From contig NZ_CP029488.1 of NCBI RefSeq assembly GCF_003177035.1, positions 3,912,501 through 3,976,500 on the forward strand: a DNA stretch of 64,000 bases, read 5' to 3'. The stretch comes from Salinisphaera sp. LB1 (lineage in GTDB: Bacteria > Pseudomonadota > Gammaproteobacteria > Nevskiales > Salinisphaeraceae). The stretch's first letter is position 1. Each line of letters opens with the position of its first letter. The position numbers and the translations under genes are program-made. Shown piece after piece: positions 1 to 64,000 of the stretch. The notes beneath the pieces were generated by a model that was not told the origin of the DNA, ran no database searches, and was given only the letters and a program-made list of their open reading frames with translations.

Positions 1-1922
1 CGCGCCGGGAGCTCAGCGGACTGAGCCGGGCGCTGCGTACGCTGCACGCCTGCAACGAAATCATGCTGCGCAAGACCACCGAGGAGGGATTGCTCGGGGC
101 GATCTGCCGCATGATCGCTCAGTCCGAGGGCTATTCCCTGGCCTGGGTCGGTTTTCTGGAGGATGAAACCGGTTCGAAAACCGCCGGCAACATCCGAAAG
201 GTCGCAATCGCCGGCCCGGCCGCCGAATTTGCCCGGAGCACTCGGGTTGATGTGGGCGACCCCGCTCAGGGACAGGGACCGTCGGGGCGTGCCATTGCCA
301 CGGGTGAAACCCAGATCGCCGCCGATCTGGCCCTGGACGCCAGCGTTGAACCCTGGCGCGAAGAAATCAGGGCCTGGGGCCTGGGCGCGATGATCGCGCT
401 ACCGCTCAAACCGAGCGCGGGACCGCCGGGTGTGTTGAGCGTTTTCTCGGCGCACAGCGGCGATTTCGAAGGCGAGGTACGCAAACTGCTCGAACGCCTG
501 GCCGCGAACCTCACGTTCGGGCTGGACAAGTTGCAGATGCAGCGTGAGCGTGAACGTCAGGCCGATGAGATCCGCCAGCTCGCCTATCAAGATCCACTCA
601 CGGGGCTGCCCAACCGGCGCTTCCTGCTGCAACAGTTCCACCAGGATCACACGGCTCGAATAGCCCAAGGGGGCAAACCGAAGGCGGCGGCCGTGCTGTT
701 CATCGATATCAACGATTTCAAGCTGGTCAACGATGCACTGGGGCATGTGGCGGGCGATCGCATGCTGCGCAGCGTCAGTCAGCGTATTCAGGGCACCCTG
801 CGTAAGAGGGACTGGGTGACGCGCCAGGGTGGCGATGAGTTCATTGCGATCATGATGGACAACCCGCGGCGTGCGCTTGCCGCCGAGGACACTGAACAGA
901 GCGTGCAACGCCTGGCCGAAGCCGCGGAGACCCTGGCAACACGCATCATCCGAATTCTGCGTCGCCCTTTCGATATCGAGGGATTCAGCCACCGCATCGA
1001 TGCAAGTATCGGCATCAGCCTCTTTCCCTACTACAGCGCAGACCCCGAATCCGTCATAAGTCAGGCCGACACCGCGATGTACCAGGCTAAACAGGCCGGC
1101 AATGGTATCGCCTTCTATTCCCCGGAAACCGCGCAGAGGCGCCAGCGACGTTTCACGCTCGAAGCGCGCTTGCATCACGCGTTGGAGCACGAAGAATTCA
1201 GCCTGCACTATCAGCCGCTGTGGGAGACAACGACCGGACGGGTCGTGGGCGTGGAGGCCCTGCTGCGCTGGCAGGATAGCCAGGGCGCCAGCATATCTCC
1301 GGGCGAATTCATCCCGGTGGCCGAGGAAATCGGCCTGATCGGGCCGATCGGCGATTGGGTTCTGCGGACCGCGGCCCGCCAGATTGCGCAATGGCGGCGC
1401 GATGGCCTGGCGTTGTACATGTCGGTGAATCTTGCCGTCAGTCAATTGCAGGGGCCGGACGCCGCGCGCCATATCGCCGACCTGGCAGCTGCAGGCGGCG
1501 CGGCACCGGAGTGGTGGTCGCTCGAGGTGACCGAGGATATGCTGATGCACGATGTGCAATCGGTCGAGCATTCCATGCGCGAGCTGAGCGCACTCGGGTT
1601 TCGCTTCGCCCTGGATGACTTCGGCCGCGGCTACTCGTCGCTCGGGCGCTTGCAGTCGCTGCCATTGCACACCCTCAAGATCGACAAGTTGTTCGTGGAC
1701 GAACTGGCATCGAACGAGCGGGGCAATTCCATCATCGCCGCCATCACCGATATGGCACGCAATCTATCGATGGAGACCCTGGCGGAAGGCATCGAGACCG
1801 ACGCCCAGCGCATGCGACTGGTTGAGTTGGGCTGCCGCTGGGGACAGGGCTTCTGGCTCAGCGCGGCCCGTCCGCCCGAGGAGATTCCCTCTTTGGTGGA
1901 GGCGAGTCTTGCCGGTTCATGA
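1..1922 (+). CDS. GAF-GGDEF-EAL cyclic-di-GMP protein, 5' end outside window
   Basis: Bifunctional-type c-di-GMP turnover protein. The frame is open from base 3, and the residues before the first ATG (base 63) read as a typical helical linker into a GAF domain (LSRALRTLHACNE), so the true start lies upstream and a sensor domain may be missing. Numbering from the ATG at 63: GAF domain about 5-155, GGDEF domain about 170-350 with an intact RQGGDEF active-site loop (diguanylate cyclase), EAL domain about 365-610 with an intact EALLRW motif and DDFGRGYSS loop (phosphodiesterase). Both catalytic signatures look intact, so either or both activities are possible. The protein is probably cytoplasmic or membrane-tethered through the missing N-terminus. 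A 424-bp gene-free stretch follows. Confidence 0.9.
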   Translation, partial: RRELSGLSRALRTLHACNEIMLRKTTEEGLLGAICRMIAQSEGYSLAWVGFLEDETGSKTAGNIRKVAIAGPAAEFARSTRVDVGDPAQGQGPSGRAIATGETQIAADLALDASVEPWREEIRAWGLGAMIALPLKPSAGPPGVLSVFSAHSGDFEGEVRKLLERLAANLTFGLDKLQMQRERERQADEIRQLAYQDPLTGLPNRRFLLQQFHQDHTARIAQGGKPKAAAVLFIDINDFKLVNDALGHVAGDRMLRSVSQRIQGTLRKRDWVTRQGGDEFIAIMMDNPRRALAAEDTEQSVQRLAEAAETLATRIIRILRRPFDIEGFSHRIDASIGISLFPYYSADPESVISQADTAMYQAKQAGNGIAFYSPETAQRRQRRFTLEARLHHALEHEEFSLHYQPLWETTTGRVVGVEALLRWQDSQGASISPGEFIPVAEEIGLIGPIGDWVLRTAARQIAQWRRDGLALYMSVNLAVSQLQGPDAARHIADLAAAGGAAPEWWSLEVTEDMLMHDVQSVEHSMRELSALGFRFALDDFGRGYSSLGRLQSLPLHTLKIDKLFVDELASNERGNSIIAAITDMARNLSMETLAEGIETDAQRMRLVELGCRWGQGFWLSAARPPEEIPSLVEASLAGS

Positions 1923-2346
1923 GGATCAACGCACCGTCGTCAAGCACAGCCAGATTGTAGATTCAGCGCTTGCGCTCACCGAGCGCGGCTCACAACGCCC
2001 CATTCGATTATGTACGATACGCAGCGGGCTGAATAAGCCAGGGCATTTTGTCCGCAAATGCATGCCAATGAGCGGCAATAAGAAGGAAGATCAAGGCGCC
2101 GCTGCTTCCAGCGCGCGAGCCATCGCATCGTCAAGCCTTCCACTGAACTTTGCACACAATCAACACGCCCCATGCGCCGAAAAGCCTCCATCATGCGATG
2201 AATCAGCATGGCGAGACATTCAAACCCGGGGCGAATCCATTGCCTGCATGCTCGGACTCATTTTTCTGCGAAATCAACTGGCTGTTCGTATGCCCCTTCA
2301 ATCCGCCGCAGCAGAACACGGCCCCGTCACGCCCGGGAAACCCCAG
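1923..2346. other. Intergenic stretch without a recognised gene
   Basis: 424 bp between the GGDEF-EAL gene and the HIT-family gene. The frame of the HIT gene stays open through it, but the translation has no family features. The local composition is less GC-rich than the flanking genes, which suits a promoter region. I see no convincing terminator or RNA gene. Confidence 0.5.
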
Positions 2347-2775
2347 ATGAACATTGACACGCGACTGTTGGCCGACTGCCATCGGCTGGGCACGCTGGAA
2401 CGCGCCACCGTGCTACTGCATCGTCATTCGGCGGTGGGCTGGCTGATCCTGGTGCCCGATACCGATGCCCAGGACTGGCACGAACTGGACGATGCGGAAT
2501 GCGAGCGCGTGAATGCTCAGGTCCGCGCATTGTGTGGCTGGGCCGCCGACGGGTTCAGCGCCGATAAGATGAACGTGGCGACACTGGGCAATGAGGTCGC
2601 CCAGATGCATATTCATATCATCGCGCGCCACCGCCACGATGCCTGCTGGCCCGCGCCGGTCTGGGGCCGACTGCCGGCGGGCGACCCCGGCTATGACGAA
2701 ACCCGCATTGCAGGGCTGCGCGCGGCGCTGTCGCGCGATCTTCGGCTGGTCCCCGCGGAGGCGGACGACGCATGA
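2347..2775 (+). CDS. HIT-family nucleotide hydrolase-like protein
   Basis: 142-residue HIT (histidine triad) protein, a family of nucleotidyl hydrolases and transferases acting on dinucleotide polyphosphates or nucleoside-phosphoramidates. The signature region reads LGNEVAQMHIHIIARHRHD, followed by a WPAPVWG block. The catalytic HxH pair is present, but the first position of the canonical HxHxH triad is Gln, as in a known QLHxH subgroup. The frame is open far upstream, but homology starts at the ATG at 2347, which has a weak GGGAAA about 7 nt upstream. Its end overlaps the start of slyX (ATGA), so the two are translationally coupled. The substrate is unknown. Confidence 0.82.
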   Translation: MNIDTRLLADCHRLGTLERATVLLHRHSAVGWLILVPDTDAQDWHELDDAECERVNAQVRALCGWAADGFSADKMNVATLGNEVAQMHIHIIARHRHDACWPAPVWGRLPAGDPGYDETRIAGLRAALSRDLRLVPAEADDA

Positions 2776-2972
2776 GCACCCAGCACGACGAACTCGAAGT
2801 ACGGATCGCCTATCAAGACGATGCGATCGAACAACTCAGCCGGCAGCTGTTCGCCCAGTCACGCGAGCTCGCACGGATGGCCGAGCGCTGCCGGCAACTC
2901 GAGGAACGCGTACAACGGCTGGCCGAAGGCGAGCCGGACGCCGCGACCGACGAAACCCCGCCGCATTACTGA
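2772..2972 (+). CDS. slyX: SlyX family protein
   Basis: 66-residue SlyX family protein: an almost entirely coiled-coil helix (about residues 5-52, rich in Glu, Arg, Gln and Leu heptads) ending in the characteristic PPHY tail. The molecular role of SlyX is not established. It overlaps the upstream HIT gene by 4 nt (ATGA), so the pair forms one unit. Length and C-terminal motif agree with the family. Confidence 0.88.
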   Translation: MSTQHDELEVRIAYQDDAIEQLSRQLFAQSRELARMAERCRQLEERVQRLAEGEPDAATDETPPHY

Positions 2973-3062
2973 CAACGCATCGACCGCCGCCGCCAGCGTC
3001 ACGCGTGGTGTGCCGACTGGCGCGCGCTGAACCGTTCCGGGCAGGCGTGCGGGTGATCGCGA

Positions 3063-3455
3063 TCAGAACTGGATTCGCCCCCCGCCCTGACCGCCACCAA
3101 AGCCCCCTTGGCCGCCGCCCTGGCCGGGCACCTGGATCTTCTGGCCCTGCTGCCGCTGCATTTCCTTGAGCTCCTCGATCGCCCGCTCGGCTTCGGCATT
3201 GACCGCCGCGGGAAACTGCTCGATCGCGCCCGCCAGGTCGTCGGCTTCCAGCTCGAACGACAACGGCAGGCTGCCCGCCGGCGTCATCAGGCTGGCCGAC
3301 CCCTCGAAACGCACGTCGCGCGAATCGTCATCCTCGCCATTGGCGGTCACCGGAATCAGCTTGCGAATGCTGCCCACCTTCAGATCGGAGAAGGACTCTT
3401 CCCGATACATGTGATCGGCATCGATCTTGATCTCGGGCATGTTGTTATCGGCCAT
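3063..3455 (-). CDS. Conserved hypothetical protein with Gly-rich tail
   Basis: 130 residues with no signal peptide or membrane segment. The N-terminal 100 residues look like a compact acidic alpha/beta domain (MPEIKIDADHMYREE start, a central LMTPAGSLPLSFE strand pair and a C-terminal helix). The tail (about 108-127) is Gly/Gln-rich and ends GGGRIQF. I recognise the pattern of a small conserved cytoplasmic proteobacterial family but cannot assign a function. It is convergent with slyX. A Met at residue 6 is an alternative start. Confidence 0.7.
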   Translation of the reverse strand: MADNNMPEIKIDADHMYREESFSDLKVGSIRKLIPVTANGEDDDSRDVRFEGSASLMTPAGSLPLSFELEADDLAGAIEQFPAAVNAEAERAIEELKEMQRQQGQKIQVPGQGGGQGGFGGGQGGGRIQF

Positions 3456-3593
3456 CTCTGAAATCCTGTCGCTATGATTGATGGGACAAAGGATAACAGC
3501 GACCGCGGCAACGTCGAGCGCTTGACCGCGGGCGGGTGCGCTTCGCCAGTCGACCCTCCGCGATCGTCACCACGCGGCGGGTCGCCGTCGGTA

Positions 3594-3849
3594 TCAGTGA
3601 CCGGCGGCGATCATCGTGCCGGTGGCGTCCTGCGATTCGCTGACCCGAACCATGATTGGCAATACCCGCACGCCGGCGGGCAGATTGTCGTCGTTGACGG
3701 TAATTACCGCCTGACCGGCCTGGGACACATCTCATGGGCATCGCCTCGATCAGGCCGTCGGCGAGCACGGCCTGGCTGGCCGGGTACCCAAGATATCGGC
3801 CGGCCAGAAGCGCCATCCGGGCGGCATGCTGCATGCGTCGCCGCCGCAT
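3594..3849 (-). pseudogene. Frameshifted small ORF translationally coupled to ppc
   Basis: Immediately behind ppc. The ppc stop TGA shares its last base with an ATG at 3849 (TGATG). Reading on gives a coding-like stretch of about 40 residues (..GRYLGYPASQAVLADGLIEAMP). Near 3731-3736 the sense-like reading moves by one base and continues as DVSQAGQAVITVNDDNLPAG.. to VSESQDATGTMIAAGH and a stop at 3594. Codon choice in both halves resembles the neighbours. I recognise no family. It may be a decayed gene, a sequencing indel, or two short chance frames. Confidence 0.35.
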
Positions 3850-6647
3850 CAACCGGTGTTTCTCATGCCGGCGGCGATGGCATTGATCGAGCGCAGGACC
3901 GGATCGAGCCAGATCCGGTCACCGCCCTCGCGATAACGCGTGAGCGCCGCGATCTGGATGTGGTTGAGCGGGTCCAGATAGGGCCGGCGCCGATCGAGTG
4001 ACGTACGCAGCACCGGATCGTCGTCCAGCAGGCTGGACTCGCCGGTAATACCGAGAATACCGGCAACCGCGCGCTCGTATTCGGCGTGAATGGCTTCGAA
4101 GATATGCCCCTGCCCCGTCGCCAACTGGGCATATTCCGAGGCGATCGTCATATCCGCCTTGGCCAGCGACATCTGGACGTTGTCGATAATGGTGCGGAAA
4201 TACGGCCATTCCCGATACAACGACTGCAACGTCGGGGTATCGACGCCGCCTTCGGTGAGTGCGGTACCCAGACCCAGCCAACCCGGCAGCGTATGCCGTG
4301 ACTGCGCCCAGGCGAACACCCAGGAAATCGCCCGGATCGAAGACTTGTCGAGCTTGGCCTTCGACGGCCGCGAACCGGGCCGGGAACCGATGTTCAGCGC
4401 GCCGATCTCGGCGGTGGGCGTGGCCGCCTGGAAATACTCGAAGAACCCCTCGGTGTTCTCGGTCAGGTCGCGATAGAAACGCTCGCCGCGGTCCGAGAGT
4501 TTCGCCGCCTTGTCGGAGAAATCGGCATCGGTGGCCCGGGTACCACTGGCCTTGAGGGTACCGGTCACCCCGAGCGTGAGCTCGTGCACCGCGGTTTCCG
4601 GGTTGCTGTACTTGGCGAAGATCATCTCGCCCTGTTCGGTGAACTTGATCTTCGAGCGGACGGTGCCCGGCGGCTGCGACAGGATCGCCTGATGGGTCGG
4701 CCCGCCACCGCGCCCGACGGTGCCGCCGCGACCATGGAACAGCACGCAGTCCACGCCGTGGCGCTCGCACAGGGCCACGGCTTCCTGCTGGGCGCGATAC
4801 AACTGCCAGCGCGAAGTCATGATGCCGCCGTCCTTGCAGGAATCGGAGTAGCCGAGCATGACCTCCTGGCGCAGCATGCCGTCGTCTGCGCCGGCTTCGA
4901 CGAAGGCCCGGTAGTGGCTGTTTTCCAGCAGCTTGTCCAGCACCGGCTCGATGTGCTCCAGATCGGCGACGGTTTCGAACAACGGCGCGATCGCCAGTGG
5001 CGGCGCGATCTCACCGCCCGGCTCGTACACGCCGGTCACCCGCATCAGCCAGACCAGCGCCAGCACATCCGAAGCACTATGCGTCATCGAAATCACATAG
5101 CTGCCAAAAGCGGCGTTGCCGAGGGTACGCGTGAACTCGCGCACCACAGCCAGGCTTTCCAGCGTGTCTTCGACATCCGAGGAAATATCGAGTCGGCCGA
5201 GCGCCGGCGTATCGTCGCGGGCCAGTTCACGGTCGAGAATCTCGACCCGGCCCGCCTCGTCCAGCGACGCGTAGTTCGCCTCGATCTTCAACGCCGCCAT
5301 CAACTCCTGCACGCATTGCGTGTGCCGGGTCGATTCCTCGCGCAAGTCCAGACGCGCAAGATGAAAACCGAACGTCTCGACCAGGCGCTGCCAATCCTTG
5401 ATGCGATCGTGGGCGATCGCCTCGTCGCCGTGGCCGATCAGCGATTCACGCATGATGCGGATATCGTCGACCAGATCGGCTGCCGAGGCATAAGCCAGCG
5501 GCGGCCGCTCGCTGCGTTCGGCGCGCAGGCGCAGCTCGGTCTGGATCTGGTCGATCATTGCCGAGATCCGGCGGCGCATGAGATAGAGCTTGCGGCGATA
5601 CGGCTCCGCGGCGTAGCGTTCGGGGCGCGTCCCGGTGTGCGCGGCGAGGCGTTGCTCGTCGTCCTCCAGCCCGGCCAGGAACGCGTCGCTCGGGCGACAC
5701 CAGCGCGCCGAAAATGACAGCCGGCTCGACAGTTCATCGATACGACGCAGATATTCCGACAGGATCTCGCGCGACTGCAGACGCAGCGCATAGCGTGTCT
5801 CGCGGGCGGTAACGTAGGGGTTACCGTCTCGGTCGCCGCCGATCCAGGAACCGAACGTCAGCACGGCCGGCGCATCGACGCGCTCGCCGTAGTTGTTCTC
5901 GATCGCCTTTTCCAGGTTGCGATAGATCTGCGGCACGCTCGAAAACAGCGACGCCCGGAAGTAGTACAGGCCGTTGCGGATTTCATCCTCGACCGTGGGC
6001 CGCGAGCCGCGCAGTTCCTCGGTCTTCCAGAGCACCTGGATGTTCTGGCGGATGTGCTCCTCGATTTCGGCGCGCTCGAGCTCGTCGGGATTGCCGAAGG
6101 TCAGTTGCTGGAACCACTCGAAGATGCGCCGCAGCGCATCCAGCACCGCGCGCGGCTTGGCCTCGGTCGGATGGGCGGTAAACACCGGGATGAACGACAG
6201 ATTCGACAGCTGCGCCATCGCGTCGTCCAGCGTCACGCCGTGGGCGGCCATGTCGGCCAGGGTGCGATTGAACGAGCCGAGCCAGCGCGGATCGCCGTCC
6301 GCGGCCAGGCGCCGGCGGGTGCGATGCGCGTGCAGTTCCTCCAGCAGGTTCGCCAGATTGAAGTAGATCGCGAATGCGCGCGTGACCTCGGTCATGGTCT
6401 CGGCTGGCAGCGAATCGATCGTCGACATCAGCCGGGCCCGCTGTTCGGCGTCCTCGGTCTCGCGCAGCGCGATGAATCCCCGGCGCAGCGTCTCGACCGT
6501 GTCGAAGACCTCGGAACGGGCCTGCGACTGGAGCACGTCGCCCAGCAGCGAACCGGCCCGGCGGACCTGGGCCCGCAGTTCGCGATCGGCCTCGGCGAGA
6601 TCGGCGTCGCCCGCGGCGGGATGCTTTTCGTTGATCGATGGATTCAT
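3849..6647 (-). CDS. ppc: Phosphoenolpyruvate carboxylase
   Basis: Anaplerotic enzyme that carboxylates PEP with bicarbonate to oxaloacetate in the cytoplasm. Family hallmarks are present: HPTE with catalytic His at about 159, GSWIGGDRDGNP at about 260-275, the YSDSCKDGG segment near 600, FHGRGGTVGRGGGP near 637-650 and a C-terminal end in MRNTG. I chose the ATG at 6647 (932 aa, MNPSINEKHP..) over the farther ATG at 6722 because the extra 25 residues do not look like PEPC. Two odd residues: the usual SDSNKD is SDSCKD here, and the N-terminus is longer than in E. coli (883 aa). It is divergent from the Nudix gene. Confidence 0.97.
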   Translation of the reverse strand: MNPSINEKHPAAGDADLAEADRELRAQVRRAGSLLGDVLQSQARSEVFDTVETLRRGFIALRETEDAEQRARLMSTIDSLPAETMTEVTRAFAIYFNLANLLEELHAHRTRRRLAADGDPRWLGSFNRTLADMAAHGVTLDDAMAQLSNLSFIPVFTAHPTEAKPRAVLDALRRIFEWFQQLTFGNPDELERAEIEEHIRQNIQVLWKTEELRGSRPTVEDEIRNGLYYFRASLFSSVPQIYRNLEKAIENNYGERVDAPAVLTFGSWIGGDRDGNPYVTARETRYALRLQSREILSEYLRRIDELSSRLSFSARWCRPSDAFLAGLEDDEQRLAAHTGTRPERYAAEPYRRKLYLMRRRISAMIDQIQTELRLRAERSERPPLAYASAADLVDDIRIMRESLIGHGDEAIAHDRIKDWQRLVETFGFHLARLDLREESTRHTQCVQELMAALKIEANYASLDEAGRVEILDRELARDDTPALGRLDISSDVEDTLESLAVVREFTRTLGNAAFGSYVISMTHSASDVLALVWLMRVTGVYEPGGEIAPPLAIAPLFETVADLEHIEPVLDKLLENSHYRAFVEAGADDGMLRQEVMLGYSDSCKDGGIMTSRWQLYRAQQEAVALCERHGVDCVLFHGRGGTVGRGGGPTHQAILSQPPGTVRSKIKFTEQGEMIFAKYSNPETAVHELTLGVTGTLKASGTRATDADFSDKAAKLSDRGERFYRDLTENTEGFFEYFQAATPTAEIGALNIGSRPGSRPSKAKLDKSSIRAISWVFAWAQSRHTLPGWLGLGTALTEGGVDTPTLQSLYREWPYFRTIIDNVQMSLAKADMTIASEYAQLATGQGHIFEAIHAEYERAVAGILGITGESSLLDDDPVLRTSLDRRRPYLDPLNHIQIAALTRYREGGDRIWLDPVLRSINAIAAGMRNTG

Positions 6648-6795
6648 GCGTCTGCCTGGCCTGTCTTCGTTTTGCTTGTCACCGAAGCATATCAGCGTTG
6701 GCGAGGCTTGCCCGCAGGACACCCGGCGCCGGACACTGATGTAGCATGAATGCGCCGGACGCCACCGGCGATGACCGACTCACGGCCCGAACCCG

Positions 6796-7389
6796 ATGCC
6801 CGCCATGCCCGAGCCCATGAATTTCTGCCCGAACTGCGGCGCCCCGACGGTCTTCCGTATACCCGAGGGCGACGACCGCAAGCGCAACATCTGTACCGCG
6901 ACCGGGGAGATTTTCTACGACAACCCGCGCAACGTGGTGGGCACCATCGTCGAACGCGACGGGCGCATCCTGATGTGCCGGCGGGCGATCGAGCCGCGGC
7001 TGCATTTCTGGACGCTGCCGGCCGGCTTTCTCGAACTCGGCGAAACCAGCGCCGGCGGCGCCGCGCGCGAAACCCTCGAGGAAGCCGGCGTTCAGGTCGG
7101 TCAGCCGCGCCTGTTCAATCTGATCGATGTCACGCATATCGGTCAGATCCACATATTCTTCATCGCGGATATGATCGGCGACGACTACGCACCGGGCCGG
7201 GAAAGCGCCGAGGTGCGCTTTCTCGCCGAGGACGAGATCGATTGGCCGCAGCTGGCATTCCCGACCATCCATCGCACGCTCCAGCGATACTTCGCGGATC
7301 GCAGGGCCGGCGAGTTCGGCATCCACGTCGAATCGCTGGGGACCGCGGACTGGCGCGCGATGGCGCTGGACCGGGAACCGCGCGATTAG
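6796..7389 (+). CDS. Nudix hydrolase with N-terminal zinc-ribbon-like segment
   Basis: 197 residues (or 190 if the ATG at 6817, MNFCPNCG, is the real start). The Nudix box is complete: G-x5-E-x7-RETLEEAG at about residues 76-98, the Mg2+ site that cleaves nucleoside-diphosphate-X compounds. The N-terminus carries CPNCG, the first knuckle of the zinc ribbon seen in NADH-pyrophosphatase-like Nudix proteins. The second knuckle reads ICTATGEIFYDNP where CxxCG is usual, so one zinc ligand is missing. The substrate is not predictable. It diverges from ppc and precedes fdxA by 138 bp. Confidence 0.88.
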   Translation: MPAMPEPMNFCPNCGAPTVFRIPEGDDRKRNICTATGEIFYDNPRNVVGTIVERDGRILMCRRAIEPRLHFWTLPAGFLELGETSAGGAARETLEEAGVQVGQPRLFNLIDVTHIGQIHIFFIADMIGDDYAPGRESAEVRFLAEDEIDWPQLAFPTIHRTLQRYFADRRAGEFGIHVESLGTADWRAMALDREPRD

Positions 7390-7527
7390 GGTCCGTTACA
7401 ATGCGGGCCGATAAAAACGGCCGCCGACGCGCCGGATTGCGGCCCAAAATGATTCTCGCGGCGCGGGCAACTGGTAAACTGCGCGCCTTCCCGCTCTTTC
7501 CGACAGCTACAAGCGACGAGGCTGACC

Positions 7528-7851
7528 ATGACCTTCGTTGTCACCGAAAACTGCATCAAGTGCAAATACACCGACTGCGTGGAAGTCTGCCCGGTCGATT
7601 GTTTCCATGAAGGCCCGAATTTCCTGGCCATCGACCCCGAGGAGTGCATCGACTGCACGCTTTGCGAGCCGGAGTGCCCGGTCGAGGCGATTGTCTCCGA
7701 GGACGATCTACCCGAGGACCAGGCTGACTTCCTGCAACTCAACGCCGAGCTCGCGGCCGAATGGCCGGTGATCACCGAGGTCAAGAAACCACCGGAAGAC
7801 GCCGACGAATGGGCCGACAAGCCGAACAAGCGAGAATTGCTCGAGCGTTGA
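7528..7851 (+). CDS. fdxA: Seven-iron ferredoxin (FdxA type)
   Basis: 107-residue cytoplasmic electron carrier with one [3Fe-4S] and one [4Fe-4S] cluster. N-terminal Cys motif [18 protein letters not shown] and second motif [15 protein letters not shown] are both complete, followed by the acidic C-terminal extension typical of the FdxA family (107 aa is the standard length). SD-like ACGAGG at 7516-7521 lies 6 nt before the ATG. It stands alone, convergent with the CYTH gene. The redox partners are not evident from context. Confidence 0.97.
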
Positions 7852-7870
7852 GCCGCCCGAACCGGCGCAC

Positions 7871-8386
7871 TCAGTTCGGTGTCGCCCGCATGTCTGCGTA
7901 GGCGATCGCACATAGATCGGCGGCTTGGATGCCGAGCTCGGCCATCAGCCGCTCGGCCTCGCGCCGGCCATCGGCGGGTTGTTCCTGCGCTGCCAGCACG
8001 ACTTCGAGCTCCACGAAATCGCCGAGCCCTTCGACCTGGTCGAGATGAATGCGCGTGCGCCCGGCCCGGTAGAGGTGCCGTGTCTTGATCACGCGCGCCC
8101 AGGAGCCGAGCGCGTGTGTGAGCGTGGCCCGCAGCCCGTCGGGATCGTCGGTATCCGTACGGGTGTATGAAGATAGGCTCGGCCCGGCGCTATCCGGACG
8201 CTCGTAGGCGATCAACTCCGCCTGCCCATTGCCGAAATCGCGCAGCTTGAGCCGACCGGTGGCGCAGTTAAAGAAGCTGTCGTCCTGATCCAGCTCGACC
8301 GCTGGCGCGCCCGCGAGCGCCTCGATGCGTTGCCGCAAGACGGCGCGGTCGCGGCATACGGCCTTGATCTCGATGTTTTTCGCCAT
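7871..8386 (-). CDS. CYTH-domain protein (class IV adenylate cyclase-like)
   Basis: 171-residue CYTH (CyaB/thiamine triphosphatase) domain, a tunnel fold acting on triphosphorylated substrates. N-terminal MAKNIEIKAV corresponds to the ExExK motif with the first Glu replaced by Asn, as in the MARNIEIK subgroup. Alternating Arg/Lys and Glu strands follow (RLKLRDF, ELIAYERP, TRHLYRAGRTRIHLDQVEGLG, FVELEV), as expected for phosphate and metal binding. The long upstream open frame is an antisense shadow of neighbours; homology fixes the start at 8386. It lies 8 bp behind xerD and is likely co-transcribed with it. The enzymatic activity is unproven. Confidence 0.8.
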   Translation of the reverse strand: MAKNIEIKAVCRDRAVLRQRIEALAGAPAVELDQDDSFFNCATGRLKLRDFGNGQAELIAYERPDSAGPSLSSYTRTDTDDPDGLRATLTHALGSWARVIKTRHLYRAGRTRIHLDQVEGLGDFVELEVVLAAQEQPADGRREAERLMAELGIQAADLCAIAYADMRATPN

Positions 8387-8394
8387 ATTCGTCG

Positions 8395-9306
8395 TCAGCC
8401 ACGTGGATGATGATCGGCGTGCAGCGCCTTGAGCCGCGCCCGCGCGACGTGGGTATAGATCTGCGTGGTCGACAGATCGGCGTGGCCGAGCAGCATCTGC
8501 ACCGCGCGCAGGTCCGCGCCGTGGTTGAGCAGATGGGTAGCGAAGGCATGGCGCAGGCCGTGCGGCGAGACCGGCGCCGTGATGCCGGCGGCGCCCGCAT
8601 GCGCGCGGATGCGATGCCAGACGTTCTGTCGTGTCATGCCGCCGCCACGCGCGGTCACGAACAGCGCATCGGAGACAGCCGCGCCCAGAAGCGCCGCGCG
8701 CGCACGCGCCAGATAACGCTCGATCCAGTCCACCGCGGCGCCGCCCAGCGGCACGAGGCGCTCGCGCCCGCCCTTGCCGGTGACACGGATCACGCCCTGG
8801 CGCGTGTTGACCTGGGCGCGCGTGGCCGAGACCAATTCGGATACGCGCAGGCCGGCCGCGTACATCAACTCCAGCATGGCCCGGTCGCGCAGGCCCAGAT
8901 CGGTATCGGTGTCGGGCGCACGGATCAGGGCCTCGACATCGCGCTCGGTGAGCGTCTTCGGCAGGCGCCGGCCCTGGACCGGCATGTCGATCAACGCGGT
9001 CGGGTCGCGCTGGATCGCCCCGGCCCGCAGCTGGTAGCGATAGAACTGGCGCAGGCTGGACAACAGACGCGCCGCGCTGCGCGGACTCGAATCCGGCGTA
9101 TTGCGCGCGGCGAGATAGGCCCGGATATCGTTCGCGCCAGCGGCCAGCAGTCCGCCGCGGCCCGCCTGCCATTGACCGAAGTGGGCGAGATCGTTGCGAT
9201 AGGCCGCGAGCGTGGCCTCGGCCAGGCCGCGTTCGGCCCACAGGCCGTCGATAAAACGTTCGATGATATCGGCGGTTGTCGCGTCCACGGCGTCGATGGC
9301 AGCCAT
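8395..9306 (-). CDS. xerD: Tyrosine site-specific recombinase XerD
   Basis: 303-residue tyrosine recombinase acting with XerC at dif to resolve chromosome dimers. N-terminal SAM-like core-binding domain about 8-95. The catalytic residues are all present and spaced as in XerD: Arg154 (AGLRVSEL), Lys178 (TGKGGRERLVPLG), His249 and Arg252 (HGLRHAFATHLL), His275 (LGHADLSTTQ) and nucleophile Tyr284 (IYTHV). Start ATG at 9306; no in-frame start lies just upstream. No adjacent att-like repeats or integrated element, so this is the housekeeping enzyme. XerC is the alternative assignment. Confidence 0.9.
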   Translation of the reverse strand: MAAIDAVDATTADIIERFIDGLWAERGLAEATLAAYRNDLAHFGQWQAGRGGLLAAGANDIRAYLAARNTPDSSPRSAARLLSSLRQFYRYQLRAGAIQRDPTALIDMPVQGRRLPKTLTERDVEALIRAPDTDTDLGLRDRAMLELMYAAGLRVSELVSATRAQVNTRQGVIRVTGKGGRERLVPLGGAAVDWIERYLARARAALLGAAVSDALFVTARGGGMTRQNVWHRIRAHAGAAGITAPVSPHGLRHAFATHLLNHGADLRAVQMLLGHADLSTTQIYTHVARARLKALHADHHPRG

Positions 9307-9354
9307 GGCGCGAGCGTATAATCCGGCGATTGATTTAGCCAGCCCCGTTGCCCG

Positions 9355-10452
9355 ATGGACGATACCGTACGCGCACCGAGTCCTCGCCAGCGCTACGAAA
9401 CCGATCTCCAGGACCCCGAATTCGTTCGCGATCCCGCCCAGGAGAAAGTCGTTGATGCGCTGCAGTCGATCTACGAACGACTGCGGGAAAACCCGACCGT
9501 CAGCCGTGGCCTGTTCGGCCGCAAGAAGGAACGCCCGCAGGTCGACGGCCTTTATCTGTGGGGCGGCGTCGGCCGCGGCAAGACTTATCTCATGGACTGT
9601 TTCTTCGATGCCCTGCCGTTCGAGGAAAAAACACGCCTGCACTTCCATCGCTTCATGCAGAAGGTGCACGAAGCGCGCAAACGCTACGCCCACCAGAGCG
9701 ATCCGCTGAAGAAGATCGCCGCCGACTGGGCGGCGGATCGCGTGCTGTGCTTCGACGAGTTCTTCGTCTCCGATATCGCCGACGCCATGATCCTGTCGCG
9801 GCTGACCGAGGAGCTGTTCGCCCGCAACGTCACCCTGGTGGCCACCTCCAACGTCGCCCCCGACGATCTCTACAAGGGTGGACTCAAGCGCGACCGCTTC
9901 CTGCCGGCCATCGAACGGCTCAAGGACAACTGCCGGATCATGCATCTGGCCGACGGCACCGATTTCCGGCTCGATCATATCGAGGAATCGGCGACCTACC
10001 AGATCCCACCCGGCGACGAGGCCGACGCGGTGCTGGCGCATTACTTCGAACGCCTGGCCACCGGCCCGGTGCGCGAGGGCGGCAACGTCAAGATTCTGGG
10101 GCGCAAGCTGGCGACACGGCGCCGCGCCGATGCCATCGCCTGGTTCGACTTCGACACCCTCTGCCGCACCCCGCGTTCGGCCAACGACTACATCGAACTG
10201 GCCCGCGAGTTCAGCGTGATCATGATCTCCGGCGTACCCGTATTCGGCGATGCCGACGACAACGCGGCGCGCCGCTTCATCAACGCCATCGACGAATTCT
10301 ACGACCGGCGCGTGAATGTCTTCGTCACCGCCGAGGCCGGCCCCGATGCGCTCTACGCCGGCTCGGAACTCACCTTCGAATTCGAACGCACCGCCAGCCG
10401 GCTACACGAAATGAGCACCGCCGAATACATCGGCGCCGCCCATCGCAGTTAG
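9355..10452 (+). CDS. zapE: Cell-division-associated ATPase ZapE
   Basis: 365-residue AFG1/ZapE family P-loop ATPase. In E. coli it associates with the Z ring late in constriction. Walker A GGVGRGKTYLMD (about 70-80), Walker B RVLCFDEFFVSD, sensor segment VTLVATSNVAPDDLYKGGLKRDRFLPAI, and the family C-terminal block RAVNVFVTAEA-like YDRRVNVFVTAEAGPDALY are all visible. Length fits the family (about 375). It is divergent from xerD with a 48-bp gap and convergent with the MaoC pair with almost no gap. Confidence 0.95.
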   Translation: MDDTVRAPSPRQRYETDLQDPEFVRDPAQEKVVDALQSIYERLRENPTVSRGLFGRKKERPQVDGLYLWGGVGRGKTYLMDCFFDALPFEEKTRLHFHRFMQKVHEARKRYAHQSDPLKKIAADWAADRVLCFDEFFVSDIADAMILSRLTEELFARNVTLVATSNVAPDDLYKGGLKRDRFLPAIERLKDNCRIMHLADGTDFRLDHIEESATYQIPPGDEADAVLAHYFERLATGPVREGGNVKILGRKLATRRRADAIAWFDFDTLCRTPRSANDYIELAREFSVIMISGVPVFGDADDNAARRFINAIDEFYDRRVNVFVTAEAGPDALYAGSELTFEFERTASRLHEMSTAEYIGAAHRS

Positions 10453-10457
10453 TCGCG

Positions 10458-10898
10458 TTAGCCGATACGGCGCGCAACGGCGAGCACGACCGTCATCCCG
10501 GCCACGGTGACGGCGTGCTGATTGCTCAGCTGCAGGTCCAGTGTGACCGTCCCCGGGCCGCCGTTTTCGGGCAGCCTGCGCTCGATGACGGTGACCGCTG
10601 CCGACAGCCGATCGTCGGGATAGACCGGCGCCCGCCAGCGCAGATCGCGGATCTCCTGGCAGCCGCGACACGCCAGCGGCCAGTCCGGGTTGGCCGTGAC
10701 CAGCGCCAGCATCAGCGCGCCGGTATGCCAGCCCGAGGCCGACAGGCGCTTGAAGTAGGTCCGGCTCGCGGCCTCGTCGCTCAGATGAAAGGGTTGCGGG
10801 TCATAAGCCCGCGCGAACGCGATCATGTCGTCGCGGCTCGCGCCGGTCGGGCCGAGCGTGAAGCTGCGGCCGGCCTCGAGATCGTCGAAGCCGATCAT
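10458..10898 (-). CDS. MaoC-like hydratase subunit with catalytic Asp/His
   Basis: 146-residue single hotdog-fold MaoC domain. It carries the hydratase-2 type motif (FARAYDPQPFHLSDEAA: Asp and His five residues apart), the catalytic pair of (R)-specific enoyl-CoA hydratases. Its ATG overlaps the stop of the preceding MaoC-like gene (ATGA at 10895-10898), so the two are made together, probably as a heteromer in which only this subunit has the catalytic residues. The neighbouring divergent acyl-CoA ligase supports a CoA-thioester substrate. Confidence 0.82.
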   Translation of the reverse strand: MIGFDDLEAGRSFTLGPTGASRDDMIAFARAYDPQPFHLSDEAASRTYFKRLSASGWHTGALMLALVTANPDWPLACRGCQEIRDLRWRAPVYPDDRLSAAVTVIERRLPENGGPGTVTLDLQLSNQHAVTVAGMTVVLAVARRIG

Positions 10899-11317
10899 GA
10901 CGGGGCGCCGCGACGGGCGACCAGTGCATTCGTCCACATGCGCGCGACGGGCACACCATGCGGGTTCTCGACGGCCATGAATTGCATGATCAGACCCATC
11001 TCCGGCCGGCTGTTGAGCACCCGCGCGGACAACAACTCGGTGGACAGCGAAAGTACGTCGCCCGCATAGGCCGGGTTCGGCCAGTCGATCCGATCCACGC
11101 CGGGCGAGCCGAGTGAGGCCATCCCCACGAGTGAATGATCCACCAGCAGCCGCATGCCGATACAGCACAGCAGGTAGCCCGGGGCCGCCTCAGCATTCGC
11201 GCCCACCACGGCTGGCGGGGTGAATCGCGTCGTGAACTGGGCGATCTCTTCGCCCGTCAACGTATAGCGGCCGTAGCGATGTGTCTCGCCCACGGCCAGA
11301 TCTTCCCAGTAGCGCAT
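10895..11317 (-). CDS. MaoC-like partner subunit lacking the hydratase motif
   Basis: 140-residue hotdog-fold MaoC-like protein (MRYWEDLAVGETHRYGRYTLTGEEIAQFTTRF..). At the position of the D-P-x-P-x-H motif it has RFTPPAVVG, so the catalytic Asp/His pair is absent. The second half (GVDRIDWPNPAYAGDVLSLS.. TELLSARVLNSRPEMGLI) matches the usual MaoC strand pattern. It overlaps its downstream partner by 4 nt. Likely a structural or regulatory half of a heteromeric enoyl-CoA hydratase. An upstream extension of the frame is not supported by homology. Confidence 0.75.
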   Translation of the reverse strand: MRYWEDLAVGETHRYGRYTLTGEEIAQFTTRFTPPAVVGANAEAAPGYLLCCIGMRLLVDHSLVGMASLGSPGVDRIDWPNPAYAGDVLSLSTELLSARVLNSRPEMGLIMQFMAVENPHGVPVARMWTNALVARRGAPS

Positions 11318-11453
11318 CGATCCCTCACAACGGATGCCACCGCGCCGAGCATGCCACGAACGCATCCACATGCGCCGAAAGATGCGTAGACGTCCGGCCG
11401 CGGCCCGCGCCACGCTGGGTGCAATCGCTTTGTTCGTACCAGGAGCCCCGCCC

Positions 11454-13070
11454 GTGTTGTCGACCATGATGGACCGCCCGCTGCTACTGGACGATCTACT
11501 GGAACGCGCCGCGACCGAATTCGGCGATGTCGAGATCGTCAGCCAGCGCCCCGACAAGACGCGGCACCGTTACACCTATGCCGACATGGTGGCCCGCGCC
11601 AAGCGCCTGGCCGCGGCGCTGGTGCAGGCCGAGATCGAAGCCGGCGATCGGGTGGCCACGCTATCGTGGAATCATTACTCGCACCTCGAGGCCTATTTCG
11701 GCATCCCGGCCATGGGCGGCGTCTGCCACATGGTCAATATCCGGCTCGCGCCCGACGACATCGCCTGGATCATCAACCACGCCGGGGACCGTGTGCTCAT
11801 CGTCGACGATGTGCTGCTGCCGCTGTACCGCAAGTTCGCCGACGCCATCGACGTCGAACAAGTGATCGTGGTGCCGCTGACCGGCGATCCGGTGCCGGAC
11901 GCACTGGTCGACTACGAAACTTTCCTCGCCCAGGCCCCGACCGACTTCGTCTATCCCGAGAAAAGCGAGTACGACGCCTGCGGCATGTGCTACACCTCCG
12001 GCACCACGGGGCGGCCCAAGGGCGTGACCTATTCCCACCGCTCGACCGTGCTGCACGCGCTGACCGGTGCGCTGCCAGACAATCTCGATCTGTCGTACAA
12101 CGACAGCGTTCTGCCGGTAGTGCCGATGTTTCATGTCAACGCCTGGGGGCTGCCCTACATCGCGACCATGGTGGGCGCGAAACAGGTCTTCCCCGGGCCG
12201 CATCTGGATGCCGAGAGCCTGCTCGATCTGTACGTCGCCGAGGACGTGAATGTCTCGGCGGGCGTACCAACCATCTGGATGACGATCCTCGACGCGCTGG
12301 ACGCCGAGCCCGAGCGCTGGCCGCTGCGCGCGGATCTGGAGATGATCGTCGGCGGCTCGGCCGCGCCCGAATCCATGCTGCGCCGCTTCGACGGCCATGG
12401 CCTGACCGTGATCCAGGCCTGGGGCATGACCGAAACCTCGCCGCTCGGCACGACCGGCCGGCTCAAACCGGCGATCCGGGCCATGGACGAAGACACGCAG
12501 TACGCCAAGCGCGCCACGGTCGGCACCACGGTCCCGCTGATCAATATCCGGATTGTGGATGCCGACGGCCATATCGCCCCGCGCGACGGCGAATCGATGG
12601 GCGAGCTGCAGATCCGCGGCCCCTGGATCGCGGGCGGCTACTACCGGCTCGACAACAGCGAGGAGAAATTCACCGCCGACGGCTGGCTGCGGACCGGCGA
12701 TATCGCCACCATCGACGCCCACGGCTATATCGACATCACCGATCGCACCAAGGATGTGATCAAGTCCGGCGGCGAGTGGATTTCATCGGTGCATCTGGAA
12801 AACGAAATCATGGGCCACCCGGATGTCGCCGAGGCAGCCGTGATCGCCCGTGCCGACGAACGCTGGGGCGAGCGACCGCTGGCCGCCGTCGTGCCGCGGC
12901 AAGGCACGGAGATCACGCCCGAGACGCTGCGGGACTTTCTGCTCGAGCGTATGCCGAAATGGATGGTGCCGGAGGATTTCGTGATCGTGGATGCCATCCC
13001 GCGCACGGCCACCGGCAAGTTCAGCAAACGCGACCTGCGCGCTCAGCTCGGTCACGACAAGCCGGGCTGA
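11454..13070 (+). CDS. Medium/long-chain acyl-CoA synthetase (AlkK-like)
   Basis: ANL-superfamily adenylating enzyme that activates a fatty or other carboxylic acid with ATP and CoA. P-loop YTSGTTGRPKGVTYSH (about 180-195), adenine-binding WGMTETSPLGT, hinge TGDIATID.. DRTKDVIKSGGEWISS, and catalytic Lys in TGKFSKRDLR are all present. Start: the AGGAGC at 11441-11446 sits 7 nt before a GTG at 11454, giving a 538-residue protein beginning (M)LSTMMDRPLLLDDLL, which matches AlkK-type N-termini. Farther upstream ATGs add unlikely Arg-rich sequence. Divergent from the MaoC pair, suggesting joint action on acyl-CoAs. Confidence 0.93.
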   Translation: MLSTMMDRPLLLDDLLERAATEFGDVEIVSQRPDKTRHRYTYADMVARAKRLAAALVQAEIEAGDRVATLSWNHYSHLEAYFGIPAMGGVCHMVNIRLAPDDIAWIINHAGDRVLIVDDVLLPLYRKFADAIDVEQVIVVPLTGDPVPDALVDYETFLAQAPTDFVYPEKSEYDACGMCYTSGTTGRPKGVTYSHRSTVLHALTGALPDNLDLSYNDSVLPVVPMFHVNAWGLPYIATMVGAKQVFPGPHLDAESLLDLYVAEDVNVSAGVPTIWMTILDALDAEPERWPLRADLEMIVGGSAAPESMLRRFDGHGLTVIQAWGMTETSPLGTTGRLKPAIRAMDEDTQYAKRATVGTTVPLINIRIVDADGHIAPRDGESMGELQIRGPWIAGGYYRLDNSEEKFTADGWLRTGDIATIDAHGYIDITDRTKDVIKSGGEWISSVHLENEIMGHPDVAEAAVIARADERWGERPLAAVVPRQGTEITPETLRDFLLERMPKWMVPEDFVIVDAIPRTATGKFSKRDLRAQLGHDKPG

Positions 13071-13282
13071 CACACCGGGGCCGGACCACCCCGGCCGGGT
13101 GTATTCACTTGCCGGACAGGCATGCGCGCTCAATCTAGAGGCCGTATTGCATTGCTTGCCGCTGCGCAACTGATAAACAGGAAATTCGCCGGGCGCGCGA
13201 CCGTGTCGATTGGGCTACGCTGGGCGCGCAGGGTGCATCCAGGGCCGCCCGGCGACTATTCATTTCCACGAAGAGTGATGTC

Positions 13283-14245
13283 TTGCCGCGTCTGACCACG
13301 GTTCTCGTCTCGCTGCTGATCGCGGCGCTGCTCTACTTCACGCTTATCGCCGGGATCGACGGCCAGCGCACGTGGGCGGCCATGCATCGGCTGGACTGGG
13401 TCGGCTGGATTAGCATCCTGTGCCTGTCGTTGTGCAATTACGGTCTGCGCTTCGCCCGCTGGCACGGCTATCTGCGCTGGCTCGGCCACGCACTGCCGAT
13501 CGGCCGCCATCTGCTGATCTATATCTCGGGCTTCGCGCTCACGACCACGCCCGGCAAGGCCGGTGAGGGCGTGCGGGCCGTGTATCTGGCACGCCGGCGG
13601 GTACCCTATGCGCATACCGTCGCCGCCATGTTCGCCGAACGGCTACTCGATCTGTTGTCGATTCTGCTGCTGTCGCTGTTGGCGATCGTGTCGTTCACCG
13701 GCTATGTCTACTGGGTGCTCGCACCGCTGGCGGCGATCGCCATCGTGCTCTGGACCATGCATCGCCGGTCCCTGCTCAGGGCCGCCCAACAGCGCGTCGC
13801 CGAGCCGCAGACATTCGTGGGTCATGTTCTGCATGTATTCGTGCAAGCCTGGGAGCGCGCCTTCGTGCTGCTGTCGTGGAAACCGCTGCTCGGCGGCCTG
13901 GCACTCGGCTGCATGGCCTGGACAGCCGAAGGAGTCTCGGTATACCTGATCGCCGGCAAGCTCGGCCTGGCGGTCGCCCTGACGCTGGCGATCGGTATTT
14001 ATGCCACCAGCATGCTGATCGGCGCGCTGTCGTTCATTCCGGGCGGGCTCGGCAGCACCGAAGCGGCCATGGCGCTGTTGCTGAAACTCTCGGGATTGAC
14101 AGCCGGTATCGCGCTCAGCGTGACCCTGATCGCGCGCATCGCCACCCTATGGTTCGCGGTGGTTCTGGGGCTGCTCTGCCTGGCGCTGCTCGAGCTCGAT
14201 CACCGCCGTCACCCCGGTCCCGCCGGAGAGGAAGAAATCTCATGA
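13283..14245 (+). CDS. Flippase-like integral membrane protein (LPG synthase TM-domain family)
   Basis: 320-residue polytopic membrane protein with about 7-8 hydrophobic segments, of the family shared with the membrane domain of lysylphosphatidylglycerol synthase. Family features: GLRFARWHGYLRWLGH, FALTTTPGKAGEGVRAVYLARR, and the late SFIPGGLGSTEAAMALLL. Starts at a TTG (13283); the nearby ATG at 13278 is out of frame. It is the first gene of a five-gene operon in which each following gene overlaps its predecessor by 4 nt. In that context a lipid-linked sugar flippase is plausible but unproven. Confidence 0.8.
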   Translation: MPRLTTVLVSLLIAALLYFTLIAGIDGQRTWAAMHRLDWVGWISILCLSLCNYGLRFARWHGYLRWLGHALPIGRHLLIYISGFALTTTPGKAGEGVRAVYLARRRVPYAHTVAAMFAERLLDLLSILLLSLLAIVSFTGYVYWVLAPLAAIAIVLWTMHRRSLLRAAQQRVAEPQTFVGHVLHVFVQAWERAFVLLSWKPLLGGLALGCMAWTAEGVSVYLIAGKLGLAVALTLAIGIYATSMLIGALSFIPGGLGSTEAAMALLLKLSGLTAGIALSVTLIARIATLWFAVVLGLLCLALLELDHRRHPGPAGEEEIS

Positions 14246-15669
14246 GCCAGGCCCGCGAAGCCGCTCTGGTCGTCGATCTCGACGGCACGCTGGTCCACAC
14301 CGATCTGTTGATCGAATCGGCATTCGTGCTGGTCCGCGAGCGCCCGCACAAGCTGATCTGCCTGCCCGGGTGGCTCAGGCGCGGCAAGGCCGCGGTCAAG
14401 GATGAGATCGCCGCCCGCGCGGCCCTCGATGTCGCCCACCTGCCCTACAACCGTGAGCTGTTGGATTTCCTCACCGCCGAAAAACAGCGCGGACGGCGCA
14501 TCGTGCTGGCCACCGCCGCCAATCAGCGTTATGCCCATCAGGTCGCCGCCCATCTTGAGCTGTTCGACGACGTACTCGCCAGCGATGCCCATACCAATCT
14601 CTCGGGCGAGCACAAGCTGGCGGCAATCCGCGAATTGCTGGGCGACGTACCGTTCGATTACGCCGCCGACCACGACGACGATCGCGCGATCTGGGCGGCC
14701 GCGCGCGAGACGATTCTGGTCGGCGCCAAGCCGTCCACCGACCGCTGGGCCACGAGCGAGACCCACGTCAGCCGGCGCATCGAACGCGAGCCGAGCGGGG
14801 TGCGTACCTGGATCAAGGCGATGCGCCTGTACCAGTGGTCGAAGAACATGCTGATCTTCGTGCCGTTGCTCGCCAGCCATGAGCTGCTTGACGGCAAGAC
14901 GCTGCTTGCCGCCGTGCTCGCCTTCATTGCCTACGGCGCCCTGGCCTCCAGCGTTTATCTGCTCAATGACCTGGTCGACCTGAGCGACGATCGCCGGCAC
15001 CCGAACAAACGGCACCGCCCGTTCGCCAGCGGCACGCTGCCGGTCGCCCACGGCGTGATGGCGATTCCCGTGCTGTTGTTGATCGCGGCCCTGATCGCGG
15101 CATTCCTGCCGCCGGTCTTCGGTGCCGTGCTGGCGCTGTATTACCTGATGACCCTGGCCTATTCCATGGGCCTGAAACGCATGGCCCTGGTCGACGTGCT
15201 GACGCTGGCGGCGCTGTACACACTGCGGGTGATCGCCGGCGGCGCAGCCACGGGCATTCCGCTGTCGTTCTGGCTGCTGGCGCTGTCGATGTCGTTGTTC
15301 CTGAGTCTGGCCATGGCCAAGCGCTGCGCCGAGCTGATCCTGGTCGAGGCCGGCCAGACCAGCGGCGGCGGGCGCGGCTATGCGGCCTCCGACATCGACG
15401 CCCTGCGCAGCCTGGGCACCGCCGCCGGCTATGCCAGCGTCGTGGTGCTGGCGTTGTATATCAACAGCCCGGATATCACCAGCCACTACCGGCACCCGAT
15501 ATTGATCTGGCTGTTGTGCCCGGTGGTGCTTTACTGGATCAGCCGGATCTGGCTCAAGACCCTGCGCCGGGAAATGACCGACGACCCGATCGTGTTCGCC
15601 GCCCGTGATACCGGCAGTCGCATCTGCATCGTGCTGGGTGCGGCCATCGCGATCGCCGCCGCGCTATGA
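14242..15669 (+). CDS. HAD phosphatase-UbiA prenyltransferase fusion (decaprenylphosphoryl-phosphoribose synthase-like)
   Basis: 475-residue fusion. Residues about 8-180 are a HAD domain with nucleophile motif DLDGT (Asp12/Asp14) and a later DHDDD acidic motif. Residues about 195-475 are a UbiA-type prenyltransferase with 8-9 membrane segments, the first Asp motif NDLVDLSDD (242-250) and a loop-6 region YSMGLKRMALVDV. Next to DprE1/DprE2 homologues the UbiA part is expected to join phosphoribose (from PRPP) to a polyprenyl phosphate, and the HAD part is a candidate for removing the 5-phosphate (inference). SD-like GGAGAGGAAG at 14225-14234. Ubiquinone or heme biosynthesis is unlikely because of the fusion and neighbours. 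Confidence 0.85.
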   Translation: MSQAREAALVVDLDGTLVHTDLLIESAFVLVRERPHKLICLPGWLRRGKAAVKDEIAARAALDVAHLPYNRELLDFLTAEKQRGRRIVLATAANQRYAHQVAAHLELFDDVLASDAHTNLSGEHKLAAIRELLGDVPFDYAADHDDDRAIWAAARETILVGAKPSTDRWATSETHVSRRIEREPSGVRTWIKAMRLYQWSKNMLIFVPLLASHELLDGKTLLAAVLAFIAYGALASSVYLLNDLVDLSDDRRHPNKRHRPFASGTLPVAHGVMAIPVLLLIAALIAAFLPPVFGAVLALYYLMTLAYSMGLKRMALVDVLTLAALYTLRVIAGGAATGIPLSFWLLALSMSLFLSLAMAKRCAELILVEAGQTSGGGRGYAASDIDALRSLGTAAGYASVVVLALYINSPDITSHYRHPILIWLLCPVVLYWISRIWLKTLRREMTDDPIVFAARDTGSRICIVLGAAIAIAAAL

Positions 15670-16991
15670 GCCGGGCGGGGTCGCATCCATCCTGGGGGCG
15701 TATCCCGGCCAGTACGCCGGCGCGCGTCGTGCGGCCGGTGGCCGGTCGTTCGCCGCTGCCGGCAGCCGACGACCGTCCGCTGCTGGCCTATGGCAACGGC
15801 CGCAGCTACGGCGACGTGGTGATCAACAACAACGGCACGCTGATCGATACGCGAAGCCTGGATCATTTCATCGCCTTCGATGCCGAAACCGGGGTGCTGG
15901 AATGCGAGCCGGGCGTGCTGCTGGCTGACATCCTGCGCCTGGCCCTGCCGCAGGGCTGGTTCGTACCGGTCACGCCCGGCACCCAGTACGTCACCGTCGC
16001 CGGCGCCATCGCCAACGACGTGCACGGCAAGAACCATCATGTGGCCGGCACCTTCGGCCGGCATGTGCTGGATTTCGACCTCACCGCCAGTGACGGCACC
16101 ACCCGCACCTGCAGCCGAAGCAACAACACCGACCGGTTCGCGGCAACCATCGGCGGACTGGGCCTGACCGGGCTGATCACCCGCGTGCGTCTGCGGCTCA
16201 GGCGCGTCGGCGGCGCCTTCATGGACGTCGACACCCATCGCTTCGACAACCTGCGCGCTTTCTTCGAGCTCTCCGCGGCATCGGCAGACGACTACGAATA
16301 CACAGTGGCCTGGGTCGATTGCAGCGCCACCGGCACCAAGCTCGGGCGCGGCTGGTTCATGCGCGCCAATCATCGACCGGCCATGGGCCAGCCCAATGCC
16401 GCCGCGCCGAAGCCCGGGCCGAACTTCGCGCTGACACCGCCGTTTTCGTTGATGAACCGGGCCACGCTCACGCCGCTGAACACGCTGTATTTCCATCGCA
16501 AGCGAAAACGGCGCTTTCGCGCCGCACAGCACTACCAGCCTTATTTCTACCCGCTGGACGGCATCCGCAACTGGAACCGGGCCTACGGGCCGGCCGGTTT
16601 CTATCAATATCAGTGCGTGGTACCGCCGGGCGATGCCGAGGCCTCGATCAGCGAACTGCTGGCGCGCATCGGCGCCTCCGGTCAGGGCTCATTTCTCTCA
16701 GTGCTCAAGGTCTTCGGCGACGTACCCTCGCCCGGGATGCTGTCGTTCCCGCGGCCCGGCGCCACGCTGGCGCTGGATTTTCCCAACCGGGGCGAATCGA
16801 CGCGCCGTCTGCTGGAGTCGCTCGACGATGTCGTCATGGCAGCCGGCGGCGCGGTCTATCCGGCCAAGGATGCACGCATGTCGGCCACGGCCTTCCAGCA
16901 CTACTTCCCTCGCTGGCGCGAGTTCGCCGGCTATGTCGATCCGCGGTTTTCCTCGGATTTCTGGCTTCGTGTGACGGGAGACACCGCATGA
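15666..16991 (+). CDS. dprE1: DprE1-like FAD-dependent polyprenylphosphoryl-ribose oxidase
   Basis: 441-residue VAO-type flavoprotein resembling decaprenylphosphoryl-beta-D-ribose 2'-oxidase. The FAD-binding half shows LAYGNGRSYGD (41-50), TPGTQYVTVAGAIANDVHGKNHH (H120 in the HGKNHH block typical of DprE1) and FAATIGGLGLTG. The substrate half has YFYPLDGIRNWNRAYGPAGFYQYQ and SVLKVFGD. Expected reaction: polyprenyl-P-ribose to the 2-keto sugar intermediate, which DprE2 then reduces. Overlaps both neighbours by 4 nt (ATGA). No signal peptide. Confidence 0.88.
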   Translation: MSRAGSHPSWGRIPASTPARVVRPVAGRSPLPAADDRPLLAYGNGRSYGDVVINNNGTLIDTRSLDHFIAFDAETGVLECEPGVLLADILRLALPQGWFVPVTPGTQYVTVAGAIANDVHGKNHHVAGTFGRHVLDFDLTASDGTTRTCSRSNNTDRFAATIGGLGLTGLITRVRLRLRRVGGAFMDVDTHRFDNLRAFFELSAASADDYEYTVAWVDCSATGTKLGRGWFMRANHRPAMGQPNAAAPKPGPNFALTPPFSLMNRATLTPLNTLYFHRKRKRRFRAAQHYQPYFYPLDGIRNWNRAYGPAGFYQYQCVVPPGDAEASISELLARIGASGQGSFLSVLKVFGDVPSPGMLSFPRPGATLALDFPNRGESTRRLLESLDDVVMAAGGAVYPAKDARMSATAFQHYFPRWREFAGYVDPRFSSDFWLRVTGDTA

Positions 16992-17725
16992 ACCGTATTC
17001 TCATCGTGGGCGCGACATCGGCGATCGCCGAAGCCGCCGCCCGCCGCTTCGCCGAACGCGGCGATGCCCTGTTCCTGGTCGCCCGCAACCGCGACAAGCT
17101 CGATCCGGTCGCACGCGATCTGTCGGTGCGCGGCGCCGCGCGCGCCACCGCCCACGCCATGGACGCCGACGACCTGGACGCGCACGGTGCCATGCTGGAT
17201 GCCGCGATCGCTGATCTCGGCGGGCTGGACACTGTCTTCGTCGCCTACGGCACCCTGCCCGACCAGGCTGCCTGCGCAGCCGATCCGGCGGCCGCGGTCG
17301 CCGCCTGGCATACCAACGCCGTAAGCGTGGTCGCGCTGGTCACCGATGTCGCCAATCGGCTCGAACAACAAGGCTCGGGCCTGATCGCGGTGATTTCGTC
17401 GGTCGCCGGCGATCGCGGGCGCGCCAGCAATTATGTTTACGGCAGCGCCAAGGCCGGCGTGAACGCCTTCCTCGACGGCCTGCGCCATCGGCTGCATGGC
17501 CGCGGCGTGGATGTGCTCACGATCCGGCCCGGCCTGGTCGACACCCCGATGACCGCAGACCTCGAGAAAGGCCCGCTGTTCGCCAGCGCCGACAAGGTCG
17601 GCGGCGATATCGTCAAGGCCATCGACCGCCGGCGCGCGGTGGTCTATACACCGGGTTTCTGGCGTTTGATCATGACGATCATCAAGGCCGTGCCGCGCGC
17701 CGTCTTTCATCGCACGCAGCTATGA
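16988..17725 (+). CDS. dprE2: DprE2-like short-chain dehydrogenase
   Basis: 245-residue SDR. Nucleotide-binding motif GATSAIAEA (8-16), Ser in VISSVAG (137-138) and the YxxxK catalytic pair Tyr151/Lys155 (YGSAKAG). Paired with DprE1 it is expected to reduce the 2-keto intermediate with NAD(P)H to polyprenylphosphoryl-arabinose. The PGLVDTPMT segment and C-terminal hydrophobic stretch (FWRLIMTIIKAVPRAVF) are also seen in DprE2-type proteins. Coupled to both neighbours by 4-nt overlaps. Confidence 0.87.
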   Translation: MNRILIVGATSAIAEAAARRFAERGDALFLVARNRDKLDPVARDLSVRGAARATAHAMDADDLDAHGAMLDAAIADLGGLDTVFVAYGTLPDQAACAADPAAAVAAWHTNAVSVVALVTDVANRLEQQGSGLIAVISSVAGDRGRASNYVYGSAKAGVNAFLDGLRHRLHGRGVDVLTIRPGLVDTPMTADLEKGPLFASADKVGGDIVKAIDRRRAVVYTPGFWRLIMTIIKAVPRAVFHRTQL

Positions 17726-19185
17726 ACACGCGCCACGGTCCACGCGGGGCCACGGCCGACCGCTGGGCCGTGGGCGGGCTGGTCGCGCTGTATCCGGTCT
17801 CACGCATCGCGGCTTATCTCGCCGGCGTGCGCTTCGATCTGTCGCCGTTGGCGACCTCCTGGCAGATTCTCGACCCGGTGCTGCTGCGCCACGACCTGCT
17901 GACCAGCCTGCTCTACATGCCGGGGCAGCCGTCGTTATACAACCTGTTGCTCGGCGTGGTGCTCAAGCTGTCGGCCGCGCTGGGCGGCGGCGATTTCCTC
18001 ACCGCCGCGCTGTTCCGTGTGATCTTCGCGCTCATGGCATTCAGCTCGGTGCTACTGCTGTATGCGCTGTTGCGGCGTGTCGGCATACGCCCGGTGGGTG
18101 CGGCGGTGGTCGCCGGCCTGTTCATGTGCTCGCCGGCACTGATGCTCTACGAGAGCCTGCCCTACTACACCGTCATCGTGCTGTTGCTGTTGGTGGCCAT
18201 CGTCTGGCTTTTCGATACCTGCCGGCGCAATTTCCGCCCCCGATACGCGTTCGCGCTGTTCAGTGCCATGGCGGTGCTGATCTACACCCGCTCGCTGTTC
18301 CAGATCGAATGGTTCGCGGTGCTGGTCTTCTACGCCGTGCTGGTGTTGCCCGGCCATCGCCGGGCAGTGCTGGTCGCCGCCACCCTGCCGTTCGTACTCA
18401 TCCTGGCGCTCTATGCCAAGAACGTGGCAGTGATCGGCGAGTTCTCGACCTCGGACTGGATGGGCATGAGCCTGGCCAAGCTGACCACGCTGGACCTGGA
18501 CCACAGCGAACGCGAACGGCTCGTAGCCCGCGGCCGCATGACGCCGCTGGCGCTCGACGACAAGGCCTTCGATATTCCGCAAGCCTACGAAGGCACCGTG
18601 GTCAAGCGACCGCATACCGGGATCGCGGTGCTCGACCACCGGCTCAAAACGACCGGGCACGTGAATTTCAATTATCTGCCGTACGCCCGCATATCGAGCA
18701 TGGCGCGCCACGACGCGCTGGTCGCGATCCGCACCCATCCCGGCGTCTACCTGCACTCGATCGGCGTGGCCTGGCTGATGTTCTGGCGTCCGGCCAGCGA
18801 CTATCCGTTCCTCAACGCCAATCGCGCCGCCATCCAGCCCTGGGCGTGGCTGTATGGCAAGGTGCTCGGCGGCCAGCCCGTCTATCCGGACCATCCCCGG
18901 TTCGAACTCAAACCGGCGACCATCGGCGTCTTCATCGCCATTGTCTACATCGCGGCCGTGCTGTTCGGCCTGGGCGTGCTGCTCCGCTGCGCCTGGCGGC
19001 GCCGGGTGTCGAATCTGGACGCCACGCTGATTTTCATCTGGCTCAACGTCATGTATGTCAGCGTCATCGGCAACATGTTCGAAATCGACGAAAACCAACG
19101 CTTTCGCTTTGCCATCAATCCGCTGATCATACTGCTGGCCATGGCAGGCACGCAGCGTGCACTGGCCTGGCTGCGTCACCCGTAA
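17722..19185 (+). CDS. GT-C-like polytopic membrane protein, candidate arabinosyltransferase
   Basis: 487 residues with about 11-12 hydrophobic segments and a larger hydrophilic loop (about 255-330), the layout of GT-C glycosyltransferases that use polyprenyl-phosphate sugars. I do not see a confidently assignable family motif; an early acidic residue (LDPVLLRHD) lies in the first extracytoplasmic loop, where GT-C enzymes keep their catalytic Asp/Glu. Its position as last gene of the Dpr operon suggests it transfers D-arabinofuranose from the lipid carrier to a protein or glycan. A glycan polymerase or transporter is the alternative. Confidence 0.65.
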   Translation: MNTRHGPRGATADRWAVGGLVALYPVSRIAAYLAGVRFDLSPLATSWQILDPVLLRHDLLTSLLYMPGQPSLYNLLLGVVLKLSAALGGGDFLTAALFRVIFALMAFSSVLLLYALLRRVGIRPVGAAVVAGLFMCSPALMLYESLPYYTVIVLLLLVAIVWLFDTCRRNFRPRYAFALFSAMAVLIYTRSLFQIEWFAVLVFYAVLVLPGHRRAVLVAATLPFVLILALYAKNVAVIGEFSTSDWMGMSLAKLTTLDLDHSERERLVARGRMTPLALDDKAFDIPQAYEGTVVKRPHTGIAVLDHRLKTTGHVNFNYLPYARISSMARHDALVAIRTHPGVYLHSIGVAWLMFWRPASDYPFLNANRAAIQPWAWLYGKVLGGQPVYPDHPRFELKPATIGVFIAIVYIAAVLFGLGVLLRCAWRRRVSNLDATLIFIWLNVMYVSVIGNMFEIDENQRFRFAINPLIILLAMAGTQRALAWLRHP

Positions 19186-19190
19186 ACTGG

Positions 19191-19730
19191 ATTTTTCATC
19201 CACAGATTTCACAGACTGCGCAGATTTTTAAAAGCGCACGCCAGTACAGGTGTTTTCGGCGACAATAGCCGTTTCCGTGCCGCTACTTGCGCATATATTT
19301 TCCGCGGATCGACGCGGATCGACGCAGATCGACGCACATCATAAGACCGATCTGTCAGTGATCGAGTACAGAGCCAAACGGACACCCGGCGCTCACCGGG
19401 CCATCTCTTTCAATCTGTGCAATCGGCGTAATCTGTGGATACGCCTGTCTTCCGGAGCGCCCCCCCGGAACTGCACTTTCTATCCGCAGATTACACAGAT
19501 TTCGCAGATTCTTGAGGGTGGACTCAAGGGCGGCTTTTTATCGGTAGCGATAGCTGCGTTCCGTGCCAGAGTCAGGGCATGTTTTCCGCAGATCAACGTG
19601 GATCGGAAGACAGATCTATCAGTGATCGAGTGCTGAGCGAAACGGGCACTCACAGCTCGCCAAGCCGTGTCTTTCAATCTGTGCAATCTGCGTAATCTGT
19701 GGATAGATCTGTCTTCCGGATCGACTCTAG
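19191..19730. repeat. Two tandem copies of an intergenic repeat
   Basis: The 587-bp gap between two convergent genes is almost filled by two imperfect copies of about 265 bp (about 19191-19464 and 19471-19730). Each has a CAGATT..CACAGATT start, a TTTTCCGC(A/G)GATC..CG middle, CAGTGATCGAGT, then TCTTTCAATCTGTGCAATC and GTAATCTGTGGAT, ending CTGTCTTCCGGA. The ends read as opposite orientations of CAGATTACACAGATT-type words, giving palindromic character. The GATCGACGCAGATCGACGC word also occurs in the repeats at the right end of the window. No coding potential. Confidence 0.75.
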
Positions 19731-19772
19731 CGAGCGCCCCGGGACTATGTTTAATTTGCCGCGCGGACGCCG

Positions 19773-22700
19773 CTAGGCGGCGCCGCCAAGGCTGGACGGT
19801 CCCGGCTGGCCGAGCCGCGCGAGATCGCGCACGGCGACGGTGAGATGCTCCTGCGCCGGCTGTTCGATCGCCTGCAGTTCGGCCAGACGTGCGCTGACGA
19901 AGGCCATGGTGTGTTCTCGCGCCGCACACCACTCGGCCAGCGGATCGTCGCCCTCCGTCGCCAGCACTTGGTCGACCAGACGCTGGTGGATCAGGTAGCT
20001 GTCGCTGCGCAGGCTGGTCCGGGCCAGATCCTGCCAGCGGCCGTTTGCGGGCAACTGGTGGATCGCTTCCTGCAACCATGGCACGCTGAGGGCGTCGCCC
20101 AGGCGGTAGTAGATATCCGCGACTTCGGCCACCGCCCGCGCGCGGCGCTCGGCCAGCGAGACGATATCCATGATGCCGCCGCCGACATCGGCCGACGCAA
20201 TGCGACGGGCCAGTTCGTCATCCACGCCGATCGCCTGCCAGTCCGCCAGCGTGCTTTCCCAGCGCTGGGCGTAGCTGCCGACGAGCCGGTCCGCGAGCCC
20301 CGCCAGCAAATGCCGTGCGCCGGATTGATAACGGGTGATCAGATCGGAGATGTTGTAGCCGGTGTCGGTACTCGTGATCCACCAGTTCATCGCATGCTTG
20401 AGCAGGCCGATGACGATACGGTGCGCCCGGTACTGTTCGGCTGCCGGAATGACGTTGTCCAGCGCCTCGATGGCGTTGAACAGCGTTTCCCCCTCAAGCC
20501 AGCCCTCGGCCAGCACGTAACCGCGGACCGCAGCCTCCATGCGCGCACCAAAGCCCGCCGGCAGACGGTGCGCGGTGGCGATGCCGAGCCGGTCGACCAT
20601 CTGGTTCGTGACCAGGGTGGCGATCAACTCGCGCTTTAGGCGATGCTCGGTGACCGCTTCCGGGAAGCGTTCGACCAGCCGCGGCGGGAAGCCGTCGGTC
20701 AACCAGCTTTCCATCCAGGGGTCGTCGGCGAGCCCGCCCGCGATCGCGGCCGCCGACAGCGTGAGCTTGTTGTAGGAAATAAGCACCGACAGCTCGGGAC
20801 GGGTCAGGCCAGCGCGTTCGCGCCGCCGGGCCTCGATGGTCTCGTCGTCGGGCAGGCCTTCCAGGCGTCGATCCAGCCGGCCATCGCGCTCCAGCGCGCG
20901 CATGAAGCTGATCTGCTCGTCGAAGCGCGCGACGCTCTCGGTTTCCATCAGACTGATCTGCTGGGTCTGCAGATAATTGGTCCGCAGCACGAGATCGATC
21001 ACCGAAGGTGTCATTTCCGCCAGCAGCGCGTTGCGCGCCTCGCGGTCGATGCGGCCGGCCGCTTCCACCGTGCCCAGCGCGATCTTGATGTTGACCTCCA
21101 TGTCGGAGGAGTCCACGCCGCCGGAATTGTCGATGGCATCGGTGTTCAGCTTGCCGCCGTTCAGGGCATATTCGATGCGTCCGGCCTGGGTCAGACCCAG
21201 ATTGCCGCCCTCGCCGACCACGCGAGCCCGCAGTTCGCGACCGTCGACACGCAGCGTGTCGTTGGCACGATCCCCGACCTCGGTATGCGACTGGGTACTG
21301 GCCTTGACGTAGGTGCCGATGCCGCCGTTCCAGAGCAGGTCGACCGGCGCCTTGAGAATGGCGTTGATCAGATCGTCCGGCGACATTCGCCGCGGTTCGA
21401 TGGCGAGTGCAACGCGGGCCTCATCGGACAGCTCAATAGTCTTCGCCGAGCGGTCGTACACGCCGCCGCCGCGCGAGATCAGGCGTTCGTCGTAATCGCG
21501 CCAGCCCGACGCCGGACCGGCGAACAGGCGCTTGCGCTCGGCATAGGCCGCCGCGATGTCCGGGTCCGGGTCGATGAAGATATGCAGATGATTGAAGGCA
21601 GCGATCAGGCGGGTCTGTCCGGAGGCCAGCATGCCGTTGCCGAATACATCGCCGCCCATGTCGCCGATCGCCACCACCGAGAACGGCTCACTCTGGATAT
21701 CGCGCCCCATTTCGCGGAAATGGCGCTTGACGCCTTCCCAGGCGCCACGAGCGGTAATCCCCATGACCTTGTGGTCGTAGCCGGCGGAGCCGCCGGAGGC
21801 GAAGGCATCGTCGAGCCAGAAACCGTACTCCGCGGACAGCGAATTCGCGATGTCGGAGAACGTGGCCGTGCCCTTGTCGGCTGCCACCACCAGATACGGA
21901 TCGTCGCCGTCTTGCGCGATCACGCGTTCCGGCTTCACCACGCCGTCGCCGACGCGATTGTCGGTGATGTCGAGCAGACCGCGGATGAATATCTTGTAGG
22001 CGGAGATGCCGCGGGCCTGGCGCGCCTCGCGCGATTCGTCCGCGACCCCGTACTTGGCCACGAACCCGCCCTTGGCCCCGACCGGCACGATCACCGCGTT
22101 CTTGACCATCTGTGCCTTCATCAGCCCGAGCACTTCGGTGCGGAAGTCCTCGCGCCGGTCCGACCAGCGCAGTCCGCCGCGCGCCACCGGGCCCCCGCGC
22201 AAATGGACCCCCTCGACGCTCGGGGCGTAAACGAACGTCTCCACCCAGGGCCGCGGCTGCGGCAGTTCCACCAGCTCGCTGGGATCGAGCTTGATCGAAA
22301 CATGCGCCTTGGGCGCACCGGCTGCGTCGCGCTGGAAGTAATTCGTGCGCAGCGTGGCGATAACCACGCCGTAGAAGGCCCGCAGCACGCGGTCGGCATC
22401 AAGGCTGGCGATTTCATCCAGTTCGGCCTCGATAGTGGCCCGGGCCTCGTCCTCGCCGCTGATCACACGGCTTCGGTCCGGATCGAAGCGGGCTTCGAAA
22501 AGATCGATCAAGGCGCGGACCAGGGCCGCATGCTCGGCCAGCCGGTCGCCGATGTAGACCGGCGAAAACGGCAGTTCGGTCTGCAGCAGATAGCGTGTGA
22601 TGGCGCGGACCAGTACCACCTGGCGCGGCGTGAACCCGGCGTCGATGATCAGGCCGTTGAGCCCGTCGTCCTCGGCGCTGCCGACCATGATCTGATGGAA

Positions 22701-24566
22701 CGCTTCGGCCAGATTGTCGCGGCAAGTCGAATCGGACAGCGCTTCGCCGTGGCCATGCCGGGCCTCGAACTCGTGGATCCATTGCACGCTATGGCCGATG
22801 CGCGCCACGCGATACGGGTGCTGGGTGAGCACCGACAGACCGAAGTGCTCGAATACCGGCAGCACGCGGGACAACGGCAGGTCGTCGCCATGCCCGTAAA
22901 GCTTGACCGTGAGCAGGTCGCCCTCGGGCGCCATGGCGCGCAGCACCGGCTGGCTGTTGTCGTCCATCGCCGCCAGCACCTGGGCATCCGCCACCGCGGT
23001 GGCGGCATCGAAGCGCTCGCGATAAGCCGCGTCGAAGGCATGTGCATAGGCCGGCAACGACACCCCCGCCTGGCGCGCCGCCGCGGCGACCCGATCGGGC
23101 CAACCACGCGTGACCGCGATCAACGCCTGTTCCAGCGCGCGCACATCGACCGGCTCGGTCGCCTCCCCGGTGGCGATCTGGTAATGCAGGCGCACCACGG
23201 CCCCGCGCAGGAACTCGGCATCGACATCCTGGCATTCACCGTTGAGATGGCGCTCCAGCTCGGACCGGATCTGACTGCGCAGCGCCACGGTGTAGCGTTC
23301 CCGCGGGACATACACGATCGCGGCAAAGAAACGCCGATAGCGATCGCGGCGCAGGAACAGGCGCAGCGGTTCGGTCTCGCGCATGTTGAGCACGCCCATG
23401 ACCGTGTCATAGAGCTCGTTCTCGCCGGTCTGGAACAGCTCATCGCGCGGGAAGGTTTCCAGAATGTAGCGCAGGTTCTTGGCGGCATGCGAGCGCGGTC
23501 GCAGCGCGGCGCGCGCCATGACGTGCGAAATCTTGTGTCGCAGCACCGGAATATCGCGCGGGCTGGCGCGGTAGGCATCGCCCGAGAACATGCCCAGAAA
23601 ACGATGCGCCCCGATCACGTTGCCGGTCGCATCCAGACGTTTGATGGCCACCACGTCCATCGTCTCGGCATGATGAATCCAGGAATGCTGGTTGGCCTTG
23701 GTGATCACCAGCAGCCGCGACGACTGAGTGTACTCGTCGAGCACGTCGGCCGGTGCGACATAGCCCTCGGGATCGATACCCGGGCGATCCTCACGCAGCA
23801 GGCCGAGACCGGTGTCGGGCACGTCGACCATGATATCGGCCCCGTTCTCGTCGGTCTCGATCGCGCGGCAGCGATAACCCAGCAGCGTGAAGTGATCGTC
23901 CGCAAGCCACGACACGAAGGCCTGGGTCTCGGTGCGCTCATCGCGATCCACGCCGCTGGCGGCCCGGTCGAGTTCGCTGACCACCGCCTGCAGGCGACGC
24001 CGCATGGGCTGCCAGTCCGCTACTACGCAGGCCAGATCCGACAGGCTCGACTCGACGCGCTCGGACAGCGCGTCGCCGTCCAGCCCGGCGGGCGCCGCGA
24101 ACTCGATGCGAATCAGCGATTCCTCGTTGCCCGCCGGCTCGTCGGTGCCAGCGGCGCCGACATCCACCAGTTCGCCGGCCTCATCGCGCTCGACGCGCAC
24201 CACCGGATGCATCATCCAGTCGATCTCGGCACCCGTACCGCGCACGGCCAGGCTGACCGTGTCGACCAGAAAGGCCATGTCGGCGGCCACCGTGAGCAGC
24301 GCCAGATCACAATCGCCGTGGGCATCGTCGATGGCCTCGAGCGCCACGCGATACTCGCCACGCTTGCGTGGCTGACACAGCAGCGCGAAGTGATGCCGCA
24401 ACGCATCGTAGAGATGCGCGACCGAGCGCACCCGCAGCGCGTCCGCTGGCACCCCCGCCAGACAGGTCTCGACGAAGGCGATCATCAGTTCGGGGCGCTC
24501 GAGCGTCGAGTCCTCGCCTACACAGGCACGAACTTCGGCGATCACAGCGGCGGTCTGGCTATTCAT
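19773..24566 (-). CDS. gdhB: Large NAD-specific glutamate dehydrogenase
   Basis: 1597-residue member of the large NAD-GDH class (about 180 kDa), which converts glutamate to 2-oxoglutarate and ammonia and is normally catabolic. The N-terminal ~700 residues are the long regulatory region with ACT-like segments. The catalytic region follows, with VPVGAKGGFVAKYG (catalytic Lys at about 832), WSDRREDFRTEVLGLMKAQMVKN before it, and GDMGGDVFGNGML and NGGIGTYVK in the dinucleotide-binding part. Start ATG at 24566 (MNSQTAAVIAEVRACVGE). Single-gene unit, convergent with the Dpr operon. A 1308-codon antisense open frame over it is a GC artefact. Confidence 0.96.
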   Translation of the reverse strand: MNSQTAAVIAEVRACVGEDSTLERPELMIAFVETCLAGVPADALRVRSVAHLYDALRHHFALLCQPRKRGEYRVALEAIDDAHGDCDLALLTVAADMAFLVDTVSLAVRGTGAEIDWMMHPVVRVERDEAGELVDVGAAGTDEPAGNEESLIRIEFAAPAGLDGDALSERVESSLSDLACVVADWQPMRRRLQAVVSELDRAASGVDRDERTETQAFVSWLADDHFTLLGYRCRAIETDENGADIMVDVPDTGLGLLREDRPGIDPEGYVAPADVLDEYTQSSRLLVITKANQHSWIHHAETMDVVAIKRLDATGNVIGAHRFLGMFSGDAYRASPRDIPVLRHKISHVMARAALRPRSHAAKNLRYILETFPRDELFQTGENELYDTVMGVLNMRETEPLRLFLRRDRYRRFFAAIVYVPRERYTVALRSQIRSELERHLNGECQDVDAEFLRGAVVRLHYQIATGEATEPVDVRALEQALIAVTRGWPDRVAAAARQAGVSLPAYAHAFDAAYRERFDAATAVADAQVLAAMDDNSQPVLRAMAPEGDLLTVKLYGHGDDLPLSRVLPVFEHFGLSVLTQHPYRVARIGHSVQWIHEFEARHGHGEALSDSTCRDNLAEAFHQIMVGSAEDDGLNGLIIDAGFTPRQVVLVRAITRYLLQTELPFSPVYIGDRLAEHAALVRALIDLFEARFDPDRSRVISGEDEARATIEAELDEIASLDADRVLRAFYGVVIATLRTNYFQRDAAGAPKAHVSIKLDPSELVELPQPRPWVETFVYAPSVEGVHLRGGPVARGGLRWSDRREDFRTEVLGLMKAQMVKNAVIVPVGAKGGFVAKYGVADESREARQARGISAYKIFIRGLLDITDNRVGDGVVKPERVIAQDGDDPYLVVAADKGTATFSDIANSLSAEYGFWLDDAFASGGSAGYDHKVMGITARGAWEGVKRHFREMGRDIQSEPFSVVAIGDMGGDVFGNGMLASGQTRLIAAFNHLHIFIDPDPDIAAAYAERKRLFAGPASGWRDYDERLISRGGGVYDRSAKTIELSDEARVALAIEPRRMSPDDLINAILKAPVDLLWNGGIGTYVKASTQSHTEVGDRANDTLRVDGRELRARVVGEGGNLGLTQAGRIEYALNGGKLNTDAIDNSGGVDSSDMEVNIKIALGTVEAAGRIDREARNALLAEMTPSVIDLVLRTNYLQTQQISLMETESVARFDEQISFMRALERDGRLDRRLEGLPDDETIEARRRERAGLTRPELSVLISYNKLTLSAAAIAGGLADDPWMESWLTDGFPPRLVERFPEAVTEHRLKRELIATLVTNQMVDRLGIATAHRLPAGFGARMEAAVRGYVLAEGWLEGETLFNAIEALDNVIPAAEQYRAHRIVIGLLKHAMNWWITSTDTGYNISDLITRYQSGARHLLAGLADRLVGSYAQRWESTLADWQAIGVDDELARRIASADVGGGIMDIVSLAERRARAVAEVADIYYRLGDALSVPWLQEAIHQLPANGRWQDLARTSLRSDSYLIHQRLVDQVLATEGDDPLAEWCAAREHTMAFVSARLAELQAIEQPAQEHLTVAVRDLARLGQPGPSSLGGAA

Positions 24567-24725
24567 TGAGGGTCGGCATCACGGATCGTGGGGAGGACGT
24601 TACGCCCGCCATACCCGGCTCGACAAGCCATGCACCGACAGGCGTCGACAACGCGGCACGGGGACCGCGCCGGCATGCGATTCTCCGGGTCCGACGATCC
24701 CGGGCCGACCCCGGTGGCGCGCCGG

Positions 24726-25385
24726 TCAGCGCGCCGGCGCGGTGCTGTCGCCCTGGGTGTCGGGCGCCGCCGCCTGGAAGGCGCCGAGTGCCATGCATGC
24801 GCGGTAGATGCGACGGATGATCGGATAGGCGCCAAGGTTCACGTCATAGCGCTCCGCCATCGACACCTGCGGCACCAGGCAGACATCCGCCAGACTCGGC
24901 CGCGCGGTAAAGCAGAAACTGTGATTACCAGCCGGTTGCGCGGCCAGCAACGACTCCATCGGGCCGAACGCGGCATGAATCCAGTGTTCGAACCAGGCCC
25001 GGCGCCGATCGTAGGGCACATCCATTTCGTCGCGCAGATAGCGCAGCACGCGCAGGTTATTCAGCGGATGCGTATCGGCGATCGCGATCTGGGCAAAGGA
25101 GCGGATACGCGCACGCAGGGCGATATCGCCGTGCAGCAGCGGCCGCTCCGGATAGCGTTCCTCCAGATACTCCAGAATCGCCGATGACTGCGAGATGATC
25201 AGGTCGTCCCCCACCCACAGCGCCGGGATCAGGCCCTGCGGGTTGATCTCCAGATACTGCTGGCGTTCATCGCTGCTGCCGTCCAGACCCGTAAAAATGG
25301 ACTGGAACGCAACACCTTTATAATTGAGCGCGATGCGAACGCGATGAGCGGAGACACTGCGGTGGTGCGTGAACAACTTGAGCAT
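24726..25385 (-). CDS. maiA: Zeta-class glutathione S-transferase / maleylacetoacetate isomerase-like
   Basis: 219-residue GST. N-terminal thioredoxin-like domain MLKLFTHHRSVSAHRVRIALNYKGV (Ser-rich catalytic loop and RVRIAL helix), NPQGLIPAL cis-Pro segment, SQSSAILEYLEE glutathione-binding turn, then an all-helical C-terminal domain with RPSLADVCLVPQV. This layout is that of maleylacetoacetate/maleylpyruvate isomerases of tyrosine or gentisate catabolism. I chose the inner ATG at 25385 because homologues begin MLKL/MKLY. No catabolic neighbours, so the substrate is open. Confidence 0.85.
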   Translation of the reverse strand: MLKLFTHHRSVSAHRVRIALNYKGVAFQSIFTGLDGSSDERQQYLEINPQGLIPALWVGDDLIISQSSAILEYLEERYPERPLLHGDIALRARIRSFAQIAIADTHPLNNLRVLRYLRDEMDVPYDRRRAWFEHWIHAAFGPMESLLAAQPAGNHSFCFTARPSLADVCLVPQVSMAERYDVNLGAYPIIRRIYRACMALGAFQAAAPDTQGDSTAPAR

Positions 25386-25452
25386 GAACTGAACGGGCAC
25401 GGGATTGGCCCGGAAAGTCTAACAAAGCCGGCACGCATGCCGGGAGTTTGAT

Positions 25453-25812
25453 ATGAGCCGACATCTGATCGCCGATTCCGAAACCGCCGCGCTCGAACAA
25501 AGCGAGCGTAACGTACTGCTGATCACCTACGTGCTGTACGGGCTCGGTTGTTTTTTCTTCGTGACCGCCATCGCCGGCGTGATCGTCAATCACATCAAAA
25601 TGGGCGAGCTGGCGCGTGGCAGCATGGCCTGGACACATCATCGCTGGCTGATGCGCACGTTCTGGTTCACGATCCTGTGGACCCTGATCTGCCTGGTGCT
25701 CGCGCCGTTCGTGGTGGGGTTCTTCGGCTACGGCGTACTCTGGCTGTGGTGTCTCTATCGTTTCATCCGCGGCGTGGTCACCTTCGCCGACCGCCGGCCC
25801 ATGCCGTTCTGA
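25453..25812 (+). CDS. Small integral membrane protein
   Basis: 119 residues with three hydrophobic segments (about 22-45, 68-90, 90-108), separated by a Gly/Arg-containing loop (GSMAWTHHRWLMRTFWFTI). It ends in FADRRPMPF. The pattern matches a widespread family of uncharacterised bacterial membrane proteins (COG3671-type). Divergent from the GST gene with a 67-bp gap. No function can be assigned. Confidence 0.75.
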   Translation: MSRHLIADSETAALEQSERNVLLITYVLYGLGCFFFVTAIAGVIVNHIKMGELARGSMAWTHHRWLMRTFWFTILWTLICLVLAPFVVGFFGYGVLWLWCLYRFIRGVVTFADRRPMPF

Positions 25813-25853
25813 GCTCGGCCCGGGCCCGAGGCGCCCCCGGCCAACCCGGCGAC

Positions 25854-26801
25854 CTACGAGCCGATCGTCTGCAACGCGATCGCGGCCGCCGCAGCGCGCG
25901 TCTCCACCCCGAGCTTCGGAAAGATGTGCTCGAGATGCTTGTTTACCGTTCGCGGTTTCATGTCGAGGATCTCGGCGATGTCGCGGTTGGTCTTGCCGCG
26001 CGAGATCCAGAGCAGTACCTCGGCCTGGCGCCGGGTCAAACTGAAACGGGCGACGAAATCGTCGATCGCGGCCTGGTCGTCAAACTCGACCAGCGTGAGA
26101 ATCACCCCGCCCTCCTCGGCCGGACCGGCGTAACGAATCGATAGCCGACCCAGTTCGCGCGTGACCTCGTACGGCCTGGATACGGATTCCGCGTGCTCCA
26201 GCCAGCGCAGCAGGCCGAACGGCAGTCGGCCGTCGATGTCGACATCGAAATAGCGCCGCAGGAGTTGCACGGCGCGCGAACTGTGCCAGCGGATACCGCC
26301 GTCGGCCGCGGTGATCAACGCCGCGCGGCCACCCGCGTTGACCACCATGTCGGCCTGGCGTTGTAAGCGGATGCGCTTGAGATGAGCCTCGATGCGAACG
26401 CGTATTTCGTCGGGTTTGAGCGGCTTGGTGACATAGTCGATGCCGCCAGCGCGAAAACCGCGCACGATGCTGTCGCTGTCGGTCAGCCCGGTCATGAAGA
26501 TCACGGCCATTCCGGCCAGTGCCGGGTCGCTCGTGATACGCCGGCAGACCTCGAAGCCATCCATTCCCGGCATGCGCGCATCCAGCAGTACGATATCGGG
26601 CGTGATCAGGCGGGCCCGCTCCAGCGCCGAATGGCCGTCGATCGCGGCGATCACGGTATAGCCGTCGCGCCCGAGCACTTCGGATACGAGCGCCAGCGTA
26701 TCCGGATGATCGTCGACCACCAGCACCACACCCCGTATCCGAGGGGCATCAGACGCTGGCTCCGTCTCATCGTGCGACATGACGTCATTGGCTACGACCA
26801 T
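25854..26801 (-). CDS. LuxR/NarL-family response regulator with REC domain
   Basis: 315 residues. REC domain about 22-140: acidic pair DD at 30-31, phospho-acceptor Asp74 (DIVLLDARMPGMDG), Thr in FMTG and Lys in VTKPLKP. A middle region (about 150-240) looks PAS-like. The C-terminal helix-turn-helix about 250-310 (LTRRQAEVLLWISRGKTNRDIAEIL..RTVNKHLEHIF) is of the LuxR type. Located 21 bp behind the NCS1-kinase gene on the same strand and therefore its presumed partner. Likely regulates the divergent transporter/amidase genes (inference). Confidence 0.9.
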   Translation of the reverse strand: MVVANDVMSHDETEPASDAPRIRGVVLVVDDHPDTLALVSEVLGRDGYTVIAAIDGHSALERARLITPDIVLLDARMPGMDGFEVCRRITSDPALAGMAVIFMTGLTDSDSIVRGFRAGGIDYVTKPLKPDEIRVRIEAHLKRIRLQRQADMVVNAGGRAALITAADGGIRWHSSRAVQLLRRYFDVDIDGRLPFGLLRWLEHAESVSRPYEVTRELGRLSIRYAGPAEEGGVILTLVEFDDQAAIDDFVARFSLTRRQAEVLLWISRGKTNRDIAEILDMKPRTVNKHLEHIFPKLGVETRAAAAAIALQTIGS

Positions 26802-26822
26802 GGCCTGCTCCTCGTCCTTTTT

Positions 26823-29800
26823 TCAGTCCTGCGCGGCGCGCGCCCGGCTCTCGTCGGCCAGGCGGCGCAGGCGTATCAATTCGTGCCGGCGCGCGGCGTC
26901 ACGCAGATCGGCCAGCTGCGGCGCATATTGCGGGTGCGCGGTCTCGATCGCGGCAATTTCGGCCAGGACGCCCGCCATGTGCCCGATATCGATAGCGCTC
27001 GTCAGCCGCTGGGCCAGCGGGACCGGCAACGGGTCGACCGTGTTCGACGGTGCCCTGTCGATCACACGGGATCGAGCTGTGGTTCGCGCGGGCACGTCGG
27101 GCGGCGCATCTGGCTCGCGTCGCTGCCATTGCAAATGCAATAACTCTGCCAGCCGATTGAAAAGCTCGGCGAGATTGATCGGTTTGGCCAGAAACGCATC
27201 ACAGCCGGCCATACGACTGCGCGCGATGTTATCGGCATAGGCATTGGCCGAAACCACCAGCACGGGCGCGGCGCTCAGGTGCCGCTCGCGAATCATGCGG
27301 GCCGTCTCGAAACCGTCCATACCCGGTATGGCGACGTCCATGAGGATCAAATCAGTGCGCTCGGTGGCCAACCAGTGGAGCGCATCGGCACCGTTCGCGC
27401 ACTCATTCAGTGCAAAACCCAGCGGCTCGAGCGCGGCACGCAAAATGCCGCGCTGATCCGCTCGGTCATCGACCACCAGCAGGTGCCGTCGCGCCCCTGC
27501 GTAGCCAACGATCGGCTGCGCGGGCGCACGCTCGCCGGCCGGGCGCGCGCAATTGGGCAAAAACACACGCAGCGCGAAGCGCGAACCGTTCGGTGCATTC
27601 GAGCTTACCGTCAGATCGCCGCCCATCAACTGGGTGAGCAACCGACAGATGGTCAGGCCGAGCCCGGCACCCACGCCGCCGTCGCCGCCTTGGGCCACAC
27701 GCTCGAACGGCAGGAAGATCTGCTCGCGTTTGTCGGGCGCAATGCCCGGCCCGGTGTCGATAATCTCGAATGCCGCCACTTCCGAGGCATAGTTCACGCG
27801 TACACATACCTCCCCGGTGAGCGTGAAACGAATCGCGTTGCCGATCAGATTGATCAGGATCTGACGCAGCCGTTGCAGGTCTCCGCGCACCGTGTCCGGC
27901 ACCCGCTGCGAGGTTTCGATGGAAAAATCCAGGCCCTTGGCGAGCGCCTGCGGCGCGAACATGGCATCCAGCTGATCGAGCAATGCGGGCATGTCGATCT
28001 CACCGACATGCAGCGATATACGTCCGGCTTCGATACGGGCGATATCCAGCAGGCCATCCACCAGGGCAAGCAGATGCTCGCCGCTGCGCTGGATGGTAGC
28101 GAGCTTGTCGGCATGCGCGGGCGCCATGTCGGGCTCGCGCATCAACAGCTGGGTATAGCCCAGCACGTTGTTCAGCGGGGTGCGCAGTTCGTGGCTCAAT
28201 CCGGAGACGTAACGGCTCTTGGCGCGGTTGGCCGACTCGGCCTCGGCTTTGGCCCGCGCCAGCTTGGCATCCGTCCGTTTGTGTGCCGCGACCTCGCGCA
28301 TCAGTAACCGGGTCTGGCGCGAGGACTCGTGCTGCGCCACATTGCGCGCCTCGCGCGCCAGGACCAGCCACCAGGCCAGGATGCCGACCGGCACCAGCAT
28401 CAGGAAAAAAGTGCGCAGGAAGATCGCCCACAACTGATGGCGCTCGGCGCTGTCCACCAGCGGCGTAATCTGGCTATAGACCGCGACCAGTGCGCCCACG
28501 AGCACGACCGACAACGCCACCAGCACCACGCCGTAGCGCGCCAGCCGCGTATACAGATGCGGCATCAAGGCACTCGGCAGCATACGTTGCAACAGGCCGT
28601 CGAGCTGAGCGGCGGCATGCGCACGCGGCCGGCAGCGGTCGCCACATCGCATGTCGAGACTGCAACACAACGAACAGATGGGCCCGGCATAGGCCGGGCA
28701 AGCGGCCATATCGTCGGTCTCGAAGCGGTTGTTGCATAGCACGCAGCGCGCGTGCCGGGTGCCATCATCCGCGAGTTGCGCCGCGGCGGCGGGCGTGCGC
28801 GCGAGATAGAACCGGCCGCCGGTGAGCCAGGCGATCACGGGCGCCGTGGCAAATGCACCCACAAGCGCGATCGCCGGCGCCGCGGCACGGCCGGCCACGC
28901 CGAAAACACCGCCATAGGCGGTCAGCGAAACCGCGCTCGCCAGAAGAAACGCCCCGATCCCGACCGGGTTCACGTCGTATAGATGCGCGCGCTTGAACTC
29001 GATGCCCGGTGGCGACAGACCGAGCGGCTTGTTGATCATCAGGTCCGCCGCCAGGGCGCCGAACCAGGCCGCCGCTACATTCGCGTACAGCCCAAGCACG
29101 CGCTCGATCGCGTGAAACACGCCCATCTCGAGCAGAATCAATGCGATCAGGACGTTGAACACCAGCCAGACCACGCGCCCGGGATGGCTGCGGGTAACCC
29201 GGGCGAAGAAATTGGACCACGCCAGCGAACCGGCATAGGCGTTGGTCACGTTGATCTTGACCTGCGAGACGATGACGAACAGCACCGTCGCCGCCATCGC
29301 GAGCCCCGGCGACGAGAACACATAACCGAAAGCCACGTCGTACATATGGGTCGGTTCGGTCGCGCGCGCATACGGCAGCTGGTGCTGTAGGGCGAGAAAC
29401 GCCAACAGCGCCCCGCCGAACATCTTCAGGCCGCCGAGCACCACCCAGCCCGGCCCCGCACCGATCACCGCCGCCCACCAGCGGATGCGGTTACCCGGGC
29501 CGCGCTCGGGCAGAAAGCGTAGATAGTCGACCTGCTCGCCGATCTGCCCGATCAGCGCCAGCGCAATCCCGCAGGCCGAACCGAAAGCGATCCAGTCGAA
29601 CGAGCCCGAGGCCTGCTGCCCGATATAGCGTTGAAACGCCGAGAATGCCGACGGCTGACGCACGGCGATGAACACATAGGGCAACACCAGCAGGGTCAGC
29701 CATAGCGGCTGGGTGAACCACTGCAAACGGTTGATCGCGGTGATGCCGAAGGTCACCAGCGGAATGATCGCCAGCGCGCTGATCAGATAGGCCAGCGGCA

Positions 29801-30248
29801 GCGTGATATCGAAATACAGCGATAGCGCCTGACCCATGATGGTCGCTTCAAGCGCGAAGAACAGGAAGGTGAAGCTGGCGTAGATCAGCGAAGTGAGCGT
29901 GGAGCCGAGATAGCCGAAGCCGGCACCGCGGGTCAGCAGGTCGATGTCCACGCCGTAGCGCGCCGCGGTATAGCTGATCGGCAGGCCGACGACGAAAATC
30001 GCGATACAGACCACGACGATCGCCCAGGCCGTGTTGACGAACCCGTAGCGCAGCATGAGTACGGCACCGATCGCCTCCAGCACCAGGAACGAGATGCCGC
30101 CCAGGGCCGTATTGGCGATGCGCAGTTCCGACCATTTGCGAGACGAGCGCGCCGTGAAGCGCAGCGCGTAGTCCTCGAGCGTCTCGTCGCCCACCCAGCG
30201 ATTGTAGGCCCGGCGGATCTTGACGACGCGTTGAGGCCCCATCGACAT
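26823..30248 (-). CDS. NCS1 permease-hybrid histidine kinase fusion
   Basis: 1141 residues. About 1-495: a full NCS1 (nucleobase/cation symporter-1) permease body with about 12 membrane segments, similar in sequence to the transporter encoded divergently. About 501-545: a Cys-rich module (CVLCNNRF..CPAYAGPICSLCCSL..CGDRC). About 555-625: two more membrane segments. Then a coiled linker, HisKA with phospho-His686 (SHELRTPLNN), HATPase (NLIGNAIRFT, DTGPGIAPD, GVGAGLGLTI) and a REC domain with Asp971 (DLILMDVAIPGMDG). The start at 30248 follows an AGGAAGGGG (30258-30266, minus strand); the ATG at 30323 is less likely. Predicted to sense a transported substrate and signal to the adjacent LuxR regulator. 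Confidence 0.92.
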   Translation of the reverse strand: MSMGPQRVVKIRRAYNRWVGDETLEDYALRFTARSSRKWSELRIANTALGGISFLVLEAIGAVLMLRYGFVNTAWAIVVVCIAIFVVGLPISYTAARYGVDIDLLTRGAGFGYLGSTLTSLIYASFTFLFFALEATIMGQALSLYFDITLPLAYLISALAIIPLVTFGITAINRLQWFTQPLWLTLLVLPYVFIAVRQPSAFSAFQRYIGQQASGSFDWIAFGSACGIALALIGQIGEQVDYLRFLPERGPGNRIRWWAAVIGAGPGWVVLGGLKMFGGALLAFLALQHQLPYARATEPTHMYDVAFGYVFSSPGLAMAATVLFVIVSQVKINVTNAYAGSLAWSNFFARVTRSHPGRVVWLVFNVLIALILLEMGVFHAIERVLGLYANVAAAWFGALAADLMINKPLGLSPPGIEFKRAHLYDVNPVGIGAFLLASAVSLTAYGGVFGVAGRAAAPAIALVGAFATAPVIAWLTGGRFYLARTPAAAAQLADDGTRHARCVLCNNRFETDDMAACPAYAGPICSLCCSLDMRCGDRCRPRAHAAAQLDGLLQRMLPSALMPHLYTRLARYGVVLVALSVVLVGALVAVYSQITPLVDSAERHQLWAIFLRTFFLMLVPVGILAWWLVLAREARNVAQHESSRQTRLLMREVAAHKRTDAKLARAKAEAESANRAKSRYVSGLSHELRTPLNNVLGYTQLLMREPDMAPAHADKLATIQRSGEHLLALVDGLLDIARIEAGRISLHVGEIDMPALLDQLDAMFAPQALAKGLDFSIETSQRVPDTVRGDLQRLRQILINLIGNAIRFTLTGEVCVRVNYASEVAAFEIIDTGPGIAPDKREQIFLPFERVAQGGDGGVGAGLGLTICRLLTQLMGGDLTVSSNAPNGSRFALRVFLPNCARPAGERAPAQPIVGYAGARRHLLVVDDRADQRGILRAALEPLGFALNECANGADALHWLATERTDLILMDVAIPGMDGFETARMIRERHLSAAPVLVVSANAYADNIARSRMAGCDAFLAKPINLAELFNRLAELLHLQWQRREPDAPPDVPARTTARSRVIDRAPSNTVDPLPVPLAQRLTSAIDIGHMAGVLAEIAAIETAHPQYAPQLADLRDAARRHELIRLRRLADESRARAAQD

Positions 30249-30271
30249 GTTGTGCCACCCCTTCCTGCGAC

Positions 30272-30292
30272 CGATCGAACGAGTTTCGATCG
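30272..30292. promoter_or_regulatory. Inverted repeat in the kinase leader
   Basis: Perfect 8-bp arms CGATCGAA and TTCGATCG around a 5-nt spacer, 24 bp upstream of the kinase start. Could be an operator half-site pair or a leader hairpin. Function unproven. Confidence 0.35.
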
Positions 30293-30326
30293 TACCGTCC
30301 CGATCCTGCAGGAAACGCGCCAACCA

Positions 30327-30344
30327 CTACGTCGAATGACGTAG
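30327..30344. promoter_or_regulatory. Palindrome between divergent sensor and transporter genes
   Basis: CTACGTC-GAAT-GACGTAG, perfect 7-bp arms, in the 331-bp divergent promoter region. Its symmetry and size suit a dimeric LuxR/NarL-type regulator, and such a regulator is encoded in the kinase operon. It is the best operator candidate here, but binding is inferred. Confidence 0.45.
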
Positions 30345-30579
30345 GCCACTGCGTTGATCGGCGTATATGCCGGCCCCGTCGCTTGCGCCAGTCTCGATAC
30401 CGAGCCGGGCGCTCGATCAGCGCGCCCGGCGTTCATGGAACAAACGACGCAAACCGCCGGCACCGGACCGAGCGACCGGCAACGCCCAGCGGCACCGGGC
30501 CGGCCGCGGTCGCGTCACAACACCGGCGGGCTCGGTACGACGCCGCCGGCAACTCGGGTCGACATCAACGGAGACGATA

Positions 30580-32241
30580 ATGAGTAGCGTGGTAAACGAA
30601 GGGGGGCGCAATCGCACCTTCAACAAATGGGTGAGCAACCCGGTGCTGGAGGACTATTCGCTGCGCTATGCGCCGAAATCCTTCCGCACCTGGTCGGAAT
30701 ACGCGGTGGCAACCGCCGCGCTCGGCGGCATCGCCTATATGGCCGATCAGGCCATCGGCGGTTCGCTGGCGGTGCAGTTCGGCTTCATGAACGCGTTCTG
30801 GGGTATTTTCGCGGCGGCGGTGATCATCTTTCTGACCGGCATCCCGATTGCCTACTACTCAGCGCGCTACAACGTCGACGTCGACCTGCTGACGCGCGGC
30901 GCCGGCTTCGGCTATCTCGGCTCCACCATCACGTCGGTGATCTACGCCAGCTTCACCTTCATATTCTTCGCCCTCGAAGGCTCGATCATGGGCCAGGCAC
31001 TGAATCTGTATTTCGGCATACCGCTGGCGATCGGCTATCTGCTGGGTGCGATCGTGATCATCCCGCTGGTGGTGTTCGGCATGAGCCTGTTGTCGAAGCT
31101 GCAGATGTGGACGCAGCCGATCTGGCTGATCCTGCTGTTCACCCCGCCGATCGCCGTGCTGTTTGGCAAGCCGCATGCGATCGCCGACTGGGTGCACTTC
31201 GGCGGCAACTCGCCGAGCCATGCCGGCTTCGACCCGTTGCTGTTCGGCACCGCGGCCGGTATCGCGCTGTCACTGATCGCCCAGATCGGCGAGCAGGCAG
31301 ACTATCTGCGCTTCATGCCCGACAAGACCCGCGCCAATCGCGGCAAGTGGTGGTTCGCGGTGCTGGCGGCCGGCCCGGGCTGGGTGATTCTGGGCGCGCT
31401 CAAGCAGTGGATGGGCTCGTTCTTCGCCTCGGTATCGGTGGCCAACGGCACGTCGCTGTCCCAGGCCGACCAGCCGATCCATATGTATGTATCGGGCTTC
31501 AGCTACATGTTCTCGAGCCCGTTCGTGGCCCTGTCGATCGCGACCTTCTTCGTGCTGCTGTCGCAGGTCAAGATCAACGTCACCAACGCCTACTCGGGTT
31601 CACTGTCCTGGTCGAACTTCTTCTCGCGCATTCTGCACAGTCATCCGGGCCGCGTGGTCTATGTGTTCTTCAACGTCGGCATCGCGCTGGCGCTGATGGA
31701 AGCCAACATGTTCGCCGTGCTGGGTCATATCCTCGGCTTTTATTCCAACGTGGCGGTGGCCTGGATCGGTGCGGTGACCGCGGATCTGGTGATCAACAAG
31801 CCGATCCTGAAGCTCAGCCCGTCCTACATCGAGTTCAAGCGCGCGCATCTGTACAACTTCAATCCGGTCGGCTTCGGTTCGATGATGTTCGCCTCGGTAA
31901 TCTCGGTGATTGCCTTTTTCGGCTACTTCGGCGCCTATGCCCAGTCCTACTCCTGCTTCATCGCGCTGGGCCTGGCGTTCGTGGCCTCGCCGATCGTCTG
32001 CCTGCTCACCCAGGGCAAGTACTACCTGGCCCGCACCTCGGAGAAAGAGCTGCGTGAGCATGAGCACGCCTCGATGATCGCCTGCATCTCCTGCGAGTAC
32101 GAATACGAGAAGAAGGACATGGTGTATTGCCCGTTCCACACCGGACCGATCTGCTCGCTGTGCTGCTCGCTGGAAGGCGCCTGTCATGACGTGTGCAAGG
32201 AACAGCCGGCCGCGGCCACCGCCCGCACGCAGACCGCCTAA
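30580..32241 (+). CDS. NCS1-family transporter with Cys-rich C-terminal tail
   Basis: 553-residue permease with about 12 membrane segments. Shares long identical stretches with the permease half of the neighbouring kinase (for example LLTRGAGFGYLGST, SQVKINVTNAY, EFKRAHLY). The tail (about 500-545) is a cytoplasmic Cys-rich module: ISCEYEYEKKDMVYCPFHTGPICSLCCSLEGACHDVC. Start ATG 30580 with GGAG 30570-30573 six nt upstream; the longer upstream frame is noise. Gene context (formamidase, FmdB, aliphatic amidase downstream) suggests uptake of a small amide or related N-compound. Nucleobase or hydantoin uptake, known for other NCS1 members, cannot be excluded. Confidence 0.9.
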   Translation: MSSVVNEGGRNRTFNKWVSNPVLEDYSLRYAPKSFRTWSEYAVATAALGGIAYMADQAIGGSLAVQFGFMNAFWGIFAAAVIIFLTGIPIAYYSARYNVDVDLLTRGAGFGYLGSTITSVIYASFTFIFFALEGSIMGQALNLYFGIPLAIGYLLGAIVIIPLVVFGMSLLSKLQMWTQPIWLILLFTPPIAVLFGKPHAIADWVHFGGNSPSHAGFDPLLFGTAAGIALSLIAQIGEQADYLRFMPDKTRANRGKWWFAVLAAGPGWVILGALKQWMGSFFASVSVANGTSLSQADQPIHMYVSGFSYMFSSPFVALSIATFFVLLSQVKINVTNAYSGSLSWSNFFSRILHSHPGRVVYVFFNVGIALALMEANMFAVLGHILGFYSNVAVAWIGAVTADLVINKPILKLSPSYIEFKRAHLYNFNPVGFGSMMFASVISVIAFFGYFGAYAQSYSCFIALGLAFVASPIVCLLTQGKYYLARTSEKELREHEHASMIACISCEYEYEKKDMVYCPFHTGPICSLCCSLEGACHDVCKEQPAAATARTQTA

Positions 32242-32249
32242 ATCGGCCG

Positions 32250-32276
32250 GGCCGCCGGCTGCATGCGCCGGCGGCC
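32250..32276 (+). terminator. Strong hairpin between transporter and fmdA
   Basis: 10-bp GC stem (GGCCGCCGGC / GCCGGCGGCC) with a 7-nt loop, 9 bp after the transporter stop. Only a loose pyrimidine tract follows (CCTTACCCCTATTCTTTT), so it may be a partial terminator or mRNA-stabilising hairpin that sets the transporter:amidase ratio rather than a full stop. Confidence 0.4.
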
Positions 32277-32316
32277 GGTCCTTACCCCTATTCTTTTCAT
32301 CGCAGGAAACTGAGCC

Positions 32317-33550
32317 ATGACGGACACCCTGATCAAGGTCGATCTCGATACCCACGCCACCCACAACCCGCAGACCCACAACCGCTGGCATCCCGATATT
32401 CCGATGGCCTGCTGGGTCAGCCCGGGCGACGATTTCATTCTGGAAACCTACGACTGGACCTCGGGCGCGATCGCCAACAACGACGACGCGTCTGACGTGC
32501 GCGACGTCGATCTGTCCACGGTGCATTACTTGTCCGGCCCGGTCGGTGTGAAAGGCGCCGAAGCCGGCGACCTGCTGGTGGTCGATCTACTCGACATCGG
32601 CGCACTCAAGGGCGCCGAATGGGGCTTCAACGGTTTTTTTCTCGAAACAGAACGGCGGCGGGTTCCTGACCGATCACTTCCCCTATGCCCAGAAGTCGAT
32701 CTGGGATTTTCACGGCCTGTACACCACCTCGCGCCACGTGCCGGGGGTGCGCTTCGCGGGACTCGTCCACCCGGGGCTGATCGGCTGCCTGCCCAGCCAG
32801 GAATTGCTCGACACCTGGAACAAACGCGAAGCCGACCTGATCGCGACGGATCCGGAGCGCGTCCCGCCGCTGGCCAATCCACCGGCCCCGCACACCGCGC
32901 ACATGGGTGCTCTGAGCGGCGATGCCCTGAAGAAAGCCGCTGCCGAGGGCGCACGCACGGTGCCGCCCCGTGAACACGGCGGCAACGTCGACATCAAGGA
33001 TCTGTCGCGCGGCTCGAAGATCTATTTCCCGGTCTATGTCGACGGCGGCGGGCTGTCGGTCGGCGATCTGCACTTCAGCCAGGGCGACGGCGAAATCACC
33101 TTCTGCGGCGCGATCGAAATGGCCGGCGGCTGGGTGCACATGAAGGTCGAGCTGATCAAGAACGGCATGGCCAAGTACGGCATCAAGTCGCCGATCTTCA
33201 AGCCCAGCCCGATCACCCCGAACTACCAGGACTACCTGATCTTCGAGGGCATCTCGGTGAACGAAACCGGGCAGCAGCACTATCTGGACGTCAACGTCGC
33301 CTACCGCCAAGCCTGCCTGAACGCGATCGAGTATATGACCCAGTTCGGCTATTCGCGCGCCCAGGCACATTCGATTCTGGGCGTCGCGCCCATTCAGGGC
33401 CACATCAGCGGCGTGGTCGATATTCCCAACGCCTGCGCCACGCTCTGGCTGCCGCAGGAGATCTTCGAGTTCGATATCAGCCCCGGCGCCGATGGCCCGA
33501 CAAAACGCCTGGACGGATCGGTGGACATGCCGATCGCATACGACGCGTAG
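32317..33550 (+). CDS. fmdA: Formamidase/acetamidase FmdA, interrupted by a 1-nt frameshift
   Basis: FmdA/AmdA-type amidohydrolase (formamide to formate and ammonia). The start at 32317 has AGGAA 8 nt upstream. The first frame reads correctly from TLIKVDLDTHATHNPQTHNRWHPDIP to GFNGFF, then fails at a T7 run (32634-32640). Removing one T gives GFFSKQNGGGFLTDHFPYA and the remaining family sequence (PGVRFAGLVHPGLIGCLPS, GGNVDIKDLSRGS, GGLSVGDLHFSQGDGE) to the stop at 33550. Repaired length is 410 residues, normal for the family. As written, the product is a 218-residue truncation. Sequencing error, recent mutation and slippage are all possible. Confidence 0.85.
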
Positions 33551-33557
33551 GCCTGCC

Positions 33558-33890
33558 ATGCCGATCTACGAATTCGACTGTCCCAACTGCGGCGGCTTTT
33601 CGGCGATGCGGCCCATGGCCGAGTCGCAGGCGCCCGGCGACTGCCCGAGCTGCGGCATCGCGTCGCGCCGCGTGATTCTCTCTGCGCCACGTGTCTCACG
33701 CGTATCCAAAGCCACCCGCGTGGCGCACGAAACCAACGAGCGCAGCGCGCATTCACCGCATACATCCGCCACCTACGGCGGCGGCCATCCGGCTGGATGC
33801 GGCTGCTGCTCGACAGCCCGCCGGCCGGCCGGTTCGACGCCGCCGACCCGAACTCGAACCGATCATCGCCCCTGGATGATCAGCCACTGA
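33558..33890 (+). CDS. fmdB: FmdB-family zinc-ribbon protein
   Basis: 110 residues. The N-terminal FmdB zinc ribbon MPIYEFDCPNCGGFSAMRPM..DCPSCG has both CxxC knuckles. The C-terminal half is low-complexity with a late CGCC. FmdB was described as a regulator of formamidase expression in Methylophilus; its biochemical role is unclear. It begins 7 bp after fmdA, so it is co-transcribed. The C-terminal 35 residues are Pro/Thr/Arg-rich and poorly structured. Confidence 0.88.
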   Translation: MPIYEFDCPNCGGFSAMRPMAESQAPGDCPSCGIASRRVILSAPRVSRVSKATRVAHETNERSAHSPHTSATYGGGHPAGCGCCSTARRPAGSTPPTRTRTDHRPWMISH

Positions 33891-33949
33891 TCGGGCCATC
33901 AACACCCCAGCCATGCGCGGCTCGCTACGCGCTCTGACGGAGAACGAAC

Positions 33950-34993
33950 ATGAGACACGGAGATATTTCCAGCAGCGCCGACACCGTCGGCGTCGCGGTG
34001 GTCAACTACAAAATGCCGCGCCTGCATACCCGCGAGCAGGTCGCTGACAACGCACGCAAGATCGCGGAAATGGTCAAGGGCATGAAGGTGGGTTTGCCGG
34101 GCATGGACCTGGTCATCTTTCCCGAATACTCGACCCACGGGATCATGTACGACGCCGACGAGATGATGGCGACGGCGTCGCCCATTCCGGGCGACGAGAC
34201 CGAGATCTTCGCGGCTGCTTGCCGCGAAGCCGATACTTGGGGCGTGTTCTCGATTACTGGCGAGCGGCACGAAGAGCACCCGAAAAAATCCCCTTACAAC
34301 ACGCTGATCCTGATGAACAATCAGGGTGAGATCGTGCAGAAATATCGCAAGTGCATTCCCTGGTGTCCGATCGAGGGCTGGTATCCGGGCGACGACACCT
34401 ATGTCTGCGAGGGGCCCAAGGGCCTCAAGATCAGCCTGATCATCTGCGACGACGGCAACTATCCCGAGATCTGGCGCGACTGCGCCATGAAGGGCGCGGA
34501 GCTGATCATTCGTTGCCAGGGCTATATGTACCCGGCCAAGGAACAGCAGATCATGATGTCCAAGTGCATGGCCTGGGCGAACAATTCGTATGTTGCCGTG
34601 GCCAACGCCGCCGGCTTCGACGGCGTGTATTCCTACTTCGGCCATTCGGCGATCATCGGCTTCGACGGCCGGACCCTCGGCGAGTGCGGCACCGAGGAAA
34701 ACGGCATTCAATACGCCCAGCTGTCGGTCTCGGCGATTCGCGACGCGCGGGCCCACGATCAATCGCAAAATCATTTGTTCAAGCTGCTGCATCGCGGTTA
34801 CACCGGCGTTCACGATTCCGGTGACGGCGAACAGGGCGTGGCCGAATGCCCGTTCACCTTCTATCGCGACTGGATCAACGATCCGGCGGCCACGCAACAG
34901 CGCGTCGAGGCGCTGACGCGCCCGGCGGTCGGCACCGATCAGTGCCCGGTCAAGGATCTGCCCACGACCGGGCGTACCGGCACCGACGGCTGA
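33950..34993 (+). CDS. amiE: Aliphatic amidase
   Basis: 347-residue nitrilase-superfamily amidase that hydrolyses short-chain aliphatic amides to the acid and ammonia. Closely resembles Pseudomonas AmiE from the first residues ([25 protein letters not shown]). The catalytic triad sits at the canonical numbers: Glu59 (FPEYS), Lys134 (KYRK), Cys166 (ICDDGN). Also [16 protein letters not shown]. No amiC/amiR homologues are adjacent, so control is probably by the upstream two-component system. The formamidase AmiF is a close paralogue and cannot be fully excluded. Confidence 0.93.
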
Positions 34994-35076
34994 GCGGATC
35001 GCCGTGCCGCGCAGAAGCAGGCCGGCGACTTCCCGCCAGGTCCGATGAATATGGGCTGCGCCGGCTGAATTGATGT

Positions 35077-35100
35077 GGATGGGCGCAGCTGCGCCCATCC
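35077..35100. terminator. Perfect 24-bp palindrome after amiE
   Basis: GGATGGGCGCAG followed directly by its reverse complement, 83 bp past the amiE stop. As RNA it folds into a stem of up to 12 bp with no unpaired loop in the perfect form. No T-tract follows. May end the amidase operon, or be a protein-binding palindrome. The rest of 34994-35299 shows no gene. Confidence 0.4.
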
Positions 35101-35299
35101 GATGCGTGGGCAACAGTCGGCTTTGCATCGTGAACGCGACCACGCAGCGAATGCGCACCGATGGCCGCCCGTTCGCCGCCAGCCGCCCCGGGCGTCATGC
35201 CATGGCTATGGTACCGTCGCGGTAACACTCGCAGCGGCCGATCCCGGGCCAGCCGATACCGCTCGGCGACGCGTGATCGCCCTACGCCGGGAGATTTGC

Positions 35300-37276
35300 T
35301 TGTCGCAATCGATGGCCAGTACAGGACATCTTCAAGCGCGCTATATCGATGATTTCGAGCAGACGCTCGAACGCCTGTCCACGGCGCCTTCGTTTTCCAA
35401 ACTCACGCATCAAATCCAGTTGCTGGGCCGTGCGCAGAAGTTGCTGCGCACCCCCGCGGGCGTCGAGGCCCTGTACTCGTTCGCCCCGCGATTCGATACG
35501 GCCGGGGTTTTTCTGGGCGGCGACTGGCTGGATCCGGGGCAACTCGAGCCGGCCCTGGCCGGGCCGACGCTGCGCGCTGGCGGCGCCGATGCCACGTTGG
35601 AAAGCCTGAGCGAGCTCCGCCTGCTGGCGATCGCCGAACGGATCGCGACGAGCGACCGGCTCACGGCCGACGCCGCCCGCGCGCTTCTGTGCGAGATCCT
35701 CGCCGCGAATCTCGATTTGCTGTTCCCCGTGGCCACCGAAGCCACGCGCGACACACACAACGCAACACTCGACCGCGCGCAAACGCTGTTCGACTTTTTG
35801 TTCGCCCGCGTTGGCGCGGGCGCGATCCTCGACGCCCTCGTCGCCGAGGTCGAACGCGTCATGGCGCAGCGCCCAATCGCCCTGGGGCGGGTGACATCAC
35901 TGCTGGTCGCTGCCGAGCGGGCTCTTGCCACGGGTGATGTCGATGACGCCGCCGCCGCCCGTGCCACGCCGTGGCTCCGGGCGTTACGTGCACCGACCGA
36001 ACTCACCACCCGGGTGAGCCGCGACGACTATCCGGCGGCACTCGCCGAACTCGACGACCGCGCACTGGCGGCCGAAGCCGCCGTTTTCGGTCGTTCGATG
36101 ACGCGCCACGGCCTGGTCTGCCCGGCGCACGCCGATCTGGCGCAGCATCTGTGCCGGGCCGCACCGGCACTCCTGCCGGTCGCACTGGATCTCGACGCTA
36201 CCGGCCAGGCCGCCTGGGCCAGGCATTCCGATGCAATCGAAACGCTGATTCAGATCAGCGTGATGCAATCCACCGCGTCGGCGATTTACGGGCTGTCGCG
36301 ACTGCTGAACGACGGCATGGCCCGGCTGGATACGGTGCTGCCGGGGCTGGACCGCCTGACCCGGCTCGCGCTTCATCCGCGCGTCGCGCACGCCTTGACC
36401 GAGACCGATCCGCGCGTACCGGCGATGCCACGTCTTGTCGCCGGCGCCATCGCAGTACTCGGCCAGCCCCGCGGTATCGATCAGGGTTTCAACCCCACCT
36501 GTCAGGCGGCCCGCGCGAGCTGCCTGTGGAGCTGCAACGATCCGGCCCGTTTACTGGCACTGCTGATCGAGGCCAGCGAAACGAACGACCTGGTGTTCGA
36601 CTTCGAGAACCAGCCGATCCGGGCCAGCGAAACCGGACTCGGCATGGCCAAAACGCTGCACACCGAGCTCGATCCGGTATCGCTCGTGCTCACGCCGCAT
36701 CTGGATCGCATCTATGTCGAGATGGGTCGGCGCACCGCGCTTCGCCCCGGCGACGGTCATCGCTGGGTCAACCGCGAAATGCACGGCGCCTGGGTTGCGC
36801 CGGATTTCGCCGAATTGATCGACCTGGCCGCTGGCGGCATCGCCCAATTCGAGGCTTTCATTCGCCTGTTCCATGCCAGTTACCACCCCACGTTCAACGG
36901 CGGACGCGAGGTGGAATACGCCCAGCCCTGCGGTATCGCCGCCACCGACGCCGCCGGCAGCTATATCGGCTGGCATGCCATATCGATCCAGCGCGTGGCG
37001 CGCGATCCGGGCGGTATCTGGCGGGTCTATTTCTTCAATCCGAATCGCGACAAGGGGCAGAACTGGGGTCAAGGGATCGAAACCTCGACCGCCGGTGCCG
37101 GCGAGCTCGCCGGCGAATCGTCGCTGCCGTTCGGCCAGTTCGCGTCGCGTCTGTACGTCTTCCATTACCACGGCCACGCCACCGGCGATCCGGCGGCGGT
37201 GCCCGAGGCCGACGTGGACGCCATCCGGGAATTGGTCGCGGCCAGCTGGGGCGCGCGATTCACCTGGCTCGAATGA
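35300..37276 (+). CDS. Unrecognised protein with papain-like Cys/His/Asn arrangement
   Basis: 658 residues if the TTG at 35300 (GGGAG 6 nt upstream) is the start; the ATG at 35312 is 4 codons in. No signal peptide or clear membrane segment. The N-terminal ~380 residues are helical and Ala/Leu-rich. The C-terminal ~280 residues show RGIDQGFNPTCQAARASCLWS (Gln395, Cys401), GSYIGWHAISIQRV (His559) and YFFNPNRDKGQNWG (Asn580). That order and context match the Gln-Cys-His-Asn set of papain-like cysteine proteases or transglutaminase-like folds. I know no named family for the whole protein. Monocistronic and convergent with the ATP-grasp gene. Confidence 0.75.
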   Translation: MSQSMASTGHLQARYIDDFEQTLERLSTAPSFSKLTHQIQLLGRAQKLLRTPAGVEALYSFAPRFDTAGVFLGGDWLDPGQLEPALAGPTLRAGGADATLESLSELRLLAIAERIATSDRLTADAARALLCEILAANLDLLFPVATEATRDTHNATLDRAQTLFDFLFARVGAGAILDALVAEVERVMAQRPIALGRVTSLLVAAERALATGDVDDAAAARATPWLRALRAPTELTTRVSRDDYPAALAELDDRALAAEAAVFGRSMTRHGLVCPAHADLAQHLCRAAPALLPVALDLDATGQAAWARHSDAIETLIQISVMQSTASAIYGLSRLLNDGMARLDTVLPGLDRLTRLALHPRVAHALTETDPRVPAMPRLVAGAIAVLGQPRGIDQGFNPTCQAARASCLWSCNDPARLLALLIEASETNDLVFDFENQPIRASETGLGMAKTLHTELDPVSLVLTPHLDRIYVEMGRRTALRPGDGHRWVNREMHGAWVAPDFAELIDLAAGGIAQFEAFIRLFHASYHPTFNGGREVEYAQPCGIAATDAAGSYIGWHAISIQRVARDPGGIWRVYFFNPNRDKGQNWGQGIETSTAGAGELAGESSLPFGQFASRLYVFHYHGHATGDPAAVPEADVDAIRELVAASWGARFTWLE

Positions 37277-37278
37277 AA

Positions 37279-37313
37279 GACGCCGCGGACCGATATGATC
37301 GATCCGCGGCGTC
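37279..37313. terminator. Hairpin between convergent genes
   Basis: 11-bp perfect stem GACGCCGCGGA / TCCGCGGCGTC with a 13-nt loop, between two convergent stop codons. On the minus strand it is followed by TTTCATTC; on the plus strand there is no T-run. Probably a terminator shared by both genes, more convincing for the minus strand. Confidence 0.55.
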
Positions 37314-37346
37314 GTCGTGGCCGGCCGGGGCCGGCACGACCCGGTC

Positions 37347-38573
37347 CTAGACGTAGAAATCCAGCTCTTCGTTGTGTTTCAGCCAGTCCCGCATGCGATG
37401 CGGATCGTCACCGAAATAGAAGATCAGGCCCCAGTGCGTACCGAAGGCGTTGCGCTTGGTCACGGTTTCCTGCATCGGCGCGGTCAACTCGTGGTAGTCG
37501 AAGTATTCGTGTTCGGATACTTCGTCCGGGATCTCCAGCTTGGAGACCACGCGCTTGCGCGGATATACGCCGAAACAGCCGGCATAGCCCTTGGCATCGG
37601 TCACCGGCTCGGGGAAGAAATCCTCGACCTCTTCCGCCGTGGTCTTCGGATCGAACACCAGCATGGACGCCTGATAGGCATTGAAGCCATACGCGCGCTC
37701 GATAAGCTCGAACGCCTTGAAGCCCGGCGGACGATAAGCGACCTCACCGAAATACATCGTGCCATCCGAGGTAACGAAGTATTCCGGATGAATCTGGCCG
37801 AACTGGATGTCGAAGGTCTTGATCAACAGTTCGATCTGCTGCGTGATCAGGTGGCGCCAGGATTCCAGCTCGGGCGTGGCCGGCACGAACACGGAGTAGC
37901 CGAGCGTGACGTATTCCGAGATGTTCAGGAACTGGATCTTGCCATTCCAGACCCAGGCCTCGACCGCAAACTCCCAGCCATCCAGATGGCTTTCCATCAG
38001 CAGCGGGTATTCGGCCTCGGGAATCTGCTCGATCTCCTCGGCAGTCCGGATCATGCGATGACCGAGACAACCGGCCTTGTCGAAGGCCTTGAGATGAATC
38101 GGATCGTCGATGTCGCCGTCGAGCTTGAGCAGCGTCTGGTTGACGCGCTTGAAAAAGCGATAGACGTCGTCCTTTTCGTGCGCTTCCTCGAAAATACCGA
38201 CCCGGATGCCGCCCAACTGGGCCCGACGCTTCATCAATGCCTTGTCGCGAAACAGCACGGCCTGGCCGTGCAGGCGCGGGTTGTCCATCAACACCGCGTT
38301 GATCGCCCCGGCCCATTCGACGACTTCCTCGAACAGCGGCACCGCCGCGTCGACGCCCATTTCCTTGAGCCGTTCGGCAATCTCCATCGAGCGATCGTTC
38401 AAACGCTCGAAGTTCCAGGGCACATAGGGAATATCGTGCTGCTGGCAATAGTCCTCGGCCCATTCAGGCGCAACAACCACATAGCGTCGATCGAATTTAT
38501 CGGCAGCTTCGATAGCCCCCGGCGCCCAGCCCAGCAGGGCTATGTAACCTTTATCGGGATTCTTCTCCGCCAT
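37347..38573 (-). CDS. ATP-grasp domain protein of unknown substrate
   Basis: 408 residues with ATP-grasp (carboxylate-amine ligase-like) architecture: N-terminal Rossmann-like part (IALLGWAPGAIEAADKF, YVVVAPEW), central ATP-binding region with LFRDKALMKRRAQLGGIRVG and HLKAFDKAGCLGHRMI, then PLLMESHLDGWEFAVEAWVWNGKIQF and a metal-binding-like HPEYFVTSDGTMYFGEVAYRPPG. Start ATG 38573; the farther upstream frame belongs to intergenic and ROK sequence. It follows the ROK gene by 70 bp on the same strand. Such enzymes form amide or peptide bonds; the substrates are unknown. Confidence 0.8.
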   Translation of the reverse strand: MAEKNPDKGYIALLGWAPGAIEAADKFDRRYVVVAPEWAEDYCQQHDIPYVPWNFERLNDRSMEIAERLKEMGVDAAVPLFEEVVEWAGAINAVLMDNPRLHGQAVLFRDKALMKRRAQLGGIRVGIFEEAHEKDDVYRFFKRVNQTLLKLDGDIDDPIHLKAFDKAGCLGHRMIRTAEEIEQIPEAEYPLLMESHLDGWEFAVEAWVWNGKIQFLNISEYVTLGYSVFVPATPELESWRHLITQQIELLIKTFDIQFGQIHPEYFVTSDGTMYFGEVAYRPPGFKAFELIERAYGFNAYQASMLVFDPKTTAEEVEDFFPEPVTDAKGYAGCFGVYPRKRVVSKLEIPDEVSEHEYFDYHELTAPMQETVTKRNAFGTHWGLIFYFGDDPHRMRDWLKHNEELDFYV

Positions 38574-38643
38574 GTCGGCTCCGTGGAACGAATCGTTACC
38601 CCACCCTAGCACAGGCCCGCCGATACGCTGGTAATCCCTGTGT

Positions 38644-39570
38644 TCATGCGCCGGGCTCCGGCCACAGCAAGGCCGCTCCGCAAGCGATCGAGACCTCGCC
38701 GTGCGCGGCCGGCACGAGGGTGGTCCGTAGATCGTCGGTGGCGCAGTGGCGTGCCCAGATCTTGGGGACTTCGCTGTACAGCCAGCGAATACGCGACAGC
38801 CCACCGCCGACCACGATGATTTCGGGCTCGATCAGATTGATGACCATCGCGAATGCCCGCGCACTGCGCGCCAGCCAATCGCGCAGGGTTATGCCGGCCA
38901 GGCGCTCCCCGGCCTCGGCCCGTGCCACGATATCGGGCGCGGCGAGCGCGTGGCCGCCCCGGCGCTCGTGATCGCGACTCATCCCGGGTCCGGACAACCA
39001 CGCTTCGATACAGCCGCTCAGCCCGCAGCCGCAAGTCGGGGCACCGCGCATCTCGGCGGCGCTCGGCCAGGGCAGACTATTGTGTCCCCAGGCGCCGGCG
39101 AACCCGTTCGCGCCGCCGACGAGCCGGCCGTCAATCATCAGCGCGCCGGATACGCCGCTACCGAGAACGGCGGCGAACACCCGGCGCGCGCCTGCGCTCC
39201 CCCCGCTGCGCTGTTCGGCCCCGGCCAGGCAACCCGCCTTGTGCGCCGTACGCACGTTGCGCCCGAGGGTCGCGGCGAGATCCCGCGGCAGCGGGCGATT
39301 GTTCAACCAGTCGGCATGCGAGCCGCATATCAGATGTCGGCTCGCATTGAGGCGCCCCGGCGTCGCCACACCGACCGGCAGGCCCTCGATACCGACATCG
39401 GACTCCAGAATGCCGACCATCTCGACAATCGCGGCCACCGTGGCGGAATAATCCCCGACCGGCACCGCCAGACGCCGTTCGGCATGCACGCGATGATCGG
39501 CATCCACGATCGCCCCGGTGAGGCGCGAGCAACCGAGATCGATCCCCAGGCGCAGGTCACTGGGGCTCAC
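38644..39570 (-). CDS. ROK-family sugar kinase
   Basis: 308 residues from the GTG at 39570. N-terminal phosphate-binding GIDLG (followed by CSRLTGAIVD rather than the usual GTK), FAAVLGSGVSGALMIDG, AGAWGHNSLPW, and the ROK zinc signature CGCGLSGCIEAWLSG are present, so it is a kinase rather than a DNA-binding NagC-type repressor (no HTH). Likely phosphorylates a hexose (fructose/glucose/N-acetylmannosamine class). Probably in one unit with the ATP-grasp gene downstream. The longer start at 39603 adds a Cys/Gly/Pro-rich peptide unlike the family. Confidence 0.85.
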   Translation of the reverse strand: MSPSDLRLGIDLGCSRLTGAIVDADHRVHAERRLAVPVGDYSATVAAIVEMVGILESDVGIEGLPVGVATPGRLNASRHLICGSHADWLNNRPLPRDLAATLGRNVRTAHKAGCLAGAEQRSGGSAGARRVFAAVLGSGVSGALMIDGRLVGGANGFAGAWGHNSLPWPSAAEMRGAPTCGCGLSGCIEAWLSGPGMSRDHERRGGHALAAPDIVARAEAGERLAGITLRDWLARSARAFAMVINLIEPEIIVVGGGLSRIRWLYSEVPKIWARHCATDDLRTTLVPAAHGEVSIACGAALLWPEPGA

Positions 39571-39759
39571 GGGCGGGCCCCCGCCGCACCACGGCGAGCA
39601 CACACGAATTGATCACGACACATCGGCTTGGGTTGTCGAAATTACCCGGTCAGTGTAGGCGTCCGCCGCAGGACTTGCGATGCGCCATACAGCGGTTTGG
39701 GCCGGTGCGTCGACCGGAACCGAGGCCCCGCGGAGCGGACACCGTCGGCGCGCCTGGTT

Positions 39760-40617
39760 CTAGTCGATCGCTGCGTCCAGCAGCGCGCCGCAGTCGTCGT
39801 CGATCTTGTGCGTAATCAGATCGTCGGCCCGGGTACGCCCCCGATTGATCGCCATGATCGGCAGCCCGCGCACCGCGGCTTCGCGGACGAAGCGAAAGCC
39901 GGACCACACCATCAGCGAAGATCCGGATACCAGCACGGCCTCGGCCCCGGCCAGCCCGGCCCAGGCCCGCTCGACACGCGGCCTGGGTACGGCGCCACCG
40001 AAAAACACCACGTCCGGTTTGAGGATCCCGCTGCACAGAGGGCAGTCCGGCACATTGAACCGCTGGTAATCGACGTCGCCAAGCTCGATATCGCCATCGG
40101 GGCGCATGGCGGCGGCATCGTGCAACCAACCGCGGTTGGCCTCGACCAGCATATCCTGCACCCGGTGGCGTGACAGGCGGGTCCCGCAGTCCAGGCAGAC
40201 CACGCGATCGAGCCGGCCGTGCAGATCGACCACGCTACCACTGCCTGCGGCCTGATGCAGGCCATCGACATTCTGCGTCACCAGCAGCGACAGCCGCCCG
40301 GCCGCCCCCAGCCGTGCCAGGGCGCGATGGCCGGGATTGGGCCGGGCCCGCGCCACGGGCGGCCAGCCGGCCATGCTGCGTGCCCAGTAACGACGGCGCT
40401 TCGAAAGCTGAGAGATGAACGCCTGATGCTGGATCGGGCGTGCCCCCTTCCAGCCGCCGTCGCGGTCGCGATAGTCCGGAATACCGGAATCGGTGCTCAT
40501 GCCGGCGCCGGTCAGGACGAACAGCCGGCGATGGCGGGATACGAAGTCGCGCAACCGCTCAACATGCACCGTCCGGGTGGTCTCTGCCGGCTCCATCAAC
40601 ACATCGATTTCAGTCAC
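39760..40617 (-). CDS. Sir2-family NAD-dependent protein deacylase
   Basis: 285 residues. NAD-binding GAGMSTDSGIPDYRDRDGGWKG, catalytic His region TQNVDGLHQAAGSGSVVDLHGRLD, four zinc cysteines (CLDCG.. and CPLCSG), and late VSGSSLMVWSGFRFV. Class II-type sirtuin (the SIRT4-like DYRDRDG pattern). Start: GGAGG lies 4 nt before a GTG at 40617 (VTEIDVLMEPAETT), while the inner ATG at 40596 is 25 nt away, so I chose GTG. Removes acyl groups from protein lysines. No operon partner is evident. Confidence 0.9.
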   Translation of the reverse strand: MTEIDVLMEPAETTRTVHVERLRDFVSRHRRLFVLTGAGMSTDSGIPDYRDRDGGWKGARPIQHQAFISQLSKRRRYWARSMAGWPPVARARPNPGHRALARLGAAGRLSLLVTQNVDGLHQAAGSGSVVDLHGRLDRVVCLDCGTRLSRHRVQDMLVEANRGWLHDAAAMRPDGDIELGDVDYQRFNVPDCPLCSGILKPDVVFFGGAVPRPRVERAWAGLAGAEAVLVSGSSLMVWSGFRFVREAAVRGLPIMAINRGRTRADDLITHKIDDDCGALLDAAID

Positions 40618-40719
40618 GACGCCTCCGGGTAGCGGCAAGGACGCGCCCCGCCATGTTCGAATGCCACAGGACCGCGGGCAATGACGGCGCGCCGGCTCAC
40701 GATACAAGCCCGGCGCCGA

Positions 40720-40989
40720 TCAGTCGCGCTCGGCGTCCAGCAGCGCCCCGACTTTGGTCACGTAACCCTGCTTCGCCTTATCGGCCGCCATCCCCTTGAG
40801 TTTGGCCCACGCATCGTACTTGGCCCGGCCCTTGAAATCGGTGACACCCGGCCGCTTGCCGGAAACATCGCCTACCGTGGCCTGTTTGTAGTGCGCATAC
40901 AGCGCCAGCAGGTCGGCGTTGCTCGGACGCGTGGACAGCGTCTCGACATCCTTCTGGGCCTGTTCGAATTCAGCTTGCAGATCCGCCAT
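40720..40989 (-). CDS. Acyl-CoA-binding protein
   Basis: 89-residue ACBP, a four-helix cytoplasmic carrier of long-chain acyl-CoA. Family signature in order: MADLQAEFEQAQKDV, LALYAHYKQATVGD, GRAKYDAWAKLKGM, and a closing helix. Length matches the family (86-90). ACBPs are abundant in eukaryotes and sporadic in bacteria. The farther upstream start runs into the MITE terminal repeat and is rejected. The gene lies directly beside a MITE-like element. Confidence 0.93.
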   Translation of the reverse strand: MADLQAEFEQAQKDVETLSTRPSNADLLALYAHYKQATVGDVSGKRPGVTDFKGRAKYDAWAKLKGMAADKAKQGYVTKVGALLDAERD

Positions 40990-41036
40990 GGATTCTCCTC
41001 GGCCCGATGGGCCATCGTCGCGTCGGTCCGCCGAGT

Positions 41037-41324
41037 CTAGGGCCTGTTGCCGTTTCGTGCGAGTCCGCGCCAAGCGCTGTTTTGCGGCAAGACGAGGCGT
41101 AGCGAATGTGGCGTAGTCGTTCTACGCGAGAGAGCTACAACGCTGGATTGCCGCAAAACAGCGCTTGTCCCGAAGGGTTGGGCCGCCCCAAAAAATTGAC
41201 GATGGGCGCCCTGCGGCGTTGCGAGTCTGGGTCGTGGCACGCCACGACGCGGCGACTCACGCCTTGCCGGACACGATTTGCGGACGCCAACGCGGCGCTC
41301 GCACGAAACGGCAACAGGCCCTAG
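41037..41324. mobile_element. MITE-like element with perfect 27-bp terminal inverted repeats
   Basis: 288-bp element bounded by perfect inverted repeats (41037-41063, beginning CTAGGGCCTGTTGCC, and 41298-41324). Inside is a second perfect 19-bp inverted pair (AAGCGCTGTTTTGCGGCAA at 41072-41090 and 41148-41166) and a small GCGTAG..CTACGC hairpin at about 41111-41127. No ORF, so it would need a transposase in trans. The stop codon of folA (41321-41323) lies in the right repeat. The CTAG ends could reflect a target duplication. Confidence 0.8.
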
Positions 41325-41818
41325 CCAGCAATACGCGCGTACGTCATGAATCGATACGCCGGCGTATCGTCGGTGGCCGCGCGGGGCTCCTCGGCCACAA
41401 GTCGCCAGTGGGCCCAGTCGACCGCCGGAAACCAGGTATCGCCGGCGTATTCGGCCTCGATACGCGTGATCAGCAGACGGTCGGCCTGCGGCAATGCGAG
41501 CGCATAGACCTGTGCCCCGCCAATGACCATGAGTTCCGTCGCATCGCCCGCCTGCGCCAAGGCGGCATCCAGACGATCGACCACGACCACGCCCGCGGCC
41601 CGAAAGCCGGGCTGGCGCGTCAACACCAGATTGCGCCGGTGCGGCAAGGCCCGACCAATCGATTCAAACGTGCGCCGGCCCATCACGATGGGCTTGCCGC
41701 GTGTGTTGTGCTTGAACCAGCGCAGATCCTCCGGCAGGTGCCACGGCATGCCGCCCCGGGCGCCAATCACGCCGTTCACATCCATGGCCGCGATCAGGCT
41801 GATACGCGGTTGCGTCAT
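41321..41818 (-). CDS. folA: Dihydrofolate reductase
   Basis: 165-residue DHFR that reduces dihydrofolate with NADPH. Motifs: ISLIAAMDVNGVIGARGGMPWHLPEDLRWF (substrate pocket with the catalytic acidic residue), GKPIVMGRRTFESIGRALPHRRNLVLTR, MVIGGAQVYALALPQADRLLITRI. Its ATG overlaps the stop of the upstream histidine kinase (ATGA), and its own stop lies in the MITE end repeat. Functionally tied to thyA upstream, since thymidylate synthase produces dihydrofolate. Confidence 0.97.
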   Translation of the reverse strand: MTQPRISLIAAMDVNGVIGARGGMPWHLPEDLRWFKHNTRGKPIVMGRRTFESIGRALPHRRNLVLTRQPGFRAAGVVVVDRLDAALAQAGDATELMVIGGAQVYALALPQADRLLITRIEAEYAGDTWFPAVDWAHWRLVAEEPRAATDDTPAYRFMTYARIAG

Positions 41819-43353
41819 CGTGTCTCCTGGCTTGCGCCTGCCCCGGCCTCGGACTGCCGGGTCAGCGTGATGATGAAGGTCGTCCCCTGGCTATGGGTTT
41901 CGGCAATCTCGAGATCGCCCCGATGGCGCCGGGCAATGCGCCGGCACAGATCGAGCCCGATGCCGGTCCCGGCCACGGCCTCGCGGTCTTGTCCGGCCAG
42001 CATGGCGTCCGGGTTGTCGAAGCCACGCGCGTTGTCGCTGTAGCGTAGCCGCAGCGTGTCGTTGTCCGGCGCCGTCGCCAAGGCCGTGATCGCGATACGC
42101 GGCGGCGTCTCCGGGCGACGATAGCGAATGCTGTTATCGATCAGATTCTGGAACAGTAATCGCAACTGTACCGGGTCGCCGGATACAACCCCAAGATTGC
42201 CCACATCGACGACGGCGTCGTGCTCGCGCGTGAGCGTGCCCAGATCGTCGACGACCGTTGCAATCAAAGCCCCGAGATCGATCCGCTGGGGCACGAATGG
42301 CGCGCTGTCGATGCGTGCCAGCCGAAGAATTCCCCCCACATTGTCCTGCAGCCGCGCCACCGCCGCATCGATGCGGGCGAGATAGTGCGCAGCGCCCGCG
42401 CCGGGGGCCACCGTGTCGTCGTCGCGCGCCGCCTCGACATACTCGCGCACGCGCCGCAGCGGCTCCCGCAGGTCGTGCACGACCGCATTGAACCAGGCAC
42501 GCTCAGCCGATTGATCGCCGCCGGCCGCGGGCGCGGTCCGGCGATCACTGGATTTTTCCGGCGTCCCAAGTGCCAGGGTGAAACCGAGCAATGTATTGTC
42601 GGCCTCGTCGTGCAGCGCGACCACGGTGACCGGCCAGCAGACATCGCCGGGCCCATCGTCGACGCCGACCACCACGGCCGGCTGCGGCCGTCCGGTCTCG
42701 ACCGTGCGATGCAACAGCACGTACCAGTCCTGTTCGTCCGCCGGCTGGAACAGATCGGTCACCGGGCGCCCGACCCAGGTTCGATCGACAACCTCCAGAC
42801 ACTCGGCGGCCTGCGGACTGACGTATTTAATCTCGGCCTCGAGCCCCAGCCCGATCCAGCCGGGCTCGCCCGCGATCAGCGCGAGATTGGCTCGGTGGGC
42901 GGCACGCGAGTCGCCTCGCGCCCGGCGCCGGCTCGGCAGCTCGAATGCCGGCCCGGTCTCGTGGATGAGCACCGCAAAACCCGGCTCGGCTTCGGGCTGC
43001 GGCCGGATCTCCAGGCGACAGTTCTTGCGCTCGCCGGCGCGGGTCAGGAGTGGCAGATCGAGCTGCGATTGCCCCGCCGCGGAGGCACCGAACAGCGTTC
43101 GGGTCACCAAACCCTGATGACGATTCTCGGCTGGCGCGAGATGATCGAGCCGGCGCCCCATGACGTCGGCCGCCAAATGCCCGAACAAACGCTCGGCGCT
43201 GTCATGCCATATGCGGACACGACCATCGAGCGTCAGCCCGCACACAGCCAGCGATGAATCCCGCGCGAGCAGCAACTCGAGCGCGCGCTCGGCAAAGCCG
43301 CCGTTATCGTCATAGACGAGCCGGCGTGAAACATGGGCCGTGGAATCGATCAT
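41815..43353 (-). CDS. PAS-type sensor histidine kinase
   Basis: 512 residues, no clear membrane segment. Two PAS-like segments (about 25-130 and 150-265: RDSSLAVCGLTLDGRVRIWHDSAERLFGH; GWIGLGLEAEIKYVSPQAAECLEV). HisKA-like region with H-box FNAVVHDLREPLRRV and HATPase with N-box LLFQNLIDNSIRYR, a variant G1 (SDNARGF) and GTGIGLDLCRRIA. The lack of a receiver and the next gene upstream (REC-GGDEF-EAL, 46-bp gap) make that its likely partner. Coupled to folA by a 4-nt overlap. Confidence 0.88.
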   Translation of the reverse strand: MIDSTAHVSRRLVYDDNGGFAERALELLLARDSSLAVCGLTLDGRVRIWHDSAERLFGHLAADVMGRRLDHLAPAENRHQGLVTRTLFGASAAGQSQLDLPLLTRAGERKNCRLEIRPQPEAEPGFAVLIHETGPAFELPSRRRARGDSRAAHRANLALIAGEPGWIGLGLEAEIKYVSPQAAECLEVVDRTWVGRPVTDLFQPADEQDWYVLLHRTVETGRPQPAVVVGVDDGPGDVCWPVTVVALHDEADNTLLGFTLALGTPEKSSDRRTAPAAGGDQSAERAWFNAVVHDLREPLRRVREYVEAARDDDTVAPGAGAAHYLARIDAAVARLQDNVGGILRLARIDSAPFVPQRIDLGALIATVVDDLGTLTREHDAVVDVGNLGVVSGDPVQLRLLFQNLIDNSIRYRRPETPPRIAITALATAPDNDTLRLRYSDNARGFDNPDAMLAGQDREAVAGTGIGLDLCRRIARRHRGDLEIAETHSQGTTFIITLTRQSEAGAGASQETR

Positions 43354-43399
43354 GACCGTTCCATGCTCGTTCGTGAAAACGTCGCCGCGCCCAACCCGA

Positions 43400-45115
43400 T
43401 CAGTGAATCGGGGCGGTCAAACCGGCCAGGAGTTCGGTCACGTCCGGCGTCGTCAGGCCGGGCGCATAATAGAAACCCTGCGCGAAGCCGCAGTGGTTAT
43501 CGGCCAGAAAGCGTCGCTGCCCATCATTCTCAACCCCTTCGGCCACCACACGCATCCCCAGACTGGCCCCCAGGGCGATGATCGCCCGGGCCATGGCCTG
43601 GTCGCTGGGATTGTCCACGACACCGCGCAGACAGTTGAGATCGATCTTGAGCACGTCCACGGGCCGCCGCGTTAGAGACTGGAGCGTCGAGCGACCGCGC
43701 CCGACATCATCTATAACGACCCGTACCCCCAAATTCTTGAGGGCGGCGAGCAGATCGTCGAAAACCCGGTTGTCGAGAATGAGTGCGCTCTCGCTGAATT
43801 CCAGTTCGAGGCAGCCGGGCGGCATGCCGCGCTCGTCGATCAGCCTTCGTACGCTGGCCAGCAGGCCGGCGCTACTGACCAGTTCGGCCGAGACATTGAC
43901 CGCAAGCACGACGTCGGCATCAATCAGGCCGTAGTCGCGCCAGGCCAGATACTGACGACAGGCCGACGACAGCACCCAATCGCTGAGCCGTTCGATAAAA
44001 CCACTCGCCTCCGCGAGCGCGACGAAACGCGTCGGCGAAATCGGTCCGAGGCGGCTGTGATGCCAGCGCGACAACGCTTCCAGCGCGACGATACGGCCGG
44101 TCTCGAGCTCGAACTGGGGCTGGTAGACCAGATACAACTCGTCGCGCTCCAGGGCCAGGCGCAACTCGTTGCCCAGCTCCGCCGGCTCGGCCTCGGTCGC
44201 CTGATCGACGTCGGCAAACCAGCAGAAGCGATCGCGTCCGGCCCGCTTGGCGGCGTACATCGCCGCGTCGGCGTGGGTGAGCAAGGTCATGCCATCGGCG
44301 CCGTCCTCGGGGTAGCGCGCCGCGCCAATCGATATGGTCACGCGTAGCCGGTGCTCGCGCACCACCACCGGCTGGCGGAACCGATCCAGCACGGCACGCA
44401 GCATCGCATCGACCTCGGTGCTGTCGTCCGTGTCGGCCACCGCCACGAATTCGTCGCCGCCCACGCGCCCCAACAGCACCTGCGCGCTACAGCTGGCCTG
44501 GAGGCGCTCCGCGGCCACGGCCAGGGCGCGGTCGCCCACGTTATGGCCCAGCGAATCGTTGATACTCTTGAAACCGTCGAGATCGAAATAGATCACCACG
44601 AAGGGGGCGCGCCGCTCCGGCGGCTCGGCCAGCTTCCGGGCGATGCGTTCCTGCACCACGCGGCGGTTGAACAGACCGGTAATCTGATCGTGCTCGGCCA
44701 GATAGGTGAACTGCGCCTGGTTGGCGTACTGCTGGATCGCGTAGCGAATGACCCGTTCGATCAGTACCGCCGTCAGGGAATCCTTGGACAGAAAATCGAC
44801 CGCACCGGCCTTCATGACCGCCAGATCGATTTCATAATTGTCGTTACCGGTCAGCACGACGATCGGCCCGGCGAAGCGTCGGGCGGCCGCGCTGCGCAGC
44901 ACTTCCAGGCCGGTGCGCGCGCCCAGCTGATAATCGAGCAGGCAAATATCGTGCGCAGCACGCGCCAACTCACGTTCGGCTTCGACGTGGTCCGATGCGA
45001 ACGTCAGGGCATACTCCATCCCGTGCGCCGCCGACAATAGACTGGCCAGATGTTCGCGATCCTCTTCGCTATCCTCGACGACGAGAACCCGAATCGGGCC
45101 CGTTCCCTGATTCAA
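43400..45115 (-). CDS. Response regulator with REC-GGDEF-EAL domains
   Basis: 571 residues. REC about 8-125 (VLVVEDSEEDRE, phospho-Asp in CLLDYQLGARTGLEVL, VLTGND, FLSKDSL), GGDEF about 140-300 with intact RVGGDEFVAV, EAL about 315-565 with intact ALEALSRWH and DDVGRGRSTLQSL. A phosphorylation-controlled c-di-GMP enzyme. The start is a TTG at 45115 with only a weak A-rich SD; no ATG fits. It lies between thyA (97-bp gap) and the histidine kinase on the same strand. Confidence 0.9.
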   Translation of the reverse strand: MNQGTGPIRVLVVEDSEEDREHLASLLSAAHGMEYALTFASDHVEAERELARAAHDICLLDYQLGARTGLEVLRSAAARRFAGPIVVLTGNDNYEIDLAVMKAGAVDFLSKDSLTAVLIERVIRYAIQQYANQAQFTYLAEHDQITGLFNRRVVQERIARKLAEPPERRAPFVVIYFDLDGFKSINDSLGHNVGDRALAVAAERLQASCSAQVLLGRVGGDEFVAVADTDDSTEVDAMLRAVLDRFRQPVVVREHRLRVTISIGAARYPEDGADGMTLLTHADAAMYAAKRAGRDRFCWFADVDQATEAEPAELGNELRLALERDELYLVYQPQFELETGRIVALEALSRWHHSRLGPISPTRFVALAEASGFIERLSDWVLSSACRQYLAWRDYGLIDADVVLAVNVSAELVSSAGLLASVRRLIDERGMPPGCLELEFSESALILDNRVFDDLLAALKNLGVRVVIDDVGRGRSTLQSLTRRPVDVLKIDLNCLRGVVDNPSDQAMARAIIALGASLGMRVVAEGVENDGQRRFLADNHCGFAQGFYYAPGLTTPDVTELLAGLTAPIH

Positions 45116-45212
45116 TGTGAGTTTTCTTATTCAAATGTCCTGGTCGACAGTCTACTTCAACTCACCGACCACGCGCTGAAAATACTGCCCGGGCGCGAGC
45201 CGTATCGGACAT

Positions 45213-46022
45213 TCAGACCGCGATCGGCGCCTTGATGGCCGGATGGCTTTTATAATCAAGCAATTCGATGTCATCGAAACGAAAATCGAAGATGTCGTCG
45301 ATGGCCGGGTTCAGATGCAGGCGCGGTGGCGCGAGCGGCTCGCGCGCAAGCTGGACCGCCACCTGATCGAGGTGATTCAAGTAAATATGCGCGTCGCCGA
45401 GCGTATGAACGAAGTCGCCCACGGCTAGATCGCATACCTGGGCAATCATGTGCGTTAAGATTGCATAAGAGGCAATATTGAACGGCACGCCCAGAAAAAT
45501 ATCGGCACTGCGTTGATAGAGCTGGCAGGATAAACGCCCGTCGGCGACATAAAACTGAAACATCGCATGACACGGCGGCAACGCCATATCGTCGACCTGG
45601 GCCGGATTCCACGCGGTCACGATATGCCGGCGTGAATCGGGATTGCGCCGGATGCCCTCGATCACGCGTGCCAGCTGATCGATCGACTCACCGTTCGGCG
45701 CCGGCCAGCTGCGCCACTGGTAGCCGTAGACCGGCCCGAGGTCGCCGTTCTCGTCGGCCCACTCGTCCCAGATCCGGACTTTGTTCTCGCGCAGGTAGGC
45801 GATATTGGTATCGCCGGCGATAAACCACAGCAGCTCGTGGATGATCGAGCGCAGGTGCAGTTTCTTGGTGGTCAGCGCCGGGAAACCGCGGGCCAGATCG
45901 AACCGCATCTGGCGGCCGAACACTGACCTCGTGCCCACGCCGGTACGATCGGCCTTGGTCACGCCGTGATCGCGCACCTCACGCATCAGGTCGAGATAGG
46001 GTTGCTCGATCGCCGCACTCAC
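45213..46022 (-). CDS. thyA: Thymidylate synthase
   Basis: 269 residues. Converts dUMP to dTMP with methylene-tetrahydrofolate, yielding dihydrofolate. Family motifs: [47 protein letters not shown].. GYQWRSWP, nucleophile Cys in [30 protein letters not shown], and [12 protein letters not shown]; ends in PIAV. Its ATG overlaps the lgt stop (ATGA), the common lgt-thyA arrangement of Proteobacteria. Confidence 0.98.
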
Positions 46023-46822
46023 TTGGCACCGCCCTCATTCGGGTCGCGTCGGGTATATGCCCAGATCAAAAGCACGATGCCGCCGACGATCATGGGCGCC
46101 GAATAGATCTGGCCGAGCGTCATCCAGCCGAAGGCGACGAAGCCGGCGAACGGATCCGGCTGGCGGAAGAACTCGCAGAAAAAGCGGAAGCAACCATAGC
46201 CGACCAGGAACACACCGGATACCGCCGCACGCGGACGCGGCTTGGCCGCATAGATCCAGAGAATCGCGAACAGGGCGAGCCCTTCCAGCGAGGCCTCGTA
46301 CAGTTCCGAGGGGTGCCGCGGCTGCGGCCCGACATGCGGATAGATCATGGCCCAGGGCACATCGGTGACCCGGCCCACCAGTTCGCCGTTGATAAAATTC
46401 CCGATCCGCCCGAAGAACAGCCCGATGGGCACGATCGGTGCCACGAAGTCGGTGATCTGGAAGAAGGTGCGGTGTGTTTTACGCGCGAACCACAGCGAGG
46501 CGATCAACACACCGATCAGACCGCCGTGGAACGACATGCCGCCGTCCCATACCGCGAAAATCTGCAGCGGATGGTGATAGAACAGATCGGGCTGGTACAG
46601 CAGCACATAGCCCAACCGTCCGCCGAACACCACGCCGAGCACGACATAGAACAGGAAGTCGCCGACTTCCTCCTTATGCCAGTGCACATGCGGCTGGCGC
46701 GTGCGCACGATGCCCATGCCCCAGCCGACGAGGAAGGACAACAAATACATCAGGCCGTACCAGTGCACGGCCAACGGGCCGATCGAAAACGCGATCGGGT
46801 CGAAATCGGGACGTACGAACAT
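46019..46822 (-). CDS. lgt: Prolipoprotein diacylglyceryl transferase
   Basis: 267-residue integral membrane enzyme that transfers diacylglycerol from phosphatidylglycerol to the lipobox cysteine of prolipoproteins. Seven hydrophobic segments; the Lgt signature [25 protein letters not shown] with the essential His/Tyr, [12 protein letters not shown] and HPSELYEA. Start chosen at ATG 46822 ([16 protein letters not shown]), as in homologues; a GTG 7 codons upstream is possible. Confidence 0.97.
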
Positions 46823-46937
46823 GGGCGCGGAGTTTAGCAGCACGCAGCCCCGCGATGGCGATCAAACCGATGACGAATTATTGAAACCGCACCCGGCCGT
46901 CCGCCGACACATCGCGCGTGTCGCATGGCCCGCGGCG

Positions 46938-47480
46938 TCAGCGCGTCAGCGCATAGCACAGCGCATCCCGCGGCACCGCCGTATCGCCAAGATTAGGGCA
47001 TGGTGCCCAACGTGCGAGCCGCCCTTCGTATCGCATGCCGAGTTTTTCCAGCACGCGCGCGGAGGCGGTATTGTCGACGTCGCAGGTGGCCCACACACGA
47101 TACAGATCGTCGTTGGCCCACGCGGCCTCGACAATCGCCGCGGCCGCCTCCGTGGCCAGCCCACGCCCCCAGACCGAAGGCGCGAGGATATAACCGATCT
47201 CCGCGCCGTGCTGATCGAACTGGCACGACACCGCACCGTGCAGCACGCCGGTGGCCCGGTCGGTCACGGCGTAGCAGAAATCGTCGCCCGCAGCCCAGCC
47301 GGCCGCGACATCGTCGAGAAAGTCGTGGGTGTCGTCGATGTCCTCCGCGGTCGGCCAGATCATGTAGCGCGTGGCCACGGGATCGCTGGCGTAGGCGAAG
47401 ATGGTCCCGGCATCGGTAGGCGCCGGCGGCCGCAGATGCAGCCGCCGGGTATCGACGCTGCGCGGCATGAAGGTCATCAT
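46938..47480 (-). CDS. RimJ/RimL-type GNAT N-acetyltransferase
   Basis: 180 residues. Typical N-terminal strand RRLHLRPPAPTDAGTIFAYASDP, central EIGYILAPSVWGRGLATEAAAAIVEAAW with the acetyl-CoA-binding (Q/R)xxGx(G/A) turn WGRGLATEA, and VDNTASARVLEKLGMRYEG. This is the RimJ/RimL subgroup that acetylates protein N-termini or small amines; the substrate is not predictable. Solitary gene. Alternative Met starts at residues 2 and 5. Confidence 0.87.
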   Translation of the reverse strand: MMTFMPRSVDTRRLHLRPPAPTDAGTIFAYASDPVATRYMIWPTAEDIDDTHDFLDDVAAGWAAGDDFCYAVTDRATGVLHGAVSCQFDQHGAEIGYILAPSVWGRGLATEAAAAIVEAAWANDDLYRVWATCDVDNTASARVLEKLGMRYEGRLARWAPCPNLGDTAVPRDALCYALTR

Positions 47481-47516
47481 CGAACGCGATCTCCCCGCAG
47501 GCGGCGCAGGCTATTT

Positions 47517-48452
47517 TCAGTCCAGCGCGTGGCCGAATTCCTTGGCGTAGCGCGCCTTGAACTCGTCCATCGTGAAGGCGTGGTTCTGGGTACCGGGCCG
47601 CTCGATCTTGATCGTGCCCATCAGCGAGGCGATGCGACCGGTGGTCGCCCAGTCGTAACCCTGCTGCAGGCCGTAGATCAGCCCGGCCCGGAACGCGTCG
47701 CCGCAACCCGTCGGGTCGCTCAATGCCGAGGGACTGCCGGTGGGGATTTCGTACGTCTTGCCATCGGCATAGATTACCGACCCCTTGGCGCCCTTGGTCA
47801 CGATCAGCGCCTTGAGCCGGGCCGCGATCTCGGCCTCGCTCATGCCCGTGCGGTCGCGCACCAGCTTGGACTCGTAGTCGTTGACCGCGAGATATGCCGC
47901 CTGGTCGATGATCGTGTTCAGCTCCGCGCCGTTGAACATCGGCAGGCCCTGCCCCGGATCGAAGATGAAATCGATCCCGGCATCGGCAAACTGCTGCGCA
48001 TGGGCGACCATGCCGTCCTTGCCATCCGGCGACACCATGCCCAGCGTGATACCGGCGTTGTCCGGCACCGCCTGCTCGTGGGCATGGTTCATCGCGCCCG
48101 GATGGAAGGCCGTGATCTGGTTGTCGTCCATGTCGGTGGTGATGTACGCCTGCGCGGTGTAGGCATCATCGATACGCAAGATGTGATCACGGCTGATGCC
48201 GTGCTGATCCATCCAGTCGGCATAGTCGTCGAAATCCGTACCGACCGTGCCCATGGCCTTGCCGTCGCCGCCCAGCAGCGCCAGCGAATAGGCAATGTTA
48301 CCGGCACAGCCGCCGAATTCCCGGCGCATTTCCGGCACCAGGAAAGAGACGTTCAGCATATGCACCTGGTCGGGCAGAATCTCGTTCTTGAACTGCCCGG
48401 AGTAGACCATGATGGTATCAAAGGCAAAGGAACCGCAGATCAGCGCAGACAT
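47517..48452 (-). CDS. PfkB-family carbohydrate kinase (adenosine kinase-like)
   Basis: 311 residues from ATG 48452, with AGGA about 6 nt upstream. PfkB motifs: N-terminal FGGCAGNIAYSLALLGGDGKAMGTVGTDFDDY and C-terminal anion-hole/catalytic Asp motif LSDPTGCGDAFRAGLIYGL; also VTKGAKGSVIY. Proteins of this group are commonly named adenosine kinases and would phosphorylate a nucleoside or sugar. Lies about 100 bp behind gcvPB on the same strand, so it may be a distal gene of the glycine operon; a weak hairpin at 48509-48530 separates them. Confidence 0.85.
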   Translation of the reverse strand: MSALICGSFAFDTIMVYSGQFKNEILPDQVHMLNVSFLVPEMRREFGGCAGNIAYSLALLGGDGKAMGTVGTDFDDYADWMDQHGISRDHILRIDDAYTAQAYITTDMDDNQITAFHPGAMNHAHEQAVPDNAGITLGMVSPDGKDGMVAHAQQFADAGIDFIFDPGQGLPMFNGAELNTIIDQAAYLAVNDYESKLVRDRTGMSEAEIAARLKALIVTKGAKGSVIYADGKTYEIPTGSPSALSDPTGCGDAFRAGLIYGLQQGYDWATTGRIASLMGTIKIERPGTQNHAFTMDEFKARYAKEFGHALD

Positions 48453-48548
48453 AGATTGTCCTTTCGTCAAGTAAACGGGTGGCGCGCTTTCATCGCCCGC
48501 CGAGGCGCCGCCGGCATCAATCCGCCGGCGCACCCTGTAAGCATTGAA

Positions 48549-50042
48549 TCAGGCAGCCGAGCGTTCGCCGCCCGATTTGGGTTCGTATTTCAAATCGAGC
48601 GACTTGGCCGCCGCGACTTCGTCCAGCCGGCGCACCGGCAGGCTCACCGGGGCGTTCTTGAGCGTCGTCGCATCGTTTCTGGCTTCGTTCCAGATCGCGA
48701 CCATGGCGTCGACGAATCCATCCAGCGTCTCGCGTGACTCGGTCTCGGTGGGCTCAATCAAAAAGCATTCGGGCACGAGCAGCGGGAAGTAGATGGTCGG
48801 GGCGTGATAGCCGTAGTCGAGCAGCCGCTTGGCGAAGTCGGTCGCAGTCACGTCCAGCTGCTGCTTCTGGCGCTTGAGCGTGACGATGAACTCGTGGCTG
48901 GCGCGCCGGTCCGGGAACGCGACCTCGAAGCCGGCCTGCTTGAGCCGCGCCATCAGGTAGTTCGAGTTGAGCGTCGCGAATTCAGAGACCCGCGTCATGC
49001 CCTCGCGCCCCAGCAGGCGCGCATAGACATACGCCCGCAGCAGCACGCCGGCGTTGCCCATGAAGGTCGACAGGCGGCCGATGCTGTGCGGCACATCCTT
49101 TTCGGTCAGCCAGCGATAGCTGGCATTTGTGCCCTCGCCCTCACGGCCGACCACCGGGATCGGCATGAAATCGCGCAGACGCCGGGACACACCGACCGCA
49201 CCCGAGCCCGGCCCGCCGCCGCCGTGCGGCGTGGAGAAGGTCTTGTGCAGGTTCATGTGGATGACATCGAAGCCCATGTCGCCCGGGCGTACCTTGCCGA
49301 GAATGGCGTTGAGGTTGGCGCCGTCGTAGTACAGCAGGCCGCCGGCGTCGTGGATCATCTTCGAGATCTCGAGAATGTCCTGTTCGAACACGCCCAGCGT
49401 GGACGGGTTGGTCAGCATGATGCCGGCCGTCTTCGGGCCCACTTTCGCGCGCAGCGCCTCGAGATCGACGTCGCCATCGGCATCGGTCGGAATCTCGACC
49501 ACGGTGCAGCCGCACATCACGGCCGTGGCCGGATTGGTGCCGTGGGCCGCGCTCGGCACGATGATTTCGTCGCGCTCGGTATCGCCGCGGGCCTCGTGGT
49601 AGGCCTTGATCATCGCCACGCCGGTGAATTCTCCCTGCGCGCCGGCCATGGGCGTGAGCGAGACCGCGGCCATGCCGGTCACTGTCTTGAGCATTTCCTG
49701 CAGCTCAAAAAAGCAGGCCATCATGCCCTGACTGTGACTGGCCGGCGCCAGCGGATGCCGATTCAGAAAGCCCGGCAGCGAGGCCAGCGTGTTACAGGCT
49801 CGCGGGTTGTACTTCATCGTGCACGAGCCCAGCGGGTAGAAGTGCGTATCGATGGAGAAGTTGAGCTGCGACAGGCGCGTGTAATGCCGCACCACGTCCA
49901 GTTCGGAGACTTCCGGCAGGCCGAGCGCGCTGCGGCGCCTGAGGTTCTCCGGCAGATCGTACACCGCGGGCGCGGTTTCCGGCGCCTGGGCGGTGGCCCG
50001 GCGGCCCGGCCGGCTGTGTTCGAAGATCAGTCGTTCAGTCAT
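48549..50042 (-). CDS. gcvPB: Glycine dehydrogenase (decarboxylating) subunit 2
   Basis: 497 residues, C-terminal half of the P-protein in the two-subunit form. P-protein decarboxylates glycine with PLP and hands the aminomethyl group to GcvH. Motifs: [22 protein letters not shown], and PLP-lysine in [23 protein letters not shown]. It is separated from gcvPA by tpx, unlike the usual direct gcvPA-gcvPB pair. The mid-sequence [14 protein letters not shown] matches the family. Confidence 0.96.
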
Positions 50043-50057
50043 GGCAATCCAAAACCG

Positions 50058-50567
50058 TTAGGCCGATTCGAGCGCGGCGATGGCCGCGTCGTAATCGGGT
50101 TCTTCGGAAATCTCGGGCACGAGTTCGCTGTAGACGACGCGATCGTCGGCATCGGCCACGATCACGGCGCGGGCGCACAGCCCGGCCATGCCGCCGTCCT
50201 CGATCAGCACGCCGTAGTCGGCAGCGAAGGTCTTGTCGCGCATCATCGACAGCGTGACGCCGTTGTCCAGCCCTTCGGCGGCACAGAAGCGCTTGTGCGC
50301 GAACGGCAGATCGGCCGAGACCTGCAGCAGCACGACACCCGTCAAGGCTTCGGCGCGGGCATTGAACCGCTTGACCGACAACGCACAGGTCGGCGTGTCC
50401 AGGCTCGGGAAGATATTGAAGATCTTGGCGCGGCCGGCGAACGCGTCGAGTCCGACATCGACCAGATCGCTGCCGGTGAGCCGCAGCGGCGGCAGGCGAT
50501 CGCCCGGCTGCGGCAGTTCGCCGGCGACGTGCATTTCGGCGCCGCGGCGCGTGATGGTTCGGCTCAT
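50058..50567 (-). CDS. tpx: Thiol peroxidase
   Basis: 169-residue atypical 2-Cys peroxiredoxin reducing hydroperoxides with thioredoxin. Peroxidatic Cys in LDTPTCALSVKRFN and resolving Cys in AHKRFCAAEGL; N-terminal GDRLPPLRLTGSDL is the Tpx pattern. The gene is wedged between gcvPA (1-nt gap) and gcvPB (15-nt gap) on the same strand, so it is expressed with glycine cleavage. Length matches the family. Confidence 0.93.
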   Translation of the reverse strand: MSRTITRRGAEMHVAGELPQPGDRLPPLRLTGSDLVDVGLDAFAGRAKIFNIFPSLDTPTCALSVKRFNARAEALTGVVLLQVSADLPFAHKRFCAAEGLDNGVTLSMMRDKTFAADYGVLIEDGGMAGLCARAVIVADADDRVVYSELVPEISEEPDYDAAIAALESA

Positions 50568-50568
50568 A

Positions 50569-51945
50569 TCAGGCCACCTCTGTCATTTCCGCCAGCACAT
50601 CCGACAGCGCGTTGGCGTAGGCCGCCAGATCGTCGTCGGTCTTGGTTTCGGTTGCACAGACGAGCAGCACGTCATCCATGCCGTCGAAAAATTCGCCCAG
50701 TGCCAGGCCGCCGAGGATGCCGCGCTCGGCCAGGGCGTCGAGCACCGGCTGGGCCGGCACCGGCAAGCGCAGCGCGGCTTCGTGGAAGAACGGTGTGTTG
50801 AATACGCGCGCCACGCCGTCGAGTGCGGTCAGGCGTGCCACCAGATCGCGGGTGGTCGCAGCACAGGTCGCGGCCACGGTTTCCAGACCATGCGAGCCCA
50901 GCAGGCTCATGTGAATGGTCGCGGCAGTGACCAGCAACCCCTGGTTGGTACAGATATTCGAAGTGGCCTTGGAGCGCCGGATATGCTGCTCGCGCGGCTG
51001 CAGCGTGAGCACATAGCCCGGCTTGCCGTCCATATCCCGCGTGCGCCCGACCACGCGCCCCGGCATCTGACGCACATGGGTCTTGCGGCAGCACAGAATA
51101 CCGAAGTACGGCCCGCCCCCGGCCAGTGGTGCGCCCAGCGGCTGGCCTTCGCCGACCACGATATCGGCACCGGCGCCGTCGCCCCATTCGCCCGGCGGGC
51201 TCAGCAGTGCGAGCGACACCGGATTGACCACACCGATCGCCAGCGCGCCGTTATCGCGCGCCCAGTCGGTCAGCGCATCCACATCCTCCAGCACGCCGAA
51301 GAAATTCGGCTGCGGGATGACGAGCGCGGTGATGTCCTCGCCGGTCCAGGCGTCGAGCGCGGCGCGGTCGATCTTGCCGTCGGCGCCGAAGGCGATCGAC
51401 TCGAAGATAATGTTCTGGTTTGCGCAGATGTTGTGCGCGACTTCGCGATAGTACGGATGCACGCTGGCCGGCATCAGCATCCGCCTGGACTTGGATTTGC
51501 GATTGGCCCGCACGGCCATCAGCACGGCCTCGGCCAACGCGGAGGCCCCGTCGTAGAGCGAGGCGTTGGCGACGTCCATGCCGGTCAGTCCGCACACCAT
51601 CGTCTGGTACTCGTAGACGACCTGCAGCGTGCCCTGGCTGGCCTCGGCCTGATACGGCGTATAGGCGCTGTAGAACTCGCCGCGGGTGGTGATCTCCCAT
51701 ACCGCGGCCGGCACGTGATGCTCGTAGGCACCCGCGCCGATAAAGCACAGACCGCCAGTATCCCGCGCGGCGCGTTGGTGCATCAAGCGGGTGACGGCCT
51801 GCTCGCTGGCGCGTTCCGGAATCGCCGAGATATCGACATCGCGCAGCTTCGGGTCGATCTCGGAAAACAGGGCATCGACACTGTCCGCGCCGATGGCGGC
51901 CAGCATGTCCGTGATGTCCTTGTCGGTATGGGGAATGAAAGGCAT
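50569..51945 (-). CDS. gcvPA: Glycine dehydrogenase (decarboxylating) subunit 1
   Basis: 458 residues, N-terminal half of the P-protein. [19 protein letters not shown] start, [38 protein letters not shown], and [23 protein letters not shown] are family blocks. Forms the heterotetrameric decarboxylase with GcvPB. Third gene of the riboswitch-led unit gcvT-gcvH-gcvPA-tpx-gcvPB. A 77-bp gap separates it from gcvH. Confidence 0.96.
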
Positions 51946-52022
51946 AGCGTTTGCAGGTTGAAACCAGGCTGGAGACCAGGAAGCGGCGCCGACGACACGC
52001 GCCGGCGCCGTAAGGAGATCGG

Positions 52023-52418
52023 TCAGTCTTCTTCGGCTTCGACGATCTCACCATAGGCATCGGCGTCCAGCAGGTCGTCGAGATGCGCGGTGTTGTCAAC
52101 CGTCATCTTGAACAACCAGCCCTCGCCGAACGGATCTTCGTTGACGCGCTCGGGCGAATCGGCCAGTTCCTCGTTGACCTCGACGATCTCGCCATCGACC
52201 GGCGCATAGATATCGGAGGCGGCCTTGACCGATTCGACCACGGCCACCGGGTCGCCCACGGCGAACTTGGTGCCGGTCTCCGGCAGTTCGACAAACACCA
52301 GATCGCCCAGCGAGCCCTGGGCGTATTCGGTGATGCCGACGGTCACGGTGCCGTCGCCGTCGTTGGCCACCCATTCGTGGCTCTTGGTATACGAAAGTTC
52401 GTTCGGGATATCGCTCAT
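52023..52418 (-). CDS. gcvH: Glycine cleavage system H protein
   Basis: 131-residue lipoyl carrier. [37 protein letters not shown], lipoylated Lys in [43 protein letters not shown]. Shuttles the aminomethyl group from GcvP to GcvT. ATG at 52418; the farther upstream frame is non-coding. Sits 95 bp behind gcvT in the same unit. Confidence 0.98.
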
Positions 52419-52513
52419 TGTCTTATCCTGGATTGGCCCCTTGACGAGTCGAAATGATAAGCGAGGCGGCCCCGTATTCCAGCCGCTCGCAGGAAAAAGC
52501 GTCGGTCCGGCCG

Positions 52514-53626
52514 CTAGAGATCGATGTGGATCTCGCCGTGACGCACGAAGGGATAGGAGACGATGCGGGCCGGCACCCACTTGCCGCGCAGCTCGACCTC
52601 GACCTGGTCCGACCAGTCGGCGGGCACGCGCGCCAGTGCGATGGAGCGCGACAGGGTCGGCGCGAAGCTGCCGCTGGTGACCTCGCCGGGCGCGTCCCCG
52701 GCCTCGGTGGCCTCGTCGCCGGCCGCGCGCACGGCCGCGCCGTGGCGCATGACGCCGCGGCCTTCCAACAGCAGGCCGACCATTTTCCTGGTCTCGTCGT
52801 ATTCGCGGATATGCGTCAGCGCATCCCGGCCGATGAATTCGCGTTCCGCCGGCTCGAAGGCCACGGTCCAGGCCAGGCCGGACTCCAGCGGCGTGATGTC
52901 TTCGTCCATGTCCTGGCCGTAAAGATTCAGCCCGGCCTCGAGCCGCAGCGTGTCCCGCGCGCCGAGGCCGACCGGCGACACGCCGGCCTCATGCAGCGCC
53001 CGCCAGGTCTCGACTGCTGCATCGGCCGGCAGCATGATCTCGAACCCGTCCTCGCCGGTGTAACCGGTGCGACCGAGCACCCAGTCATCGGCGACCGTGG
53101 CGCGAAACGGCTTGAGCTCCATCGCCGCGGCCGCGAGATCGTCATCAAGAATCCGCTGGCAAAGCTCGCGTGCCTGCGGTCCCTGTACGGCGATGATCGC
53201 CAGCTCGTCGCGCGCCGTGACCGTGGCGTCGAAGTCGCGGGCCTGGCTGGTGATCCACGCCATATCCTTGGTCGTGGTGGCCGCATTGACCACGATGCGA
53301 TACCAGTGCTCGCCCAGGTGATAGACGATCAGGTCGTCGACCACGCCACCGCGGGTGTTGAGCATGCAGGTATAGAAGGCACGGCCCACTTCGTCGATCT
53401 TGGCCACATCGTTGGCCAGAGTCCGCCGCAGCAGGTCGCGCGCCTGCGGGCCCTCGATGTCGACCGGGCGCATGTGCGAGACATCGAACATGCCGGCCGA
53501 TTCACGCACGGCCTTGTGTTCGGAAATCTGGGAGCCGTAGTGGATCGGCATCTCCCAGCCGGCGAAATTCACCAGCTTGGCGCCCAGGGCGACGTGCTCG
53601 TCGTACAACGGGGTCTGATTGGCCAT
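52514..53626 (-). CDS. gcvT: Glycine cleavage system T protein (aminomethyltransferase)
   Basis: 370 residues. Transfers the methylene group from GcvH to tetrahydrofolate, releasing ammonia. [42 protein letters not shown] (the catalytic Asp is in the later [14 protein letters not shown]), [13 protein letters not shown], and FIGRDAL. Start ATG 53626; translation initiation overlaps a sequence able to pair with the riboswitch (see 53628-53638). First gene of the operon. Length fits E. coli GcvT (364). Confidence 0.98.
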
Positions 53627-53627
53627 G

Positions 53628-53638
53628 CGATCGACTCT
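53628..53638 (-). promoter_or_regulatory. gcvT ribosome-binding region complementary to aptamer II 5' strand
   Basis: Just before the gcvT ATG the RNA reads AAAAGAGTCGATCGC. Its AGAGTCGATCG (53628-53638) is perfectly complementary over 11 nt to CGATCGACTCT (53749-53759), which includes the 5' arm of aptamer II P1. The two pairings exclude each other, so glycine binding should free the RBS. Function is inferred from sequence. Confidence 0.6.
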
Positions 53639-53688
53639 TTTCGGACAAATGCGGCAGTTGAAAGACCGTCGGTCTCGTTCCGCCGCCC

Positions 53689-53856
53689 CTCTGTCCTGGC
53701 ACCTGAGAGATTCGCCCCGTCGGTGAACCGCCTTGGCGGTTGCTCTCCAGAGTCGATCGTGGCCGGCATGCCGGCCCACGCGTGGTCCTGTGGCCTGAGC
53801 GTTTCCGGGCGGAATTGCGCCTTCGGCGGCGGGCGTGCCCGCTCTCTCCCACGCGT
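53689..53856 (-). ncRNA. Tandem glycine riboswitch upstream of gcvT
   Basis: Two consecutive glycine aptamers on the minus strand. Aptamer I (53778-53856): P1 arms ACGCGTGG/CCACGCGT, GGGAGAG opening, GCCGAAGGCGCAA, CGCTCAGGC. Aptamer II (53689-53752): CTCTGGAGAGCAACCGCC, CACCGACGGGGCGAA, CTCTCAGGTGCCAGGACAGAG. These conserved blocks are the Rfam glycine-type consensus. The inter-aptamer linker carries a 16-nt perfect palindrome (53761-53776, GGCCGGCATGCCGGCC). Located 62 bp before gcvT. Confidence 0.95.
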
Positions 53857-53958
53857 TTTGCGATCGAGTACCGAACTATACCGGGCGCGCCGGGCCAAGC
53901 CAAATGGCGCGACTCGAGCCCGTTGCCGTTTTGCGCGGCAGCGCGCCGGCGGCCCGCG

Positions 53959-55161
53959 CTAGCGCAACAACGGCGCCCCATCGGGGGAAAGCCCCGCGGC
54001 CTGGCTGATCATGATCCGGCGGATCGGGGCCAGCCGCGAAGCGCCGCCGATAGCCAGTCCGCGCAACACACGCAACAACGGGTTGCGGCTGCCGTAGAGC
54101 CGTTTCAGGCCATCGGTAGCGGCCAGCATCATCATGTTGTCGCCCATGCGCGCGCGCTGATAACGCTTGAGATAGCGCAATTCGCCGGCGTCCGCCCCGG
54201 CGGTGCGGCCCGCCTCGAGTGCGGCCACCAGCTCGGCGACGTCCAGCAGCCCCAGATTCACCCCCTGTCCGGCCATGGGGTGGACAACGTGCGCGGCGTC
54301 GCCAGCGATCGCCACGCGCGGTTGTACGTATTCGCGCGCATGCATCAGCTTGAGCGGGAACGCCGCGCGCGGGCCCATGTGCTCGATGCGCCCGAGCGCG
54401 CCGCCGCTGGCCTCGGTCAGCCGGCGACAGAATTCGTCATGATCGAGCGCAGCCAATTCATCCGCCAGCGCTTCATCGGCATGCCAGGCCAGCGAGCACC
54501 GGCCATCCGACAACGGCAAAAACGCCACCGGGCCGGTTTCGGTGAAACGCTGCCAGGCGATATGCCGGTGGTGGTGCGCGGTCGTGACCGTGCCGACCGT
54601 ACAACGCTGGCCGTACGCCCATCCCGTGGTCGCGATGCCGGCGGCTTCGCGCACCGGCGAATTCGCCCCTTCGGCTCCGACCACCAGGGCCGCGCTGATC
54701 TCCTGTTCATCATCGAGCGTCAACCGCGCGGCGTTGTCGTCGACTGCCAGCGCGGCGAGGCGGGCCGGGCAATAGACATCGACATGCTCGAACGCCTGCC
54801 AGGCGGCATCGACCACCAGCGCATTCTCGACGATGTGCCCGAGCTCGGGCAGGCCGACCGCGGTATTCTCGAGAAACAGCTCGTCATCGCCACCCGCCTG
54901 CCAGACCTTCATGCCGGTGAAGGCACAGATTCGCTTCGCCGGCACGCGCTCCCAGAGACCGAGATTGTCCAGCACCCGCCGCGGCCCCGGCGCGATCGCC
55001 GATTGCCGCAGCTCGTAATCGGCTTCCGGGTCGAGCGGCTTGGGCTGCCTGGCCTCGATCAGGGCGACGTGGAAATCGGCGTCGGACAGTGCGACGGCGA
55101 GCACCGCGCCCACCATGCCGCCGCCGACAATAGCGACATCGTAACGAGGGCCTGTGGTCAT
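53959..55161 (-). CDS. ubiI: UbiH/UbiF/UbiI-family flavin hydroxylase
   Basis: 400 residues. FAD-dependent aromatic hydroxylase of ubiquinone biosynthesis. N-terminal dinucleotide motif VAIVGGGMVGAVLAVAL, middle VGAEGANSPVREAAGI (DG-type motif as EG), and GDAAHVVHPMAGQGVNLGLLD. The position after ubiH and before gcvT matches E. coli ubiI (visC), a C5-hydroxylase; by sequence alone UbiF cannot be excluded. Overlaps ubiH by 4 nt. Confidence 0.87.
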   Translation of the reverse strand: MTTGPRYDVAIVGGGMVGAVLAVALSDADFHVALIEARQPKPLDPEADYELRQSAIAPGPRRVLDNLGLWERVPAKRICAFTGMKVWQAGGDDELFLENTAVGLPELGHIVENALVVDAAWQAFEHVDVYCPARLAALAVDDNAARLTLDDEQEISAALVVGAEGANSPVREAAGIATTGWAYGQRCTVGTVTTAHHHRHIAWQRFTETGPVAFLPLSDGRCSLAWHADEALADELAALDHDEFCRRLTEASGGALGRIEHMGPRAAFPLKLMHAREYVQPRVAIAGDAAHVVHPMAGQGVNLGLLDVAELVAALEAGRTAGADAGELRYLKRYQRARMGDNMMMLAATDGLKRLYGSRNPLLRVLRGLAIGGASRLAPIRRIMISQAAGLSPDGAPLLR

Positions 55162-56402
55162 AAGTTCATCCTGCGGTCGGAGCGGCGCATTGCGGTGTCA
55201 TCGAGCAGCGCCAGCCCCATGCTGCGCCGCGCCATGCCGCCGCGCACGCCCGGCGCCAGCGACAAACCGAACAAGCCGGCGCCGCGCACATGACCGAGGC
55301 CCGGCACGCGATTGGAAAACAGGCGCACGATACGGTCGGTGAAATTGGCCACGCGGTGTTGATCCGGTCGCCGGCTTTCGGCCCAGGCCGCCAGATGATC
55401 GGCGTCGCCCGGATCGAACGCGGCACCGTCGAGCTGCTGGTGCTCGCGCAGGGCCGCCGCCACGCCCAGCGCATCCCGCATCGCTAGATTGAAGCCCTGG
55501 GCCGCGGCCGGGTGCAGCGCGTGGCCGGCATTGCCGATCAACGCGGCACGATGCGACCAGGCCCGGTCGCAGAGCACGCGCGCCAACGGATAGGCGCCGC
55601 GCGGCCCGGCCAGCGTCAACCGGCCCAGGCGATCGCCGAAACGCGCCTGCAACTCGGCGGTGAAATCGTCGTCGCCCGAATCCAGCAACCGCCGCGCCTC
55701 GTCGGTCGGCACGGTCCAGACCACGGCCGCCGTGTCATGCACGAACGGCAACAGCGCCACCGGCCCATCCGGGGTGAAACGCTCGTAGGCACAACCGGCC
55801 AGCGAGCGTTCGGTGCGGGCCTTGGTGATGATCGCGGACTGGCCATAGTCGTCGACCGTGGCCCCGATACCGAGCGCCGAGCGCACTTTCGAGTGGGTGC
55901 CGTCGGCGCCGATCACCAACCGCGTGGTCAGACGGCGTTTGCCCTCGCCTTCGGTCAGTGTGAGTTCAACCGCCGCGTCGCCCTGATACGCCAGCGACTC
56001 GAAGGCCGCGGGCGCGATCGTATCCACATGATCCATGTCGGCCAGCCGCTCGCGCAGGGCACCGATCATGGTGAGATTGGGCACCACATAGCCGAGCGCG
56101 GGCAGGCCGTACTCGGCCGCGTCGACCGTGACGCGGCCGAAATGCCCGGCCTGCGAGACATGCAGGCGCTCGATCGCGGCCGCGTCCTCGGCCATCGCCG
56201 ACCACAGCCCGAGCTCGTCGAACATGGCGCGCGTGCCCCAGGCGAGTGCCGTGGTGCGCGCCTTCATGTTCTCGTCGGCCGGCGCATCGAAGGCCACCGC
56301 TTCGATCAGCGCGATGCGCAGCCCGCTGCCGGACAGCGCGCACGCCAAGCTGGCACCGGCCAGGCCGCCGCCCACCACCGCAATGTCGTAATCGGCGCTC
56401 AC
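55158..56402 (-). CDS. ubiH: 2-octaprenyl-6-methoxyphenyl hydroxylase UbiH
   Basis: 414 residues from a GTG at 56402 that overlaps the pepP stop (GTGA). FAD motif IAVVGGGLAGASLACAL, VIGADGTHSKVRSALGI (DG motif), and the UbiH-type GNAGHALHPAAAQGFNLAMRD. Hydroxylates the ubiquinone ring. Neighbour order ygfB-pepP-ubiH-ubiI is as in E. coli, which supports the assignment. Confidence 0.92.
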   Translation of the reverse strand: MSADYDIAVVGGGLAGASLACALSGSGLRIALIEAVAFDAPADENMKARTTALAWGTRAMFDELGLWSAMAEDAAAIERLHVSQAGHFGRVTVDAAEYGLPALGYVVPNLTMIGALRERLADMDHVDTIAPAAFESLAYQGDAAVELTLTEGEGKRRLTTRLVIGADGTHSKVRSALGIGATVDDYGQSAIITKARTERSLAGCAYERFTPDGPVALLPFVHDTAAVVWTVPTDEARRLLDSGDDDFTAELQARFGDRLGRLTLAGPRGAYPLARVLCDRAWSHRAALIGNAGHALHPAAAQGFNLAMRDALGVAAALREHQQLDGAAFDPGDADHLAAWAESRRPDQHRVANFTDRIVRLFSNRVPGLGHVRGAGLFGLSLAPGVRGGMARRSMGLALLDDTAMRRSDRRMNL

Positions 56403-57739
56403 GCGTTTTCGCTCATGAGCGCCTCGATGGCCGCCGGCGCCTTGGGCACGGCCGAGGTCATGATCTCCGGAGCGCCATCGGTGATCACGATATCGTCCTC
56501 CACCCGGATGCCGATGCCCCAATAGCGCGGGTCCGCGCCGTCGGCGCCCGGCGGGATATACAAGCCCGGCTCGATCGTGAGCACCATGCCGGGTTCGAGC
56601 GCGCGCCACTCGCCGTCCTGCTTGTACGCGCCCACGTCGTGCACATCCATGCCGAGCCAATGGCTCGTGCCGTGCATGAAGAACGTCTTGTAGCGCTCGT
56701 CGGCGATCACCGATTCGCGATCGCCGGTGACGAAACCCAGTTCGAGCAGACCGTCGACCAGAGTCTCGAGCGCGGCCTGGTGCGGTGCGTTGGCCTTCGC
56801 CCCGGCACGGCAGGCCGCGATCGCGGCTTCGTTGGCGGCCAGCACGATGTCGTAGACCTCGCGCTGGGTGTCGGTGAAACGGCCGTTGGCCGGGAAGGTA
56901 CGCGTGATATCGCCGGCATAGCCGCGGTACTCGGCGCCCGAATCGATCAGCACCAGATCGCCGTCGGCGAGCGCCGATGCATTTTCCACATAATGCAGCA
57001 CACAGGCATTGGCCCCCGCCCCAACGATGGTCGGATACGCCCAGTGCATGCCGTCGAGGCCGTAAATGTAATGCAGCGTGGCCTCGAGCTGATATTCGTA
57101 CACACCCGGTTCGGCCGCACGCATGGCCGCGCAATGCCCCGCGGCCGACGTCGAGGCGGCCTGGCGCATCAAGGCCAGCTCGGTCGGCGACTTACGCAAC
57201 CGCATTTCATGCACCACGCTATTGAGCGAGATGATGTGCTCAGGTGGCGCCGCATGCCGGCCGCGCGAACGCAGATCGTTCAGCCGTGCGAGCAGGCGCT
57301 GTTCGAACTCGGGATGGATGCCCTGGGTCATATACAGGTACTTACGAGTCGAGAGCATATCGCCGATGCGCGCATCGAATTCCTCGATCGGAAAGGCCTG
57401 ATCGGCGCCGAACCGCGCCATCGCTCCCTCGGTGCCGGCGCGATGGCCGATCCAGGTCTCGGCCGCCGGATCGCGCTCGCGACAGAACAGCACGTACTCG
57501 CCGTCTTCGCGCCCAGGCGCGATCACCGCGATCGCACAAGGCTCGCCGAAGCCGGTCAGATAGCGAAAATCGCTGTTCGGCCGATACGGATAGTCGACGT
57601 CGTTGTTGCGATTGCGCTCGGGCGTGGCGGCAATGACCGCGATGCCAGAGGCGCCGATCTCGCGCGCCAACGCGGCGCGGCGCTCGGCATGATCGGACGG
57701 GTCGTCGGCGTGATTCAGATGGGACGGGTCGGCAATCAA
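56399..57739 (-). CDS. pepP: Xaa-Pro aminopeptidase
   Basis: 446-residue metallo-aminopeptidase P that removes N-terminal residues before proline. N-terminal domain RNRNNDVDYPYRPNSDFRYLTGF. Pita-bread catalytic domain with metal ligands in LIDSGAEYRGYAGDITRTFP (two Asp), HGTSHWLGMDVHDVG (His), and PGMVLTIEPGLYIP (Glu), plus a final Glu. Its start overlaps the ygfB stop. Length fits PepP (about 440). Confidence 0.96.
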   Translation of the reverse strand: MIADPSHLNHADDPSDHAERRAALAREIGASGIAVIAATPERNRNNDVDYPYRPNSDFRYLTGFGEPCAIAVIAPGREDGEYVLFCRERDPAAETWIGHRAGTEGAMARFGADQAFPIEEFDARIGDMLSTRKYLYMTQGIHPEFEQRLLARLNDLRSRGRHAAPPEHIISLNSVVHEMRLRKSPTELALMRQAASTSAAGHCAAMRAAEPGVYEYQLEATLHYIYGLDGMHWAYPTIVGAGANACVLHYVENASALADGDLVLIDSGAEYRGYAGDITRTFPANGRFTDTQREVYDIVLAANEAAIAACRAGAKANAPHQAALETLVDGLLELGFVTGDRESVIADERYKTFFMHGTSHWLGMDVHDVGAYKQDGEWRALEPGMVLTIEPGLYIPPGADGADPRYWGIGIRVEDDIVITDGAPEIMTSAVPKAPAAIEALMSENA

Positions 57740-58281
57740 TGCAGCGTCTCCCGGGTTTCGGGGCCTTCCCGCCGAGGCTGAAGTTCGAGAAAGATCATCT
57801 GCACGCCGACGCGCACGTACTCCACCAGCTCGGCGTAGTCGGCTTCGGCGCTGTCGGCATCCTCTTCGGCGGTGAGCTCGGCCTTCGACAGTTCGGTGAG
57901 ATCGGTCACGATCTCGCGGACTTCATCCGACAACTGATCCGGATCGAAGCGACCGCGATAGCTCAGGCCGAAAAGAAAGCCCGAACACCAGCGCGCGAGC
58001 GCGTTGACGCGACGATCCAGCGAATGCTCGTCGTCGTCAGGCAATAGCGGCGTGAAGCTCAGGTCGGGATCGAACAGCCCTTCGAGCGTCATCTCGCGCA
58101 GGGCCTCGAGCGCGGCGGTCAGATTTTCGGCCTCGACATCGTCCACGGCCGCCGCCGGCGGCTGCTCGTTGTCGATGCACAACATGCCGGTCAGCGTGCC
58201 GTGAGTCTCGCCGGGTGTTTGCACCGAGCCGGCTTGTTTGAGCCCGTGATCGAGGGCCATGAAGATATCGGACTGACTCAT
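57736..58281 (-). CDS. ygfB: UPF0149 family protein YgfB
   Basis: 181 residues, the all-helical YgfB/YecA family of uncertain biochemical role. Recognisable blocks: ETHGTLTGMLCI, FTPLLPDDDEHSLDRRVNALARWCSGFLFGL, and YAELVEYVRVGVQMIFLEL. First gene of the ygfB-pepP-ubiH-ubiI run, with overlapping or near-overlapping genes. Confidence 0.92.
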   Translation of the reverse strand: MSQSDIFMALDHGLKQAGSVQTPGETHGTLTGMLCIDNEQPPAAAVDDVEAENLTAALEALREMTLEGLFDPDLSFTPLLPDDDEHSLDRRVNALARWCSGFLFGLSYRGRFDPDQLSDEVREIVTDLTELSKAELTAEEDADSAEADYAELVEYVRVGVQMIFLELQPRREGPETRETLH

Positions 58282-58383
58282 GTCGGACCTTTGCGTTAAA
58301 GCGACTTCATGGTAGCAAAGCCCGGGCCCCGATTGCGCCAGGCACCGGCCGCGCCGGGCGGTGCCGTCCGGCCCGCGCGCGCA

Positions 58384-58782
58384 TCAATCGACCGGCCGGC
58401 CGCAGAGTGCCTCCGGATCATGCTCGTCCTGCGCGTCATCGTGCGCGACCGAACCCATGCGAAGACTGCCGTCGGCGCAGTGCACAATCCGCGCCTTGTG
58501 GCTCGTCTGGCTGGAGGCTGAGCCCGGATCGGCCGACTGCGCACCGGCCGCGCGGGCCTGTCGGCGTTGCGGGCCACTGCTCTGTTTCGGCCCGGCGGCG
58601 CCGCTCGTTGCCTGCGCGTCCGGCGGCGCACCGGGCGATTCGGGCACGGGATGTGGAATCACCTTACCGGTCTGCGGATCAAGATAAATCGTCTGACCGG
58701 AGTCGGCGGCCGCCGCCGCGCCACTGGCCACGGCCAGAGCCGCAACGATTGAGCCGGAAATACACAACTGCTTGATCGACAT
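58384..58782 (-). CDS. Small exported protein of unknown function
   Basis: 132 residues from ATG 58782. N-terminal signal peptide (MSIKQLCISGSIVAALAVASGAAAAADS, cleavage expected after AAA). The mature part starts GQTIYLDPQTGKVIPHP, is then Pro/Ala/Gln/Ser-rich and disordered, and ends with a Cys-containing ARIVHCADGSLRMGS.. DPEALCGRPVD (two Cys, possible disulfide). I recognise no family. Upstream Met codons give longer versions without a better signal. Confidence 0.65.
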   Translation of the reverse strand: MSIKQLCISGSIVAALAVASGAAAAADSGQTIYLDPQTGKVIPHPVPESPGAPPDAQATSGAAGPKQSSGPQRRQARAAGAQSADPGSASSQTSHKARIVHCADGSLRMGSVAHDDAQDEHDPEALCGRPVD

Positions 58783-58920
58783 GACGGATATCGCATCGTT
58801 GATGAGACGGCCCATCGTATCCCGCTGCCCGGCACACTGCTGTAACACGCCGCTTGTCTGCGCGCGCCCGTATCATCGCGGTATGCTGCCACCCTCAAGC
58901 CCGCCTCGCGACAACTGCCC

Positions 58921-60084
58921 ATGGCCGTATTGAACTGGCGCGACACCCTCGAAGAACTCGTCGCCGAGCCCACCATCAGCAGCGATGACCCGACACTGGA
59001 TCGTGGCAATCGCCGCGCGGCCGAGATGCTGGCCGCCCGGCTCGACCACGCCGGCTTCGACTGCGACATCCGCCCGATCGGCGAGCGCGATGACAAGGTC
59101 AACCTGATCGCCCGCCTCGGCCCGCCCGGGCACGGTTCCGAATCCGGCCTGGTGTTCGCCGGGCATATCGACACCGTGCCCTACGACGACACCGGCTGGG
59201 ATTCGGACCCGTTCACGCTCAGCGAGCGCGACAATCGGCTCTACGGCCTCGGCACGACCGACATGAAAGGCTTCGTCGCATTGGCGGCCGGCGTGGCCGC
59301 CGAGTACGCCGGGCATACGCTCGAAGCCCCGTTGTCGCTGGTGCTTACCGCCGACGAGGAATGCGGCATGGACGGCGCCCGGGCGCTGGCCGATACGGGC
59401 ATCGCCGCCGGGCGCTACTGTGTGATCGGCGAGCCGACGTCCCTGGTGCCGATCCGGCAGCACAAGGGCATCTTCATGGAGACCATCGAGACCGTCGGTG
59501 CCTCGGGCCACTCCAGCAATCCAGCCTACGGGGCCAACGCCATCGAGGCCATGCACACCGCGATCGGCGCGATTCGCGCGCTGCGCGATGAACTGGCCGA
59601 ACGCGCCCCGGCCAAGGAATTCCCGGTGCCGCATGCCACCCTGAATCTGGGCACCGTACGCGGCGGCGACGCGGCCAACCGCATCCCGGCGCGTTGCCGG
59701 CTGGATATCGATCTGCGTTTTCTGCCAGGGGACTCGATCAACGACCTGCGCGAAGCCCTGCGCAGCCGGGTTCGCGCCGCTCTCGCACCAAGCGATTGCT
59801 CGGTACGCTTCTCGGCCCTGTTCGCCGGCACGCCGGCACTGGAGACACCGCCCGATTCGCCGATCGTGACGGCCTGCGAGGAATTGACCGGCCACGAGGC
59901 CACGGCAGTGGATTTCGGCACCGAAGGCGCGTTCTACCATGCCATCGGCATGGACACGGTCATCCTCGGGCCGGGCGATATCGCCCTCGCCCATCAGCCG
60001 AACGAATATCTGGCCCTGTCGCGCATCGCCCCGATGCAGTCGATTCTGCGTGAACTGGTGCATCGGTTCTGTCGGCCCGCCTGA
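58921..60084 (+). CDS. argE: N-acetylornithine deacetylase
   Basis: 387 residues, M20 metallopeptidase-like. Releases ornithine and acetate from N2-acetylornithine. Metal/catalytic motifs: GHIDTVPYDDTGWDSDPF, LYGLGTTDMKGFV (bridging Asp), ADEECGMDGARAL (Glu-Glu), GEPTSLVPIRQHKG, and later a metal His in the closing domain. ATG 58921; argA follows after 51 bp, so the two probably form an arginine unit. DapE is the alternative, but the argA context decides for ArgE. Confidence 0.93.
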   Translation: MAVLNWRDTLEELVAEPTISSDDPTLDRGNRRAAEMLAARLDHAGFDCDIRPIGERDDKVNLIARLGPPGHGSESGLVFAGHIDTVPYDDTGWDSDPFTLSERDNRLYGLGTTDMKGFVALAAGVAAEYAGHTLEAPLSLVLTADEECGMDGARALADTGIAAGRYCVIGEPTSLVPIRQHKGIFMETIETVGASGHSSNPAYGANAIEAMHTAIGAIRALRDELAERAPAKEFPVPHATLNLGTVRGGDAANRIPARCRLDIDLRFLPGDSINDLREALRSRVRAALAPSDCSVRFSALFAGTPALETPPDSPIVTACEELTGHEATAVDFGTEGAFYHAIGMDTVILGPGDIALAHQPNEYLALSRIAPMQSILRELVHRFCRPA

Positions 60085-60135
60085 CCGACCGGCCGGCGCT
60101 CGCCCGGACCCTGTGTTTTTTGCTCTAATGCCGCG

Positions 60136-61491
60136 ATGCCTGCCAGCCGTAACAATAATCCGCTAGCGATCGACCAGAACGCCATGGTCGCCGCCCTGCG
60201 CGCATCCGCGCCGTATGTGCATGCGCACCGCGGTCGCACGTTCGTGATCCACCTGCCCGGCGAGGCGGCCGCATCGCCGCGTTTCGTCGACCTGATCTAC
60301 GACGTCGCCCTGCTCGCCAGCCTGGGCGTACGCCTGGTCATCATATTCGGGGCGCGCCCGCAGATCGACGCAGCGCTGGCTTCGGCCGGCCTGACACCGC
60401 GTTTGTCGCATGGTGTACGGGTCACCGACGCCGACGCCCTGGTCTGCGTACGCCAGGCGGTGGGCAGTCTGCAGATGGCCTACGAGGCGCATCTGTCCAC
60501 CAGCCTGGCGAGCACGCCCATGGGCGGCGCCCGTATCTCGACCGCCAGCGGCAATCTGGTCACCGCCCGGCCGATGGGCGTGGTCGACGGCGTCGATCAT
60601 GGCCATACCGGCGAGGTGCGGCGAATCGACAGCGCGAGCATCAACGCCCATCTGGCACGTGGTCACATCGTGCTGCTGTCGTGCATCGGCTATTCGCCGT
60701 CGGGCGAGATATTCAATCTCGTCACCGAGGACGTGGCCGGCGCCACCGCGACCGCGCTTGCCGCTGACAAGTTCGTCCTGATGCACCCCGGCGCAGCCAT
60801 GCATGCCCGCTTCGCCGAATCCTCGCCGGGCCTGACCGTGGACGCGGCGCGCGCCATGCTCACGGCCGACAACGCCGACCTCGCCGCGGCGGACCGGGCC
60901 CGTCTGGAAGCGGCCATCCGGGCATGCGAGGCCGGCGTCGAGCGCAGCCACCTGGTGAGTTTCGACACCGACGGCGCGCTGCTGCGCGAGCTGTATTCGC
61001 GCGACGGGCTCGGCACCATGGTCGCCGCCGATACCTACGACGCGGTGCGCACCGCCACGCCCGAGGACCTGGGTGGCGTGCTCGCGCTGATCGAGCCGCT
61101 GGCCGAGGCCGGCCTGCTGGTGCCGCGCTCGCGCGAGGCGATCGAGCTGGACATCGAGCGTTACGTGGTCATGGCTCGCGACGGGCTGATCACGGCCTGC
61201 TGTGCGCTCATGCCCTATCCCGAGGAAGCGGTCGGCGAACTGGCCTGCGTGGCCGTTCATCCGGCCTATCGCGGCGGCAACCGCGCCGCCATCCTGCTGG
61301 CCGAGATCGAAAAACGCGCCCGCGCGGCCGGACTCACCCACCTGTTCGTGCTCACTACGCGCGCGCCGCACTGGTTCGTCGAGCACGGCTTCGAGCCTTC
61401 GAGCATCGAGGCGCTGCCGCTGGCCAAGCGCGCGCTATACAACTATCAACGCAATTCAGCGGTTCTGATCAAGCCGCTGGTCGCGGTCTGA
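60136..61491 (+). CDS. argA: N-acetylglutamate synthase
   Basis: 451 residues. N-terminal amino-acid-kinase-like domain (about 20-300: TFVIHLPGEAAAS, VRLVIIFGARPQID, SHGVRVTDADAL) fused to a C-terminal GNAT domain (about 305-450: VVMARDGLITACCALMPYP, ACVAVHPAYRGGNRAAILLAEIE, APHWFVEHGFEPSSI). This AAK-GNAT fusion is the classical ArgA of Gammaproteobacteria and is the arginine-inhibited first step. ATG 60136. Confidence 0.96.
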   Translation: MPASRNNNPLAIDQNAMVAALRASAPYVHAHRGRTFVIHLPGEAAASPRFVDLIYDVALLASLGVRLVIIFGARPQIDAALASAGLTPRLSHGVRVTDADALVCVRQAVGSLQMAYEAHLSTSLASTPMGGARISTASGNLVTARPMGVVDGVDHGHTGEVRRIDSASINAHLARGHIVLLSCIGYSPSGEIFNLVTEDVAGATATALAADKFVLMHPGAAMHARFAESSPGLTVDAARAMLTADNADLAAADRARLEAAIRACEAGVERSHLVSFDTDGALLRELYSRDGLGTMVAADTYDAVRTATPEDLGGVLALIEPLAEAGLLVPRSREAIELDIERYVVMARDGLITACCALMPYPEEAVGELACVAVHPAYRGGNRAAILLAEIEKRARAAGLTHLFVLTTRAPHWFVEHGFEPSSIEALPLAKRALYNYQRNSAVLIKPLVAV

Positions 61492-61499
61492 GCGGCGCG

Positions 61500-62246
61500 G
61501 TGGCGCGCGCAAGGCATGTGCCCCGGGTTTATCTGGCCCAGGATCTGGCCGAAGGCGGCACGATTACCCTGCCCGACGACAAGCGGCACCATCTGGCAAC
61601 CGTCCTGCGGCTGGCCGCGGGCAATACGCTGGTGCTGTTCAACGGCGACGGCGCGGAATACACCGCTACCCTCACCGCGGCCGACCGCAAGCGGGCCGAG
61701 GCGCGCGTCGACCGTCGCACGACACCGCACCGCGAATCACCGCTCAAGATCACGCTGCTGCAGGCGGTCGCCCGCGGCGATCGCATGGATTTCGCCCTGG
61801 CCAAGGCCGTGGAGCTGGGCGTGACCGCGATCCAGCCGGTGTTCACTGCCCGCGGCCAGGTCAAGCTCGATGGCGCGCGGCTGGCAAAGAAACAGGGGCA
61901 TTGGCAACGCATCGTGGAATCGGCCGCCGAACAAAGCGGGCGGCTGCTCTGCCCGGAATTACACGAGGCCACCGATCTGGCCGCACAGATCGACAACCCG
62001 CCCGCCGCCGATCGTTGCCTGATGCTCGCGCCCGAGGCCGACGTCGGCCTGGCCGCGCAGACGCCGGCGACCCGCATCGCGCTGTTAATCGGCCCCGAAT
62101 CCGGCCTGTCGAACGACGAGATCAACCGCGCCGCCGCCGCCGGCTGGCAGCCGCTGGCGCTCGGGCCGCGCGTGCTGCGCACCGAAACCGCCGGCATGGC
62201 CGCACTGGCTGCGTTGCAGACGATTTGGGGCGATCTGGCGGGCTGA
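61500..62246 (+). CDS. rsmE: 16S rRNA m3U1498 methyltransferase RsmE
   Basis: 248 residues, SPOUT fold. RHHLATVLRLAAGNTLVLFNGDG (PUA-like RNA-binding part), LLQAVARGDRMDFALAKAVELGVTAIQPVFTARG, then the knotted SAM-binding region LLIGPESGLSNDEI.. LGPRVLRTETAGMAALAAL. Starts at a GTG (61500, VARARHVPRVYLAQ) 9 nt after the argA stop region; there is no ATG nearby. Methylates the N3 of U1498. Confidence 0.94.
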   Translation: MARARHVPRVYLAQDLAEGGTITLPDDKRHHLATVLRLAAGNTLVLFNGDGAEYTATLTAADRKRAEARVDRRTTPHRESPLKITLLQAVARGDRMDFALAKAVELGVTAIQPVFTARGQVKLDGARLAKKQGHWQRIVESAAEQSGRLLCPELHEATDLAAQIDNPPAADRCLMLAPEADVGLAAQTPATRIALLIGPESGLSNDEINRAAAAGWQPLALGPRVLRTETAGMAALAALQTIWGDLAG

Positions 62247-62420
62247 GTGGCATCGTTCTTCGAAGCAATCATCCACAGATTGACACCGATATACGCCGAT
62301 TTATTCGGCTCGTTTTGCTTGGCCGATGAGAAGGCCACCGCATTCGTTTGGTGCTCACGAAACGACGGCCTGTCTTCGATCTGCGTCCGTCTGCGCGCTT
62401 CTGCGGCTCACAAACTCGGC

Positions 62421-62636
62421 GGCTTCGTTCCTGGAAGCAACCTGTCCGCAGATCGACGCAGATGGACACGGCCCGCTTTCGCTTTGCCGAAATTGAAAAG
62501 CCCTTGATCTCTGTACCGGGCCCAGTGCTTCAATTCGCCTCAATTCAAATCTGTGTGAATCTGCGTACATCTGCGGATAAAAACAGATCGGCAAAGCGAA
62601 GCGAGCCGAGCCGAGCCGCGCATCATTATTCCGCGG
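62421..62636. repeat. Dispersed palindromic repeat, copy A
   Basis: About 216 bp. Starts GGCTTCGTTCCTGGAAGCA, then CTGTCCGCAGATCGACGCAGAT, an arm near GCTTTCGCTTTGCCGAA, CCCTTGATCT, CAAATCTGTGTGAATCTGCG, ATCTGCGGATAAAAACAGATC and the returning arm GGCAAAGCGAAGCGAGCC. Shares this order with copy B at 63353-63582. The stretch 62247-62420 holds further degraded copies of the same words and no gene. Confidence 0.7.
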
Positions 62637-62760
62637 GCCCAAGGGCGATCACCGCATTGGTTCGAGGGTCGTGAAACGGCGCACGGCTGTCTTAGTCTGC
62701 GGCTCGAAAAGATCGAGCTTTCGCTCCTCCGCTAAACACCCAACCCGCCGATACACGGCA

Positions 62761-63015
62761 TCAGTAGTGATATCGCAATTGCGCAATAAGAAGTGCGTCC
62801 TCGGTTACCTTGTACACGAGCCGATGTTCGTCATTGATGCGTCGAGACCCGTATCCGGACAGGCCGTGCTTGAGCGGCTCCGGTTTGCCGATACCCTCGA
62901 ACGGCGTTCGCTGAATCTCTTTGATGAGCTGATTGATGCGGCGCAGGGTCTTTTTTTCCGTTTTCTGCCAGTAGAGGTAGTCTTCCCAGGCATGCTCGGA
63001 AAAGGTGAGTTTCAT
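62761..63015 (-). CDS. yoeB: YoeB/Txe-family mRNA interferase toxin
   Basis: 84-residue RelE-superfamily toxin: MKLTFSEHAWEDYLYWQ, RINQLIKEIQRTPFEGIGKPEPLKH, LSGYGSRRINDEHRLVYKV, and a terminal LRYHY (conserved His/Tyr of YoeB). Cleaves mRNA at the ribosome A site when its antitoxin is lost. Overlaps the antitoxin stop by 4 nt. All catalytic positions appear intact. Confidence 0.95.
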   Translation of the reverse strand: MKLTFSEHAWEDYLYWQKTEKKTLRRINQLIKEIQRTPFEGIGKPEPLKHGLSGYGSRRINDEHRLVYKVTEDALLIAQLRYHY

Positions 63016-63263
63016 TCAAGAAGCTCCCTCTCCTCGCCGCCCCCTTGTTCCAGCTCGGCAACCGATTCGAGCAGACGGCGCGCGTTCCTGGGCGCACGCA
63101 ACAGGTATGCAGTCTCCTGAAGGGCTTCATAGTCTTCCAGGGACATCATCACCACCGAAGCGGCCTTGCTTCTGGTGATGATAACGGGGGCGTGGTCGTC
63201 ACAGACCTGTTCCATTGTTTTTGCCAGGTGGGTTCTGGCGGCCGTGTAGCTGATGGCGTCCAT
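63012..63263 (-). CDS. yefM: YefM/Phd-family antitoxin
   Basis: 83 residues, MDAISYTAARTHLAKTMEQVCDDHAPVIITR (Phd/YefM DNA-binding domain), SVVMMSLEDYEALQETAYLL, and a disordered acidic C-terminus (EQGGGEERELLE) that neutralises the toxin. Start ATG 63263 with AGGT about 7 nt upstream. Precedes and overlaps yoeB, the usual antitoxin-first order. Confidence 0.94.
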   Translation of the reverse strand: MDAISYTAARTHLAKTMEQVCDDHAPVIITRSKAASVVMMSLEDYEALQETAYLLRAPRNARRLLESVAELEQGGGEERELLE

Positions 63264-63273
63264 AACAATGACC

Positions 63274-63326
63274 TGTACATAAATTCGGACATGTTCAATA
63301 TATAGTACGCATCCTGGCTTCAGCAA
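63274..63326 (-). promoter_or_regulatory. yefM-yoeB promoter and operator
   Basis: TGTACA at 63274-63279, 10 bp before the antitoxin start, is the core hexamer recognised by YefM in E. coli. Twelve bp farther is a 4/6 variant CGGACA (63286-63291). A -10-like TATATT (63297-63302) and -35-like TTGCTG (63321-63326), 18 nt apart (16 nt if TATATA is used), fit a promoter overlapping these operators. Confidence 0.55.
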
Positions 63327-63352
63327 GCGATAGCTGCCGGCCGGTTTTCAGG

Positions 63353-63582
63353 GGCTTCGTTCCTTGAAGCAATCTGTCCGCAGATCGACGCAGATGCACA
63401 CAGATGGACACGGCTCGCTTCGCTTTGCCGAAATTTAAAAGCCCTTGATCTCGGTGCCGGCTCAGCGCTTCAACTCGCCTGATTTCAAATCTGCGTGAAT
63501 CTGCGTACATCTGCGTACATCTGCGGATAAAAACAGATCGGCAAAGCGAAGCGAGCCGAACCGCGCATCATCATCATTCGGC
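63353..63582. repeat. Dispersed palindromic repeat, copy B
   Basis: About 230 bp, aligned along its whole length with copy A. Contains a perfect 20-bp inverted pair (63412-63431, GGCTCGCTTCGCTTTGCCGA, and 63538-63557), so the element can fold as a long hairpin. Internal short duplication of GCGTACATCT. It lies upstream of the toxin-antitoxin promoter. Confidence 0.75.
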
Positions 63583-63643
63583 GGACGAGTACATGCGGCC
63601 AGACCAAACGACGATACGCAGCTAAAGCACATTTCGCGGTCCA

Positions 63644-63888
63644 CGGCTTTGTTCCTTGCATCTATCCGCAGATCGACGCAGATTCGCGCAGATGGGTCCG
63701 GCGCGTTTCGCCTTACCGGAATCGTGCCCCTCAGGTAACGCGACGAGCTGTTCTGCTGACACAGATTGCCTTTCATCTGAGTAGATCGGCGTTGATCTGC
63801 GGACAAAACCCATCTGCCGAGTTCCAATCTGTGTGAATCGGCGCACATCGGTGGACAACAAGCCGATCGGCAAAGCGTAGCGGGCTGC
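63644..63888. repeat. Dispersed palindromic repeat, diverged copy C
   Basis: Shares GGCTTTGTTCCTTGCA, ATCCGCAGATCGACGCAGAT and GATCGGCAAAGCG with copies A and B, but the middle is different and the inverted arm is degraded. The stretch 63583-63988 holds no gene that I can support. Confidence 0.55.
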
Positions 63889-63988
63889 ACACGGTCTTGC
63901 CGATCGGCGGATGAAAAAAGCTCCGGCTGCGCTACCATGCGCGGCATAGCACACTGTCCGGCGGCTCGCTCCGCCCAAGGAATCTGCA

Positions 63989-64000
63989 ATGGCGTATTCG
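63989..64000 (+). CDS. Possible start of a gene running out of the window
   Basis: ATG at 63989 preceded by AAGGA at 63977-63981 (7-nt spacing), reading MAYS to the window end. Four codons are too few to identify a product. The good SD is the only support. Confidence 0.3.

Follow-up and report, generated by a model that had tools for sequence, protein, structure and literature searches.

In the SLC5/STAC histidine kinases, which include CbrA, CrbS/MxtR and RpuS, a transporter-fold N-terminus is fused to a kinase (PMC9100948, PMC5715377). These proteins are often hybrid kinases paired with a LuxR-type regulator, and they control the uptake and use of their presumed ligand via a repeat operator (PMC9100948, PMC5715377). 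KsAmt5 of Candidatus Kuenenia joins an ammonium transporter domain to a histidine kinase (PMC5764959, PMC8534201). The fmdCABDEF cluster of Methylophilus methylotrophus encodes an ABC transporter for short-chain amides and urea together with a formamidase and FmdB, and it is induced by formamide and urea; the review text consulted names a putative positive regulator but describes no sensor and no permease-kinase (PMC10781810). The UTS locus (UrtABC/AmiF) of Klebsiella pneumoniae CG307 unites urt genes with the AmiF formamidase, and no mention of a histidine kinase or two-component system was found in the text of the preprint (PMC13060141).

The locus described here lies in a window of 64,000 nucleotides, the whole stretch of Salinisphaera sp. 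LB1 DNA that was analysed (Table 1). It resembles the SLC5/STAC systems in its transporter-fold N-terminus joined to a kinase, its LuxR-type regulator and its predicted repeat operator. However, the transporter domain belongs to SLC5 there and has the NCS1 fold here, and the STAC linker contrasts with an 8-Cys module plus two transmembrane helices, as judged from Pfam and the AF2 model. The predicted ligand class of the Salinisphaera kinase is amide/urea, and its operator is unlike the ACTU motif. KsAmt5 likewise couples a nitrogen-related transporter domain to a histidine kinase, but it draws on another transporter superfamily and concerns another nitrogen compound. The gene set of formamidase, FmdB and amide/urea transporter is shared with fmdCABDEF, and the UTS locus is a cassette of the same kind as the one that Klebsiella plasmids carry next to the fused kinase (L132). 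No description of the fused permease-kinase, its regulator or its operator was found in the open-access full-text literature, subscription papers lying outside this scope, and the novelty of the fused family is provisional.

Domain architecture of the fused kinase and its stand-alone relative

An earlier note on this DNA had claimed a 1141-residue fusion of a permease, a Cys-rich module, two membrane segments, HisKA/HATPase and a receiver, flanked by a LuxR-type regulator. All parts of the fusion lie in a single ORF in the order claimed, and Pfam confirms the regulator, whose gene begins 21 bp past the kinase stop. The protein qualifies as a hybrid two-component kinase by its HisKA, HATPase and REC domains with catalytic residues and by the adjacent response regulator; H686 and D971 are invariant across 112 fused relatives. 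No obvious HPt was found for the internal receiver of the kinase, and the phosphate could take more than one route. The permease body and the Cys module are the best-conserved parts, with mean identities of 62% and 64% in an alignment of 111 relatives, compared with 40% for REC. The fusion is not a chance event, since dozens of genera carry it.

Table 1. Features of the locus, in window coordinates; residues are those of the fused kinase.
Feature	Coordinates	Strand	Basis
Cognate response regulator, REC + LuxR-type HTH, 315 aa	25854..26801	-	Pfam PF00072, PF00196
Fused permease-hybrid histidine kinase	26823..30248	-	one ORF, 1141 aa, P0001
Receiver domain with D971	27153..27482	-	residues 923-1032; Pfam PF00072 3.9e-24
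HATPase_c, N/G1/F/G2 boxes all present	27564..27887	-	residues 788-895; Pfam PF02518 7.1e-24
HisKA, phosphoacceptor H686	28026..28226	-	residues 675-741; Pfam PF00512 1.9e-16
Pair of extra membrane helices plus coiled coil, connecting to the kinase	28239..28571	-	residues 560-670; AF2 model
8-Cys module of the kinase	28623..28751	-	residues 500-542; Cys positions, invariance, AF2 model
NCS1-fold permease body of the kinase	28794..30185	-	residues 22-485; AF2 model, fold search, hhalign
Predicted operator TACGTCGAATGACGTA	30328..30343	.	TACGY-N6-RCGTA family palindrome
Stand-alone NCS1-fold permease, 553 aa, predicted importer	30580..32241	+	BLAST, alignment, tree
8-Cys module, C-terminus of the stand-alone permease	32083..32199	+	alignment A3, BLAST
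fmdA, formamidase, +1 frameshift in T7 run at 32634-32640	32317..33550	+	Pfam/NCBIfam halves
fmdB, zinc-ribbon RPWMISH protein	33558..33890	+	NCBIfam NF053663 128.8 bits, cut-off 120
amiE, aliphatic amidase	33950..34993	+	NCBIfam PRK13286 equivalog 703.3 bits, cut-off 427

In a fold search with the AF2 model (pLDDT 81.9), the permease body matched best to CodB (Z 34.7 over 399 residues) and Mhp1 (Z 29.7 over 434 residues), with the next families at about 23 and SLC5 members (CHT1 and a sialic acid symporter) at about 21-23. The hhalign comparison with NCS1 proteins spans residues 18-469 (probability 99.4, E 6.5e-22). Neither 25 fused members nor the stand-alone permease matched Pfam PF02133, both permeases of the locus staying unmatched at a permissive threshold as well, and searches of the permease against PDB sequences and Pfam gave no match; a urease-linked relative passes PF02133 with 31.8 bits against a cut-off of 23.5. 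Assignment to NCS1 is therefore based on the fold, the profile-profile comparison and this relative, and the NCS1 label given earlier stands by fold and hhalign but not by PF02133, which neither permease reaches. CodB and Mhp1 share the fold of the permease body, yet identity is 16%.

In the alignment, the Na2 residues S312/T313 of Mhp1 are replaced by K/I, and W117, W220 and Q121 by F, L and E. These substitutions suggest that the permease ligand is small and non-aromatic and that Na+ is not required. Residues E134, Q235, E238, Q239, K331, N333 and N336 are invariant in 112 fused proteins, and the same residues occur in the stand-alone set.

The linker between permease and kinase consists of the 8-Cys module and two helices, and no Pfam family matched it. 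The module (C502, C505, C517, C525, C528, C529, C535 and C539) probably binds zinc; searched alone, it returned FYVE/LIM/RING-like, treble-clef matches, all weak (Z at most 4.3), and it is not assigned to any fold. The long helices span 566-595 and 598-666 in the AF2 model (in A1 numbering; add 2 for P0001). The Cys-rich module reported earlier is thus present in the kinase but is not peculiar to it, since the stand-alone permease has one too.

The stand-alone permease, for which position 30580 rather than 30367 is taken as the start, occupies the slot that urtABCDE takes at other loci. The earlier note had correctly described it as divergent from the kinase and alike in permease features; a recent duplication of the kinase's permease is ruled out by 51% identity between the two and by their placement in separate clades. 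In a quick tree, built without six sequences that miss the permease-trimming motif and with a very long outgroup branch that makes the root unsure, all fused proteins group into a single clade (SH-aLRT 97), its sister is the stand-alone fmd-type clade (93) and the urease-linked proteins fall outside (99). The permease family is tied to urea by stand-alone homologues that sit in urease operons, namely in Acinetobacter (L134) and in the host's own third copy (L138).

Gene neighbourhoods and the predicted operator

Of the 398 Pseudomonadota genomes sampled, 52 contain strong family matches, as do 338 records of Klebsiella plasmids. The loci were picked by similarity to the query, and the counts that follow do not describe a random sample. 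Among 75 fused loci with enough flank, amide genes of the urtABCDE-fmdA-fmdB-amiE type adjoin the kinase at 42, and urease and/or urea-type urtABCDE at 28; one or the other gene set is near 70, and neither is near five. A response regulator is adjacent in 73. This survey of genome context, which the earlier note had proposed as a check, thus placed the fusions beside short-chain amide/urea genes and not unrelated pathways, and on these contexts the idea of an orphan kinase acting on some unrelated target was rejected. Annotated amide/urea-linked examples come from Burkholderia, Methylobacterium, Paraburkholderia, Klebsiella, Chelatococcus and Azospirillum.

Most amide-type loci, including three others from Salinisphaera, encode as transporter the unrelated ABC system UrtABCDE. 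Within Salinisphaera, the transporter slot holds urtABCDE in L142-L144 and the permease in the window locus, L049 and L141, while identity among the sensors reaches 82%. The permease-type locus recurs in L211 and, with another layout, in Methylovirgula (L135). In the Klebsiella locus (L132), the formamidase is AmiF-type in place of FmdA (PRK13287, 601.8 bits; cut-off 406). The transporter and the formamidase are swapped for unrelated ones, while the sensor is retained.

In the divergent operon, fmdB and amiE are as claimed earlier and fmdA is there too, although frameshifted. It is split into ORFs 32317-32973 and 32738-33550 and is intact in relatives. As a result of the frameshift, its halves score 165.6 and 491.5 bits against the NF045496 equivalog, below the cut-off of 500, compared with 741 for the intact relative L141. 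Given the frameshifted fmdA, the amide pathway may be partly degraded in the host genome.

The predicted operator sits in the divergent promoter shared by kinase and permease, with 79 bp separating it from the start of the former and 236 bp from that of the latter. Across 2.77 Mb of family loci, its family, TACGY-N6-RCGTA, is represented by 102 copies. Of these, 98 fall within the 450 bp upstream of a kinase, urtA, permease, fmdA or amiE gene, compared with 3 of 15 copies in such positions for a reversed-motif control. The flanks show almost no conservation, and this, together with the control, rules out chance or shared ancestry as the origin of the motif. In the host genome of 4.14 Mb, the exact form TACGT-N6-ACGTA has a single occurrence, within the kinase/permease promoter. 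No sigma70 promoter was found near the operator. In urease-context loci, the operator PWM finds sites in only 5 of 43 kinase-upstream regions, the site lying mostly upstream of the urea urtA instead.

Proposed sensing system and competing explanations

The locus probably encodes a short-chain amide/urea two-component system in which a permease serves as input domain and which switches on import and hydrolysis. Formamide, acetamide and/or urea would bind the permease-type pocket of the kinase, and a conformational change would be relayed from the pocket to HisKA by way of the Cys module and both helices. The LuxR regulator would then receive phosphate directly from the kinase, or the kinase's internal receiver domain would tune this transfer. 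The regulator would bind TACGTC-N4-GACGTA and activate its own operon together with the import/hydrolysis operon. The stand-alone permease would import the amide, from which AmiE, and FmdA where intact, would free ammonia. The earlier note had proposed an amide-detecting permease and a phosphorelay controlling import and hydrolysis; genomically, this is supported by the 70 contexts and the operator. As a refinement, the sensor is not bound to the paralogous permease, because most amide-type loci have UrtABCDE as transporter; the hydantoin option is unsupported.

Motif and neighbourhood point to regulation of amide/urea genes rather than to the identity of the trigger, which could be ammonia, the transport state or another signal. 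Transporter-coupled kinases exist, and in most amide-type loci the kinase gene has a transporter gene nearby. The kinase might then monitor a neighbouring transporter, or a product such as ammonia, with the permease domain as an interaction or membrane anchor, but this is very improbable. Within Salinisphaera, one sensor type is paired with either an ABC transporter or a permease, which are mutually non-homologous, and elsewhere the sensor adjoins urease without an amide operon, so a fixed transporter partner is unlikely. Monitoring would also leave the strong conservation of pocket residues unexplained. That conservation extends equally to the permease body and pocket of fused and stand-alone proteins, where a mere shell would degenerate, and it lends some weight to a full transceptor that imports amide/urea and signals, its kinase output following transport turnover and not binding alone. 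CbrA, reported to be both histidine transporter and kinase, is a precedent (PMC13022988, PMC7096432). Such a transceptor is nevertheless unlikely, if a possibility to be kept in view: ligand sensing by itself would also conserve the pocket, most amide-type loci encode a dedicated transporter (urtABCDE or permease) beside the kinase, and KsAmt5 retains its transporter fold without efficient transport (PMC8534201). The analysis leans towards a fused permease that senses without significant transport.

It is also doubtful that urea is the sole true ligand throughout, with the amidase genes controlled gratuitously because urea resembles formamide. The 28 loci with urease or urea urtABCDE, the stand-alone relatives in urease operons and the urea induction of the Methylophilus fmd cluster (PMC10781810) would fit this reading. 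However, the amide set is present at 42 loci, and a formamidase is retained even where its protein family differs. Moreover, the urease-context sensors fall mainly in a single nested clade (99), as expected under ligand specialisation.

If true, the proposed amide/urea-sensing system would explain how many bacteria recognise the presence of formamide, acetamide or urea as nitrogen sources. Formamide- and urea-induced operons have been known for decades, and the family offers a concrete candidate sensor, regulator and DNA site. It would be a further independently built transporter-kinase family next to SLC5/STAC and Amt, and a comparative system for the turning of a transporter fold into a receptor, in which a single fold exists both as sensor and as transporter, in some cases at neighbouring genes. 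The family also predicts control of the amide/urea uptake cassette travelling on enterobacterial plasmids. On balance, the permease-type sensor appears to be joined to at least four kinds of output, namely three types of kinase (HisKA hybrid, simple, and a PAS-kinase hybrid) and a c-di-GMP protein with PAS-GGDEF-EAL architecture; certain versions may still transport while signalling.

Domain organization and identity of the fused permease

The fused permease-kinase P0001 begins with a permease-like N-terminus, followed by an eight-cysteine (8-Cys) module, two further helices, and the HisKA, HATPase and REC domains that the domain search identifies. H686 and D971 are both present in P0001 and invariant across 112 relatives. 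The stand-alone permease, on whose divergent side fmdA, fmdB and amiE also lie, is 51% identical to the fused permease in a sequence alignment, and the 8-Cys module is common to both. A +1 frameshift, caused by a single additional base within a T7 run, splits fmdA into two ORFs. In the inspected relatives (Salinisphaera and others) this base is absent and fmdA is intact; the frameshift could be an assembly error or mark a true pseudogene. The 733-aa protein encoded downstream of amiE matched no Pfam or NCBIfam family; an ORF resembling it likewise follows amiE at another Salinisphaera locus (L141).

Features of the sensor locus (window positions)
Feature	Position	Strand or orientation	Remarks
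Fused permease-kinase	26823-30248	(-)	1141 aa, single ORF
REC-LuxR regulator	start 21 bp downstream of kinase stop		adjoins kinase
Exact palindrome	30328-30343
Stand-alone permease	30580-32241	divergent from kinase
fmdA T7 run	32634-32640		one extra base
733-aa protein	35075-37276		downstream of amiE

With the threshold relaxed to E 10, Pfam PF02133 still had no match among 25 fused members, and a PDB sequence search with the permease returned no related sequence. The closest fold to its AF2 model (pLDDT 81.9) is CodB (Z 34.7, rmsd 3.4 over 399 residues), followed by Mhp1 (Z 29.7), with the next families at about 23. In a profile comparison, the match to NCS1 proteins has a probability of 99.4 (E 6.5e-22), and one urease-linked relative passes the PF02133 cut-off. 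Together, the modelled fold, the profile match and this relative identify the fold as NCS1 and place the family at the edge of NCS1. The Mhp1 residues S312/T313, W117, W220 and Q121, which bind Na+ and substrate, align with K331/I332, F130, L232 and E134 of P0001, respectively. These changes suggest a small, non-aromatic ligand and the absence of the Na2 site.

Gene neighbourhood, predicted operator and proposed mechanism

Query proteins were mapped on about 120 loci picked for similarity, and context was counted at the 75 fused loci whose flanks extend for 8 kb or more upstream and 6 kb or more downstream. At 42 of these the neighbours are of the amide type, with amide-type urtA and/or fmdA and, in many cases, fmdB and amiE; urease and/or urea-type urtABCDE occurs at 28, and neither set at five. 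The regulator adjoins the kinase at 73. Annotated database records are consistent with the mapped neighbourhoods. Within Salinisphaera, L142-L144 have urtABCDE in the transporter slot, whereas L049, L141 and the window have the permease there; even so, identity between sensors of loci with differing transporters reaches 82%. The permease occupies this slot again in another genus (L211) and, in a different layout, in Methylovirgula (L135). In Klebsiella, an AmiF-type formamidase replaces FmdA. Because transporter and formamidase are both exchanged, the sensor follows the pathway rather than a partner protein. Stand-alone relatives lie next to urease in Acinetobacter and at the urease operon end in Salinisphaera, including the host's third copy (L138, G000:C1:552629-554176), whose Cys module is shortened, and copies in other Salinisphaera.

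One genome carries two fused kinases about 9.5 kb apart (G672:C1:1531970 and 1541445; L216, L217), only one of which has an amide operon beside it within the stretch seen. At L073, L075, L081 and L083 (Zoogloea and other Rhodocyclaceae-type), kinase and regulator have no amide or urea genes nearby within the stretch seen; their targets may lie elsewhere in the genome.

Of 112 loci, 37 have the palindrome TACGT-N6-ACGTA in the kinase-transporter intergenic region; its spacer is invariably six, and its flanks are almost uninformative. The relaxed form TACGY-N6-RCGTA has 60 copies in 45.6 kb of kinase-upstream DNA versus 31 in 2.21 Mb elsewhere. Of 102 such sites in an enlarged set, 98 fall within the 450 bp preceding the start of a kinase, urtA (amide or urea type), permease, fmdA or amiE gene, compared with 3/15 for a reversed-motif control. 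The host genome has one exact copy. The adjacent LuxR-type regulator is the natural candidate for binding it.

Most likely, judging from sequence and model, the permease domain senses formamide, acetamide and/or urea and thereby induces uptake and hydrolysis. Ligand binding would be signalled to the kinase via the Cys module and two helices; once phosphorylated, the regulator would act at the palindrome. That a transporter domain can act as a sensor while transporting inefficiently has a precedent in KsAmt5 (PMC8534201). The proposed mechanism is supported by published physiology: Pseudomonas veronii Yu15, which has chromosomal amiE-fmdA-fmdB-urtABCDE and at whose locus no amiC/amiR was found, can use acetamide and formamide as nitrogen source (PMC13209695). 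A figure for Ectopseudomonas guguanensis places a hybrid kinase and LuxR regulator next to a urtABCDE operon, the fusion being undiscussed in the portion consulted (PMC13296017).

Phylogeny and distribution

In a quick maximum-likelihood tree, whose long outgroup leaves the root unsure, all fused proteins form one clade (support 97). Its sister comprises fmd-type stand-alone permeases (93), with urease-linked ones outside (99). Most urease-context sensors fall in one nested clade (99), as expected under ligand specialisation. Early fused branches carry other outputs, namely simple kinases (L150, L151, L212) and, both in genome G566, a PAS-kinase-REC hybrid (L214:9023-12841) and a PAS-GGDEF-EAL protein (L213:6849-10520), each joined to permease-Cys-2TM. 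Given these varied outputs, the permease-Cys-2TM part seems to behave as a portable input unit, as does SLC5/STAC.

Of 398 sampled Pseudomonadota genomes, 52 have strong matches (E below 1e-100), almost always in the fused form of 1100-1200 aa. A scan of named genomes gave at least 598 matches, and 513 plasmid records have one (338 from Klebsiella). Among the named-genome matches listed, L049 is the nearest to the window, whose genus is Salinisphaera. The Klebsiella kinase gene is found at ≥99% identity in 6 of 5426 E. coli genomes, in four over most of its length. The AmiF-type formamidase cassette, on many Klebsiella plasmids and in a few E. coli genomes, is flanked by insertion sequences at L132, on a Klebsiella plasmid, and at L227, on the chromosome of E. 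coli NCTC11129, close to a second acetamidase/formamidase transporter cluster.
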